Source: Aotearoamyces nothofagi (taxonomy: Eukaryota; Ascomycota; Leotiomycetes; Leotiales; Tympanidaceae). From it: DNA of 64,000 nucleotides. Below are positions 1-64,000 of this stretch, in pieces. The notes under the pieces were generated by a model that was not told the DNA's origin, did not search any database, and was given only the letters and a program-made list of their open reading frames with translations. The DNA lies in contig JADDTR010000004.1 in the NCBI GenBank assembly GCA_015345905.1, forward strand, positions 558,001 through 622,000, given 5' to 3'. Within the stretch, counting starts at the first letter, position 1. Each line of letters begins with the position of its first letter. The translations under genes were made by a program, and so were the position numbers.

Positions 1-1667
1 TTATATACGGAACACGTGCGAAGTCCGGATAGTGCGGCGGTACCGAGAAGTATCGTTCTTGCGCAGATTCTTCCAGTAGAGCTTTCAGGTCCTACTCTAC
101 TGGTCGCTATGTCTGATGGAATTGTTCTTACATTTACCGTCGACAAGGACACATACGCCCTATCAGGGAAGAAGAGTGTAGTATTGGGGACGCAACAGGC
201 CAACCTCCAAATATTACCTCGCGGTCATGGACTATTTAATGTTTTTGCGACCTGCGAGCACTCCAGTCTCATATATGGATCCGAGGGAAGAATTGTCTAC
301 TCGGCAGTGACAGCTGAGAATGCTACCTGCATATGCTCATTCAACTCTGAGGCATTTCCAGACGCCATTGTAGTTGCTACAGCAAATGACGTAAGAATCT
401 CGCAGATTGATACAGAGAGGAGGACACATGTTCGTACATTACCCGTTGGTGAAACAGTTCGTCGCATAGCATATTCTGTCAGAGAAAAAGCGTTTGGAAT
501 TGGAGGCATTAAACGCGAATTAATAAGGGGAGAGGAAATCATCTCATGCAGCTTTCGATTGGTCGACGAAGTTGTTTTTGGAGAACTTGGAAAGCCATTC
601 ATGCTTGATACCTTAAACTCCACCGAGCTTATAGAGAGCGTTATTCGGGCTGAACTACCAAACACCTACGGTGAGCCTGCAGAGCGCTTTATTGTGGGCA
701 CAAGCTACTTGAGTGACAGGCCTGAAGACGCTCCGAGGGGCCGAATCATAGTTTTTGGCGTGAGTAATGATAGAAGTCCGTACAAAATTGTCGACTATGC
801 TCTTAAAGGAGCATGCAGATGTCTCGCCATCCTCGATGGCAAGATTGTTGCGGGTCTTGTCAAGACTGTTGTTATGTTTAGTTATACCGAGTCCTCATCT
901 ATATCTGCGACTATGGAGAAGGTCGCATCATATCGAACATCTACCTGCCCGATCGATCTGGATGTTACCGGTAATATCATTGCCGTTGCAGACCTAATGA
1001 AATCAGTATCCCTTGTTGAATACACTCCTGGCAAGGATGGTGTCAAAGGCCAGCTTCTTGAGGTTGCACGGCATTTCCAATCTTGCTGGGCTACGGCGGT
1101 TAGCCACATTGAAGGCGATGTATACCTTGAGAGCGATGCCGATGGGAACCTGACTGTTCTCCGACGTAATGTTGGAGGAGTTACGTTGACCGACCGCCAG
1201 AGACTTGAAGTAATAAGTGAGATGAGCCTTGGAGAAATGGTAAATAGAATACAAAAGGTAGATGTAGAGACGACAGCAAAGGCAACCGTCGTCCCAAGAG
1301 CGTTCCTTGCTACTGTAAGTCCTGTCTTCCAGAGACCTTCATAGTACAAGTGCTAATAGATTGGCAGACCGAAGGCTCTATTTACCTCTTTGCAACGATT
1401 GTCCAGTCTGCTCAAGATCTGCTCATGCGGCTACAGTCTCGAATGGCTGATCTCGTACAGTCACCTGGGAATATACCGTTCAATAAATACCGTGGCTTCA
1501 GGAACGGAGAACGAGAAACAGAAGAACCGTTCCGCTTTGTGGATGGAGAGCTGATTGAAAGGTTCTTAGATGTTAGTGAGATTCTACAGGAGGAGATCTG
1601 TAAGGGCCTAGGTCCCGGAGTTGAAGATGTGAGAAATCTAGTCGAGGAACTGAAGAGGTTGCATTGA
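1..1667 (+). CDS. DDB1: DDB1-like damaged-DNA-binding / CUL4 adaptor protein, 3' part
   Basis: The frame is open from base 1, so the gene begins outside the window; about 537 C-terminal residues are seen. Exons are 1-1314 and 1368-1667, with a 53-bp intron (GTAAGT...CTAATAG ATTGGCAG) that restores the frame at Thr-Thr. The text is beta-propeller-like throughout. It ends with the hallmark DDB1/CPSF-A C-terminus: a Phe-Asn-Lys-Tyr-Arg segment, then FRFVDGELIERFLD and a short helical tail. DDB1 is the adaptor that joins substrate receptors to Cullin-4 ubiquitin ligases in DNA repair and chromatin work. The related CFT1 and RSE1 proteins share the fold, but the FVDGELIERFLD tail fits DDB1 best. 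It is convergent with the minus-strand PMP3/SNA gene. Confidence 0.85.
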
Positions 1668-1987
1668 TTACATCTGGTAGATGGGGGCGTAACTAGCGGC
1701 ATATTCGGCATTTGGCATATATAGGAATGTTTCTATAATGAAAGTATTAAGATGCAACGAGACTGGAATTTCAACTGATTTCTAGTACTATTATACAGTT
1801 TCCACGTGATCACACTGCCTGAGCCCCGACCATATACGCCAATCATCCAAAATAGAGCCATTTACGCCACCCGCGGTTCAGGAATCACTCAACTCTCGAT
1901 GTCATATTTTCATGTTTCATCAGGTCCTTAGTCCGGAGTAAGATACAACGATCGACGTGTACCTAATCAACTAACATCCATTATCAT
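1668..1987. other. Convergent intergenic region
   Basis: This 320-bp stretch lies between the 3' ends of the DDB1-like gene and the PMP3/SNA gene. It presumably holds both 3' UTRs and polyadenylation sites. I see no open frame or repeat of note. Confidence 0.5.
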
Positions 1988-2466
1988 TTAGTCCCTAGTC
2001 TGGATTTTATGGTCGCCCGTGACAGCCTGGGCATAGGTCGGTGGTGCTGGCCCTGCCGCCCCGAGTCCATCATTCCATGTGCCATTCTGCTCCTGCTGGA
2101 CCGGGGCGGCCATTGGAGCTGTAGTTCCGTACCCAGCAGTATTCGGGGACCTTTGTGATCCAGAGGGGCCTTGAATAACGACGTATGTGACTCGTCCGCC
2201 CTCAGCGTCTTCTGGAATAGCCTCGTAATCGTTTATGTCGGGGAATTTGGCGATGATGTACCACGAGTGTAGAAGGCCAGGAATGTAGCCGAGGATTAGC
2301 AGCAGGACATTTATGATGGAGTCGACAGAGCAGATGCCCGTTTTGACCCAAACTGGAGGTAGATGTTAGTATGCGCATACGCAGAGTGGGAGAGGAGAGT
2401 GGTACCTGGGAGTGGCGGAAAGAGGATGGCGATAAAGCCGAGGAAGATGTCAGATGAGCAGCACAT
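1988..2466 (-). CDS. PMP3/SNA-family small membrane protein with PPxY tail
   Basis: Exons are 2406-2466 and 1988-2352 with a 53-bp intron, giving 141 aa. The N-terminal ~55 residues are a UPF0057/PMP3 proteolipid: MCCSSDIFLG, then two membrane helices (about residues 7-25 and 31-53) separated by a short loop. The remaining ~85 residues are polar and rich in Gly, Ala, Gln and Pro. They contain PPTY, a PPxY motif of the type bound by WW domains of Rsp5/Nedd4 ligases. Yeast Sna3 and Sna4 are PMP3-like proteins with such tails that work as Rsp5 adaptors in vacuolar sorting. A matching role here is inference. The start was chosen because MCCSS precedes the first helix directly. Confidence 0.85.
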
Positions 2467-2818
2467 TGTATGTAGCGATGTGCACTATTAAGGGGACAAG
2501 AGGAGTATCGGCGAGGTGTTTTAAGTAGTGTTCGCTGGTTCCGTGACCGTATGTCATGTCAGGAGGAGAGAGCGGCTCGCCGTGAGTTTCCGAGTTCTGC
2601 TACAATGCGTCATCTTTAGTGGCGGAGAACTGCCCGCACGGAGAGTAGCCTAGTCACCAGCCCGCTAATCCAGGCACAGCTAGGTAGGTCGCTTATCGAT
2701 AGCATCGGGGGCGGGATCAATTCTCCGGCCAAAAAGTTTACAGTGAATAGCTTCCTTCATTGACAGCTGACGGCCAAACGTGCAGGTTCATATCTCGAAG
2801 GAGCCGTTTTCGTGCAAG
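2467..2818. promoter_or_regulatory. Divergent promoter region, PMP3/SNA and RPC37
   Basis: About 350 bp separate two divergent start codons, so both promoters must lie here. The frame of the RPC37-like gene is open back to a GTG at 2780, but the first ATG is at 2819. No defined element was recognised. Confidence 0.55.
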
Positions 2819-3947
2819 ATGGCCAGCGCAGCAGAACCCTTTGACGTGGATGATCCGGATCCGATAAAGGCTTCTTACGATGTCTACATGAGACCGCACC
2901 TGCAAGACGGACACAAACTCTACATCCTCCAATTCCCAAATCGAGCCTCGAAGCAAGATTATTCAGCCGCCAATTCCTCTCTTCCAACCGAGATACGATC
3001 CAAGCCGAAGTCAGGTCTCTTAGAACTCGATGTGCCGGTTGATGCATGGCGAAACTACGATCGTGAAAAGGGTGTGAAATGGGGAGAAGCTATGAGGAAG
3101 AGCAATGCAGGCAAGGCTGGAAGTGGTGGGGCAAGTCATGGCTTGCCGGGTGGCTTTGGAATTGGAGGAACCCAAGCACCCAGAGGCAGAGGTGCAAGGG
3201 ATGGCGACGAGGATATGGCACAGGAATCGATCCTGCGAGATTATGCAGCTGCTGTCACGCATCAGAGGGTTTTGACGAAACAGACTTTGGGAGGATCAGC
3301 TGTGCCGAAAGAGGCTGCTACACCACAATATATGATTGGTGCATTTAGAAAGAGTAAGCCTTTCTTAACAGTGGTGTTTATGTGTAGGAGAAAAGTACTG
3401 ACGAAATATCTCTGTAACAGACCAATTACATCTGACGCCTGTCGATGAAATCGTGCAAATGCGCCCCCAATTCCATCATATCGATGCCCAGGCCGAACTT
3501 GAGCGACTCGGTCGACCTCGTGAGCCAGCTCAATCCCGAGCAGGAGAACCTCGTGCGATCCATATGACGGTGAAATCCACCACAGACGGCGAAGAAGAGA
3601 CCATGGACACTATGGCAGAGCGTGTCCGCTCGGCACAGGAAGAGCCATGGAGGCGACTCAAATATGTAGATGAGGACAGTACCGATGCTTGGGAGGTATT
3701 CAACGAGCATCTGTTCATTGAGGACACGGATGTGGCACCAAAGCTGGTCAGCGTGATGGATGATGCTCAGTATTTAAACGCTATAAGTGCGCCGAGAGAT
3801 GCGGCAAGGTTGAGCAGGAGTAAAAAGTCTGGCAGGTCTAAGGGCAAAAAGAAAGGTAAAGGTAAGGAAGGCGTTGATGAAGAAGATAGTGATAGCTCTG
3901 GTACGCTGTCTGGGCTGTCTTCAAGCGATGAGGGCGATATGGATTGA
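2819..3947 (+). CDS. RPC37: RNA polymerase III subunit RPC37/RPC5 (Sin-like family)
   Basis: Exons are 2819-3353 and 3421-3947, with a 67-bp intron whose branch site is TACTGAC; the product is 353 aa. It opens with the family pattern of a DxVxxxYDVYMRP strand followed by LYILQFPNR (about residues 20-45). After the junction comes the conserved HLTPVDEIVQMRPQFHHID block. The C-terminus is a Lys-rich then acidic, Ser-rich tail (SKGKKKGKGKEG, then DSDSSG). RPC37 pairs with RPC53 to form the TFIIF-like dimer used by RNA polymerase III in termination and reinitiation. An earlier CAG acceptor at 3371 exists but would leave the branch site downstream, so 3420 is preferred. Confidence 0.85.
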
Positions 3948-4117
3948 TGCTTGATGGCTTTGTAGATATTCCATACATCCATGTCTCGGCGCTGTTAGAT
4001 ACCCAGGGATAGGCATAATCACACCTGTCTACATACGCCTACACACGAAACTAAGAAATTCAAAACAACAAGGCAACTCATGTGATTCTGTACTGTAGTC
4101 CATGATCATTGTTTAAT

Positions 4118-5740
4118 TTACCCAATCAGATTAATTGCGGCCTCTGGCCAACTCCCCCAAATCATGGGCCTATCTCCCAGTTTCCCACTTACAGGCGCCA
4201 GAATCTTCAATCTGCGCTTCTTTTCATCCACTTCTGCTACATAGACGAAGCCCATGACACTCGCGTCCCGGATGGTGTCTTGCGAGTCGTGTAAAGATGC
4301 GTACATGATGGCGAGGACGCAATGTAGCATTTGAGACGAGGGCTCGACCCTGTCAAAGATGGGTGCTTCCTGATCTTCTTCGCCTCCAGGTAAGAATGAG
4401 GATTGCATTGAATTTACTAGACGGCAACTTAGCATTCATTGGAGTCGTTATATCATTCAAGCCTAGCTCGAAGAGAAGAAGGTAGGCTTACATTCGTGAA
4501 TCTTGAAGACCGTTATGGCGCTGAAATCCACAGTTTGGGTGTGCGGACTCAATGTTCTTCGAGCGTCTCCGAAGAAATACTCTTTTATTTGTGCTTGGTG
4601 GGTTTGCTGCATGAAAGTGTCGTCGCGATCAGCACAGCCACCAGATTTGTCGAGCTTAATAACTGTGATTATCTCGTCTGAAGTGGTTTTGTGGTTATCA
4701 AACCGACGGAGCATGTCACTGTGCAGTCGCTCCGAACCTAAGACAATGACTACATTGACTGTTATGTGATGTTAGTTTTTGTGCAGCACGTGATCTACAT
4801 GTGACTGAATTACCTGAGAACTCTGAGACAATATGTGATATGATATCGTATCCTCCCTTTCCTTGACTGATCACACCAGGCGTGTCAATTATAATTCCAG
4901 CCCGCTTGACCTCAGGGTCATCGGCCAATCTGCTCGTAGCTGCCAGTGCTAGCCGGGTCACCACGGGCTTGAACAGCTTTGGGTTGTCCTCTGGACTCGC
5001 GAGGCCATAGTAATAGCACAGAGGCAACTTCACAGGCACAGGACTTGGTCCACTAGTTGGACTACTGCCCCAACCCTCTTCAACATCAACGATTGAGGCA
5101 AAAGCTGTGGCCGTCAACGTCCCTGGTATCGAGAGCAATCCTTCCCTTGAATCCGTGTTCACGACCATAGGTTGCCTCCCAGAACGTGTAGCATAAGCGG
5201 TTAATAGCTTTACTAAGCTTGTCTTGCCTGCATTGCTCGGGCCCACGATCAATACTCGTGGTCCATCCCGGCCACTCTGCGCAGCTTGTTGCCGTAAACC
5301 ATCAAGCGCAAAATGCGTATTCGCATAGCTGGTCATTGGCGTTTCTTCTGCGGTGTACTCTTCGCATGCGCCGCTGACTTCAATACGACAGCCATGCCAC
5401 GTAAATATAGCGGCTTTCGTGCCGTAGAATCTATAGACATGATTGACAGCCAGTTCAGTGCCAAAGATCTCTGCTGTTCCAGACAGGATCTGACTCTGGT
5501 CAGCTAACTTCATTAATGGAAAACCTTTTCATATTCACCTTGACTTCTATGTTGCTGCCAATTGCGACCTCAAATCGCCATTCGGAATTAGGAAAGAGGT
5601 CATGGATAGCGATTATCGGAGCTGAGACTGACGTGGGCGCTGCTGAGGTCGTCTGAGATGCATGTTAGTGTTGTTCTCGAATTTGTAAGATCGAGGCTGC
5701 TTACCACCGGGGCCACGAGGCCGAGGCCTGGCAGCGACAT
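4118..5740 (-). CDS. CLP1: CLP1, polynucleotide kinase-like subunit of cleavage/polyadenylation factor IA
   Basis: Five exons (5705-5740, 5539-5652, 4814-5489, 4492-4758, 4118-4416) give 463 aa, the usual fungal length. The protein starts MSLPGLGLVAPV. It has the beta-sandwich opening with WRFEV and ILSGTAEIFGTELA, then a Walker A loop GPSNAGKTS at about residues 133-141 and an IDTPG segment. The C-terminal domain carries LPGGEE. CLP1 works with PCF11 in mRNA 3'-end formation; fungal CLP1 binds ATP but is usually not an active RNA kinase. The open frame continues 5' of exon 3 into intron 2, where an in-frame ATG (5511-5513) is spurious. The true junction joins EVK to ILSG. Confidence 0.93.
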
Positions 5741-7059
5741 CCTATCTGGTTGACTTCTCAGCTGCCGAGAAGAAGAATATGCTCACGAATTCCCCATGTG
5801 CGCCTTTGAAAGATGTACCTAGGCGGCTTGCTCACGGGCAGGGGTCTAGTTTGTGCAGTCTCAGCCTTGCCGTAACGTCAATCCCCGCTAGCCGAATCCG
5901 ATGCATCAACACCACCCGCAAAACAAAGGTATCCAAGAGACGTCCAAGGAAAATAAGGATCAACCACGGACATCTTCAGTTATGAGAATACCATGTCAAG
6001 ATTTTAGTGTGAGTAAAGATATTGTAGAGCTTGCTTTTAAATCCTCTCGGAATACAAGTGTGTTTTGAAGGTTGCTTTCAGCAGCCATCTTCCACCTAGG
6101 CATATTTATTATCCCAACCAGGCTACCTGTATAAGCGAGGCTCGGCTAACGAGCCTATATCAAATATTAATTCAGCAAAAAGGCTGAACAGAGAACAAAA
6201 AGATTAGCCAAATCAGTGCTCGAAACAATTATATATATAATCTAAAAGGGGTAGAAGGAGATAAAAAGGACTTTATATCTAAGAATTTGAAGCAAGTAGC
6301 ACGCTGCACAGGACTCCTTGAAGCTCTCTTACCTCCCTCACTTGCTTGACTACCGATGGATAGAGTCCTCTGCCTTATATAGAAAAAGGAAAAAAAGGCA
6401 AAAAAAGAGTATACAACTGTTAACAGTATGCCCGACCTTCGCCCACAGCAGATTACTGTGATATCTTTATGTGTTCAACTGTATGCCCAACCTTCGCCCA
6501 CGGCGCTACCGTGATGTATGAGTTTCGAGTGAGGAGGAGGGGGAGGAGGATTGTCGAGAGTCGAGTGTTCGGAAGTAGGAAAGGTGTTAGTGTATTTTAT
6601 TTGCAGATGTGCTAAATCAAGTGTTTCTTGACCGCTAACCGACCGTTGTCGTTGAAGCAATGTTGCCTATTTTAATCTATATAGCTACTTTCAGAATTGG
6701 GAATTAGACTAACTAGATTTGATGACTAGGTGAGGCAGTAATCGATGGAAGGCCACAACTCAACTAGGAATTTGACTTGCCATGCCCTCCCATGCATCCC
6801 TAATACTATTAAATATATACCCAGAATATGTCACATGCTCTGGTATTAAGCAATAGTTCACAGCCGATTTCCTAAGAGAAGGCTGACTTATGTATATCTA
6901 TATACTACAGTTCTAAGTATACATGCACATGAGGGATATACATCTTATGAGGAAAGATTAAGTAAAATCATCCTTTATATCTTGTACTCAATGGGTATAA
7001 AACTCATCGTAGCTGCTATAGTCCATGCTTATGATGCTAGATAAACGCCAGACTCATGC
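5741..7059. other. Gene-free AT-rich stretch with a small repeat
   Basis: This 1.3-kb stretch between CLP1 and the multikinase gene has no convincing gene. It becomes AT-rich with runs of TATATA from about 6170 to 7020. A direct repeat lies at about 6424-6515. A 68-codon plus-strand frame at 5779 has no recognisable features. The composition suggests a decayed repeat, but I cannot name a family. Confidence 0.5.
6424..6515. repeat. Direct repeat, two copies about 55 bp apart
   Basis: The core GTATGCCCRACCTTCGCCCAC occurs at about 6426 and again at about 6481, each followed by a short variable stretch and then TACYGTGAT. The two copies differ at only a few bases, so the duplication is not very old. 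It may be part of a larger decayed element. Confidence 0.7.
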
Positions 7060-8153
7060 TCATGATCCAAGACCCTTCAATATCTTCACCACACTTCGGA
7101 CGCCAAGCAACGCGTTCTCGTCAGGCCCCATACCAGGAACCCACTCTGCATGAGCAAAGTCTATAACCTTGATAGCGTAGATCTTTGGAGTATTATCCTC
7201 TTCATCTTCGAGGTAGTCTTCATTGTCAATGTTATCATCATCCTCGTCCTCATCTAGATGACCATCAACCCCATTAGTAGATACCTCTGCGTGCTTAGTG
7301 GCATCCTCCATTGCAGTCCTCAACACATCGCCATCGCCCTCGAAGACAAAGAGAAGGCTTGCTGAGTACATTCGACTCTCCTGATTCTCTAAGGTTTCCT
7401 GAATCTGTAATAGGTCTGCTAGAAACGCCTGCGCAACCAGCTTCCCAAGTTCCTTGTCTATGCCAGCAGACTCCGTGAAGATAAAATTTCTGAACGCATC
7501 TGCTACGTTGTCTTTGTTGACAACGGTTTTACCGTATTCTTTGTCATAAATCTTATGGCCACCAGAGTCAACGTCTCCCGCTGGAAGTGCATCATGGCCC
7601 TGCCACACTCGCATACCGGCTATCCGAAAGCCAAGTTCTTTGTGGGTAGTGTCTTCTGTTACCTTATCAAAACGGATCTTCTTGTCCTCTTTTGCATCGT
7701 CGGCCCATAATCGTTTGCCCAGCTTGACGTCTAAGATGTTTGGCCGCTTGAAGCCGAAGGCGGCATTCTCTAGGACCACGGCTTTGTTTGTAATAATCTT
7801 GCGGTTTTTAGGTGTTGGAGGGACGTCTGGAAGGCTGTGTTGGGCAATCAAGGCCGCGCCTTGCTCTTCTAGGGTAGCTTCTTGCTGCGCGGTCAACTCC
7901 AACGTTCCCATAAACGTCGGCATGAAGTATGCGAATTTAGGATGACTGGTGATTGAGTCTTCGTAGAATGCTACTTCAGCTGGAGTGCAAGGTTTAATGA
8001 AGAGCTCCCCGCTGGCATCGCTCAGAGTTCCATCGCTGTAGAGAATTAGTACTGAGGGCCCAGATCGCAATGTACTTGGGCTATATCTTACTGTCCAGCC
8101 ACGGCATAACCATAGTCGATTAAGTCGGCTTCATTTGGCAAGATCCTGGCCAT
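7060..8153 (-). CDS. ARG82: Inositol polyphosphate multikinase (IPK family)
   Basis: Exons are 8092-8153 and 7060-8035, giving 345 aa. The 56-bp intron (branch TACTAAT) joins AVAGH to DGTLSDASGELFIKP, which is the family's conserved opening. Later come PNILDVKLGKRLW, the PxxxDxKxG inositol-binding motif, then SASLLFVFEGDGD, and VIDFAHAEW with the metal-binding Asp. An acidic run of about 25 residues (Asp/Glu-rich) is inserted before the last motif, as in yeast Arg82. The enzyme makes IP4/IP5 from IP3 and, in yeast, also acts with MCM1-type regulators. It is divergent with ARB1. Confidence 0.92.
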
Positions 8154-9149
8154 CTTTGCTTGAGAGGCGTCTGCTACGACTCGATCATGTTGCAGAAAAG
8201 AATTGAAAACCTTTATTGGAGGTTGGGAAGTGAACGATTTGCGAGAAAAGGAAACCAACATGCAACAGAGTGAATAAAAAAGCAAGGCTGAGCAATTTAC
8301 AGTCGTGGCATTTCTCCAGCGCAAGTGGCCGACAACCCTTGATGTACTGCGCCCGAACAGCGGTCAGTCGCGTAGGCGCGTGCATTGGTTAATTGGCCTG
8401 GCCGCACACCTGGCTCCCCTGACTCTGCTGGCTCTGACGGCAACCTCAGTAAACGGGCCCGAATAGCGACCTCACGGGGCTTCCCCGCTGACCCCCCGTG
8501 AATGCTTGCTTGACCTGCAAACGCTGCAACCTCCCTCCCAACCACATAAATACGCACAACACCAACACCAACACCAACGTCAACACCGACAGAAGCAGGC
8601 TCGTAGAATAACAACCATCTGTAACTGCCACTTGGAAGCATGTAAGTCTGCGGATAGGACCGCCCAGAAAGACGGTTGCCCGGCATCCCGCTGCACCTTT
8701 CCATCCTGCGTTTCACTGTCCCACCTTCAATCTATTCTCAACTTCTCAGATTTCCCTGTTATATTTTGTTGTCATTCACTTCCCTCAACATGGGCTTTTC
8801 TTCCATGTGTGCTCTGTAATGCCTTTCACCTCGTCACACTACTCTCATTTCCACCAACTTCTTGCCGCCGACCTAGCACACCAAAAATCCTGTCACATTT
8901 GCATCACTACCACTGGCTTACTAGATCACTTGTCTCGACATACATACGCTCTCTGCTTATCACTTCACTGACAGCTCAGCTAGCAGTCGCTTCCGTCGTT
9001 TTTCTGCGAAGGTCTAAGCCACGTGAGGAATCTTTGCTACTAGCCGGGGGTACGGCCTGTAGCACTTTCATTTGCCCGCCAATATCAGGATCACAGCGAT
9101 TCGAGCGCTTCACTGTAACTTGCAGTTCCACTGCCAGCGGACCTTGAAA
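8154..9149. promoter_or_regulatory. Divergent region between the multikinase gene and ARB1
   Basis: This 1-kb stretch is bidirectional promoter plus leaders. It includes a short CAACAC hexamer tandem at about 8555-8590 and C/T-rich tracts upstream of ARB1. A 213-codon plus-strand frame (8506-9147) is open but has no domain and a composition like its surroundings, so I treat it as non-coding leader. Confidence 0.5.
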
Positions 9150-11019
9150 ATGTCTCTTCATCCGGAAGATATCGCAGATTGCAGCAATGTCGATAACCAA
9201 CCGGCCAAGTCCAGCGGAACACAGCGCCGCTACACAAACGCAGAACTTCTAAGCCTGGAACCAGTTGTAACTGCTAGGCTGGGCGATGCTGGTTTGAGAG
9301 ACCCTGTCACAGAGAAAACTGCCCAGGCCAAGATCCCAGTTTCGGCTCCAGAAGAAGACCTTCAACTACGTGAAGATGACCCGAATGCTCTTTTGCCCGA
9401 TAAAGTTCAAGAGAAGAAGAAAAAGAAAAAGAGCAGTGGCAAGAATAGGAAACCACCTGCTACTGGCTTTGAAGAATTCTACGCTGATCCACCAACAACT
9501 CCAGATGAGTACAACGAGGAGGTCCATGATCTTTACCATCAGTAAGTTTGAAGATTGTTCTAAATTATACATGAACCATGACCATGGCCAACCAAGGGCT
9601 TCTAGCTCATTTATTATCACCAACAATTGAATAGGATCTATCATAGTTACTGACGTTCTGAAAGTTCTCGTTCCTTCGTTGAGCGTATCGAACAGTGCAT
9701 TCAGCGCTACCGAGCCCGACGTAAGCTGGATGAGAGGCGCGCCAATGTGTTCAGTAAGTATCTTACCTTAGGTGGCGTTGATACCAGCTTGAAGGCGTTT
9801 ACTGGAGGTCTGGATAAAGATACGATTGAAAGTTCTACTGCTGCAGAAATTGCTGCCGTCCAAGCCACTGATCGGATTTACGGTGGTGTCCGCAACGCCA
9901 AGTTCTACGACCCTGCTAACGCGGCCAATTGGGTCGTCGACTTTGAGGGAATTGTTAAGGACTTTCTGTAAGTGTTCCTTATGTCTCATAGGTAAATGTT
10001 CTGCCCAGGATATGTCCTGACGTTTCTAGGTCATGCAAGGCTCCTCGAATATTCGGAACAGATAAGAAAGAGGAAATTGGCGAATACTGTGGTGTTATTC
10101 GTAACTTTCTGAACTACGTTCTCACCCACAGTGTGTGCCCTGAATACACCTATAGCATCCTTGCTGCGCGCAAAGTCTGTGACATCGCCGAAAGGGAATT
10201 ATGGGCAATCAAGGAGCTAGGTAGGCTCTTGCCAGGCGATTTTAACAAGGCGGCTTCGGCACTCTATGGTGGATACTATCATGGCATGTATACCGATGCC
10301 AACCAACCATGGGCGGAAGATCTAGGACATCTCGCTGGCATGAGCATCGCAGATTCCGATCGCATCTTCAGGACAGCAATCGCATGGCTAGGAAATAAGC
10401 AGCAAGGAGATGCATTGATGGGTATCCAAGTTCCTAAGGGTGCGTGTATTCTTGGAGTGCTACTTCAGATTGACAATTACCATGGCCATTTCTGATAGTT
10501 GTAACATTTGCTGATGGCTATTCTAATCTTATAGTAATCAAAACCGAGGTTCAATCAATGGAGGTCGTAAGCATTACGCTTCCGGACGCGCAGATGGAGG
10601 GTGCTTTCGGAGGTACTAAGGATATTTATGGTGTGGCAGGCAATATAAAACCAATTGGCCTCCTCGGCGTGAAGCCCTGGGTTAACCCTAGTGCTTATTT
10701 GGAAGATTTGACCGAGGAGGAAGAGAAAGCAAGGAATTCCACTCCGATCCTTGAGGATATGTTCTGGATCGAGGGGAATATCTTGGAGCATTGCTTTGTT
10801 GGCATGAAGATTGAAGCTGCAGTCAGAGAGCTTGATATCGGTATAAAATACCTCGACGGTATCAGCGGCATCTACTGTTCATTTTTCACTTATCTACCTA
10901 ATGAGCGCATGAGCGATTGGAAAGAACCAGTCCCAAATACGAGGCCAGCTCCGTCTGTTGACAACCCGGGCAATCCCAATGATTCATATGAGGGCGGAGC
11001 CATGGATGATTTCGAGTAG
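9150..11019 (+). CDS. ARB1: Arb1, subunit of the Argonaute siRNA chaperone complex
   Basis: Four exons (9150-9541, 9665-9967, 10030-10439, 10535-11019) give 529 aa. The N-terminal ~125 residues are polar with a Lys-rich run (EKKKKKKSSGKNRK). The conserved body follows: GFEEFYADPPTTPDEYNEE, ERIEQCIQRYRARRKLDERR, VFSKYLTLGGVDTS, and a long helical domain ending with SGIYCSFFTYLPNERM. This matches the Arb1 family known from fission yeast, where ARC (Arb1-Arb2-Ago1) holds duplex siRNA before passenger-strand release and is needed for heterochromatin. Its presence implies a working small-RNA pathway in this fungus (inference). Confidence 0.85.
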
Positions 11020-11348
11020 AACTGGATATCAGTATCTATGCTGGGTAATTTGCTTTACTTTGCCTTCTCTCATCTGCTTGGCGTTTGAGAGTTATCGGAA
11101 ACGGAAAAGGGTGTTCTCATTATGATTGAGGTTCTGAGGTAGGTGATTCAACAAGTTTCAGAAACTCTAGGCCCTAGTTGGTGATGGCATTTGCTACTTT
11201 CTGCAAAGGTAGATAATGGGCATGTCTATGAGCACGAACGCAACCAGGAGCATTAGATTACCAGTTTAGAGAAAATATATCTCATCACTGAACCTGCGAT
11301 ACGTGCATTTCATCTTATTTGCTCATGAGAATATCTTAGTCGCTCTAT
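11020..11348. other. Convergent intergenic region
   Basis: About 330 bp lie between the 3' ends of ARB1 and the quinone oxidoreductase gene. I see no open frame or repeat; it presumably holds 3' UTRs. Confidence 0.5.
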
Positions 11349-12559
11349 CTATGGTCTCAAAAGCAGCTTCCCTGTTGTCTTCCTCCCTTCAAGATCGCTG
11401 TGCGCCCTCTTGATGTCTTTCAATGGATAAATCTCGTGCACTTTCACGTTCAGCTTGTCCTTGATAACAAAATCAAACAGCTCGGCCGTATACTTCTCAA
11501 ACTCCTCTCTCGTGTAGATGTAATTAAATAGAGTCGGCCTCAACACTTTAATATTTTTGGCACTGAGTCTTGCCAATATGAGCGGAGGCACGGCGCCTGA
11601 AGCGTTCCCAAACGATATCAATGTTCCCTTGCGAGCCAGCAGTTCCAGGTCGGCTTCAAATGTCGACTTCCCTACTCCATCAAACACAACAGGGACTCCC
11701 ACGCCCGATGTGATCTCCTTGACCTTGGAGACGACATCCTCGTGCGAGTAATTGACCAAGTACTCGGCCCCATTCTCCTTTGCCAGCGCAAGCTTCTCCG
11801 GCGTGCTAGCCGTAGCGATAATCCTCGCACCAACAGCCTTGAGCAACTGCACCAGCCACAGGCCAACACCTCCCGCAGCGGCGTGGACAAGAACATACTC
11901 GCCCTTCTTGACATAGTATGCTTCCCGAATCAGCGTCAGAGCCGTGAGGCCCTGGATCAGACTGGCGGCGCCGATGCCGGGCTCGATGCCAGCGGGCAGG
12001 ACGTAGACCTTGGACGCTGGAGCGGCCGTGTACTCAGCATAGGCACCGGTGCCGAGCCAGGCGACGCGGTCGCCGACTTTCAGACCGTATAGCTCGCCCG
12101 CGGAGCCCGTCGCGACGATGGTGCCTTCGGCTTCGCGGCCGAGGATTTCGGGCTTCGGGGCCGGGTAGAGGCCGCTGCGGAAATAGCTGTGGGGGTTAGT
12201 TGCTTGCTGGCAGATGCGAGGCAGAGAGGATGGACGTACGTGTCGATATAGTTGATACCGATAAAGTCGTTCTTGACGAGCACTTCGCCGTCCTTGGGCG
12301 TTGGGACCGGGAGGTCTGTCTTGTATTCGAGGACTTCGACGCCCCCTGTCTTCTCGATCAAGACGCCCTTCTGGGTTGCCGGGATGGATGTTGAAGCCAT
12401 TGTTCTTGCAGTGATGTGACTACGAGAGAGAGGTGATGACCAGGCTTGCAATTGATTCTTGAGTTGTGAAAGCCGGGCTGTGGCAGAGATATTTCGCATT
12501 AATGCTGGCTGGGGGCAAGACGTGATTCGGAGGAGACGTGGTGCAATTTGGAAAGACAT
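11349..12559 (-). CDS. ZTA1: NADPH:quinone oxidoreductase (zeta-crystallin type, MDR superfamily)
   Basis: Exons are 12240-12559 and 11349-12186. The 53-bp intron joins GINYIDT to YFRSGLYP, and the product is 385 aa. Residues 1-53 are Arg/Ser-rich without acidic residues and look like a mitochondrial presequence. A second ATG at 12400 (MASTSIPATQKG) would give a ~332-aa cytosolic form. The catalytic part shows the GroES-like fold and the NADP-binding HAAAGGVGLWLVQLLK, and ends ...GKLLLRP. No structural zinc ligands of the alcohol-dehydrogenase type are seen, as expected for this branch. Two start codons suggest dual targeting, which is inference. Confidence 0.88.
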
Positions 12560-13404
12560 ACCAGATGCTTTTAGGCGTGGAACTCGCAGGGTCCTTATGC
12601 CGGATGAAATAAATACTTATAACGGGCCGTGAAACAATGAAGTTCGCGCTTCCTGAAGGCTATGTAGTGGTTTCTACAGTACGTTGTGATGATGCAAGTC
12701 TGAGAGTCTGTTTCTGCCCCTCATCCCCACTCGAGAAATTGGTCAGCCCTCCTTATCGCGATAATGACGAGTGCTGTACCTGCCACGCCGGCGCACGTCA
12801 CACCCCATACAGATGCCGATATGGCCGCTTAGCGGTGGTCACCTTGACCTACCCTCGCTAAGGCGAATTGGTCACCTCGATGTTTGGTTTGAACCAGGTT
12901 CGAACCTCTTTATATATACTGGGGTTTGGAGCTTTATATATACATTATCGCCTCCAGTATATATAAATTTGACCACTATCACCCGTGATGCAATAATCTA
13001 ACTGGTTGACATGCTGTATGGACAACCACCCTGAAGTGCGAAACTAGACAATGCTCTATTTGCTCAGTGACAGTTTGGAGTGTATACTGTGTAGACATGT
13101 TGAGTTTGCTGATGAAGCGCTGATACAGAGATACAAATATCTGATAGAAGTCTATCTCGAGTAAGGGCTTTACTACGTTGGTAGTTTTATCGCCTGATTC
13201 ATTTTCTTCTCCCCTGGTGGTAGGATCTTTACAGTTAACAGTTAACAATGATTACTTCAGGCAGCTGAAATTTACTACTGGTGACTGTCGGCTATATTAG
13301 TATTATCACCAGTATTATTTTCATTGCATTTCCACAGGAAGGAATATGGATTCAGATAATTGATCACTCATTTAATTATACTCCTAAAGACAATCTTAAC
13401 GAGC
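12560..13404. other. Gene-free stretch with palindromes
   Basis: This 845-bp stretch has no gene I can support. It contains the palindromic text GGTTTGAACCAGGTTCGAACC at about 12885-12906, a 14-bp inverted repeat at 12909-12967, and a short TTAACAGTTAAC duplication near 13237. The look is of a decayed transposon end, but no transposase remains visible. Confidence 0.45.
12909..12967. repeat. 14-bp perfect inverted repeat
   Basis: TTTATATATACTGG at 12909-12922 is the exact reverse complement of CCAGTATATATAAA at 12954-12967, with a 31-bp spacer that is itself TA-rich. It can form a hairpin or be a pair of terminal repeats of a very small element. Confidence 0.75.
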
Positions 13405-15513
13405 TTATTTAGCCTTGGAATGTCCCTTTACCCCGTTTTTACCTGGCTTAGCTTTTGTTGCATCTCCCTTTACTCCGTTCTTACTTGGCTTAGCTTTTAC
13501 TGCATCTCCCTTCGTATCCTCACTGTCACTCTTCGGTCCCGAAACCCTCCTAGCCTTCGGATCAATTCCCTTTCTTCTCAGTAGACTTCTCTTCGCCCTC
13601 TCAATATACTCTTGGTCCTCCTCTTTGGAAAAGCCGCCAAAGTCATCCTCATCCTCCTCGGTCTCTGGAACTGGTCTCTTGTCCACGTCAAGCTCATCAA
13701 GCAGATCCTTCTTAATGCCGTTGCCGTTTGACGACCCACTGGCGCCGCTGCCGGGTGATGGGCCAACCTTCTTAAATTTTGCGACGAAGAAACCGTCAAC
13801 GTTGTAAGCGTGTGGGTAATAGCGTCTTGTCATCTTCATTTTTGCGTCAAAGCTCTTTCCCATATATGCCGTAAATCCCTCCTTACCAAAGGTCAAGCCG
13901 GTCTCAACTAATCGAACATTTGGCCTTTTTGTCAAGGCATACTGTACTACCTGCTCGTTTTCCTCAACTGTAACACTGCATGTGGAGTATACGATGTATC
14001 CTCCAGTCTTACTTGCATGATCAACGCTATCAATTGCTGCCAATAACAGCTGCTTTTGTAGATGAGGCAGCATGAGGAAATCTCTTTCCGTCTTGTTGGT
14101 TTTAACACTTGCATCCTTCGCGATAACGCCTGTACCCGAGCAAGGAGCATCCAAAAGAACACGATCGAAGCCACCAATAACCTTTGGAAACTCTCGAGCA
14201 TCATAATTACACACGATTGTGTTCTTAGCTCCCAAACGGTGGATATTACCAATTAGACCCTTAGCTCTGGACTTGTTGCTATCGTTTGCAAATATACAGC
14301 CGGTGTTCTTCATCAGTGCGGCAATGTAGGTAGTCTTTCCACCGGGAGCGGCAGCCATATCAAGGATTCGTTCATCCTCTTGAGGAGCGAGTGCCATGAC
14401 AGGCAAGAATGAAGACGCAGCTTGTAGGATATAGTGGCCAGCCAAATATTCAGGTGTAGCTCCTAGAGGTACAGCAGATTCAAAAATCTGCAGACCAACC
14501 TTGGACCACTTACCAACAGGTTCAAGAGTGACACCACGATTGATAAGTGCCTGAGCAAGGTCTCGTCGATGCGTACGTAGCGTGTTCGTGCGGATGACAA
14601 CTGGACGAGGTGTCTCGTTGGCTTCAAAGAAGGCGAAAGCTTCACGAGGAGGGAAGAGATTGAAAAGCTTCTCGGCGAGGTATTCAGAATAACCGTAATA
14701 CGCGCAGATATCCTTGAGAAGCTGGGCAGTATATTCTGCTCGTGACCGTCCCTCTTCTGCGAGCTTGGCGAATTCATCCAAGACTCGGACAGTATCGTTG
14801 ATCCGAGTACGCAGTAGCTGGAGATCAGGCGCTAATAAGGTCTGGTTCTTGATTCCAATATCCTCATCGTCCTCATCTTCTAGAATCTTGGGGCGGTCCC
14901 CTGCAATATTTGTCTGCATAGCAGCTTCTTCTAATTCCTGCTGCGCTTCCGCAGCCTCTTCAGCCATTTGCTCATCTAATTTTCTGGTTAAACCGGCAAT
15001 ATTGGCTGCTGTCAACTTCTCCTCCGCGTCTGACTCGTCTTCATCCTCGGAAAACATTGCTTTTGGGTGATCAGGATCGGAATCATAGACGTCAGATCCA
15101 GAGTCCAAAAATTCATCCCGCAGTGCATCAGCACCATCCAAGTCATCAAACTCATCATTAAGGAGGTCCGCAGCATCGGAATCGTCGTCCATTTCCTCGT
15201 CAGACCCGAGCACAGGCATAGCCTCCGCATTTTTTGACTTTTTCAAAGCAGGCTTTGGTTTCGCAATAGATCTACCATTCTCGACCTTTGAAGTTCTCCC
15301 ATGCGAAACTTTGCTTTTCGATCCTTTCTTCACATCTCTCTTTCCCTTTCCATTCGTCTTCGGCCTGTCATCATTGCCAGAATATCTCGGCTTTTTGGCT
15401 TCAGCACGTGCGTCCGTGACTGAGATACCAGCTTTCCGTTTTAGGTTCGTGAAATGCGCTTCGTCAAGTGGCTCAGGAATTCCCTGCTTTTGCATACGCC
15501 TGCTGGGCCCCAT
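13405..15513 (-). CDS. NOP2: NOP2, 25S rRNA (cytosine-C5) methyltransferase
   Basis: A single exon encodes 702 aa, opening MGPSRRMQKQGIPEPLDE, the usual start of fungal NOP2. Residues 1-225 are basic, then strongly acidic. The RCMT domain follows: S-adenosylmethionine loop DMAAAPGGK at 385-393, PCSGTG with Cys458, and the catalytic TCS with Cys512. These are the two cysteines of the NSUN/NOL1 mechanism. The C-terminal ~100 residues include a short repeated block of K-A-K-P-x-K-N-G-V-K-G type. NOP2 acts in the nucleolus in 60S subunit maturation. The gene is divergent with GET5, only 235 bp away. Confidence 0.95.
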   Translation of the reverse strand: MGPSRRMQKQGIPEPLDEAHFTNLKRKAGISVTDARAEAKKPRYSGNDDRPKTNGKGKRDVKKGSKSKVSHGRTSKVENGRSIAKPKPALKKSKNAEAMPVLGSDEEMDDDSDAADLLNDEFDDLDGADALRDEFLDSGSDVYDSDPDHPKAMFSEDEDESDAEEKLTAANIAGLTRKLDEQMAEEAAEAQQELEEAAMQTNIAGDRPKILEDEDDEDIGIKNQTLLAPDLQLLRTRINDTVRVLDEFAKLAEEGRSRAEYTAQLLKDICAYYGYSEYLAEKLFNLFPPREAFAFFEANETPRPVVIRTNTLRTHRRDLAQALINRGVTLEPVGKWSKVGLQIFESAVPLGATPEYLAGHYILQAASSFLPVMALAPQEDERILDMAAAPGGKTTYIAALMKNTGCIFANDSNKSRAKGLIGNIHRLGAKNTIVCNYDAREFPKVIGGFDRVLLDAPCSGTGVIAKDASVKTNKTERDFLMLPHLQKQLLLAAIDSVDHASKTGGYIVYSTCSVTVEENEQVVQYALTKRPNVRLVETGLTFGKEGFTAYMGKSFDAKMKMTRRYYPHAYNVDGFFVAKFKKVGPSPGSGASGSSNGNGIKKDLLDELDVDKRPVPETEEDEDDFGGFSKEEDQEYIERAKRSLLRRKGIDPKARRVSGPKSDSEDTKGDAVKAKPSKNGVKGDATKAKPGKNGVKGHSKAK

Positions 15514-15748
15514 ATTGTCTGTCAGTGGGGGAAATGTCTTAAAAGTTTGTCGTGGCTCGCTGGACTTTTGGCAGACGAAAATTAATTTTGCTGATAAGAT
15601 TTAGGATTTAGCGCTGCGTGTTGTAGCCTCATCGGCAAGGCTCATATATCACGGCCTCATCTAAGCTTGTCCTTGAGTAATTCCCCATCTACTTTTAGTA
15701 TTTACACAGCTGTTATAGATCTTCAATACACACAGAAATCTTCACAAT
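15514..15748. promoter_or_regulatory. Short divergent promoter, NOP2 and GET5
   Basis: Only 235 bp separate the two divergent ATGs, so regulatory sequence must be shared. I recognise no specific element in it. Confidence 0.6.
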
Positions 15749-16410
15749 ATGACAGAACTATCGTTTGCCAGGTCATTTCTGACATACCTGGATTCGCGTC
15801 CTTCCAAGATCTGGCCAGACCATGTCGAAGATCCACACCGATATCCAGCGCGGGGCGCTGTACGTTTTGCCTCCTAGTACTCACATTGCCAGTTGACTAA
15901 TAGAATATTTCACAGTATATTCTCCCAAAGATGCATCGGCCAATGACCAAAAGGCAAAAGCTGTCGCCGGGTCAAGAACGCTCGGTCACAATTAGCCTCA
16001 AATCTCTACGCAATCCACCACTCGACATTGTCCTCAAGTCTCAATCTCTACTTACCTCAATCCTAGACCTCAAAACGGAGATATCAAATCAGGCATCGAT
16101 ACCAGTGGATAAACTAAGGATATTACACAAAAAGAAGCCAGTCGGTGACGCAAAGGTGTTAAAAGATCTGGTCAGTGAAGAGGATTCAAGTGTGGAATTC
16201 TCGATCATGGTTATGGGAGGAGCAGCAAGCGTAAAGAAGGAGACAGATGATGAATCTATGACACCTATTGTCCAAGGTCCAAGTGGCAAGGAATTGTTAG
16301 AGACTGACGAATTCTGGGATGATTTGAGGGGTTTTTTGACTCAGAGGCTAAGGGACGAAGAGGAAGGGAACCGAGCTTATGGAATATTTAGGAAGGCGTA
16401 TCATAGTTAA
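15749..16410 (+). CDS. GET5: GET5/MDY2, ubiquitin-like subunit of the tail-anchored-protein (GET) pathway
   Basis: Exons are 15749-15859 and 15916-16410 (56-bp intron, branch TTGACTAAT); the product is 201 aa. The first 37 residues (MTELSFARSFLTYLDSRP and on) are the N-terminal segment that in this family binds GET4. A ubiquitin-like domain follows (about 55-130) with PVDKLRILHKKKPVGDAK. The last ~45 residues (ETDEFWDDLRGFLTQRLRDE) form the helical homodimerisation region. GET5 with GET4 bridges SGT2 to GET3 for insertion of tail-anchored proteins into the ER. Reading from the internal ATG at 15931 would lose the GET4-binding part. Confidence 0.85.
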
Positions 16411-16702
16411 TCAGGGACAAAAATATCTATGAATCATTACGAGGTAGGCATAATCGTACAGTCATTTGGACCAATGAGTAAACATCTACGAGGAGCTATC
16501 ACGAAGTAGCGTGACAGGCGCAGTTCATGTCATCAGAATCGGCCATGTAATTGCTTCTCGGCACCGATATCGACAGTCGGTTCTCTGGAATATCAACTGC
16601 CTTTATGCATTCATTTCACATCGCAGGCCAAAGTGCAGCACCAATGAAACACTGTATCCTCCCATTCCCGGTATATGAGATCATTGCGACAAGACAAATC
16701 TT

Positions 16703-17422
16703 TTAGGCCAAACCCTTTGATACCTTTTGAAGGTTAGTAGAATGGCAAAAGCAGGGACATGCGGATGACTTGCCTTCTGTAAAACGCTTGCGTATTCAAT
16801 GTCGTCCTCGTCGTTGGCTTGGAACTCGGTTGCGAGGCCATTAAGGGAGCGCTTGAGCGCATCCTTAGAAGAAGCGTAGACCATCTTGGGCTATTTTACA
16901 TATATCAGCGTTTGCTATGGGCGATGGCACTCAATCATACATACCTGAATGCCAGCATCATCTGGCGACCATGCAATGAACGTGATCTTGCTCCTTGTGC
17001 CCTCGCCTGAAGCAAGGTCATAGTTGAAATCGTAGACAGCGTATCGCGGTCCTTTGGTCAATGCTCCGCTCTTAGTCTTTGACTTAGCACTGACGAGCTT
17101 CTCACGAAATGTATCCCAGTCGCCATTCTCCGACGCTTCCTCGACGACGATCTCTTTATAGTCGTCGGAGAGCTTGTAGATGATGTATTTGATGGTCTTC
17201 CCGAGTTTAAGCTCATTAAACTTCGTGACACACTCAGGTGAAACCTGGACACTACGGTTCCCGGCTGTCAGTATGATCAAAAGCCTTCGAGCATGCGCCC
17301 TATTACTTGTGTACGGCGGTCGGAATGTAGAATTATAGGTACTGACCCTGATTGAGACTACGACATATGACTATTAGCTACGTGTACACTGAAATGAGTG
17401 TTGTGTTTATTATACATACCAT
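16703..17422 (-). CDS. COF1: Cofilin (ADF family actin-severing protein)
   Basis: Five exons give 152 aa, the normal fungal length: 17420-17422 (ATG alone), 17347-17357 (11 nt), 16945-17251, 16774-16890 and 16703-16723. The protein starts [13 protein letters not shown] and contains [17 protein letters not shown]. The actin-binding helix region follows ([16 protein letters not shown]), and the end is [10 protein letters not shown]. The last intron uses a GC donor (AAG|GCAAGT...CTACTAAC...AAAAG); no GT donor keeps the frame and this conserved C-terminus. Cofilin severs and recycles actin filaments at growing tips and rings. Cofilin genes often have an intron near the start codon, but an 11-nt exon after an ATG-only coding exon is extreme. 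Confidence 0.9.
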
Positions 17423-18368
17423 TGCGAAACGTAGAGCTCAGTAAATGCGTATGTGTAGAGCTGTAGAGAGAGCGTCAGCGGGATTTCGGCGCAAGCAGCT
17501 CACGATAAGAATGACGTCTTCTTTACGGGAATATACTGAAGTGTTAGGTACGTACTAGAAAGGATTTTAGCCTGTTGTAAACTATCGTATGACTTGACTC
17601 TCGTAGGTTTGAAACTGCCAAAATGCTTACAGACAGTGTTGGTATTTTTCGAGTTGCTTCTTTCGGAGGTAGCCTGAGCAACAAGTTGGTGGGGTGAGGG
17701 GCCACGTGATGAAAGCTAGCTCGCTTACAGTCCAGGGGAGGGGGAGATTAAGACGTAAGCTCTTACGACAATCACCCTTGGCAAGATAGTGAAAAGAGAG
17801 TATATTCGGAGGTGGCAAGAGAATTTCCTGGGCTTCACAATAGGTACCTCTATGGACCTGAATACTTGAACTCCCAACACGATCACTACCATAAAAATCT
17901 TTATAACTAGTGGATCCCTATTTAGGTCTTTAGAATGAAGCAACACTAAGAGATGGGATATACCTCCTGCTTTGTATAGCAAGCAACAAACTAGAAAGGG
18001 CAGCGGTGAAATTGTCCACCTCAATCACAACGGATGTAGAATGTGTCACAGATCAGATATATGGTTTTTGTTAATCGGTGATCGCGGATTCAATCCATGA
18101 TTTACCCATTATTTTAATTGCACGGAAGTAGCTAGACTCTCTATTACTCTTCTTGTACAACACTGATGCTAAATACGCTTTTATACAATAATCAAATCGC
18201 CCGCAATGCCAGATTTAAGACAGTGGATGAAAGAACTGAGCGGCGTCAGAGTGGAAAGTCCTTTACAAGAACTTTGAACAATATAATACCGCCATGCCTC
18301 GATATGATGGTACAAACTGAAGGTCAACTCGATAGAGCTTCCTTCCCAGCGCCTTTTCCTACTCGCTC
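17423..18368. other. Region between cofilin and HSP60
   Basis: This ~950-bp stretch is the cofilin promoter plus the downstream region of HSP60. No open frame shows a domain or good context, and I see nothing specific in it. Confidence 0.45.
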
Positions 18369-20255
18369 TTACATCATCCCTCCCATACCCCCCATACCTC
18401 CGGGCATTCCGCCCATTGGTGGTCCAGACTTGTCCTCTGCTTCGACAATGGCGACTTCAGTCGTTCCGAGTAACGAGGCAACACCGCTAGCGTCAACAAG
18501 ACCAGTGCGGACGACCTTAAAAGGATCAACAATACCAGCGGCAATCATATCAACATACTCACCCTTAGAGCTGTCAAATCCCTTGTTGAAATCTGTTCCG
18601 AATTCGTCCATCAACTTTCCAACAATTACTGACCCTTCTAGACCGGCGTTCTCCACGATCATCCGCGCTGGCTTAGTGATAGCGCTCTTAATGATACCAA
18701 CACCGAGCTGCTGGTCGAAGTTGGATGGCTTGACATTTCCGAGGGCTTGGCTGGCAGCTTTCAGGAGAGCAGTTCCACCACCTGGCAGAATGCCATCCTC
18801 CACTGCCGCACGGGTGGCATTCAGAGCATCAACGAAGCGGTCCTTCTTCTCGCCTACCTCAACTTCGGACGAGCCACCGACTTTGATGACGGCAACACCA
18901 CCAGAGAGCTTTGCTAGTCGCTCCTGAAGCTTCTCCTTCTCGTAGTCCGATGTAGTTGGGTCGTTGATGACGCCTCGGATCTGCTCGCATCTTTGTGTAA
19001 TGGCATCCTTGCTACCTTCGCCATTCAGAATAATGGTGTCCTCTTTTGTAATGGTGATGGAACCAGTAGAGCCAAACATGTCAACAGTGGCCTTCTCAAG
19101 CTTGATATCGAGCTCATCAGTGAAGACGGTTGCATTGGTAAGAATGCCTAGATCCCCAAGGATCGACTTGCGGTTGTCACCGAATCCTGGCGCCTTGACA
19201 GCAGCAACCTGGAGTTGTCCACGGAGCTTGTTCAAAATGCAGACTGCGAGTGCCTCACCATCGATATCCTCAGCAATAATGACCAATGGTCGTCGAAGCT
19301 GGGTAGATGCTTCTAATGCTGGGATGATATCTTGCACGGCAGAGATCTTCTTTTCCGAAAGGAGGATTAGAGGCTTTTCGAACTCGACCTTTTGAGACTT
19401 GGTATCGGTAATGAAGTATGGAGAGACAAATCCGCGATCAAATCGCATGCCCTCGGTAACCTCAAGCTCATCCTCCATAGTCTTGCCCTCCTTAACAGTG
19501 ATTACACCCTCTTTCCCAACCTTCTCCATTGCGCTTGCGATCAACTTGCCAATGTGGGTGTCCCCGTTGGCACTAATAGTTGCAACTTGTGCTACCTCTT
19601 CACTGGTAGTGATATCGCGTTTGTTTTTCTGGAGAAATTCCACAACAGCCTCGACTGCCGCTTGTGTTCCTCTTCGCAGATCCATGGGATTACAACCTGC
19701 GGCAACATTCTTCACCGTCTCGGAAAAGATGGCTCGTGCTAGGACAGTGGCGGTTGTGGTTCCATCACCAGCAGTCTCGTTTGTCTTTGAGGCGACATCC
19801 TGGATAAGACGGGCACCAAGGTTCTCAAACTTATCCTTTAGGGTAATCGCTCTCGCAACAGTGACACCATCTAGCCCTCATCAGTTACTGCTTCTAAAGC
19901 TATGTTTGCACTTACGCACCCTTTGTAATTTTTGGAGCTCCATAACTCGACTCAATTATGACATTTCGTCCCTTGGGACCAAGGGTTGTTGCCACAGCCT
20001 TTGCCAAAACCTCAACACCAGCAAGCAGAGCTGCCCGTCCTTCGACACCAAATTTAAGCTCCTTAGACAAACACGTCAGCATCTGTGCAGGGAGAGCGAT
20101 TGCCATGTAGAATCATGGGCCGCAGGCTAGGGATATCTTACCTTGTGGGCAAATCGAAGTTGCTGAGCATTGAAGCCGGCTACTGGTCGGAACTTGGAAG
20201 CAGTCGATGCAGACAAGACCGAAGCCCGAGCTCTGGACGTGAATGCTCGTTGCAT
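18369..20255 (-). CDS. HSP60: HSP60, mitochondrial chaperonin
   Basis: Exons are 20142-20255, 19920-20061 and 18369-19870, giving 585 aa. Exon 1 encodes a 38-residue Arg/Ala/Ser-rich mitochondrial presequence ([15 protein letters not shown] and on). The mature part starts [26 protein letters not shown] and the nucleotide-binding [12 protein letters not shown] are present, and the protein ends with the typical GGM repeat ([14 protein letters not shown]). HSP60 folds imported matrix proteins. Introns are 80 and 49 bp. An in-frame ATG in intron 1 (MAIALPAQ) is not the start, since it would remove the presequence. Confidence 0.96.
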
Positions 20256-22658
20256 TGTGTAATGAACTTTAACTAAGAACAATTCTCGTGATACTGCTAC
20301 ACGCAATGGGTTGAAGGATCAAATGAGATTCGTAGCTGTCGTGAGAAAAGAAGTAGCTCAAAAATTATTGAGGAGTATTTCCATTCAAAATTTTGTTTCT
20401 CTCGGATTCGACGAGAGAGCATCTAAAGCCGATATGGTTATTGGCGCTATGAGAGGATTGGGATTAGCGCACCCCGGTTGATATTAGCACAAATTGGTCC
20501 TACTCCAGATTACCGATTACCGACTTCATTTTCGGCTTTGGACCTCGTGGCTCACTGTTGTCGTCGATGAGAAGAATTAATGTATATCTTTTCATGTCTA
20601 CCTACTTGGCTTGATTATGAATACTTAATACTACATGTTCCTGAACTATTCTACTATCTAAAATCCTCTCGGCTCAGAATCAAGCAATTCTCCTGAAACC
20701 TCTGACGTTTGTCCAGGTTAGAGTATATTGTGCTCTCTTTCAGGACTGTCAATCGAGAACTTTGAGACAATTGGTAAGTAATAGAAGTGCTGACGCTTAG
20801 GGGTAACCTCCAAGCTAAGGAGTAACTTGCTCTAAGATCCATATACTTGAAGGAAGTTAACTGTCCTAGGAGGCCTCCATCAAAAGCTTCCTGAAAGACA
20901 AACTCTGATGCTGTCAATAGTGTTACTCAATCCTCTCTCACAAAAGAGAAAGAGGAATATCAAAGCAGCTGTAAAGTTACAGACAGATTTTATGCATATT
21001 GGAGAGTACATATGCTATCTATATCTTTCATTTGTTTTCGCTCTGCTGATTGATACCAAAAGACAGACATCATCATCATGAAATATAATACTTACCTCCT
21101 TTTTCTGAATTTGACTAATTGAATATAACTCGGTCCTTCTTTAATAGCACGTTTAATGAAGCTCAATTTGTCTACATTAACACCGAGACTTTCTATCCTT
21201 ATTGCAGTTGGTTCACTTCCAGACTCAAGTTCGCAGAATAGTTCTCAGAGATAAAGTTTCTCTAAAATTCTTTGGAGTGTTGTAGGTAATGCTGAATACT
21301 TTGCAAGCTGAGAATACCCCTATAGATTTTGACCCCGACGTTGCCCCTCATACTTCCTGCTACTCAAAATCCACAGAAAATGATGGCTACAGCATCAGTC
21401 AAGACTTCAAGAGAGCTACTACGACAAGGATCCTCGAGCATAGAACAGATTTAGACAACTATAGTAGTCTTATACCTCGCTTTCGGGTTTGCTACTGTGC
21501 CTTATATTGCTCGACGATTGAGATATCTCTGCAGGCAAGCAGCTCTGCTTGTTTGAAGTAAGGATGATTAAATTTTCTGCTAATCTCCTTCTATTAGGAA
21601 ACAGTCGCAGATACCTACCTTAGGACATCTATTAGCCGATGCCTCTCAGTAGGCTTCTAGTTGTACAAATCGAGGATAACTAGCAGCTTCACAACTGAGA
21701 GGCTTCTTATAAGTGATAGTTGTAAGCAGAACAATACATAGGTAAACTACTTAACATCTGTCCTCTGAGAAGACAATACCAGATACATAACTACTTCTTC
21801 TGCACCTTTGATTGATCATGCCATCATTCAAGCACAACGGTGAACTTCTTTCTTTATTTCTTTTAGGGGTTATTTTCAGACGCTCACGATGGGCTAGTAT
21901 ATAGGATGGATCCTAAATGTCAATATTGACCACTCACTACGGCGACATCCTCTACCTGAAATCGAGATACTATACACAGTGTGCTATACAGCCATGGATT
22001 TCATTGATGCTGGCTGAGAGCTTTGGTTGTGTGAACCTGTGAGTGATCAAATGCAGCAGTCTCTGGGATATCTATCTATGAAGCCAGTCCTATGTTTGAC
22101 CGTGTACTCGAGTATGCTGCATGGCTATGACTTATTGCTGTGCCCCCTCTTACAGAGTGATCTTGGCGACGACATCTTCGTTATCGGCATATTAATATAA
22201 GTTAAGAGGAACACCGATTATAACATTTGCATATTTTAAAAGCTTATATTGGTCTGCTAGCTAGGCCCTGTGAACTGTGTGATCTTACATTCATACATGG
22301 ATGGCGGACGGCGATCGTAACCATTGAAGACCTAGCTATCGAAGATAATGCATCGAACTTCAATATCAACTCTCAATGAAGGGGATTTTGCAGACATCAG
22401 TATCAAAGAGCTTTGTTGTAAGACAAGCATCTCAGCGATTTCAAATGCATGTCGTGAAAGCAAGGAGTGAAAACACAGAACAAGTTCAACCGAAAAGCTT
22501 CAATATGATCGCCATTGAGACTGGAAGGCCGAGCGCCATCTCTTCCACTGACCAAGAGCCAAAGTTGCAGACTCGAAGACGGAGTGATATTACTGCCACC
22601 GAAAGTACTAGACATTGGGCTCCAATGTTGGCAAGGATATCCCGTTAACGTTGAGGCG
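20256..22658. other. 2.4-kb gene-free AT-rich stretch
   Basis: This lies between the HSP60 start and the end of Myb-like gene A. The longest frames (for example 21289-21561 plus, 22376-22648 plus) lack domains and plausible splice context. The left ~150 bp must include the HSP60 promoter. I see no repeat family here. Confidence 0.45.
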
Positions 22659-25380
22659 CTAGATCTCTAGCAGGGCATCTACATCTGACATTTGATTTGT
22701 CTCTGGTAGAAATACCGGAATCTCTTCAGATGTCACGGAGCCTATTTGGGCGATCTCATGATTCAAATCTCCTCCCTCGAACTGTGTCTTGGCGCGCAGA
22801 TTCCAGGAAGTGGTAAAGGTTCCATCTGGACATACTGTACTGGTACTGGGCAGCTGTAGCTGACTAGGAGATACACTACTCATACCGGCTTGGTATAATT
22901 GACTATCTAGCCAAGTATTATCTGGGTGGGACGTAGGAGTCGGGCCGAATAAATCATTCATATGGCTGTCATTGCCCAAACCATTGTCAGCAAAAGGGTT
23001 CTGGTGGAGACTGAAATTATCCAAATGAACGCCACCGTGAAGGGCCATGCCAAACCCATTGTCAGCAAAAGTGTTGCTTGGTTCGACAGTGGAATCCTGT
23101 TGGAAATTGAAACCATCCATTTGGCTTTCATTGGGAGGTACCATTTGAAAATGGCTGCCGGCATATCCAAGGGCGTTATTTTGGCTGAATGTAGGATACT
23201 GGGCATGTGAGAGGATGTGATCCATGTTGATAGCACCTTCAGACAAGGGACCATGATCAGGTATCATTCCCATATCCATTTTATGTCCAAGTCCATCAAC
23301 ATTGCCAAAAGATTCAAAGGTATTGTTTGGGCTCTCCGTGAAGGGGTCAATGGTTGAGCTGAATTGGGACGTGGACTTGCCACCAGTTTTAGCTGCACCG
23401 TTAAAGGCGACCCCTTCTGAAGGACCTTCTGGACTGTGTGCGAATATCTGAGGGTATTTGGGGAGTGTATAACTGTTTTCCGGCCTAAATATGACCTCAT
23501 TGGTGGCGATAGAGCAATGTGAGCTCTCACTTTTGATAAAATCACCACCCATGTCAAAGGCCTGATCCAAATCTTGATTTACCTGGCTATTGGGACCAAG
23601 GCTTGCATCGGCAACAGGGTTTTGATAAGTATACCCGAGATCATTAGCGCCACGAATGTCCTCGGATCTGGAATTCTCGATATCAACCTTGCCTTCATAT
23701 TCATCGAAGGTTTTATAATCGGAGCTGAAGGGATCTTGGCTATGGTAAGATTGGCCATGGTTGCTAGAGGAGTCATGCGGAAAGCTGTTGAGGATGTTGG
23801 AATTGATCGGAAGGATGACTACCTTAGGAGAAGACTCCACCTGCTCCTCATCGTCAAATAGCATCTCGGCATCCATTCTTTGCTGCATTTTCTTACCACC
23901 TGCGATGCTATGGATATTGTCTCTGACCTCGTCATAGTCCTGGACCTCGTCAGAGTCATCGGAGTCATCAGAGCCACCAGACTCATTATTCTCACAGGAC
24001 TGTGGTTGGTCTTCCTCAACCCCATGGTCTTCATCTTCAGAGTCCTCTTCAAATTTAATGTCAGACATCTCGGAATCAGAATCAGACTCATCAAGGACAA
24101 CCTTCTTGGAAAGCTTCTTGCGGCGGCCAGTTATAGTCTTGGGTGGGGTTGGTAGGCTGTGAATGTCTTTGTTGTTTGTCTTGGACCGATTGCTTCTAGT
24201 GCTCCTAGTATTCGTAGGATGAGCATGTTGAGCGATTTCATCCTGAAGTTGGGGTGTGCCGCCTAGCTGAGTATGAAGTTTCTGTCGCTCAGTGATGAAT
24301 CCAAGAATACCGGCATCATCAGGGTGAGCCTCCACTGGAGCCCACTGTCCCTTTTGATGCATACTCTCAATATCAAAGGGGTGGATTAGGACAGAGGCCT
24401 GTGCCAGTTAGTTTCCGCGATTAGTGGTGAACCTGGCGAGACTTACATCCTCGTACCAGCTGACCCAACGCTCATTGCCATCATTGTCCAAGACTAAACC
24501 TCTCACATCTGGTTTCTCTCGCTCATTACCACGACCAAGCATTGGTGGGACCCACGCGCCACGTGTCATGGCCTGACCACGCAACTTTTGCAAATGCTGA
24601 ATAATGGTGGCCCCGGTGGAATTCTTCTCAGATGAAAGACGATTGGCAACTGCATCCCATGGTATATCGACCTTAGCCCTGTGGCACTCATACTGTATGA
24701 TGAGTAGCAAGGTCTGATCAACGTATGCTACGGAGAAGTCTGAGTCAGTTCTTCCGTTCTTGAGAAGGGCGTGAAATAGAAGAAGAAGAAGAAGAAGAAG
24801 AAGAAGAAGAAGAAGAAGAAGCAGATAGCATGCCGTATACCTAACGCTGATACTGGAGGCGAGAGTTTGCCTGGTTGTAGAGCGTTATCGAGAATGGATT
24901 TCAACCAACAAGACCATGGGATTTGAGTTCCAAAAACGAAAATCTCTAAGAAAACGAAGGATTTATGGCTGCAGAGATAGTGGCGCGAAAGAAAGAGAGA
25001 CAAGTAGAATGATGCAACCTACCATTCCAGCGAATGAGTTTACGGCCAGCATGACGACCGTTGTCATCCTCAAAGTTTGGTGAAGGCTTCTGACAAGCGA
25101 TGTCCCAGCTCAACTTCGCGTTGGCATTCTTGATAGCTTGCTTTGCGGTACGCAAATTGGACTTCTTGCGGGCGTGAGGAGTGTTGGGATTATCAGAGTC
25201 GCTTGCATCAGAATCTTCCTCGACGCTGTCACCCTCGGTCTTTGAGATCTTCTTGCTCTTCTTAGACTCATTTATCGGACTATAGGTCATTGGTCCCTTT
25301 ATGGCAAACTTGCCAGCCATCTGCTTGACTTTGCTTGGCCTAGCCTTTACCTTGGTGACCTTGCCCTTTCTAGGAGCCAT
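22659..25380 (-). CDS. Myb/SANT-like protein A (large, transcription-factor-like)
   Basis: Exons are 25023-25380, 24447-24727 and 22659-24398, giving 792 aa. Residues 1-119 are basic then acidic (Lys/Ser/Asp-rich). The Myb-like domain spans about 121-175 with DQTLLLIIQYECHRAK, IPWDAVANRL and a basic third helix IIQHLQKLRGQ. An acidic block with DIKFEEDSEDEDHG follows. The last ~400 residues are Asn/Ser/Gly/His-rich with a repeated NTFADNGFG / NPFADNGLG text, like an activation or low-complexity region. The first intron is 295 bp and holds a GAA microsatellite. I recognise the fold class but no named orthologue. It is the first and largest of a row of related genes. Confidence 0.75.
24778..24821. 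repeat. GAA/TTC trinucleotide microsatellite
   Basis: About 14 uninterrupted GAA units on the plus strand (CTT on the sense strand of gene A) lie inside intron 1 of that gene, upstream of the acceptor at 24728. They add a long pyrimidine tract on the transcribed strand. Confidence 0.95.
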
Positions 25381-27376
25381 TGCTGCACTGGAGAGAGGTG
25401 CAGACAGCCAATGAAAGGTATTGTTTGTATGATAAAGTTGTTTGAAGTCCGTGCTGAAGAAGATGGCGACGAGTTAGCTGTGACTGAGCGGTGGCAACCT
25501 GCGAGTATGTAGGTGATGTGACGAAGACAAAGTGAAGCTGACAAAGGCGAAGAAGGTACTGCTTCAAGAGAAGTGAGATGGTAGGGGAGATGGTGATGTA
25601 AAGACAACGAGGATGGGAATTTGTTATGTGATGTTGAGTTGCTAGTGAATTGGAGGAGAAGGTAAGGAAAGTCGTCAATCATATTCAGGAGATACTTACT
25701 GGAGTGAACAGTGCTAGAGGGACTCTAGATGTGCAAGATTGAATGCTTGTCGGTTGTAGCTGACGTTGCAACCGACAAGTTTAGAAGTGTATGGTTGTTG
25801 TGGAGGCAGAGGAAAATGTTGACACTGTTATGGTTGCAAATATATACTTATAGGAATGTGGAAGGCCTGAAGTGTGTGCCCCATGTCTACTTTAGGAATG
25901 GAATTATGGTATTGTGTTAAATAACTTCTCAATAGCCTAATACTGAGTATCAATTGACGAATTATAGGGATATAGCACGCGCTTGACTTACCTGATAGGT
26001 CAACTAACGCGGCTGTAGCGCTTACCCCTCTTTCTAGCGCTGTCAGGTATATAGCAAACATTGGTAGGCCGGGAAACATAATATTACGTGCCTAATCTCG
26101 AGATAGGGTTTGACCTGTTAGGGCACAAGAAGTCGGCGTGTTTTGAGGTTACTCGGGATATCCTACTACATGTCAGAACGGAGAAATGAAGCTCCGAATT
26201 CAGAAACAATCTGCGAAAGATGCCAGTTTCATAGTTTGAATGCCTCTTCACTGACTAAGATACTATTTTTTGCAGATAGGCGGAATTGAGAAATCCTGCG
26301 AGATTTGGAAATTTTGTTTGATGCCTAAATATACCGAGGACCAGCATTGGAAAGTTATGCGGCAATGATACTTGTTACTGGGAATCAAAGCCAGTAGTTC
26401 TATACTGACTTTACGGCCTTGAATATCTAAATGATCTAATTGACTTGCGGTCTGAAGCGACGCACCTCAAAAACTTCATCACTTAGAATATTAAAACAAT
26501 TCATGATTCTCCTGTTACAGCACAATAGAGCAGCAACGCAACCACTATTCCAGTCCTTGCGCAAAGTGTTAGTCTATGCTTTCAAAACAGATAATTATTA
26601 TCATGTCTGCAGTTAATGGATCTCAAATTTAACTATACCTGAAATGCTTTTATCTGAAAAGCACTGCGACTTGAATTGGTGCGAATATGCTCACCATACT
26701 ACGCTAGTGACTAGTTACCCCTAAATACCTGATCCAAATACTTGATGTAGATCTCGTCCTTTAGTTTATAACTCCTTCTACGAGAAACAATTATGAGTAA
26801 TATGATCCTAAGGGAAGATTAATAATAGTTAAGCTATTCATAAATGTAGGTTGGTTTTGAGTACTCAAGCGCCAAACTTGAGTACTCAGGCGTTTGGCGC
26901 TACAGTGTAGGGCCGGGCCGCCAACCGCATAACGCGGCTAAATGAGGCTCTAGCCATGGCGTTGTTTGCTATTCCGACTACATTCCTTTTGAGCCGCAAT
27001 GAATAAGTATCGTCGCTAGGCAATTCAAATACAGCATATTCATTTTGCGTGACTTTTGATGAATTTATATTTAGTATCATCACTGGTGCCTTTTAGAAGA
27101 TCATCGCACTGTTTAAGTGGGATCCTCGAGCACGGCCATCTAGGCAAATGAAAGAAAGATGCCGTCAAGCTTTGATTCCATCCCAAGCAAGCCGTCCGCC
27201 GTAAAAATTGACTACACTAAGGAAAAGCCCATCGCCACCAGTTCCATGAAAATCTCCATCATTATTATGTGATGTGCTGCTCGATCGCAGACTACTCGCC
27301 CAAGCCCATGTTAAGAGCAGACGCCCCGTTAGAAAGCTCATATATGGCTGACTGCAACCCCGGTAAAGGATTATGC
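25381..27376. other. 2-kb gene-free stretch between Myb-like genes A and B
   Basis: No supported gene is present. The part next to 25381 holds the promoter and leader of gene A and is pyrimidine-rich on the sense strand. From about 25970 to 26910 there are GC-richer islands in AT-rich DNA, including the paired palindromes at 26858-26901. Short open frames here have no domains. Confidence 0.45.
26858..26901. repeat. Nested palindromes and hairpin
   Basis: The 10-bp perfect palindrome TGAGTACTCA occurs at 26858-26867 and 26879-26888. Interleaved with it, AGCGCCAAAC (26868-26877) pairs with GTTTGGCGCT (26892-26901). The result is a hairpin with a 14-bp loop that contains the second palindrome. 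Confidence 0.85.
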
Positions 27377-28151
27377 TCAATCACCAATGAGGATACTCTC
27401 CTGTTGATACTGAGAGCCCTGGGAGCTATGGGCCTGGGCATCATTGTTTCCGGATTGCTCGTTGTACGGAGGGAAACTCATATATGGCTGCTGAGGTTGC
27501 AAGTCATATGCGGTATCAACTGGGGTATTGTAACCGGCGGAGCCTGTCTCATAGATGTTGTTGTCACTGACATAGTCCTCTCCTCCATTAACATGGGGAA
27601 GGTACTGCAACAAGCTGCTAGGGTCCTCGAATTGCTGCTGTTGCTGCTGAGCCTCCTCCTTGACCATAAGTTCTTCGCCCATACCACGACTTGGGTCAGG
27701 CTTTATGTTTGCCGCAAATCCTTCATCATCGTCGGTTGCGCCACGGTCATCAGCAAATGCATCCATCTTGCGCTTCTTGCTGGGAGTGGTTGATTCCTTG
27801 CGCTCGGCCTTCACACTGCGGGCTGCGGCTGGAGACCTGACGGAGGCAGCGTTAGGAGCAATACCGTGGGCTTTCATCATGCGTTCATATCGCTTGGCAC
27901 TACGGCGTATTTTGAATTTAGCTTGAAGCCCAGATGATCTGCGAATCAAGATGTGAATGTGAGGACTAATAACTTACGCGGCGCCCTTGGTAACAATTTC
28001 ACATTCATGGGCTACCTCGCCGAAGTCAACCTGAGAAAGTCAAATTGATATTCGTGACACTTGTGAGTGATAATCTCACCTTGCCATTGTTGCTCCAGCG
28101 AATGCAGCTGATGAGGAATTTGAACTGCTCTTCATTGGAAGCAGGCGCCAT
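27377..28151 (-). CDS. Myb/SANT-like protein B
   Basis: Exons are 28080-28151, 27978-28030 and 27377-27899, giving 215 aa. The Myb-like domain is at about 8-56: EEQFKFLISCIRWSNNGK, then VDFGEVAHECEIVTKGAA, then the basic helix AKRYERMMKAHG. The second intron is phase 2, just before helix 3. A closer acceptor (27938, CGCAG) is also in frame but inserts 13 extra residues, so I prefer the TAG acceptor at 27900. The rest is low complexity: a basic TPSKKRKMDAF nuclear-localisation-like patch, acidic text, a Gln run, and Tyr/Gln/Ser-rich C-terminus. MVKEEA and NIKPD fit the SUMO consensus. I know of no characterised orthologue. Confidence 0.75.
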
Positions 28152-28900
28152 GATGGATGTCCCGGGAAAGTTAATTGATTTGAATGTCGAAATTTTGCTG
28201 TACTGAGTGTCAGTGGGCTGGGTGGTAGTTGACAGGAATAGAATCTTGAACGATGATAGAAGTCTCAAGGTTGGAGGTGCGTCTAAAAAAATGATAGCCT
28301 CCGCGGGGTGGCAGGATGTCCGCTCTTAAGTCTACCTGGTCTTTGGTCAAATATTTCGCTGAGCGTAAATGTCAATTAAGGTCTACTTGCAGGCTGACCG
28401 CGACTTGCCGACAAGAAAAGTTTTGGATCAAAGAGTATGTGATGTATCACAAAGGGAGGGGTGGGAAGTGGCAGGGGTTTATGCACGATCGACAATCAAT
28501 CACACGCCCGAAGGATCGGCCATCTTCGTTCACAAACTGCGGGATATATTACTGGGATCTTTATGTTGCATGGATTTCTAGAATACCGTGTGCTACCAGC
28601 TACGATAACGTGAATGTTTGCTCCCGCTGGCACTATTGATGTGCTTCCGAGGCAGTCACCACAACTGTATCTCCGCCACTAAACTGTGCCATATGAGTAT
28701 GCTGTTCTAAATTCAGAACTGAGAGAAACGCAACATCATCTACAATAATTGGCGCCGCTCAGCGAGGATCGAAGGCCATCATTCTCACCTAATCAGTAGG
28801 AGACTACCGAAAAGGCAAGACCATTGGGGTTTTGCGACCATCGAGAAAACAAGCGATATGGATATTGAGGGAGCCTCTTGGTTAGGGAGCTTGGAAGCCA
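28152..28900. other. Intergenic region between Myb-like genes B and C
   Basis: About 750 bp hold the promoter of gene B and the 3' flank of gene C. No supported gene or repeat was seen. Confidence 0.45.
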
Positions 28901-29646
28901 CTAAGCCTCATCATCGCTGTGGTTAAAATTGGTGTCTGGAGTGGGAGCACGACGTGCTAGTTCACGGTACTCCTCAACGGAAATGCCCATGAGTCTAGCA
29001 TCCTCTTCATCCTCATCCATGTCCTTGTTGATGGAGTTATTGACTGGGGTAAATTGAGCAGGAGACTTGCCCTCAAATCCATTCATCTCATGGTCGGTGG
29101 TAACGTCCTCATGCGAACCTTCACTCTTCACTTCCTTCTCCTCCTCGGAATCTTCCTGGGCTTCCTCCTTGGTTTCCTTCTTAGTCTTTCTTGGAGTCTT
29201 TGGACCTCCGTTGCCGGTCTTGCGAGGAGTGGTCTGTCTGCCAACCCCTTTCTTGCTTGCTGCCTTGGCTTTTGGCTGCTTTGGGGTTCCGTTGTTATCG
29301 GTCTGGTTAGTAGCTCCTGCACTAGCACCGCCGTCGGCACCAGCCTTCAGCTTATCCCATATCTTCTTGAAGGCAGACCGGGCATTACGAGCATACTTGT
29401 GGCCGACAAGGGGCGCGACCTTCTCAAAGTCGACCTGAATGTCGTCCATGTGTGTCAGTTATCAGTGATATATATTGATCGAGGAAGTAATACGTGACTT
29501 CACATGCAGAAACATAAAGATTACACTGAAATTTAAGGGGGGCTTGGGAAAGAACTGTGGTGTATACTCACAGTAGGCATATCCTTCATTTCTTGGAGCA
29601 CGACGGCGAGCATCTCCAATTCTTTGGTGGTTAAAGTTAGGGCCAT
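28901..29646 (-). CDS. Myb/SANT-like protein C
   Basis: Exons are 29572-29646 and 28901-29434, giving 202 aa. The start MALTLTTKELEMLAVVLQEM and the splice to VDFEKVAPLVGHKY rebuild the same domain plan as its neighbours (about 5-58), with helix 3 NARSAFKKIWDKLK. An in-frame ATG at 29449 (MDDIQVDF) sits inside the intron and would drop helix 1. The middle is basic, with TPRKTGN and PKTPRKTKKE repeats that look DNA- or RNA-binding. An acidic stretch with EVKSEG, a SUMO-type motif, follows. The protein ends NFNHSDDEA. The function is unknown. Confidence 0.75.
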
Positions 29647-30619
29647 TGTTGCTGGTTTGCGAAAGTTCTGAGTTAAAGTCAGCTGGCTGCAGAAAGTAGC
29701 CGTAGACGAACCACATTTGCACCCGGATAATGGTAACAGCGTTGTTGCTCATTTCTGGGCCGGGAATTTACAGAAGTGAACTTCACCTCATGCCCCTCAC
29801 AAAATGAGGGAAATCTGAGGTGAGAAATATCGAAGATAGAAAAGCTTACTTTGTATTTCTGGTTGTATTTGGAATCTCTAGAGAAGATTGTTGTGACAGA
29901 GTGTCAAATTTGTTGAGCTTTTATGTTGTGTGAAGGCTAGAGGAAGCTGGAGTGTGATGTTGTGTAGAAGGGAAGAGCTGAGAGGCGAGGGGTTCGAGTC
30001 TCTTATAGAAGAGCGAAGCGATGTACTGTACACTTCGAGGAAGACTAAGCGAGACCTCTTCACTGAGCGCGTAACTACCAGGTAAAGGCTACGAACTAGG
30101 TGCTGTGGGCTGGCTTGTGCTTCATCATTCTATGATGTACGTTTTCAGAGTTTTTCATTACTACAGATCAATCCTGACAGTTCCGAAACGATTATGCATG
30201 ATTACGCGGCTGGGAAACCGGGGTTCTTTGCTGTAAAGAGCAGTACAGTAGTACCCTAGAGTCTACTATGGCTTATTCGCCTTTGGACTATAATTTTCAC
30301 AGAATTTAGTCATGATCTATCCGTCTACTTTATGGCCATTGCCACCAAAACTTGAAAATGAAATTTCATTTATAGTAACTAATCAGCCTGCAGATCACGA
30401 ACATCTCCCATGAGATCGGAACCTGTTAGAAAGATAGTTCGGATCTGCAAAGCACCATAAAAAGCGAGCTTTACCGAATCAAAGAAACAATCCCGTGGTA
30501 GGTTTGCATCTTGCTACGAGAAAACTGTGTCAAACCTCCCTTGTCGAACCTAGCAGAAAGATACGGGCATCAGCAGTACCTGGATCATCATATCGAAATG
30601 AATAGATGAAGCAAATAGC
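29647..30619. other. Intergenic region between Myb-like genes C and D
   Basis: Nearly 1 kb hold the promoter and leader of gene C (29650-30070 is pyrimidine-rich on the sense strand) and the 3' flank of gene D. No gene was recognised. Confidence 0.45.
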
Positions 30620-31408
30620 TTAAGCTTCGTCAACATCATCAGCACTGTCATCCTCATGCTTGACATTGTCCTCAACTATCTGAGAATCCTCCTCATCGTC
30701 AGACTCATCAGACTTGATTTCAAGATCCTCCTCGTCGTCATCGCTCATAGCCTCAGCCTTTACATTCTTCCTAGCGGTGCCCTTCTTAAAACGGGGCTTA
30801 GTGACCTTGTTCTTGGACGGAGTGATAGGAACAGCTGGCTCATTTAGGCCCTGAGCATCACTGGCCTTACGAGCGGAGGTAGGAGCGGACTTGTTGCCAG
30901 TACCGATGGGGATGTTGTACTTCTTCTTGAGGTTGGCAATGCGGTTGGCGACGGACCCGGCGTTCTTCTGGCCACGATATTCGGCAACGGCCTTGGTGTC
31001 AATCTAGAAGACATCAAATGTTAGTATCGATCTATGGAGATGCATGCTCTAGTACAAGCGGTGAAAAGGTCTGAGACAGATCGGAATGCTAGCCGTCATC
31101 CCGTGACGACATCATGACTGATAATATGCATAAATAACACATCGAGGGATATTAGGAGAGGAGATGGTGTAAGGTAGGAGACTACAGAAACTAGCATGTA
31201 TGACACATGACCGTGAGATGTACACAATATCATAGATCGTCTTTGTAGAGATGATGAAAGATGAGATCGAGATCGAAATAGGTTAACTTACAGAGATGGA
31301 ACCACCGCTAGGATGCATGAGGCAGTCGATGAGGAACTTCATCTCATCATTAGACATGCCGCCTGGAAGGCCCTCAACATCAGCCTCGACAGCTTTCTTT
31401 GGTGGCAT
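30620..31408 (-). CDS. Myb/SANT-like protein D
   Basis: Exons are 31292-31408 and 30620-31003, giving 166 aa. The domain is at about 18-72: NDEMKFLIDCLMHPSGG, a phase-0 intron, then IDTKAVAEYRGQKNAG and the helix SVANRIANLKKKYNI. Here the usual Trp/Phe after Asp is Thr. The intron is 288 bp, long for this window. The tail is Lys-rich (KPRFKKGTARKN) then very acidic, and holds NVKAEA, EIKSD and NVKHEDD, three SUMO-type motifs. It ends DDVDEA. Small size and charged tail suggest a nuclear DNA-bound factor, which is inference. Confidence 0.75.
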
Positions 31409-32286
31409 TGTGGAAAGTTGTTGGTGAAGTAAGTTCAGTGTCTTTGTGATATGCTAATATACGAGTCAACAAACCATCTCATCCTGATTCTGTGTCTTCG
31501 ATATCATACCTCAGGTCTTGGAATGAGTTTCCAAGAGTGCGTTTCTTGTGGTGTTGCAATGTGAAAATTTTGAGTGTTGAGATGAGAGTGCGGGTTGCGA
31601 TGGATGTGGAGGAAGGGAGTAGGTTGAGGAGTGAAGAGCTAGCTTTTATAGGGAAACAGAATGCTGCAGAACAGAGATGCGCCGAATTAAGCGGGGAACT
31701 TATCGTACTTCAGTGTGCGTTCCTCCTAGGCTGCACAGAACCACAATGCTTTTATTTTGCTCTTCCTGTTCGTAAGTGAAGCGCGGTCTCTTGTTATCAT
31801 CAGTACGCGTGCACCTTTGAGACTTTGGATCCAAGCTCATCAGTGTAGTCAGCAATTCTTTCAAGAAAGTGACTTACCTAACTGCTATCATATTCCGTAA
31901 ATCCATTGTGGATTTACCCTCAAGAGTATCCCGTCTTTCTAAGCGTCGGAATTCATATCAGTTTCAAATGCACGAATACCTGCACTGTTTCACAGACAGA
32001 TGGATTCAAAAGATCATCTCATTTTCATATGCTGTGGATAGCTCTGGAAGCAATGTAACCAAAAACTTGCAGTACCTAGCTTTCTCACCAGCAAACTATT
32101 TCCAGAGATTCGTGTCGCTATCCATTTTTATTTCGCTGTCAACGCATTAACTCCCTTTCTGTCATTTCTCCTGTGCGAAGTGCACCGCTACCTAGAGGAG
32201 CCTCCCGTAAAGACATGCGTGAGAACTCCAGCACTCTTCTTGAGAGATCTTCCTCGCGGGGGTTTTCACAACCATGAAGATATGAT
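31409..32286. other. Intergenic region between Myb-like genes D and E
   Basis: About 880 bp hold the promoter of gene D and the 3' flank of gene E. No further gene or repeat is supported. Confidence 0.45.
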
Positions 32287-32978
32287 CTAGGCAACTTCAT
32301 CTTGGTTATGTTCGTCAATGTTGTAGAACCTATTGTTGTCAGCATCATTCTGACTGTAATGAGATGCGAGAAAGATGTGATCTTACTCCTCATCCTTGAT
32401 CATGTCGCTCTCAACATTCTGCTCATCCTCCTCCTCGTTGGCAAACTTGGTCTTGTCATCGGTAACGGCGTTCTTGAGCTTCTTTGGTGGGCGATCACGA
32501 GGCTTATTAATCTTAGAGGGCTTGGCAGCAACGGCAGCTGGGGTTTCCGTGGAGGCTGCACTCAACTTTCTCTTTATCTGCCGAAAACGAGTCCGAGCAA
32601 CACATGCAGACTTATACCCCATCTTTGCAGCAACCAATCCCCATTCGGTCTGTTATGATATACTTGTTAATTATTTATAACAAACAAAGATAACGGGCTG
32701 CGACAAAGAGTATGGGATAACTAAAAATTCAGGGTAGTTACGATATAAAGAGCCAAGGCATATGAGTAAGAGCCTCCATAAAACTATGGCAAACAAAATG
32801 CTGCAGCAGACTTGGGATTATATGAATGGAACTTACGTCTGGCTGGCCCTTCATGTTTGCAAGAATTTCAAAGAAAAATTCGGCCTGCAATCATTAGTGC
32901 TTTTCATAGTGCAGTGGGCGGTATATCACTTACGTCTCTCTGAGATGGCTTGACGGTATCCTCGTCTGGCTGAGACAT
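32287..32978 (-). CDS. Myb/SANT-like protein E
   Basis: Exons are 32934-32978, 32837-32884, 32387-32649 and probably 32287-32329, giving 132 aa. The domain (about 14-64) reads AEFFFEILANMKGQPD, phase-0 intron, TEWGLVAAKMGYKS, then the helix ARTRFRQIKRKL. ILANMKG matches ILANVKG of gene F, so E and F are the closest pair in the row. If the last intron is not removed, the frame stops at once (GAG TAA at 32383) after 119 aa. I prefer splicing because GTAAGA, a GCTGAC branch and AATAG are present. The resulting 43-nt last exon also has the same length and phase as that of gene F. Confidence 0.7.
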
Positions 32979-33838
32979 CCTTTCCTTGATGTTAGTGGCG
33001 AATATATCAAGGCAAGCTAGCGATAAGCTCACTTGGAGTTACGTTCCTAAAAGGCGGACTTCAGTATACTTGTTGACGTAAGCCAGCGATTCAGATCAAG
33101 GCGCTACTCACAGTTACGAAGATGATTAAAGTATCGTTGAGCTGTTTGACAGTCAGACTATGATTCTCAACTACGTTGGACCTCATTCGTCGTTCCTGGA
33201 TGAGAGTCCTTGTCGTTAGGAAGGCTGGATAAACATACATTTACGTAATGTTTCACAATATTTTAAATTATTGTTGAGGACACAAGCGGCCCGTGAAGCT
33301 TCCGTGTGTAGATGTGAGTCGGAAAATAGTTGTGAATAAATTAGAACTTCTGGGAGGGAGGAGGCGGCTTTTATATTGACCGGAGGGGGCCTAAGCGACC
33401 CCTCTCAAGAGAACTCGGAGACTCCCGCTTCAACTGGGCCTATTTTTTCAAGCTGATACTCCGGGGCTGTTCATAGAGTCTTTCTTATCATTCAAGGGTG
33501 CCTGCATGTTGCCGATCAACTCCATCCACACCTTTGGCAGTGGCGTTTCTCATATGGCTGGCGATGTACGGTATCCTTGAAAGTATCCTTACCGGCCATT
33601 CCGTAAGTACGTATTTTATGACAAGTTCAGAGCAATATACTCGAGGCTTATTCGTAACTTTATAGACTATTTTAGTTATAACATGAAAAGCTATCATTTC
33701 AGGACAACATCGCTTTCGCTTCGTTAATATATCGAGAAGCCTACTGAAACATCCCAAAGTTACTCAAAACACAATAGGAATCTGCACTCTTCCGTTGGTC
33801 ATTCCCTAAATCTCCTATCTTCCAGAACCTCCTATCCT
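32979..33838. other. Intergenic region between Myb-like genes E and F
   Basis: About 860 bp hold the promoter and leader of gene E and the 3' flank of gene F. No gene was recognised. Confidence 0.45.
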
Positions 33839-34620
33839 TTAGGAGTCATCGATATACTCATCCCCTTGATCATGAAAAGTACTATAATCCAATCAGTATC
33901 ATTTCAACAGCCTGCAAACCTTCCAAAATCGCGGCAGGTAACAAAGAACTGCGAACATACCTATCCATATCTTCCTCCCCTTTCACATCCGGAAGCCCCA
34001 AGCCGTCATCAGTATCATCATCTGTCCAATCCTTACCCCCCTCGTTACCATCCTCATCAACCAGCCTCCTAACGAATTCCATCCCCTTCACCGCCGACGC
34101 CCGTTTCGGCGGTCTAGCTTTTGGTTCTGCTTTCACCACTCGACTTGGTGTCGACGGCATCGCAGTGGACTTGACAACCTTATTCGGCGACGAGTTCACC
34201 GAGGAAGCCGGTGAAGTATTCGCCGAAGACGAAGATGAAGTCCTAGACGATACTTGGCCAGGACCAGAACTAGAAGTCCAGCCCAGTTTCTTCTTGAGCT
34301 GGCAATAACGCGAGCTTGCGACATTGGTGTTCTTATAATCCATCACAGCAGCGACCGCCTCCCAATCGATCTTTGATAACGTCAGCTACCGAGCCGATAC
34401 TCGAACAACCGCCGGTCCTTGAAATCTTGAAAATGGGAATCGGGAGCAGTTAAAGTTGGGGATTTGGCATGGGATATCGAAATGGACAGACAGGTATGAA
34501 AGATTGACGATTTATAGTACCTACCTTTGGACTCCCCTTGACGTTCGCAAGAATGTGCGCTAGGAACAACGCATCTTTGGGATTCAACTGCGTCTGTTTC
34601 TGAGGCGACGGCGTAGCCAT
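33839..34620 (-). CDS. Myb/SANT-like protein F
   Basis: Exons are 34525-34620, 33961-34370 and 33839-33881, giving 182 aa. Domain (about 14-65): KDALFLAHILANVKGSPK, phase-0 intron, IDWEAVAAVMDYKN, then helix ASSRYCQLKKKLGW. This is the clearest Myb-like pattern of the row. A Ser/Thr-rich linker follows, then a basic patch (PKARPPKRASAVKG) and an acidic tail. VVKAEP and DVKGEED are SUMO-type motifs. The last intron (GATAG|GTATGT...TTATAG) leads to a 43-nt exon ending DEYIDDS. Without that splice the frame would read on into a less plausible hydrophobic tail. Confidence 0.75.
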
Positions 34621-35367
34621 TCTATTTCTGTCAGATCAGCTCCTCTCTCATTCTTCTTTTCTATCACATAAAGCCAGCTATAAGAGCGCTGTCATCCACG
34701 CCACTATCATCCATCCCATGAATGAAAGAAGAAACGCATTTCGCTCAAGAGGTTAGTCAATACGTACGTTGGTTCAAGTCAAAGACTCTCTCTCTCTCTC
34801 TTTTCTCGTACAGTTCTGAAGGATTTCTTACTTCGACGATCGGTATAATGCAAGAATTGGAAAATATGTGTCGTTCAATGGACGGTGGAGGGTGTTACTG
34901 CGAGCGGATTGTGCGAGGACTTGAGACTCAATGGGCGATGTGGGTGTGGGTGTGGGTGTGTATGATTTATATCGTATGGGCGCGGCGTGCAGCGAAGGTC
35001 AGATCGGAGCAGGATGGGATGGGTCCCTGTAGGGCCGAAACGGCTTACGCGGTGTGCTGAAAGCAACCCAGCACGCTAGGTGCATAGATAAATGGAGGGG
35101 CGGGAACTGGATTATTGAGTTACATGGATTTAATGGTGGGTGTGTTGATCGCTGCTCTGGGGTGGTACAGAGGAAGGGAGTGTTCAGATTGCTGGGTTCT
35201 GGTGACGATTTCTCGAGGAACTTCCGATTGGTAAGATTTCTTAGTATTTTGATAATTCCATTATGTACTATTTGTTCTAACCTTGATACAATAGGAAAAC
35301 TCCAAAGACTGCTACATATCCACCCAAATCCCAAATTAACCCAGTATTGTGATTTCAACAGAGGTAT
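34621..35367. other. Intergenic region between Myb-like genes F and G
   Basis: About 750 bp hold the promoter of gene F, including a short CT microsatellite at 34785-34800, and the 3' flank of gene G. No gene was recognised. Confidence 0.45.
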
Positions 35368-36225
35368 TTATACCATTGCATAGGAAGCATCCCACTTCTC
35401 CTCCATCTTGACCATCATCTCCGAATGGCCCATTCCCATTTGCGGAGTAAACATATCCAAATACGGCCCCTCAAAATGCTGTGGGATGTCCATCGCCATG
35501 TCATACCCTTGCAACAGCATGTCGTCATGCATCTGTTGATATATGTTTGCTTCATGCTGCGGATGGACCATTAAATTGAAGTTCGTGACTTCTGACGTAT
35601 GTGGGGTTTGGGGTTGGCTTGAAGGAGTCTCGATTCGCATGTGCATCATCGGCGTGTTAAGCCCGTACTCGGATTTTGGCGCAACTGCCTCCTCGGCAAT
35701 TGGTTCAGCCTTAACAATCATAACAGCTTCAGGTGCTCTCTGTACTGTCGTCCCAGAGGCGTCGTCAAGGCTTGACGACGTGGGACTGGACATTTGACCC
35801 AAGAGTGAAGGATCTGGTCTGCTAGACTGCTGTGTGTCTTGTTCCAAGGCAGGAATTTCGAGTTTAATGTCCGAAGCCATGTCTTCAGCTACAATCTTCT
35901 CATTTTTTGGGGGGCGTCCAGGCTTCCCAACACGTTTGGCTACATTCTTCCGTGGCTTGCGAGGACTTATGACGTGACCTTCCATTTGTCCCTTGAAGCG
36001 GGAGAAGCGCATGCGAGCTGCGTGCCCATTGGTGATGTTGTTTTCACTGGAGACCTTGTGCCACTCGATCTGACAGGCATGAAGCTCAGCATTGGTAAGC
36101 TGAGGATGTGTTGCGGTACTCGAAATATGTGTGGACGATAAGAAGATTAGATTACTTACACTCTTCAGATCCAGTTGCTTGATTATAGAATACAGAAACT
36201 GATGCATGGGATCTTTACCCGGCAT
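35368..36225 (-). CDS. Myb/SANT-like protein G with AT-hook-like motif
   Basis: Exons are 36160-36225 and 35368-36069, giving 255 aa. Domain (about 7-56): MHQFLYSIIKQLDLKS, phase-0 intron, IEWHKVSSENNITNGHA, helix ARMRFSRFKGQMEG. Just after it, SPRKPRKNVAKRVGKPGRPP holds a GRP core like an AT-hook, a minor-groove binding motif. DIKLEI, IVKAEP and MVKMEE fit the SUMO consensus. The C-terminus is rich in Met, Gln and His. The 90-bp intron is a multiple of three without stop codons, so an unspliced mRNA would insert 30 residues between helices 1 and 2. The start is the first ATG; the upstream in-frame codon is GTG. Confidence 0.78.
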   Translation of the reverse strand: MPGKDPMHQFLYSIIKQLDLKSVSNLIFLSSTHISSTATHPQLTNAELHACQIEWHKVSSENNITNGHAARMRFSRFKGQMEGHVISPRKPRKNVAKRVGKPGRPPKNEKIVAEDMASDIKLEIPALEQDTQQSSRPDPSLLGQMSSPTSSSLDDASGTTVQRAPEAVMIVKAEPIAEEAVAPKSEYGLNTPMMHMRIETPSSQPQTPHTSEVTNFNLMVHPQHEANIYQQMHDDMLLQGYDMAMDIPQHFEGPYLDMFTPQMGMGHSEMMVKMEEKWDASYAMV

Positions 36226-36969
36226 GGCTGGACCTCTGCGTAAGCTCGCCACGGTTGCTATATTGCCTCAGACCCCAGCTATGGGAAAGGAGAGGTGCAA
36301 TAAATTTGAAATGGCGCAAGTGTGCGTGAGCAGAATGCAGAATACAGGGGATTGGTGGCTGGATGATAGAAAAGACGGCACGGTGAAGAAGATAGAAGCG
36401 GGCAGAAATGAGAGCTGAAGGATGCTAATATGTGATCGGCTGTGAAAGAGAAACGGAACGCAAGGTTTGCTCTCACAGCTTGCTCGAACAGCTTGCTCGA
36501 CGAGGCGGGCGGACTAACACCCAGCTGCAAACCCAGCTGCAAACCCAGTTGAAGAGTCTATGTCATAGGTTTCAAATAAATATTGAATAGCATGATACCA
36601 TGTGGGCTGCCGGAGAGGGAAAAGGAGATGTAGACGCGGCCAGGAATGATAAAAGTGCAGACGCGTTAAGTGCATGCATGAAGAGGTAGGGGTTTGTTTC
36701 TCGGCAGACGTGGATATCGACCAAAGAGCGCATCATCTCCAGTTCCCAGGACAATGAGGCCGGTGATGGGAAAGCGCAGAGAGTAGGGCGGGTGCAGTGG
36801 GTGCAGTGGGTGTGCAGTGGGCACAATAATGATATGATGCTGGTGCGAGATGCACAGTAGTCGCTGGGGGGAAAGAATGAAGAACGACAAGGGGATGGGC
36901 CAGGAAAAGAAAGGAGCAGGTGGGCTGAGCTGAGCTCGAGAGCTGAAGACGTGATCACCACAGTAACTA
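36226..36969. other. Region upstream of Myb-like gene G with short tandem repeats
   Basis: This holds the promoter of gene G. It contains CAGCTTGCTCGA twice at about 36477-36500, ACCCAGCTGCAA about 2.5 times at 36520-36552, and GTGCAGTGG-type repeats near 36785-36820. No gene is supported. Confidence 0.5.
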
Positions 36970-37584
36970 TCATGCGCACGGACCCTCTCCATATCCTCCC
37001 AGGCTACGTACCGTCGCGCCACCCGTTGTCTCTGCTGCCTGCAAACGAGCCCGGGGTTTGCCGGCTTGTGGAACGGCAGAAGCAAGGGAAGTAGCGGTGT
37101 GTTTTGTTATCGAGGCCGTCGAGTCCGCCGAGTCCGCCGAGTACCTGATCGCCGCTGCCGTGGCCGAGTGATTGGGCGTCGTGGCTGGAGACGAGGAGGA
37201 TCCCGGGCGATAAGGCCTGTGGGTCCTGGGTCCCTGGGCCAGATCTGGGGAAACCCGTGGCGACGGGCCATCTGTGCCAGGGGCGGCTGCTAATGCCTCC
37301 TCTGCCCATGAGGCGCACCGTGCCGCCCGTGCCTGCATATGCAGGTGCAAAGATATACAGGCCTGCTGTGCAGCCTCAAAGATATTCTGGAAGTGATTGG
37401 AGCATGCATCATAATACCAACCTCTGGACATCCGCGAAGCTGCAGATGGGTTTGATGGTGAAGCTTGGTAATGTTGACTCATTGGGCCTTGATTATCGTC
37501 CCATGAGCATAAGCGTCCGAATAATGAACTGATATGCCAAGGTTTGCATGGGATGGCTGCTTTGATATTCTCCCAGGAGGTCAT
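36970..37584 (-). CDS. Possible degenerate Myb/SANT-like protein H
   Basis: An open frame of 204 codons starts MTSWENIKAAIP, whose W-E-x-I resembles the second helix of the neighbours (compare IDWEAVAAVM in F). About 50 codons on, GWYYDACSNHFQNIFE resembles the HEACRQHYQKI helix of gene I. A first exon with helix 1 was not found upstream, and the text between the two blocks may be an intron. The C-terminal half is GC-rich Ala/Ser/Pro low complexity. Unlike the other members it has no psi-K-x-E motif. It is either a damaged or partial member, or a gene whose exons I could not place. Confidence 0.3.
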   Translation of the reverse strand: MTSWENIKAAIPCKPWHISSLFGRLCSWDDNQGPMSQHYQASPSNPSAASRMSRGWYYDACSNHFQNIFEAAQQACISLHLHMQARAARCASWAEEALAAAPGTDGPSPRVSPDLAQGPRTHRPYRPGSSSSPATTPNHSATAAAIRYSADSADSTASITKHTATSLASAVPQAGKPRARLQAAETTGGATVRSLGGYGEGPCA

Positions 37585-37874
37585 ATTCCGGATAGTTCTT
37601 TTTGTGTGCCGGGGTTCCCTATCAAATATTTCTCGGCGTGGTGGCTACTATGAGAGATAGCCTAGTGTGGGCCGGCATTTTGGCTGTTTCCCCCTCCAAC
37701 CCCTCCGCCTACTTATCAACTCCTATCTTGCTTTCACAGTAAATTCACACACGCAACTCTGTGCCAAACTCAGGCCATCAACTCCTATCTTGCTTCGCAT
37801 TTCTCCCAACTCCAACTGTCTTGCCTATACCTCTGATCAAGTATCAAATCTCATCAGCCATCAACACTATCAAC
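37585..37874. promoter_or_regulatory. Divergent region between Myb-like genes H and I, with direct repeat
   Basis: This 290-bp stretch lies upstream of gene I. ATCAACTCCTATCTTGCTT (19 bp) occurs perfectly at 37715-37733 and 37777-37795, 62 bp apart. It may be a duplicated promoter element or a simple local duplication. Confidence 0.6.
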
Positions 37875-38651
37875 ATGCCTTCTCAGTGGGACCATAAAGC
37901 TGACAAGGTAATTCTACGCTTTTGGCTTCTGTTAACAAGATTTCTGTTCACAAATAACTTTAGGATCTGCTCCTTACAATCATCGAGGACGGAAACCTCA
38001 CTCACATCGACTGGCCATCTGTCTCTGGCACAATGAAGGGAAAGAACTACACCTTCAGCCACGAAGCATGTCGGTAAGTTCATTATTTATTGGTTTACAT
38101 TTCCACCGTTCACTCACTACAAATTCACGTCTCAACTTTACATGAATCTGATAAGCTTCAAAAAAAACTGCATTTAATCACATCTTCCTTTCTTAGCACA
38201 TCTCCTCCTATCCCATCCTGTATATCATTCCTATACATGAAACGCAAGCACTAAAGTCATCTCAGTCAACATTACCAAAAGATCCGCAAAGAGTCCCGCA
38301 AGGACACCGGTAATGGCAGCTTCTCCACACCTACCAAAGCCAGCGCGTCCGCCAATTCAACCCCAAGCTCCAAGCGTTCGGCAAAATCTATGACTACCTC
38401 GACATCCAGCAACGCCGACGATGACGAGGAGATACAGACGCCTTCAAAGCGGAAGCGGATGACAAAAAAGGAAAAGCAGGAACAGGAGGACTTGGGAGGT
38501 TTCCTGAACCAGTCGGCTACACAATTTAAGATCGAGAGGGATGACAGTGATGGTTCTCATATTCCGATTGATTTGGAAGGGGATAGGTAAGTTCTACTCC
38601 TTTTGCTGCGTCTTTTGTACTGATGCGTGCTATAGTATCTATGATGCCTGA
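37875..38651 (+). CDS. Myb/SANT-like protein I
   Basis: Exons are 37875-37907, 37964-38073, 38266-38586 and probably 38636-38651, giving 159 aa. MPSQWDHKADK joins DLLLTIIEDGNLTHIDW and PSVSGTMKGKNYTFS, then the helix HEACRQHYQKIRKES (domain about 12-60). The intron before helix 3 is phase 2, at the matching place to that in gene B. A Ser/Thr-rich linker, a basic TPSKRKRMTKKEK patch and QFKIERDD (SUMO-type) follow. Without the last splice the frame ends EGDR at 38590. With it (GATAG|GTAAGT, branch TACTGAT, CTATAG) it ends SIYDA, parallel to genes E and F. It is the only plus-strand member of the row. Confidence 0.75.
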
Positions 38652-40388
38652 TCTACTTTGCGAATCATCGGATCATATTCCCATCTACTAAGCATTGCCT
38701 ATAATGAAAGGCATAGATCGTGGTGGAATGATATTGGTTGATAGGGAGGGTGCACTGCTTTTTAAGAAAATCGTTTCTATACCTGGCTTGATAGCGTTTT
38801 GATTTCCTCCTTTTTCATCATGGCCATAAGCTACTATCACGACAACGACCAAAAATCGGCATGATGAGATATTTCCATAGTCACCTGAAGCAAACAAAAT
38901 AAAAATCAACCATGCCCCTATTGTCCCCAAGATCTATCCCAGCTGCACACCCCTCCTCCAAGTTCCTCCCTCCCACCCTCTCCATCGCCCTTTCCGCAAG
39001 ACCCGATACACTCCCACACCCTCAGCCAATCCTCCCAAACCCGTCGTTAATCCTCCGTGAACCCAAGATAGCATCAGATAGCCGTCCGGCCAAGCACCGA
39101 GTCATGCCCGCCCCCGTCCTCGGACGAACTCTCTAGCCGTGCTGACGCCCAGGGTGCCGTCCAGGATCAGCAAGTCGGAGACCCGCAAAAAAGAAAATGC
39201 ACCTGCATAAGTGTTTCGAGCACCTCGCAAGAGAAACCCTTGCGGGCGACGACCGCGAGCTTGTCATGCGTTCATCCTGGTTCCCGGAATGGGGAGCCGT
39301 CGGGGCGGGCGGGTTGGCTGGGTGGTGAGTGGGAATTTGCTTCTGGTCTAACGATTTCTCTTTGTTTGCTTTTTTTTGGAGGGGAGGATATAGAGGGGTG
39401 GTGGGTGCGATAGGGATAGCATGATAGGCACAGGAAAGGAAGGTGACACGGTGGCTGAAGAAAGACATGTCGCTCGCTGCCAGTCGCTACTGTAGCAAAT
39501 CGCATTTCCTACTACCAAGACGAACCAATATCAGGTCGCCATACGTACACACACAGCCCACGAAGCTGTATACCAACAATAATCAACCCAAAAAATAACA
39601 TGCAATGATGCTTGTAGAGATATATCCTCTTATAGATATCACTCCCTTATTTACAATTTGAAGATTTATATTAATAGGTGTTTTTAACTAGTGTTTCAGA
39701 CTCAGCTGACTCCGCTAAATCGCATATGTTACCTGACGTTACCTTACATCACGTGTACAATAGAGTAAACCAATGTCCCACTAGCCAGCGGACAGACATA
39801 TGTAAAATAGGATACTCTTAGACTGGTTTAGCCTTAAGCTTCCAGCATATTAATCAAGGAACAACTTCACCAAGTTGACTACAAACTTATGTGTAACGTC
39901 CGCTGCACCCCAAACAAATATCGATGAGCTAGAACAATATAATACAACTGTCAACAAATATACATCCCATTTCTACTATTTCAAGAAATTCTTTTGCCTT
40001 GTTGAATTGCGGATTGTAAACTCGACTTGATACCTTAAGTTCGAGGGTTGATTTTTAATATTGTAGCTGTGGTGAGAGAATACGGACCTGAAAATACACT
40101 GTATGGCTTGATATTAATAGATTAAAGGCGTTCCGTTGACAAAGAAATGGCTCTTCTCAATCCTCAAGGCCCTTTGTCTACAAAAATAGCTTGAATACTT
40201 GATGGTGTTGCTAACACCAACATCCACAAAGGAGCTTTGTTACTAAACAAAGGTCCTACAACAGCACATCCACATCTTCAGCAACAAGTAAATCATTCAA
40301 TTCTGATTGAGTATAACTACTCCAACCACTTATCCGGCAGCCAGGCCAAAATCCGTGATCGTAAGTGTCCCTATTTCAAATCTCCACA
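38652..40388. other. 1.7-kb gene-free stretch
   Basis: This lies between gene I and the amidoligase-like gene. Open frames at 38912-39136 (plus) and 39133-39468 (minus) lack domains and are Pro/Ser-rich shadows of C-rich DNA. From about 39540 to 40250 it is AT-rich without genes. Nothing recognisable was found. Confidence 0.45.
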
Positions 40389-41429
40389 ATGTCCAACCCC
40401 TTTCCCATGCCAACCATAACATTCGGTCTCGAGCTCGAATTCCTCTACGCCTCACGCATAGACCAAATCCTCGCCTTTCTCGGCCGCCAGTTCGAGAACC
40501 GCCAGGACGACACCGAGGCCTTCCTCGCGACACTTCTCAGTGAGCCGCTCAGCAATGCCACCCCGTCTGCTCTGGGCCCCATCGGCCGGCACAATAGTAA
40601 GGAGACCGCCCAGTATTTGCAATGGTCCATCACGGGAGACGGCTCGGTGGGAGCGACGCAAGACGAGATCGCCTCACAGCTCGAAATCGACGAAGCCGAG
40701 CTCGACGCGCACTGGCACTACATCGGGCTGGAACTGGTGTCGTCAGTATTGCTCGTCTCGGCCGAGCCGCAATGGCTCGCCATGCTGCAGCAGATCGAAG
40801 GAAACCTGACCCCCATCCCCTTTGTGCGCGGTGCTTTAACCAACGACAGTTGCGGACTACACGTGCATTTCACGTTCCGGGAGCAGCAGCTCGATCTGCA
40901 GACGCTCAAGAACCTGATCATCATCTGGACCGTCTGCGAGGAGGAGATCAACGCTCTGCATCCCGCGCACCGCCTACCGCCGCTGAATGAATACGCGCAG
41001 TCCATGCGCGAAGCCTGCCGGCCTTATTCACATCAGCGCTTCGCTCTGGGCATCTATTCGGCCACGTCCGCGGAGCAGATCCAGGCTACCATCGGGACAA
41101 GCCCGCACGGTGGCGAGTTGCGGAATAGCAAGATCAATATCTCCTTTGCGAGGGGGAATAAGCCGCTGACTGTTGAGTTTAGAGAACATAGAAGCACGAT
41201 CGATTGCCAGGAGATTTATTGGTGGGTGAAGCTCTGCGAGGGTGTTTTGAAAGTGAGTAGATATTTGGCCATGATTGGCTTGCTGCTTGTTGATCAGCCA
41301 GACTTACAGGGACGGGATGTTTTTGCGTTCTTCAAGACCTCGCTTTTTGAAATAACTAGGTTGGGCGAGCAGGGGAATCAGTTCTTTAATGAGAAGAGGG
41401 CCGAGTATGACCTCGAGAAAGGTAACTGA
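40389..41429 (+). CDS. Amidoligase-like protein
   Basis: A single open exon encodes 346 aa. The first ATG gives MSNPFPMPTITFGLELEF, the usual opening of the putative amidoligase family, which has a glutamine-synthetase/GCS-like carboxylate-amine ligase fold. Later motifs are SCGLHVHFTF (about residues 155-164), a helix-rich middle, and LTVEFREHRSTID (about 257-269), with Glu and His residues that bind metal and ATP in this fold. The substrate is unknown. A 45-bp GTGAGT...CAG stretch near 41252-41296 is in frame and stop-free; I keep it as coding. Codons are rich in third-position G and C, unlike the Myb-like row beside it, and the gene stands alone in AT-rich DNA. Confidence 0.75.
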   Translation: MSNPFPMPTITFGLELEFLYASRIDQILAFLGRQFENRQDDTEAFLATLLSEPLSNATPSALGPIGRHNSKETAQYLQWSITGDGSVGATQDEIASQLEIDEAELDAHWHYIGLELVSSVLLVSAEPQWLAMLQQIEGNLTPIPFVRGALTNDSCGLHVHFTFREQQLDLQTLKNLIIIWTVCEEEINALHPAHRLPPLNEYAQSMREACRPYSHQRFALGIYSATSAEQIQATIGTSPHGGELRNSKINISFARGNKPLTVEFREHRSTIDCQEIYWWVKLCEGVLKVSRYLAMIGLLLVDQPDLQGRDVFAFFKTSLFEITRLGEQGNQFFNEKRAEYDLEKGN

Positions 41430-41995
41430 ACGCAGAATTAGAGAACAACCAAAGGTAAGCCCTGTTTTATTATAGCCGAAAGGGGTTTTCATAATGTTGC
41501 TATTTACCCCGACTTGGGACTATTTAGTCATCTTATTCCACCTTTGGCTCTTGGAAACATTTGCAGAAATCTGGTGCGATAGTGCAAAAGAGCTCTCTTT
41601 CTTCCACATAACTAACAATGTGAAACCACCCACCATTACAGTGCTGAGAAGCAGTGGCGCCTATAAAATAGCGTGATTTTATATTCCTAACCAGGAATTT
41701 GGTGTGTGGGCCGTGGAAACAATAGAATGAATCAAGTGAAGCATATATTTCAATGAGACTTCTCATAAACACATGTTTAAATATCACATGATCGGATATC
41801 AAAAATGATGTATGATCATGAAACACAAGATTCTTTCATATGTCATTGGTCTATTGTGTGTGATGACCGTAATGGAGTATTCCCAACTCCAAACCGTATC
41901 CTCGGTGTAACGTGAACCACCTGCAACTGCCATCTTAATGCTTCAGTTATAAACACCAGTAAATATCAAGTCCAACTCCATGTAGTGGACACATC
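41430..41995. other. Convergent intergenic region
   Basis: About 570 bp of AT-rich DNA lie between the 3' ends of the amidoligase-like gene and UFD1. No gene was recognised. Confidence 0.5.
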
Positions 41996-43274
41996 TTAAG
42001 CTTTTCTACCATCCAATCTTCGGCCGCCTCCTTCTTCAGGCTTCTTCGACTCTGGTTTTGGCTTCTCATCTGGTTCGCCCTTACGCTTCACGCCCCCTCT
42101 CAGAGTTTGTCCTTGTCCTGCAAATGATGGTTGTTGTGCATCGGCATTTTCCTTGTCCTTGTCCGCTTGAGTCTTGACTGGTTTGATTTCATAGCCAAAG
42201 AATAACTGATTCGGAGGCAATCGAAGTGGCTGTGGACCATTTGTTCTCCGAATAACTGCTGGGGTTGCTGGAGGGTTTGTAGACGTCCCAGCTACCGGCG
42301 TTGATACCTTTGGCGTAGGTGCCCTGCTACCTTTCTTGGAATTTAACTTTTGGCCACCAAGAAGGAAATTGGACGAAACAGCTCTTGCGCCAGTTGCAGC
42401 TGTGTTGGAAGCTGGTGCGATAGCATCATAATTAATCGATTGTGCCATGGAGCCTTGGTTATGTAATAAACCACCGGCAGGAAGTCCACCCTTGGTGCTT
42501 CGGGGTGTGCTGGCACCACTACCCCTCGTTCGATCAGGTTCAATATAGCCAACCGGGGGCGCGAAGTCAACCTCTACATCTGTCTCTAGCATACTAACGC
42601 CCATCTTCTCGCTTTCAGGTTTGACTTCCAAAACTGCAATGTCATATACAGTATCATTGTAATGGAAGCTAAATACATCTCCTTTTGTGAGCGTCGAAAA
42701 GTTTCGGAATGCATTCTCCAGTACTGCTTTTGGATCACTGATTTCAATGAAATTTGGAGACTGAGGTTGTAGTTTGACGAGTTTTGCTGGTGCGAGATCC
42801 GTTGACTTAATTTGTACAAGATCACCTGCTTCAAGCAGAAGGGTTTGCATCATCTATAAAAGGTCAGCATATCCTGCAACGGCCATTCTTCAAAACTTAC
42901 CCAGCTTGGCAGGTAGATTTTGCCCTCTTCCGCTATGAACTCCAACACACCTGCATGTGTGGCCCGCTGCCTCTGGCCATTTACCAGCTCAAACAACATC
43001 GGATATGTGATATGTAACCTCGTCAGCTTGTCCAACGCCGACGGTGGCATCATGATCTTCCCGCCATAATTTAGATGTTCTCGTTCTGGCCCCGGCAACA
43101 TGACCATGGGATAACAACGATAATATTCATCAAAACGACGAGGCTGGCCACTACGCATGCCGCCAGTCCGAAGCGCGTTGTACATCTGTGCAGGGTCGTC
43201 CGCATCGTAGAAGTTCGGGTTAAACTGAGAGAGTTAGCAGGAAGTCGAGGAGGTCTTTCTAGTTGCCATACCAT
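41996..43274 (-). CDS. UFD1: UFD1, ubiquitin fusion degradation protein 1
   Basis: Three exons (43272-43274, 42901-43224, 41996-42853) give 394 aa. The first coding exon is the ATG alone. The 47-bp intron (branch GCTAAC) then leads to FNPNFYDADDPAQMYN. The UFD1 domain covers about residues 30-215: FDEYYRCYPMVMLPG, YGGKIMMPPSALDKL, YPMLFELVNG, EGKIYLPSWMMQTL. The C-terminal half is flexible and Lys/Pro-rich, and should carry the p97 and NPL4 contact sites. UFD1-NPL4-CDC48 extracts ubiquitinated proteins from the ER and chromatin. It is divergent with LIN1, 307 bp away. Confidence 0.92.
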
Positions 43275-43581
43275 GGTGAAGTTATGCAGAAGAAATCAAG
43301 GATTACTTCAACTCGCCGCCCCTGCACATAGAATAGAAATAAGCTGTTCGTAGAGGTATTGGCGTATTTTGGCAAGGTGTCAACTTCAACTGAAGTATTG
43401 GGTAAGCTTTGGGTAATCGTGGAAGGCGAGAGCTACAGCGGAATGACGCATGGGGGCGGAAGCGAGGGTGGGAGCTAGTAGAGTCGCCTATTCCACCCCG
43501 CCAATGTGCTCGATATCAACATCTGAGAAGACAGCAGGGCTGAGACTTCAGTAAAGTCGTATAGGCGATTATTTTACAATC
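43275..43581. promoter_or_regulatory. Divergent promoter, UFD1 and LIN1
   Basis: 307 bp lie between the two start codons and serve both genes. No defined element was recognised. Confidence 0.55.
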
Positions 43582-45033
43582 ATGTCATCAAGTCGATTTG
43601 GTGCAGCGCGCCCAAAGCGTGCTGGAGAAGAATTTGCGCGCACCCACCACCAAGATAGCGACGGGCCATCAAAGAAACCTCGTTTCGACGTTCGAAATCC
43701 TTCAGCATTGGCACCAGATGCGCCAGAAGAAGATGCAGTCCTTGAAGCAGATGTTATTGGAGGTACTGGCACTGGTACAAAGCGCAATGCTGTAAATCTA
43801 GACGGTTATGACAGTGACTCGGACAATGAAGGTTTTGATGCGCGCGCAGAGGAACGAGCGAAACAGAAGAAGGGGGATGTCAACCTATTCGAACAGCTGG
43901 ACAACTATAACGAGAAGGGTGCAAAGGATGGATCAAATGGACAGGGAGACCTAGACGAGGATGAAGATATGTTTGCGGATCTTGATGATGAGTTTGCGGA
44001 TGGAGATGAGGATAAATCTAATGTCAAGGCTGGCAAGAAGAGAAAGGATGTCACGTTTCTAGAAGAGGATGAGATCGAGGGCCAGGTCGCTGGTAGTAAG
44101 AGTGGAGGTCACATATCTGGGAATTTTGCTTTAGATCCTAACGGAAAACTCTCAACACATGCGATGGACGACAGGGAAAGTAGTGACGATGAAGAAGATG
44201 CAGCATTAGCAGCCCAAGAAGAAGATGTCGACGAAGAGGTAGGAGCTGGTGGGTTAAAGAGAAACGCGCCCAAAGTTGACGCATTCAACATGAAATCCGA
44301 ACAAGAGGAGGGCCGATTTGATGCTTCTGGGAATTACATACGGAAAGCAGGCGATCCGGACGCAAAGCATGACAGCTGGCTCGAAGGCGTAAGCAAGAAG
44401 GACATGAAAAAGGCCGCTGAAGCACACGAGAAACGGGAAGCCGAGAGGCGGCAAAAGCGTCTAGAAGACGATGCAATGCTCACCTCTGACATTCTACAAA
44501 CACTCATCCTCCGGCTAGAAAAGGGCGAAACCGTACTAGAAGCTCTCGCCAGGCTGGGCAAGGGCCAATCAAAAACCAAGAAGATCCCCAAGTGGAAGCT
44601 GAAAAAGCAGCAGAAGGCCGACGATGGCATGGACGTAGACGCCGACAAGACCGCCGAAGATCCCCTGCAGGTCAAGATCCGAGAAGCTGTCCACGCCATC
44701 ACGGGCGCTGCAGATCAGCTGCTCACAAGAGGCCAGACGGATATCTACGAGCAGGAGAGAGAGATGCTCATCAGGCAGTATCGGCGAGAGACGGGAGAAG
44801 ACTGGGTTGAGCCACCGGCAGAGGCAGTGGTAGAAGAGGCTGTAAATGGCGTGCGGCCAACGAAATTCTGGGAATATAGGTGGACCGATGGGCGAGATGG
44901 CGGGGTCAAGCAAGGGCCATATGATGGTGCAACGATGGTTGCTTGGCAGGAAGCTGGATACTTTGGAGAGGGTGTCGAGTTTAGGAGAGAGGGAGATGAA
45001 GGCGCGTGGAGCAGAATCGTTGACTTCTTATAG
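43582..45033 (+). CDS. LIN1: LIN1/CD2BP2-like GYF-domain protein of the U5 snRNP
   Basis: A single exon encodes 483 aa. It opens MSSSRFGAARPKRAGEEF and is mostly charged and unstructured, with several acidic blocks. GNYIRKAGDPDAKHDSWLEG (about 252-271), a conserved part of the family, comes before a Lys-rich helix. The GYF domain forms the last ~65 residues: FWEYRWTDG, KQGPYDGATMVAWQEAGYFG. CD2BP2/LIN1 binds the U5 protein PRP6 and is not part of the assembled tri-snRNP, which fits a role in U5 biogenesis. The family match is clear from the GYF signature and the middle block. Confidence 0.9.
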   Translation: MSSSRFGAARPKRAGEEFARTHHQDSDGPSKKPRFDVRNPSALAPDAPEEDAVLEADVIGGTGTGTKRNAVNLDGYDSDSDNEGFDARAEERAKQKKGDVNLFEQLDNYNEKGAKDGSNGQGDLDEDEDMFADLDDEFADGDEDKSNVKAGKKRKDVTFLEEDEIEGQVAGSKSGGHISGNFALDPNGKLSTHAMDDRESSDDEEDAALAAQEEDVDEEVGAGGLKRNAPKVDAFNMKSEQEEGRFDASGNYIRKAGDPDAKHDSWLEGVSKKDMKKAAEAHEKREAERRQKRLEDDAMLTSDILQTLILRLEKGETVLEALARLGKGQSKTKKIPKWKLKKQQKADDGMDVDADKTAEDPLQVKIREAVHAITGAADQLLTRGQTDIYEQEREMLIRQYRRETGEDWVEPPAEAVVEEAVNGVRPTKFWEYRWTDGRDGGVKQGPYDGATMVAWQEAGYFGEGVEFRREGDEGAWSRIVDFL

Positions 45034-45348
45034 CATGACTGAATGAACGCAAATATAAATCACGTACTACCTTCGTGACATCTCTAAGTTGTGATGATTA
45101 ATTATGGAGTGAGTCTACGATATTAAAGGCGAGCATTGCAAAATCTTTCATTATCGACTCTTGATGGAATTGTTGAGGAGCATTAATATGCACTCATATT
45201 ATGCTATATTACAGTACATTCCGAATTGACGAACAACTGCCGCTGATGCTAGTACTAGAATAACCGTAGGAAAAGACTCTGATGGGTATCAACTCTTGTG
45301 TATCCGTCCCAGATAATAAAATCCACGTGCAGACTTTGGTAGATGAAT
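45034..45348. other. Convergent intergenic region
   Basis: About 315 bp lie between the 3' ends of LIN1 and the RS-rich gene. No gene or repeat was seen. Confidence 0.5.
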
Positions 45349-47591
45349 CTAGAAGGCTGCACCACCAACACCCTCGCCAGCCATAATCCTAACCTGTCTT
45401 TCACTTAACTCACTTCTCAGTCCCATTGTCTCGCTATCACGCTCCAACTTGTCCCAAGTCCTCAAGCCCCTTCGTAACTTATCTTGCTGTTTATAAGCAA
45501 TCTCTCTTAATCTGTCTGACTCTTCTTCAGTCTTCTTCATCCTAAGTTCAAGTTCCTTTGGAATACCAGAAGACGGCGGGTCTATCTTGCCTCCAGGAAT
45601 TATTGGAGGGAGATTTGCGATCGCGGGATGGATTCTTGGGCCCGAAGGAGTGAAACTTTGGGTTCGATGGTAAGGGGATGAGGATGGAGGCTGAGAGGTC
45701 GTGCGTAAAGGACCGGTGGGCCAAGGTTTAGTATTCCATTCTGAAGACGATGAAGAGGCGGCTCGAGGCCCGGTTGGGATTCCACCTGAGGCAGATGCCG
45801 GTGTAGGCGCTGCGGAGGATGTGGGAGACGGGCTCGGTACTGGCTTGCTTGGAGGTGCAGCGCTCCAGCCGAAGCCAGATTCAGATCTACGATCGCTGAA
45901 TGATCCTCTGCCACCACCTCTTGGCACAGTTGGTTGGCGGATGGGCGCGTTATATCCTCGAGGCCCCGAAGGGACTGCGGCAGCTCCGAGACTATCAGAC
46001 CTGTTTGACCCAGAAATTGAAACAGACGTTGTGGGTGGAGATCTAACAGATGCTGCTGGGTTTCGATTTGCACTTGGTCCTGTGGGGGGTCTGAAGGCAG
46101 CTGGTCCCCGAGGTGGTGATCTAGCAGGAGGTGAACGGTCTCCATCTCTTGGTGTTGGGCGGATAGGTGATCGCTCTCGTGGAGTTGATTTTGCAGAATC
46201 TCTGACAGGCAAAGGAGATCTGTCGCGATGGTATGGCGAGCGAGTGCTCGGGCGATCATCTGTTGCATTGGACTGTACCACTGTACGAATATTTGGATGA
46301 ATCGGTGGCGAATTACGACGAGAGTCGTTTCCTGAGGTCATACCTGAAGATCGGTCTTCAGCGGGAGCTGATGAAGGTGATTGTCGTCTCCAAGTCAATG
46401 AGGTTGGTCCAGTAACTCTACCATCACGACGAGGAGGACTCTTTGATCGTGGTCGCCAGCCTCCGCGTGGTCCTGCTGGAGGTGACCTCCTGGAAGGCAA
46501 AGGTGATCTAGCGCGAGGCGGTGCTCGATCTCTATCATAAGGTGATCTAGACCTACGTCTGTAGACTATGTAAGCCAATGACTCTTGAAAATTACTGTAA
46601 GCGAACTAGTAATATATTCACTCACCTAACGTCTCTAGACTCATCTCTCCTAGGTGATCTTGGTCTCTCACGCCTATCATCTCTTCTTGGAGAGTACCTT
46701 CTTGGTGGGCTTCGTGCTCTAGGTGGTGTTCTCGCTCTAGGAGTTCTTGCTCTTGGAGGCGTTCTCTCTCGTGGTGGTGTCCTAGCTCTCTCCCTTGCTC
46801 TCCAGTTGGGTATATCTCTCGGAGGTGTGCGGTCTCTAGGGCGATATGTTATTGGAGATCGGGACCGTCGACGTGGTGAGCGATCTCGTCCACCTCGGTA
46901 TGTATCACCACCAAGCGGGGGAGTACGAGCACGCTCGCGTGGCGATGCTCTACCACGCTCTCTCCTCGGCGGTGAACGATCTCTGTCGCGATCAAAACGA
47001 GCATCGGATCTTGGTGGAGAGCGTGGACGGGCAGAAGGACGGTATGATTCACCAGCGCCCATCTTTGTGACTTCACCGTCACCACGACTATCGTATCTAT
47101 ATTTCAAGATAAATGTTAGCTTTAACTCAAACTCATGTTTGTTAAAAGTAAAATATTTGCTAGTACAAAGACTTTATTGCCAAACAGTTGTGACCATAAA
47201 TTTGGTCCCCCTTTGTGGATTAAATTCCATCCCTTAGCCAGGGATATGAGCTGTAATATAACAGTTGTCGCGACTGAGAATTGAATTGATAATGGCAGTT
47301 TTCCAGCAGGTGCAGCGTCTTTGCCCGGGGTGGTGGTATAGTATAGGTGACCCCGAATGTTGGCCAGGGTATAAGATAGTTATAACGACAGAGTACAGTC
47401 CTGGCAAAAAGGATAGCCGGGCAATTTGCAAGCTCCTGCAACAGAACACCAGAGGGTCTGAAACAGTGACATGGTACAAGATCGCAATGAGTGGCCTCGC
47501 TCTCCGCAGTTGCATCGTCCAGACAGTAGGCAGATATCTGAGAAAGGAAAAAAAACTGGGGTACGAACCTTCTATCACGGCCACGATCCAT
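45349..47591 (-). CDS. Arg/Ser-rich RS-domain protein, probably linked to splicing
   Basis: Exons are 47569-47591, 46626-47096 and 45349-46558, giving 567 aa. The start MDRGRDR is joined across a 472-bp intron (donor GTTCGT) to RYDSRGDGEVTKMGAGESYR. The first ~300 residues are RS/RSP/RTPPR repeats (RSPPRRERGRASP, RARTPPRARTP). A Ser/Pro-rich middle follows. The last ~90 residues contain a predicted coiled coil (ELELRMKKTEEESDRLREIA and on). The pattern is that of SRm160-like or serine/arginine repetitive proteins; fungi keep such a gene, usually annotated by composition only. The long first intron and weak donor make the 5' end less sure. Confidence 0.7.
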
Positions 47592-48191
47592 CTTGAGGAA
47601 CAAAGTTATTACACCCGACACTCTCCTTATTGCTGTGCGCTGCCGGGATGCTTTTTGTCGTAGTTGCGACTTTGGAAGTCCTGCCCGTTTGCAATGAGTC
47701 GGGCAGATTGTGAGGTCAAAAGTTTATCTGGGGTGACGCGAGGCGACGCGCTAGGGATACGGACGCTAATTTAGACAAGGCTGCTGCTGTTTAATGGCAA
47801 GGCTGAGAGTGTACACTATATTACAACTACAACTCTGCCCCTGGGAACGTGTTTATCCATCGGCGCATTTTATGTCGAATACAAAGGAAAATCTTTCAAG
47901 TTCATTTCATTTAAATGGAACCCAAAACCCCCCCAAAAAATGCATATAGAAAAGGTTTCTTGGAGAGAATGATATTATACCTGCAGGGATAGGCTCATGA
48001 GTTGAAACATGTTGACATTTGACAAGGTGGTTCGATACAACTCGTGTCATGGTTTATGTATCAATAAATAAATCTACCGTAATCATTATGCCCTGTATAT
48101 TGTCATCCTATAGCCTGCATGGCTTCTGTAACTCTAGCTACTAACGAGATGCATCATGAGTTATGCCTCTTAAGACCAATATCAATGTAAC
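47592..48191. other. Intergenic region between the RS-rich gene and ALF1
   Basis: About 600 bp hold the promoter of the RS-rich gene and the 3' flank of the tubulin chaperone gene. No gene was recognised. Confidence 0.45.
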
Positions 48192-49085
48192 TTAAATCTC
48201 CTCCATGTCCTCAAAATCATCCAGCACCGGCCAATCCCCAACCTCGACTCTCTCCGGCCTCACAAAAACGCCAAACTTCCCTTCGGCCTCCGCACCCCAA
48301 TATCTCGTTCCTTTAACACTGCCATCGTTCTTTCCCACCGGTTCATCCAATCGGACTCCAATCCAGGGTCCCAGTCCACCTGGAATCTCTGGCACCTCAC
48401 CCACATACTTAACCTCTCCCCTTTTCGCATCCTCTCCGCCGATTCTGCAGCGTTTTCCGACTGCAATGCCACGTGATGCTATTTCGGCTTGTAGAGCGAG
48501 GATTTTGGATTGCTCTAGGGATGGGGCGTTGGGGTCGAAACGACCCAGTTGGTGTGATTTCTTCCAGGCAAGTACGCTGTCGGATTTCTTCTCGTATTCG
48601 TCGACAGGCATGACATATTTTTCAACAGTGGAAGCGTCGGTGTAGTTGGGACGGGCCCCCGGTGGACGGGTGTCGAAGACCTACAGGTATTAGCTAGTCA
48701 TGCCTTGCAAGATCTACATATCTAGAGTCCGTAATAATTTATTTTCATTTATGCCAGAACTAGAAGATAGGAGACAAAAATGGGCCAACTGAATTATCTG
48801 CCACGTGACTTTGATTAAACCGAATGAACTCACGTGCAGCTCGGCATAAGGGGCCAAAGGGAAGGCAATCAGTTGCGTGTTCTCTTCATCAGCAGCCTCT
48901 ACTGGAATGCTTTGTTGTGCATTGACACGCAATGTAAGCCTTTGAGATAGAGGTGGGATGCCCGTTATGGGTTCAAGCTTTGCTTTCAACTGGCCGATCG
49001 TCCAGGAGGGTGTGATGCGGCGTTCTGAGGAGGAGTTGTCGGATGTGATTAGGAGAGGAACGTCCCCTGCTGTTTGCAACGACAT
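48192..49085 (-). CDS. ALF1: ALF1/TBCB, tubulin-folding cofactor B
   Basis: Exons are 48834-49085 and 48192-48680 (153-bp intron), giving 246 aa. Residues 1-84 are a ubiquitin-like domain (SWTIGQLKAKLEPITGIP). A linker includes DEYEKKSDSVLAWKK. The CAP-Gly domain begins near 160 with GKRCRIGG and contains GPWIGVRLDEPVGKNDGS; GKNDG is the microtubule/EEY-binding signature. The C-terminus DDFEDMEEI is the acidic tail typical of cofactor B. It binds alpha-tubulin and works with cofactor E. The first ATG in frame is at 49085; a TTG further upstream is ignored. Confidence 0.93.
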
Positions 49086-51660
49086 GTTGAGAGACCGTAG
49101 TAATTTCTTCTGATGAGTTTTCAAGTAATCAGATGTAACCGATAGAGTGCGATGATTGCTGCTGATAGTTGAGTTGCTGCTTGGTGGGTTTGCCAGATGC
49201 CGTCAAAGCACAGATTCTGCCTAGCGTCTTATTGTATGGCTTTCAATTATTCACGCCGAGTGTTCTTTACTGTTCAAGTCGACGGAGATAGACATTCCAG
49301 CTTCATTCTAACTGGAAATCTTCCATGCAATCCCATCTGATCGTAAAATTATGCGCACGACAAGCCACATGAGGCGCTTCACCAGCCACAGGGTGTAACT
49401 GCAGAAGCTGTGCAATTAAGTAAGGACAGTCCAGTACATCCGTTCCACCAAAGCGTCTTTTAACAACACCTTTTATATACTATCTTATATTTCTGTGCAG
49501 TTAAGCTACTGGTAATTCATTTCTTGGTGTTATGCTCTCTTCACCACGTGCAGTGCTCGAAATATCAGTTATTCGCCTTTTGACATAGTTCTTCCCGTCC
49601 CCACTTAATAGCCATAATGTCTGTTTACAGATCAGACCTGTGCTACGCTCCTTCATTTCGAAAATATCTGATGTTGACGGTTATCAGCATGAGGATGGAT
49701 GTCCCGACCCTGCATTATATCTATCTCTCACGCACGAGCATATCAGGTCCGATGGTACCCGGCTTTTGCGACGCCGGCTACCACAAAAGGCATTGTCCCT
49801 TACACCGCTCAAACATGCCAGGATCTCGAGACGTTCTTGAGCCCGTTGGAACACTATCACGCGCCGCCAATGCGGCGACAAAGGACTGAACACAAGACAC
49901 GGGAGCATCCTTTTTTAGACTTGCCGTACTTCCAGACCGCCTTATACTTGTATGCCTGTGCTTCCTTTTCTGCGCTATGAACTTGTCCTCGGCACCGATC
50001 TGACTTCCTGCACACACTTTTGACACCAATGATGCGGTAGACCGCCTGCCCGGTCAGTCTCATATGTTCTTCCACTGGACAATCCCCATTGTTGAGTGTA
50101 CAAACGCCAGTTCTCAAGAGCCCGAAGAGCCTATTAATCACTACAGCATGGTCGGAATCTGACCTGTCAAGAGATACCGGCCTAGGAGCAGCTGCATCGT
50201 TGGCACAGGTAATTGGGCACATTTATGCAAGCCGCAAGGAGCAATACCGACTGCCACTAGAACCGTGCAGCTGGGAGTTAATTCGTCTGATCTGCCACTT
50301 CATCAGCCAAATTCGTCGTGCAAGTTGATGACTATGACCAAAGCACAATCCGCAATTTCGCAGCGGGATTGTCCAACATGCCATCGAGCGTGGCATCCCG
50401 GCCACCTGGAAAGGATTCAAGCAAATGTCTAGCATCAGTTGTTGCACGCGTCACTAGCTTGGGCCTGCGGGTTTGGAGGATCGTGGCTAGGATGACGATG
50501 TGGTAGGACTCAGGAGTAGCCTCAATTGCTCATCGTCGGTACTCCGCTTCGAGCACCGTAGACAATAGGGATGCTGGAGTCTGTAGATGCTCGCTGCTCA
50601 CCGCCAGATGTGAGCAGCCACCGTTATATTCTATCAGATTGACAAACTTAGAACAGATCATCTACGTTCCGAGCCCTGGTAGGTTCGTGACAATGGCATG
50701 CAAACGGATCGAGGGCTGCGAGGTGGGTTTGTGCCTGACTTGTGTTGCTGTGTTATAATTATAATTGCTTTGTTTAGACAGCTAGCCGTCTGCTCAAGGT
50801 TTAGCTGACTGACATGTCATCGATGATGCAGCCAACACTGCGGTCGGGCATTAACAACAGTCCTGTCGGAGGCGCTGGAACGTGCCCCCCGGCTGATGGC
50901 GAAGATCGTGGTTCATGAGCGCTTTGGAGTCAATGCAAGCCATGCAAGCCATTGAAGATCTCTAACGGCCCTGTCCTTGATCGGAAATCCCTGCAAAACC
51001 ACAGTACTGACCGCCTGTTCACGGGCCCTAGAAAGGGAAAAAGGAACATCCAAGAACAGCTAAGCAGTCTAAGGCTGCGGTCCTCCTGGTCTAGCATGAA
51101 TGACTGGGCAGGACCCGTGGGGTTGATTGCGTGTATTGACCAGCGTCACGGGCGAAGCAGACAAAGGCTTCACCTCATCGCCAGCACCAGCGTGTCGACA
51201 GCGTTCGAAATGCCCAGGTAGGCCTGGCCACAGTCGGGCACAGCGAGGCGTTGACGTACTGGACTGTAGATGTAGAGCTCGCACTCGCACTTGCACTCGC
51301 CGCTGCTGGTCCTTGGTGGAAGATCAGACGGCGCACAGACATGAGCTCAATCTGGCAGCATCTGGCAAAGAAAGGCCACACCGCAGGAGCAGTGGCAGTG
51401 GCCGTAGCAGTAGCACAACAGTGTGAGGAATCGACCAAAGGAGCCATGATGCTCTCTGACCGCGGTTTCAGGAGTCCCTTTTCGCAACTATTGCTACTGC
51501 GGTGGCAGTAATGGCGGCGGTGGCAGCGGTGCAGTCCCTCCCGCATTCCTCAACGCCTGGTCGCTTCGGCGCTTCCAGGGAGCTCGGGACGCAGAGCTCA
51601 ACAAGCACATAGTTGTCCGGCCCATGCCTGACTCTGTAACGTCATCCGAGGCAACTTGGC

Positions 51661-51705
51661 CGCTGCTGGTCTCTGCTGGTCTCTGCTGGTCTCTGCTGGT
51701 CTCTG
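51661..51705. repeat. 10-bp minisatellite, four copies
   Basis: The unit CTGCTGGTCT is repeated about four times without change, so it is recent or under active slippage. Confidence 0.9.
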
Positions 51706-51884
51706 TTCTCCATCCCACTGCTACGGGCTGCCCTTCTCTTATGTTCATGCATGAATTCGTGGCCGTGCCTCAACTCTCACCACTCTCCACACTAATCCGT
51801 ATCCCTGTTTTCTCCCCCACCAGCGGTACAGCGCCAGCACTCTATCTCTATCGTGCGCGTTCCCGGACAAGTGTCCATGTCCAG

Positions 51885-51960
51885 CTTGCTTCCTGCTTCC
51901 TGCTTCCTGCTTCTTGCGCTCTGCTTCCTGCTCCCTGCTTCCTGCTTCCTGCTTCCCAGC
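51885..51960. repeat. 7-bp GCTTCCT minisatellite
   Basis: About ten copies of a GCTTCCT-like heptamer occur, with some variants (GCTTCTT, GCTCCCT). The strands are purely polypurine/polypyrimidine over short runs. Confidence 0.85.
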
Positions 51961-52661
51961 TTCCAGTTTCCCCCATGCACCGACTTTTGGATATCATGAC
52001 TTCCTCCAGCCTCTCTCTGTTTTAACTTTCTCTTGTCAGCTAGTCTTGACGTATACACCCGCTGGCGCTGGCTGGTACTTGTCCTTTTCGTCTCATCTGT
52101 GGCGATTGGCCAAGTATTATCTTTGGCCCTGCCAATCATGCCCACGTTGTGACGATCTACGCGAGCCGCCCGTCACCTCTTGACTTCTCTGAAATAAGGT
52201 CGCTGTCCTCATCTGAAGTACATGGAGCTCCCGTATTAGACTCCTTATTTACTATATCCTTGTAGGAGCCGTCGGTACTTGTAGTTCAACTTGCCTATTT
52301 TTACAGCTCCTTGATAGTGCACTATCATATTTCTCTGGGCAAGGCTCCTCCCGCCGTCTGGTCACGTCTCTAACGCGGTAGCTTGGACAAGGCTACGGAC
52401 TGTACGCCGTCAGGGTTTCCGGCTAAACAGGGCTATCAGATTCTCACAGGTGATCCGTCAGCCTCGACGGCATCTGCCCTTCAAACCGACAAGGTGGATA
52501 TCTCCCTCCTGGTGCAGGCTCCTGAGTCAAATGAGTCGGCTCCTCCTCCTCCACCGACACATACACACCACACCAGATCATCATCAGGCCCACCATCCTC
52601 AACAACGGGAGCCCCCCCTTTAAATGCCACAGCAGCCTGTGGCACCAGGGGGGAGCGTAAT

Positions 52662-53844
52662 ATGCCTCCTAATCCACCTAATCCAAGTGAGAATCCAGCG
52701 AAGAAGCAGAGCAAGTGGTCGGCGGAGGAAGACGCCTTGATTATTGATCTTAGAGGACGTGGAATGAAATGGGAGGATGTTTCCAAGAGGCTTCCAGGAA
52801 GGAGTGTTATTAGCTGTCGTCTACATTATCAAAACTACCTCGAACGACGAAGCGAATGGGATGAGGAACGAAAGAACAAGCTAGCAAGACTATATGAAAG
52901 GTATGTTTGATTTCAACATATCTAAGATGCTCCCTATAACTCCTATCTCGAGACCATCTCTACCTTCTAGTTACCAATCACCAATCAATTCTGGTGTATT
53001 AGATAAATCGATCTAACACCCAGCCAGATTTAAGCCAGAAATGTGGACTAGAGTCGCGGAAGAAATGTCCATCCCCTGGCGCGCTGTAGAAGCAATGCAC
53101 TGGCAACTAGGAGAAGCAGATATGGCACGTCGCGCCGGCGTAATTGCCTTTTCCCTCTCCAACGCCACGGTCGATGCTGCCGCTATCCAGCCACAAACTC
53201 GACATCCGCCCCCACCTCCTCAACATAGATACTCCCCTACGCGAGGACATGGACATTCCCATTCTCAGGCCGATACTCCAACCAGCCAGCCCCAGATTTC
53301 ACACCCCCCTCCACCTCCCCAGCACAGCTACTCCCCTCCGCGAGGACATGATCATTCCTATTCTCATTCGCACGATAGTACTGCATCTATGGCGACGTCG
53401 AGCCGATTTCAGCGAGGTCACCACCATAACCCGTCACGGAACCTTGCTGCAAGGAGAGATAATTTCCACCTGCCTCGCTCAGGCCCACCTCTTTTATCGC
53501 CTTCAGAAGGTGCCATGTTGGCCGGGATGGGTGACCTGGGGCGCGGGATGGGTGGAGGGGTAGGTGGGCCACCACCTCCGATGTTGCCAAGTGTGTCAGA
53601 GATGACGACTGGGATGAGTCCCTACAACACGCCTGCATATTCTATCTCATCACCAATGGGGGGCGGCTATACGAGTCCAGCACCGTTGCTACCATCAATC
53701 AGCTACGGATTTCCACCACGATCATTGACAGCAGCACCAGAAGTCCCACCACGACCGCAAACAGCGGCACCCGAAGTAGGGAAAAGGAGAGCAAGTCCCG
53801 ATGTTGCAACTAGTGAGTCATCAAGGAGACGGCAGAAACGGTGA
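52662..53844 (+). CDS. Two-repeat Myb/SANT DNA-binding protein
   Basis: Exons are 52662-52900 and 53028-53844, giving 351 aa from the first in-frame ATG (MPPNPPNPSENP). Repeat 1 is canonical Myb: KWSAEEDALIIDLRGRGMKW, EDVSKRLPGRSVISCRLHYQ. Repeat 2 is split by the intron: ERKNKLARLYERFKPEMW, RVAEEMSIPWRAVEAMHW. The rest is Pro/His/Ser/Gly-rich with a tandem duplicated block. The frame is open upstream of the ATG back to about 52383, with Pro/Thr-rich text typical of the N-terminus of this family. A 5' exon with the true start is therefore likely. It is a separate Myb class from the row at 22.7-38.7 kb. Confidence 0.8.
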
Positions 53845-54850
53845 AGCAATAGGGTCATTAAGAATGATATCAAAATACGAATGATACAAACACGAAAGAC
53901 AGAACGAGAACGGGGTCTACAGCACACCCTACACGAAACAGGCTACGACTAAATAGATGGGCAGGACAGAAGGGATAGGAAGGAAGTAAGGAAAGAGGGA
54001 CAGCATAGAAACAGACGATATGGCGATAAAAAAAATCGGAAACAAATCCTGCATTCAAGAGGCGCACAGCATAGCGTGGGGAGGACGAAGATCTAGGTAG
54101 CAGGAAAGAATGATTTTAGGACATTGTATTATAATTTATTTCTGCACCTGTTACTAGCTGGGCTTGCATCTGCCTACCGCACTCGAGCTTGCTTGTTTGT
54201 ATAGAATGTATGATACATAGTGGATAATTGTCATGACGTGCAGTGATTGTGATGATGCGAATTCCTGTGCGGTTGCGTGTTTGTATGAGCGTGTAAAGCG
54301 CCATGGCGGGATTTACTACACATCGTGACTAGGGATGTCTGATCCCTTAATAGCATGCTACCGTGCAAGATATGAGATACATCTTCTCACATAATCTCCT
54401 TCTGTTGCAATATCTCGTTGTGTATATATCCTGATAGCACTCACTCGATAATATAAGCCTCACTGAACCGTCCCGAATCTATCCATTCCTTCTTGCAATG
54501 CTCCGAGAATGAAGCCCTTTGCTACGGAGGAAGAGCTGCCGGGCCTAGCTGCAGCATCGGCAACAGTATTGGAAGCCGTCAAAGGGGCTGGAGTGCAGGT
54601 AAGATCTTGAATTTCGTTTCGGGGTTTATCGTAGGTTTGGACACTGAAGTTGCTTGGGCATTCACTTTTTAGATCGGAGCTATGGATCTCTGGCGTGGGA
54701 TTCGACGCCTTCTTAGCGGGCTCGTGCTTGGTGAATACCACCTTGGAACCAGTTGCTCTGCAGCCCTCACATTTGCGAACTGTGTTGAGGATCACCCTCT
54801 TCTCAGGTGCCTTCTCGGGTCGTTGGGAAGTCCGATCTGCTCCTGTCTCA
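53845..54850. other. Convergent region downstream of TRM9
   Basis: About 1 kb lies between the Myb gene and TRM9. A 157-codon minus-strand frame (54460-54933) overlaps the end of TRM9 in another phase; it has no recognised domain. Otherwise nothing was found. Confidence 0.4.
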
Positions 54851-55570
54851 TCACCTTGGACGTGACTTTCTTGCCGCAATGGCCCACCAGTTATCCTTCT
54901 CGTATCCGGACTGCAATACATCTCCACCAGCATCTCTTATGTTCTCTTCCAGCTCTCCCGACCGGTATAGATGGTAATATCTCTGGAACGTCGTCTCTTT
55001 GGGCTCAGACTTTTCTCCATTTCCTAGATCTTTCTTCCCGGTTTTCATTACCCACGGCACCATGACATCTTGTTCGTGGCCTTCGTCCCACCCCCTCCGA
55101 CTGTTCTTCTGTTCTAGTGCCCATACATATATCAGAGCTTTCCCTCCTTCTCTCAAACATTCAAGGATCGCCTGAATAGCTTCAATCCTTCGTTCTGGTG
55201 TCGAGAGATGATGGACGACGGCTATGCTAATCGCAAAGTCAAACCGTCCTCCATGGATCTCCGAGCCTCCATGTGGCAGAGATAAGTTGTCCGCAACTAC
55301 AGCAGAGTGAGGCTGATGTTGAGTAGCAATTTTAACTAGGTTCGATGACCGGTCACTTCCCACGATGAAGATGTCACGGTTGACAGTCAGGTATTTGCCA
55401 TTGCCGCAGCCGACGTCAAGACCAACCGAGCCAGGAGCTATTGAGAGGAGGAAGTCGTTCACGATAGGCCATGGTTTATAGCGAGTTGAAGAAAAGTGGC
55501 TAGCTATTTGCTCGTAGACTTCATGGACATGCTGTTCCTCGTACACTTCCGGCAGCAGAGCCGCAGCCAT
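54851..55570 (-). CDS. TRM9: TRM9, tRNA wobble-uridine carboxymethyl methyltransferase
   Basis: A single exon encodes 239 aa. The first ATG gives MAAALLPEVYEEQHVHEVYE; the open frame begins four codons earlier at a TTG. The class I methyltransferase core shows VGLDVGCGNGKYL (motif I, S-adenosylmethionine), then DNLSLPH, AISIAVVHHLSTPERR and GGKALIYVWALEQK. TFQRYYHLYRSGEL, near the end, is the AlkBH8/TRM9 signature. With TRM112 it forms mcm5U at tRNA position 34. It is divergent with the USP gene. Confidence 0.92.
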   Translation of the reverse strand: MAAALLPEVYEEQHVHEVYEQIASHFSSTRYKPWPIVNDFLLSIAPGSVGLDVGCGNGKYLTVNRDIFIVGSDRSSNLVKIATQHQPHSAVVADNLSLPHGGSEIHGGRFDFAISIAVVHHLSTPERRIEAIQAILECLREGGKALIYVWALEQKNSRRGWDEGHEQDVMVPWVMKTGKKDLGNGEKSEPKETTFQRYYHLYRSGELEENIRDAGGDVLQSGYEKDNWWAIAARKSRPR

Positions 55571-56418
55571 TGCTTCAGTCAAACGTTTCCAACTCTTTCA
55601 GTACGGATGAAAGGATGCATTCAAGAGCATTTAAAAGCTGCCGATATGCTTGTGGGTGCGTCGTTGGAAGAAGCCCACGCAGAGCTCAAAAGAATGTCCG
55701 AGACAACATTTAGGTATTGGCGGCCGCACCGCGAAGACATTTCAGCCTTCTCCAAAACAGGCCGCCTGGCAGAATGTTTGAATAGGGTCTAGCGCCATTG
55801 TCTTCACGTAGCATTGTCGACCATTCCCAGCCTAATCGTGAGATAAACTTTTTGGAGAAACCTCAAAGGGTCGCATCCGCGCTACTTTTTTTTAATGTTC
55901 TCAGAGCAAAAACTTTGTCCACTCGACGACCTTGAACCTCTCTCTGCATCTCTGTCACAGAGCAAAGAACCGGTCTCTATACAGACTGCAAACAACACTG
56001 CGACAAGAAAATCACGTCGTCTCCTCTCCCGTTTCCTCGGTCGCAATCCGCTCTTCTCACAACGGCCCTCTATACTTGCGCCGTCGACCTAAGGGTCTGC
56101 ACAAGCACAACCAGATCGATTTGACATCCTTGGCACCCCGAGAGAGTCTACAGCACTCAACATAGACCTCCATGCCTTTTTCTGCACTCGGCTCTCAATC
56201 GCTCACTTCGTGACGACTGTCGCAGGAGTTGCTGTGTTCTAACAACCCATCGCATTGACTATATCCAACCGCCATTGCAAAAGACACGACAATAGCGATA
56301 TTCCTGTTATCCTAATACTTCAGCCGCAAGTCGCGAATACTTGTGCGGGCCACAAGCGGACTTTAATATATTGACCTCAAGTTCTACTTGGCGATAGTCC
56401 ACATAACTACTTCTCACA
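55571..56418. promoter_or_regulatory. Divergent region, TRM9 and the USP gene
   Basis: About 850 bp serve both genes. A 65-codon plus-strand frame at 55895-56092 (MFSEQKLCPLDDLEPL and on) lies in the likely leader of the USP gene. It could be an upstream ORF; I do not call it a gene. Confidence 0.45.
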
Positions 56419-57871
56419 ATGGCATCTGTTACTTCAGTCAAAGGTTCTACATCAGAGTCACCTAAGAAGAGAATGTATGCAGATGATGATGGAAGCAAGA
56501 ATCCACCTGCAAAGCGCCTACAATCTCTCAAACTCCCCCAGAAATTCTCAAAGGCCAATGCGTCCGCTCCGAGGAAGTCTATCACTGGATTGGAGGGTCA
56601 GCTGAGAATGGATCTGGAATTTGTTGAAGCTACTAATGCCACTCAAGATGACGAAGCTAAACGTGCCGTAAAGCTATCGGAAGAGCCGACCCTAAAAGAA
56701 GCTCTAATTAAGAGGCGTGAACTTGTAAGTCCCTCGCTCAGCATGAGTATTGGATTATCTAACCTAGCCCTAGGCGGATCGAATTCCAGATAGCTTAGAA
56801 CTTGTGAAAGACAGGAAACAAAGAGGGTTCAGAAATCTGAATGGATCTTTATGCTATCGGCACAGTCTATTTCAAGCTCTTCTCCACATGCCTAAGTTCA
56901 CCAATTGGCTATACCAGTATCACAGACCACAGGATTGTAAGTTGCTACTCTGTTTTCTGCACTTTAATTTACTAACTCTTCAGGTGTGGCCAAGAATTCA
57001 AGTGAATGTGTCTGCTGTGCAATGCGGGCTCTAGTCGTCGCCTACTGGGGGAATGACCACTCACCTGCTGAACTGACACGCATCCTAAAAGAGATTCATG
57101 ATCTATTCAGATATCGTAAGTTTGTAGCTACCCAAAATACGAAACCATGACTGACTCGATAAAGTGGGATGGAAAACTGACAGCCAGTACTCTCATGGCG
57201 ACCCTCAAGAACAACTTACATGGATGCATGATATCATGGAAGGGGAATCAACCCATGAGGTATTCAACGCCTTGAAAAGCTTCCATAATATCGTCCTTGA
57301 ATCCAGAATCACCTGCGCCGAATGCGGTCATGTCAGCAAAAACTCTAATATCGAGGAACGATTCCTATCGATTCCCATCAAACCACGTCGTGTCAGTCCC
57401 CATCTTCAAGCATACATCAAAGCCTACATGGATGACGTCGTTAACGACTATCGCTGTGACAATCCAAAATGCAAACGAGTCTCCAACCAGAACCGTGCTC
57501 ACCGCATTGCCTACGCACCAGATACGTTGATGATCCAGCTCAAGCGCTTCGACTGGCGCGGCGAAAAGGACTACCACCACGTACAGTTTTCAGAATCGCT
57601 TGATCTCTCCATGTTCCGTGCCGAGGATTCCCAAGGGCCGTTGCGCTATGAGCTTTCTGCAGTTGTTCAGCACTCTGGTGAATCGGGGTTTGGACATTAT
57701 CGCTGTGTAGCTCAAGTCCCGGATGGAAGATGGATGGAGTTTGACGATAATGAGGTTTATGACGCAACTGCCAAAGACGCTTATTATCAGTCCTCAGCAA
57801 ATGGATGGACTCCTTATGTGCTCTTCTACCGTCGTAAGCATACTGAGGGGCCAGATAAGGATGCTGAATGA
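56419..57871 (+). CDS. USP-family ubiquitin carboxyl-terminal hydrolase
   Basis: Four exons (56419-56724, 56774-56936, 56984-57115, 57165-57871) give 435 aa. Residues 1-100 are basic and flexible. The Cys box at about 122-138 reads GFRNLNGSLCYRHSLFQALL. A zinc-ribbon-like pair CAECGH ... CDNPKCKR lies in the fingers region, and MIQLKRFDW follows. The His box is SGFGHYRCVAQ, and the end is YVLFYRRK. Catalytic Cys and His are present. The oxyanion segment is one residue off the usual GLxNLGNTC spacing. Intron 1 uses the CCCTAG acceptor at 56773, the only one that keeps the frame. I cannot assign it to a named yeast UBP. Confidence 0.82.
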
Positions 57872-59840
57872 AAATACTTGCTGAGATGATGGCATTGAGT
57901 TGGTCTCTTTCGATGGGATGAGGCGGCCGCTTTTGTGGCGACTCTTTGCTCGTCTTTGTCTGTTTTCCCCAAATCAGGGTCTATCCTAGCTACTCCACAA
58001 CACGAGAACTCCTAAGCGGGCTTCTTACAACACGGAAAACACATAATACGCTGGTTTTAAGTCGACTCGTTTCAAGTTCTCTTCCTCGACCTCTAAAAGG
58101 TCGACAATTGTATATTTCTTCCATCTCATCACACAACAGCGACTTCCATCATCTGGAAACAAAATTGGCATGCGGAAAGGTTGCTTTCACACAAGCGTGG
58201 AGTTAAAGACGGGCGTTACTACGACGGTACAATGCGTGGCGTTAAAAAGGCGGTGTCACTACGACGGTACTAAAGAAAGGCGTAGATCTAATGTTGTTTT
58301 CGTTTTCATTTACTCTCATTTACTCGAACCCCGATGTCCATCTAGTCAGGAATGCCAGACTTGCCTTGCTCTTCCTTGGCTAGGCATGGCCTCGACTCGC
58401 TCAAAGACGTTCTAATCGGGGCATACAGTCGGAAGCTTCGTGTTCTTTGTTTGGAACACGGGCTTCTCGACATGGCTTTGCTGGCATAGTCCATGCCATG
58501 GTGATGGTCTTGCATAAATACTCGCGAGCTTGCAGCTGAAGAATAACACACAGTACATATTGCGCTTGTCTTATGCGAACTATTACAGAGAAACTGCTAG
58601 AGCTTGTAGATTTAAGAAACCCTTTAAAACCCTCTTTTGGGTGGTCTATGCTGTGATTACAATTGAGGCCTGGAATAAGTTCGTCGATAAGTTCGTCATT
58701 AGCTGCCCGGTTCTGAAACCTCGCTCTAGATGGCCAGGCAAGAATGCGATGATGAAAGTTTCAGCAGCGCCCGACAAGTGGTTCTGGTTCATCCAGACCC
58801 TGCTACCCCAAACTCCTCAACGGCATCAAAACCTCGCGGTGGGTTCGAGAGGGCGGGAAAGCGGAGCAGCTCCGCTTTCCGGACAAAGCTAAATGTAGGG
58901 ATTGTCGATCCTCGAAGAGCGGGGATTGAACGGGGCAATGGCAGTGATAATGGCAGCGATGATAGATAGCCTGGAAGGATTGCTAATGGAATGGAATAAT
59001 GGAATGGAATAGCAGATGTTGCGATTGCAGCGACTGTGGCTGGCTTGGAACGGCTGGATATATCATTTGTCTGCCTTGGGTGTTGTTTTCTAGATCACGA
59101 GAGGGATGGCGGTGCGTGATGGATGGTGGCAGTTGCTGCAGTAGTCCACATGTACCGTACAATACATACATTTACACACACGTATATATACACACACGGG
59201 AATATATATACATACTCACACACACACACACACATATATATATATGTATAGTATATAGTTGGACATAACATGTACAGTGTATATATCCCGTCGGCCAATG
59301 TCCGCCATCGTCACACCCAGTTCGGTCCGCATCGGACGTGCCGCCGCCGTCCAGACCGGAGCCAACCGCCAACGCCCCCAAAAGGGATGAGAAGAACGCT
59401 GGAATCCCAATCCCAATCCCAATCCCAGAACCCAGAACCCACCTGCCTCTCGATGATACTCTCCAGAATCCCCATGGATCCATCCACGACCCCATAATCG
59501 CCATCTGGTCTCGGCCGTCGACAACACCGCCTACGTTATCACGCAAGCCGGCCGGTTCCTGCTACAGAGGGAGAGAAGGGAGGCCCGGCACGTGCTGCTC
59601 GCTCGCTCGGCGCATTTGTAACGGCGCTTTGCTCTTATCGCGGCGGCCGGCCTCGCTCTGTCTCTCTATCTTCCCTCTAATCTGATCCGATCCCGTCTGC
59701 CCTGCGAGCGATAACGAAAACGTGCTGGCTGCGTGCCTGCGTGCCTGCGTGGGTGGCTGGCGGCTTCTGTGTTGTTTTATCCTTCCCACCGCCGTGCTGC
59801 GCCCTTTGCCCTTTTTTTCTTTTGGTCGTCGAGAACGGTG
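57872..59840. other. 2-kb region upstream of the Zn2Cys6 gene
   Basis: No gene is supported. The right end contains a (CA)n/(TA)n tract at 59163-59257, a TCCCAA hexamer tandem at about 59404-59426, and then the C/T-rich leader of the Zn2Cys6 gene. Confidence 0.5.
59163..59257. repeat. CA/TA dinucleotide microsatellite tract
   Basis: Nearly 95 bp of alternating purine-pyrimidine sequence is built from CACA and TATA blocks, about 580 bp upstream of the Zn2Cys6 start codon. Confidence 0.9.
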
Positions 59841-62207
59841 ATGATGGATCCGTTTGCACAGGCTGCGCTGTCGCCGTCGGATTTCTTCAGTGGGCTGGAA
59901 CTGCAGCAGCAGCAGCAGCAGCAGCAGCTACAGCAGCCGCTACCCGTACCCGGGCCGAGGAATTATAAATCGAGGAAATACAGGCCGTGTGATTTCTGTC
60001 GCGCAAGACAGGTTGGTGAGTGCGCCTTGTCTGGGATTTGGGATTGAGTGAGTGGAGGAGCTGTAGAGGGGTGGCTAATGATTCTTCTCTCGGTGTCAAG
60101 CTTGTAAGATTGATGTTGCACCGCCGTGTCAGTTGTGCCAGTCGCATTCGAGGGATTGTACGTTTGTTGAGAGGCCGAAGAAGAAGAGGAGGCCGAATAA
60201 TGGATCGAGTGGGGGATCGAGTGCTATGAGACCTATTGGTATGCACTGTACATCTTATACACTGATTACTGGATCTTTCAGGGAAACATTGCTGACATGT
60301 TTCTCGTAGACCCTGCTTTGACAGCTCTTGATCATAGGAATGGGCATGGCCATAGTCACGTCGACACGGGTTTTGCGTCACGGTTTGATGGAAGATTGAT
60401 TGAGAGATCGCTAGGTCCCGAACAATACCTTGATGCTCAACACTCGCCCAGCCAGGGACATCAAGGCCAGAATCATGCTTCACCGCTGGAATTCGGCTCT
60501 AGGCCATCCTCGAGTGTATCAGCTATGCATGACAGGCCATTAGACTCGCAATCGACGAGATCGGCCCGCTTTATAGGGGAGACTGGTGAATCGAGCCCCT
60601 ATCTTCTACGGCATTACAGATACGATGAGAATGATGAATGCACCGTTTCAAAACTGACCTACCGTCGGATTAAGAGGGCATCAAAGACTCCGGGCTCATC
60701 GTCTGGAAATGGCGAACCGCCAGTAGTCTTCATGCTTGCAGATGACAGTCTGGCTCGGAAAGGAGAACCCCGTGCTGAGGACGATGTACTTGCAAAGGCA
60801 CGGTATGACGTCTCGTCCATGTTCACAGAAGAAGAAGCCCTTCGCCTCGTCGGGTTATTCTTCCGTTTCGTGAACCCCTATTTCTCCATCCTTCCTCGCT
60901 CACAGATGCTTTCAAATGGGATTGTAACCCGCGAGGCTCTCCATGGCATGCCTCTCTCCCTTGCCTCGGCAGTCTTCGCTACCGCTTTACCATTCACACT
61001 CTACGACGACCTCCTCGCGACAACAATCATCCACTCCCCCTCTCCCATCAACCAGCTCTTCCGCATCTCCTGGCTCTGCATCGTGCAAGAACTGCACACG
61101 CCGCGCCTCGCAACACTCCAGGCCTGTCTCCTCCTCCTCCAACGCGGCCCTACAAACCGCTACACGACAGACACGCCGTGGAAAACAAGTCTCGTTGGCT
61201 GGACTGTGAGTCTCGCTCAGATCCTCGGTCTCTCCCACGAATGCAGCGACTGGATCTCTCTCCCAGCCTGGGAGCTCACGCTGCGGAAGCGCCTCTGGCA
61301 CAGCGTCTACATCATCGACAAGTGGGCTTCTCTCGGCGCTGGCACGCCCAGCCACATCCACCCCGACGACTTCGACGTCCTCCCTCTCCAATCCACAGAT
61401 TGCGAAACCACCCCCGCCGACTCCCCTGCGAGCACATCCAACATCAACCTCCCCTGTCCCAGCGAGAGTGACAGCCATTTCCGCCTCCTCGCCGACCTGA
61501 CAGTAATCCTTAGCGGCATCATCGACGCCTTCTACACGCTCCGCGCCATCCAGCGCACCGCAAACGACTTCAGCCTCTCGCTCGACCTCGCGCGCCCCCT
61601 TCGCACGAGTCTTAAAGAATGGAACGATTCCCTCCCACCTAGCCTCTCGCTCCGCCATGCCGACCGCGTCGATTCTCGCGGCAGGGCAAAACTGTCCGGC
61701 AACCCATCCCTCTCGCTGGCCTACATCGTCGCGACCATGACCCTCTTCCGCGCCCTCCTCCGCCCCATCTCCAACCTCCCACCCCCCTCCACCGCCTCGC
61801 CCACCCCCACCAGCCCGCCACCCAGCCACCACGCCGTCCGCTCCGGCGCCAAGGAATGCGCCAAAGAAGTGGTCGACTTCATCGAAACCCTCAACCACGG
61901 CGCCCTCGACGCCTTCTGGCACAGCTTCTCGCGCTCAAACTTCGCCATCGCCTCGTCCTTCCTGATGCAGCTGCTGCTCACGGCCGACTCGGAGGCCGAG
62001 GCCAAGGAGCTCAGCGACCTCGTCGAGCGCTGGCGCTGGGCCATGCGTCTCGGTGGCGGCCGCAGCGGGAGCGGCATCATGAGTCTGGGCCTGCTGCGTC
62101 TCGACGGGCTCCTGCTCGATGGCGGCGTCGGCATCGCGCGCGCCGACTCGAATGCCCAGTTTGCAGACGAGAGGGAGAGCCAGGGCACCAGTCTGGCGAG
62201 TAGTTGA
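59841..62207 (+). CDS. Zn2Cys6 transcription factor with fungal-specific domain
   Basis: Exons are 59841-60015, 60101-60238 and 60310-62207, giving 736 aa. A Gln run (LQQQQQQQQLQQP) lies at about 21-33. The binuclear zinc cluster is CDFCRARQVACKID... then CQLCQSHSRDC, split by intron 1 between Cys 2 and Cys 3. A basic linker ERPKKKRRPNN follows. The middle homology region begins near YDVSSMFTEEEALRLVGLFF and includes LSHECSDW and LRKRLWHSVYIIDKW, as in the fungal transcription-factor domain. The gene becomes very GC-rich in its last third. I think of TamA/Dal81-type nitrogen regulators, but the assignment is weak. The stop lies inside a small tandem duplication. Confidence 0.85.
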
Positions 62208-62287
62208 TCCAGCTACTTAATCTAGTTAGAGTAGTTGATCCAGCTGGCGAGTACCGTAGTTGATCCAGCTAGTTAATCTAGTTAATA
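62199..62287. repeat. Triplicated 15-bp motif at the end of the Zn2Cys6 gene
   Basis: GTAGTTGATCCAGCT occurs at 62200-62214, 62231-62245 and 62256-62270, and AGTTAATCTAGTTAA-like text follows copies 1 and 3. The first copy includes the stop codon of the gene. Confidence 0.9.
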
Positions 62288-63155
62288 CCCTTTAGTCTCC
62301 ATCAAAACCCTGCAATAAAATATACACATCAACCCCCCAAGACCCCAAGACCCTCAAACCCACCTCGCAAGACCTCTCCATCCCCTCTCCTCTCTCTCTC
62401 CTCCGAACCACCCCCCCTTCTTTTTCCATCCACATCGCCCACCCCCCAACCCAGCTCCACTCCGCTCCGCACCGCACCGCACGCACGGTTGACGCTCCGC
62501 TGGCCCTCCGGGGGCCGCTGCCGCGGAGGCCGTCCTGGCGCCACGTGTCGTACCGTACCGTGCGGCGAGGCAACGGTGCCAGTATAGAGTATAGTCGCCA
62601 GCGAGCGCAGCGAGGAAGGGGGTTTGGGGGAGGATCCCCCATGAAAAGGGATGAAAAGGGAGGTTGAGGAAGAAAGGGGAGGAAGAAAGAAAGAAAGGGG
62701 AGGAAGGAAGAAAGAAAGAAAGCCCGCTGTGGACATGGACGTGGACGTGAGAGAGGGGGTGGGTGGGTGTGGAATGGGAGAGTAGAATAGAGGAACAGTG
62801 GAAGAGTGAGGGTGTGGCATGGATGGTCAGTGGTGGGTGTGGCGGCGAGATAATCAGCGAGATAATCAGCAATGTGGTGAGATAATAAATATCATCAGTG
62901 GGCTCGCATGGCATGATACAGAGGTCATGGACGTGGCTATTTCCACCGGGGCCCGCCCTCAAAGATAGTATTACAAGCAATGCTCGCTACCCCCGCCTGA
63001 ACGCCGTGCATATTCCGATGCTGTATGGGTATGATTGCCCCTTCGCAAGATTGAAAACGCCTCTATGACCAAAATTTTGCCAGATATATATATTTGACCC
63101 GATATACCCTGCCCAGTCTGACATGTCACGTCACATCATCATCACGCTCCAGTCA
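62208..63155. other. Convergent region with purine tract
   Basis: About 950 bp lie between the 3' ends of the Zn2Cys6 and RING genes. They hold the triplicated motif at the left end, C-rich DNA at 62330-62520, and a nearly pure purine tract on the plus strand at about 62640-62722. Overlapping minus-strand frames here are low-complexity Ser/Pro/Leu shadows. Confidence 0.5.
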
Positions 63156-64000
63156 TCAACTATCTGTTCGTGGTCGGATCCTGAAGCCAGAATCTCTCAT
63201 CATCCTGTTTGTCCAGCGTGCGGTACGACTCAGCTCCTCGCCACCAGGGCCATCACGGGGATTTGCGCGGTCCTCTCTACGGATCTGACGAAGCTCGGCG
63301 AGGCGTTCACGTGCTAGAGCATTTGGCAAGCCATCTTGAGCAGCCGTGCCACCAGGAGCGTCCTGCGCGCCCGTCTCGGATTCGCCTAGAGGTGGTGCGA
63401 GCCCGCCATCAGCAGTAGCGGCTGTCTCGGTCCCGGCAACGGTTGGTCGAAGATCGACACGACTATGCACGTCAGTATCTGGAGTAGGTGATGAGCATGC
63501 ATATAAGACTTACCATAATGGACATGTGCCAGACACGTTCAGCAGCCACGGGTCAATACAAGCAGGATGATACTTGTGATTGCAGGGCAGAACTCGTACA
63601 TCGTCGCCCACTGCGAAATCATCTGTGCAGATAGAGCATCCCAGCTCAGGTCCGTTTACCTCGCCCTCCTGATCAGGCGGAGCTATTCCGTGCATATCAG
63701 GACCTAGGCCTGACTCTACAGCAGACTCGCCCGCCGTCTTCTCGTTTTCTTGACTCTCATTCATGGCACTGCCGTCTTCAGCTCCCACTGGAGCTGTACC
63801 ATGTATGACGTTTTTTCCGTCCTCCAGCTCGATACTGTTGTTACTTGCTGGCTTTGCTGTGTCAGGATCTCCGAACTTGACAATTGGTAGGGTCTCGAGC
63901 ATAGCCCTAGCGAGCCCCTTAGCACGACTCTGCCGCGGTCGGCCGACGACATTTCGCGGCCCATATCTGTCAGGATGTCGATGAGCTCTCCAGGCGCCCG
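63156..64000 (-). CDS. RING-H2 ubiquitin ligase, 3' part (PA-TM-RING-like)
   Basis: Exons are 63514 to beyond 64000 and 63156-63462; the 5' part lies outside the window and about 263 residues are seen. The visible text begins WRAHRHPDRYGPRNVVGRPR, the cytosolic linker known from fungal RING proteins that carry an N-terminal PA domain and membrane helix. The RING-H2 is GCSICTDDF, then LPCNHKYHPACIDPWL and CPLC, the last Cys being rebuilt across the 51-bp intron. The C-terminal ~100 residues are Ala/Gly/Arg-rich. It should transfer ubiquitin at a membrane (inference from the family). The PA domain and membrane segment cannot be checked here. Confidence 0.82.

Follow-up and report, generated by a model that had tools for sequence, protein, structure and literature searches.

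The window analysed here, a 64,000-nucleotide stretch of Aotearoamyces nothofagi DNA at 558–622 kb of a 1.41 Mb contig (genome of 25.5 Mb in 55 contigs), contains a real row of Myb-like genes, as a preliminary description of the sequence had proposed. Gene models were hand-built from the sequence, without RNA, and their frames and introns were checked. They comprise eight complete intron-containing genes with intact frames and GT–AG introns: A to G lie head to tail on the minus strand, and I is on the plus strand. The lengths given earlier, 132 (E) to 792 (A) residues, are those of the models. The cluster sits mid-contig, with conserved genes on both sides. In window coordinates, the features are:

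Left flank: cpn60 chaperonin gene (Pfam).
Gene A: 22659–25380, minus strand, three exons (25380–25023, 24727–24447, 24398–22659), 792 amino acids.
Gene B: 27377–28151, minus strand, three exons (28151–28080, 28030–27978, 27899–27377), 215 amino acids.
Gene C: 28901–29646, minus strand, two exons (29646–29572, 29434–28901), 202 amino acids; diverged member.
Gene D: 30620–31408, minus strand, two exons (31408–31292, 31003–30620), 166 amino acids.
Gene E: 32287–32978, minus strand, four exons (32978–32934, 32884–32837, 32649–32387, 32329–32287), 132 amino acids.
Gene F: 33839–34620, minus strand, three exons (34620–34525, 34370–33961, 33881–33839), 182 amino acids; last exon 43 bases.
Gene G: 35368–36225, minus strand, two exons (36225–36160, 36069–35368), 255 amino acids.
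'Gene H': 36970–37584, minus strand, open frame only; coding unsupported.
Gene I: 37875–38651, plus strand, four exons (37875–37907, 37964–38073, 38266–38586, 38636–38651), 159 amino acids; divergently transcribed, diverged family member.
Putative amidoligase gene (Amidoligase_2, PF12224): 40365–41426, plus strand, adjoining the cluster.
Right flank: this amidoligase-domain gene together with Ufd1-domain and GYF-domain genes (Pfam).

Codon usage agreed with these models. With a score trained on ten flanking frames (seven with Pfam matches, three picked by eye), the annotated frame beat the five other frames in all eight genes, in F by a narrow margin (0.078 versus 0.022). The last exon of E (43 bases) is a modelling choice; the unspliced frame meets a stop a few bases past 32387. 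The frame called H, already regarded as doubtful, scored below zero (−0.092) and had no Pfam match at E 1, and we do not retain it as a gene. Some 14 kb beyond the right end of the cluster (52374–53841, plus strand) is a gene of the canonical Myb_DNA-binding type (PF00249).

Gene A had been counted as a member of the Myb-like family, and this claim did not hold. Scored with a leave-one-out profile of the family it reached −0.5 bits, a value equalled or exceeded by 247 of 2000 shuffles of its own sequence, and the hhalign probability was only 8%. The first 381 of its 792 residues had no Pfam match at E 1, and the sole match to A in a single query of the genome was A itself. Its membership is thus undetectable by these comparisons and not supported; we treat A as a neighbour, which may belong to a distinct fungal family. 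An AlphaFold2 single-sequence model of one exon of A contained three helices and two strands at low confidence (mean pLDDT 47.9), and a Foldseek search with this low-confidence model returned no matches at E 0.001. Intron 1 of A contains 16 consecutive AGA/TCT triplets (24778–24825).

The row had also been assigned as a whole to Myb_DNA-bind_8 (PF22980), an assignment that stands directly for three genes and by weaker or indirect evidence for four more. B (81.8 bits), G (61.5 bits) and F (39.0 bits) exceeded the curated cut-off of 27 bits, D (26.6 bits, E 3.6e-6) and E (22.3 bits, E 8e-5) fell below it, and C and I had no match to this model at E 1. In B, D, E, F and G the 50 positions of the model were covered nearly completely. 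No convincing NCBIfam match was obtained for A, C or I. In leave-one-out profile searches, each of B, C, D, E, F, G, I and a further gene, J (described below), outscored all 2000 of its own shuffles, with small margins for D, C (16.7 against a shuffle maximum of 10.6) and I (11.9 against 8.5). The hhalign probability against the family was 90% for C and only 27% for I, which we count as a member because of its leave-one-out score together with intron positions that it has in common with other members. Sequence comparison therefore supports Myb_DNA-bind_8 family membership for seven genes of the cluster (B, C, D, E, F, G and I).

The AlphaFold2 single-sequence model of G, in which an in-frame intron was read through, had a mean pLDDT of 49.6; neither this model nor that of A counts as evidence here. 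PDB sequence searches with profiles of eight and of five domains returned nothing significant: the best match was a sensor kinase (E 0.21), followed by the Myb factor Reb1 (E 0.26), which reached E 1.4 in the other search. The region of helix 3 is basic throughout the family, with four to six lysines or arginines among the last 16 domain residues in all eight members.

Intron positions are independent evidence for family descent. B to G and the unlinked J have a phase-0 intron in the same alignment column, just before [VIT][DE][WFT] between helix 1 and helix 2; in B it precedes VDF. Gene I does not have this intron. B and I have in common a phase-2 intron where helix 3 begins, and a terminal phase-2 intron is found in E, F and I, with last exons of 43, 43 and 16 bases. 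Together with the Pfam and leave-one-out profiles, these introns bear out, for seven genes, the earlier suggestion of repeated local duplication.

The duplications look old, because pairwise identity among the eight domains is only 12–47% and no DNA-level repeats beyond simple ones link the genes; E and F are the closest pair. Direct repeats of at least 24 bases amounted to one GAA-type simple repeat and one pair within gene A. In a tree of the eight domains none of the five inner branches was starred, leaving the branching order unsupported. Two dinucleotide indices never jointly indicated repeat-induced mutation in 20 one-kb bins. Words of 8, 9, 10 or 12 bases in the 600 bases before the eight genes were common to at most four of them (two 8-base words in four genes, 0.5 expected; one 10-base word in three, 0.1 expected), which is too weak to claim as a shared signal.

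The seven members occupy 11.3 kb (27377–38651). Elsewhere in the genome we found one further clear member, J (contig C24, locus L002, 1379–2316; 55.8 bits to PF22980), the second exon of which was read directly to its stop without a short last exon. A family search of the genome gave six matches up to E 10, namely G, F, both B exons, J and a 15-bit match on contig C8, the sequence of which was not member-like on inspection. Single-domain queries of the genome with C, D, G, I and J each retrieved only the query, and E and F retrieved each other (45–48% identity, E about 0.01); B was left out of the single-protein queries. The genome was searched exon by exon, and at E 0.001 the family model recovered only three of the seven cluster members (B, F and G), so that a few more diverged members may exist elsewhere. 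Finding seven of the eight known members within 11.3 kb of a 25.5 Mb genome goes far beyond what chance would give.

Outside the domain, the proteins had been described as having nothing that aligns. Alignment is indeed poor, but the tails have features in common. They are rich in lysine, aspartate and glutamate; seven of eight contain a basic run or RPPK, D being the exception, with RPPK in E, F and G (as a GRPPK patch in G). All seven cluster members are acidic over their last 40 residues (net charge −4 to −21, mild in B and G). The tails also carry motifs of the form hydrophobic-K-x-E, which is the consensus for SUMO acceptor sites. Residue positions of these motifs in the cluster proteins and in the neighbour A are:

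Gene A: IKFE 327, IKSE 501.
Gene B: VKAE 71, VKEE 121.
Gene C: VKSE 127.
Gene D: VKAE 120, VKHE 153.
Gene E: IKDE 115.
Gene F: VKAE 111, VKGE 161.
Gene G: IKLE 90, VKAE 141, VKME 242.
Gene I: FKIE 135.

With A and J included, [VILMF]-K-x-E occurs 17 times and in nine of nine proteins, compared with 2.8 expected, and none of 5000 shuffles contained as many. Control motifs were at chance, whether lysine was replaced by arginine (3 versus 1.5 expected), glutamate by glutamine or asparagine (2 versus 3.4) or the motif was reversed (2 versus 2.8). The eight family tails (1137 amino acids) hold 15 motifs, with at least one in each protein, and the domains hold none. When tails were shuffled within 20-residue blocks, 1.28 were expected and the maximum in 5000 shuffles was 7, which excludes simple composition as the cause of the excess. 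The stricter [VIL]-K-x-E occurs 14 times in seven of eight tails, gene I having none. Taken singly, four genes have unremarkable counts (shuffle fractions of 0.12 for A, 0.37 for C, 0.28 for E and 0.14 for I). The same motif, VKAE, appears in four genes (B, D, F and G), and since paralogues are not independent, some of the excess may go back to one ancestor. Two of the three motifs in J (VKIE and LKIE) fall among its last 10 residues. A four-residue motif of this type falls short of proof of modification.

The excess did not extend to two control sets of frames from this genome. Among 95 other long open reading frames the motif was slightly depleted (23 versus 32.2 expected, present in 20 of 95); these were uncurated frames, 200 residues or longer and without mutual overlap, from 22 stretches, 20 of them sampled and two being the window flanks. 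In 14 transcription-factor-type frames it was at chance (6 versus 6.8 expected, in 6 of 14). This second control is thin, consisting of 12 frames from 15 Myb loci after three duplicates were dropped, one Fungal_trans frame and one additional frame from the Myb gene inside the window, with four frames cut by the end of a locus. Gene content is that of a fungus: by Pfam, the genome has at least 125 Zn_clus matches, and a Fungal_trans domain is also present within the window.

We assign a probability of about one half to the reading that B, C, D, E, F, G and I form an old tandem family of small, SUMO-controlled nuclear DNA-binding regulators. A single N-terminal Myb_DNA-bind_8-type domain would contact DNA through its basic third helix and be followed by a probably disordered tail that ends acidic, carries one to three lysines of SUMO-acceptor type and in most cases has a basic run. 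While the protein is bound to DNA, its sumoylation would limit its residence there or recruit repressors, and selection would have retained this SUMO switch while the remaining tail drifted. SUMO-controlled chromatin residence is proposed here by analogy with yeast Sko1, for which sumoylation of the DNA-bound factor is reported to lower its association with chromatin and with nontarget promoters (PMC6392331). A bolder version, which we regard as unlikely, makes the array a SUMO-gated switchboard in which the members differ in DNA target but share one control, the tails keeping mainly their SUMO-acceptor sites.

Some of these features would also suit SANT-type adaptors, which contact proteins or histones of chromatin rather than binding specific DNA sequences. 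Small size and the acidic ends of B–G and I (net −4 to −21) are consistent with such a role, which nevertheless seems somewhat improbable to us: the four to six basic residues at the end of the domain in all eight members and the basic runs or RPPK in seven of eight tails argue for contact with DNA, as does the Pfam name, though this is a name only. The hydrophobic-K-x-E motifs could instead be functionless, inherited from one ancestor or arising as a side effect of tails rich in lysine and acidic residues, a possibility for which the composition of the tails and the recurrence of VKAE in four genes speak. Shuffles that preserve composition within 20-residue blocks gave 1.3 motifs where 15 were seen, reversed and substituted motifs were at chance, and neutral inheritance should not survive in tails grown so dissimilar; we consider this explanation very unlikely.

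The divergence of the genes raises a further alternative, along the lines of the preliminary description: a DNA-binding family that evolves fast to follow shifts in its DNA targets, for example repeats. Domain identities of 12–47%, the lack of linking DNA-level repeats beyond simple ones and the finding that five of seven singly queried members retrieve only themselves, with E and F retrieving each other, would all be expected under rapid change. Great age, however, accounts equally well for deep divergence, the cluster lies mid-contig between conserved genes, and the dinucleotide indices jointly indicated repeat-induced mutation in 0 of 20 bins, making this alternative distinctly unlikely in our view. 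Under the preferred reading of SUMO-controlled regulators, the divergence would reflect old duplications, and the acceptor motifs would be what selection held on to.

On sequence comparison, the cluster genes are further members of a domain family that is already listed in Pfam. A text search of open-licence papers found none that name PF22980 or Myb_DNA-bind_8, and a limited search found none that describe fungal paralogues of this single-domain DNA-binding kind arrayed in tandem. Within the same limited reach, the SUMO-type feature common to the family is undescribed. Should the tails persist chiefly to carry SUMO-acceptor sites, one could ask of this family what selection preserves in a disordered regulatory tail, and Myb_DNA-bind_8, so far a named family, would gain a first testable function.

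Set beside what is known, the cluster has both likenesses and differences. J resembles its clustered relatives in having the phase-0 intron in the same place and three hydrophobic-K-x-E motifs, and differs from them in being unlinked and in the net charge of its last 40 residues, which is 0. The likeness to PF22980 is carried by B, F and G, which pass the cut-off of that model, whereas C and I have diverged beyond its reach and A is unmatched. Canonical Myb factors (PF00249, for example at 52374–52907 in the window) resemble the cluster proteins in having, by Pfam name, a Myb-like DNA-binding domain, but the two are described by different Pfam models, and the SUMO-type motif, enriched in the cluster proteins, shows no enrichment among the canonical frames of this genome.
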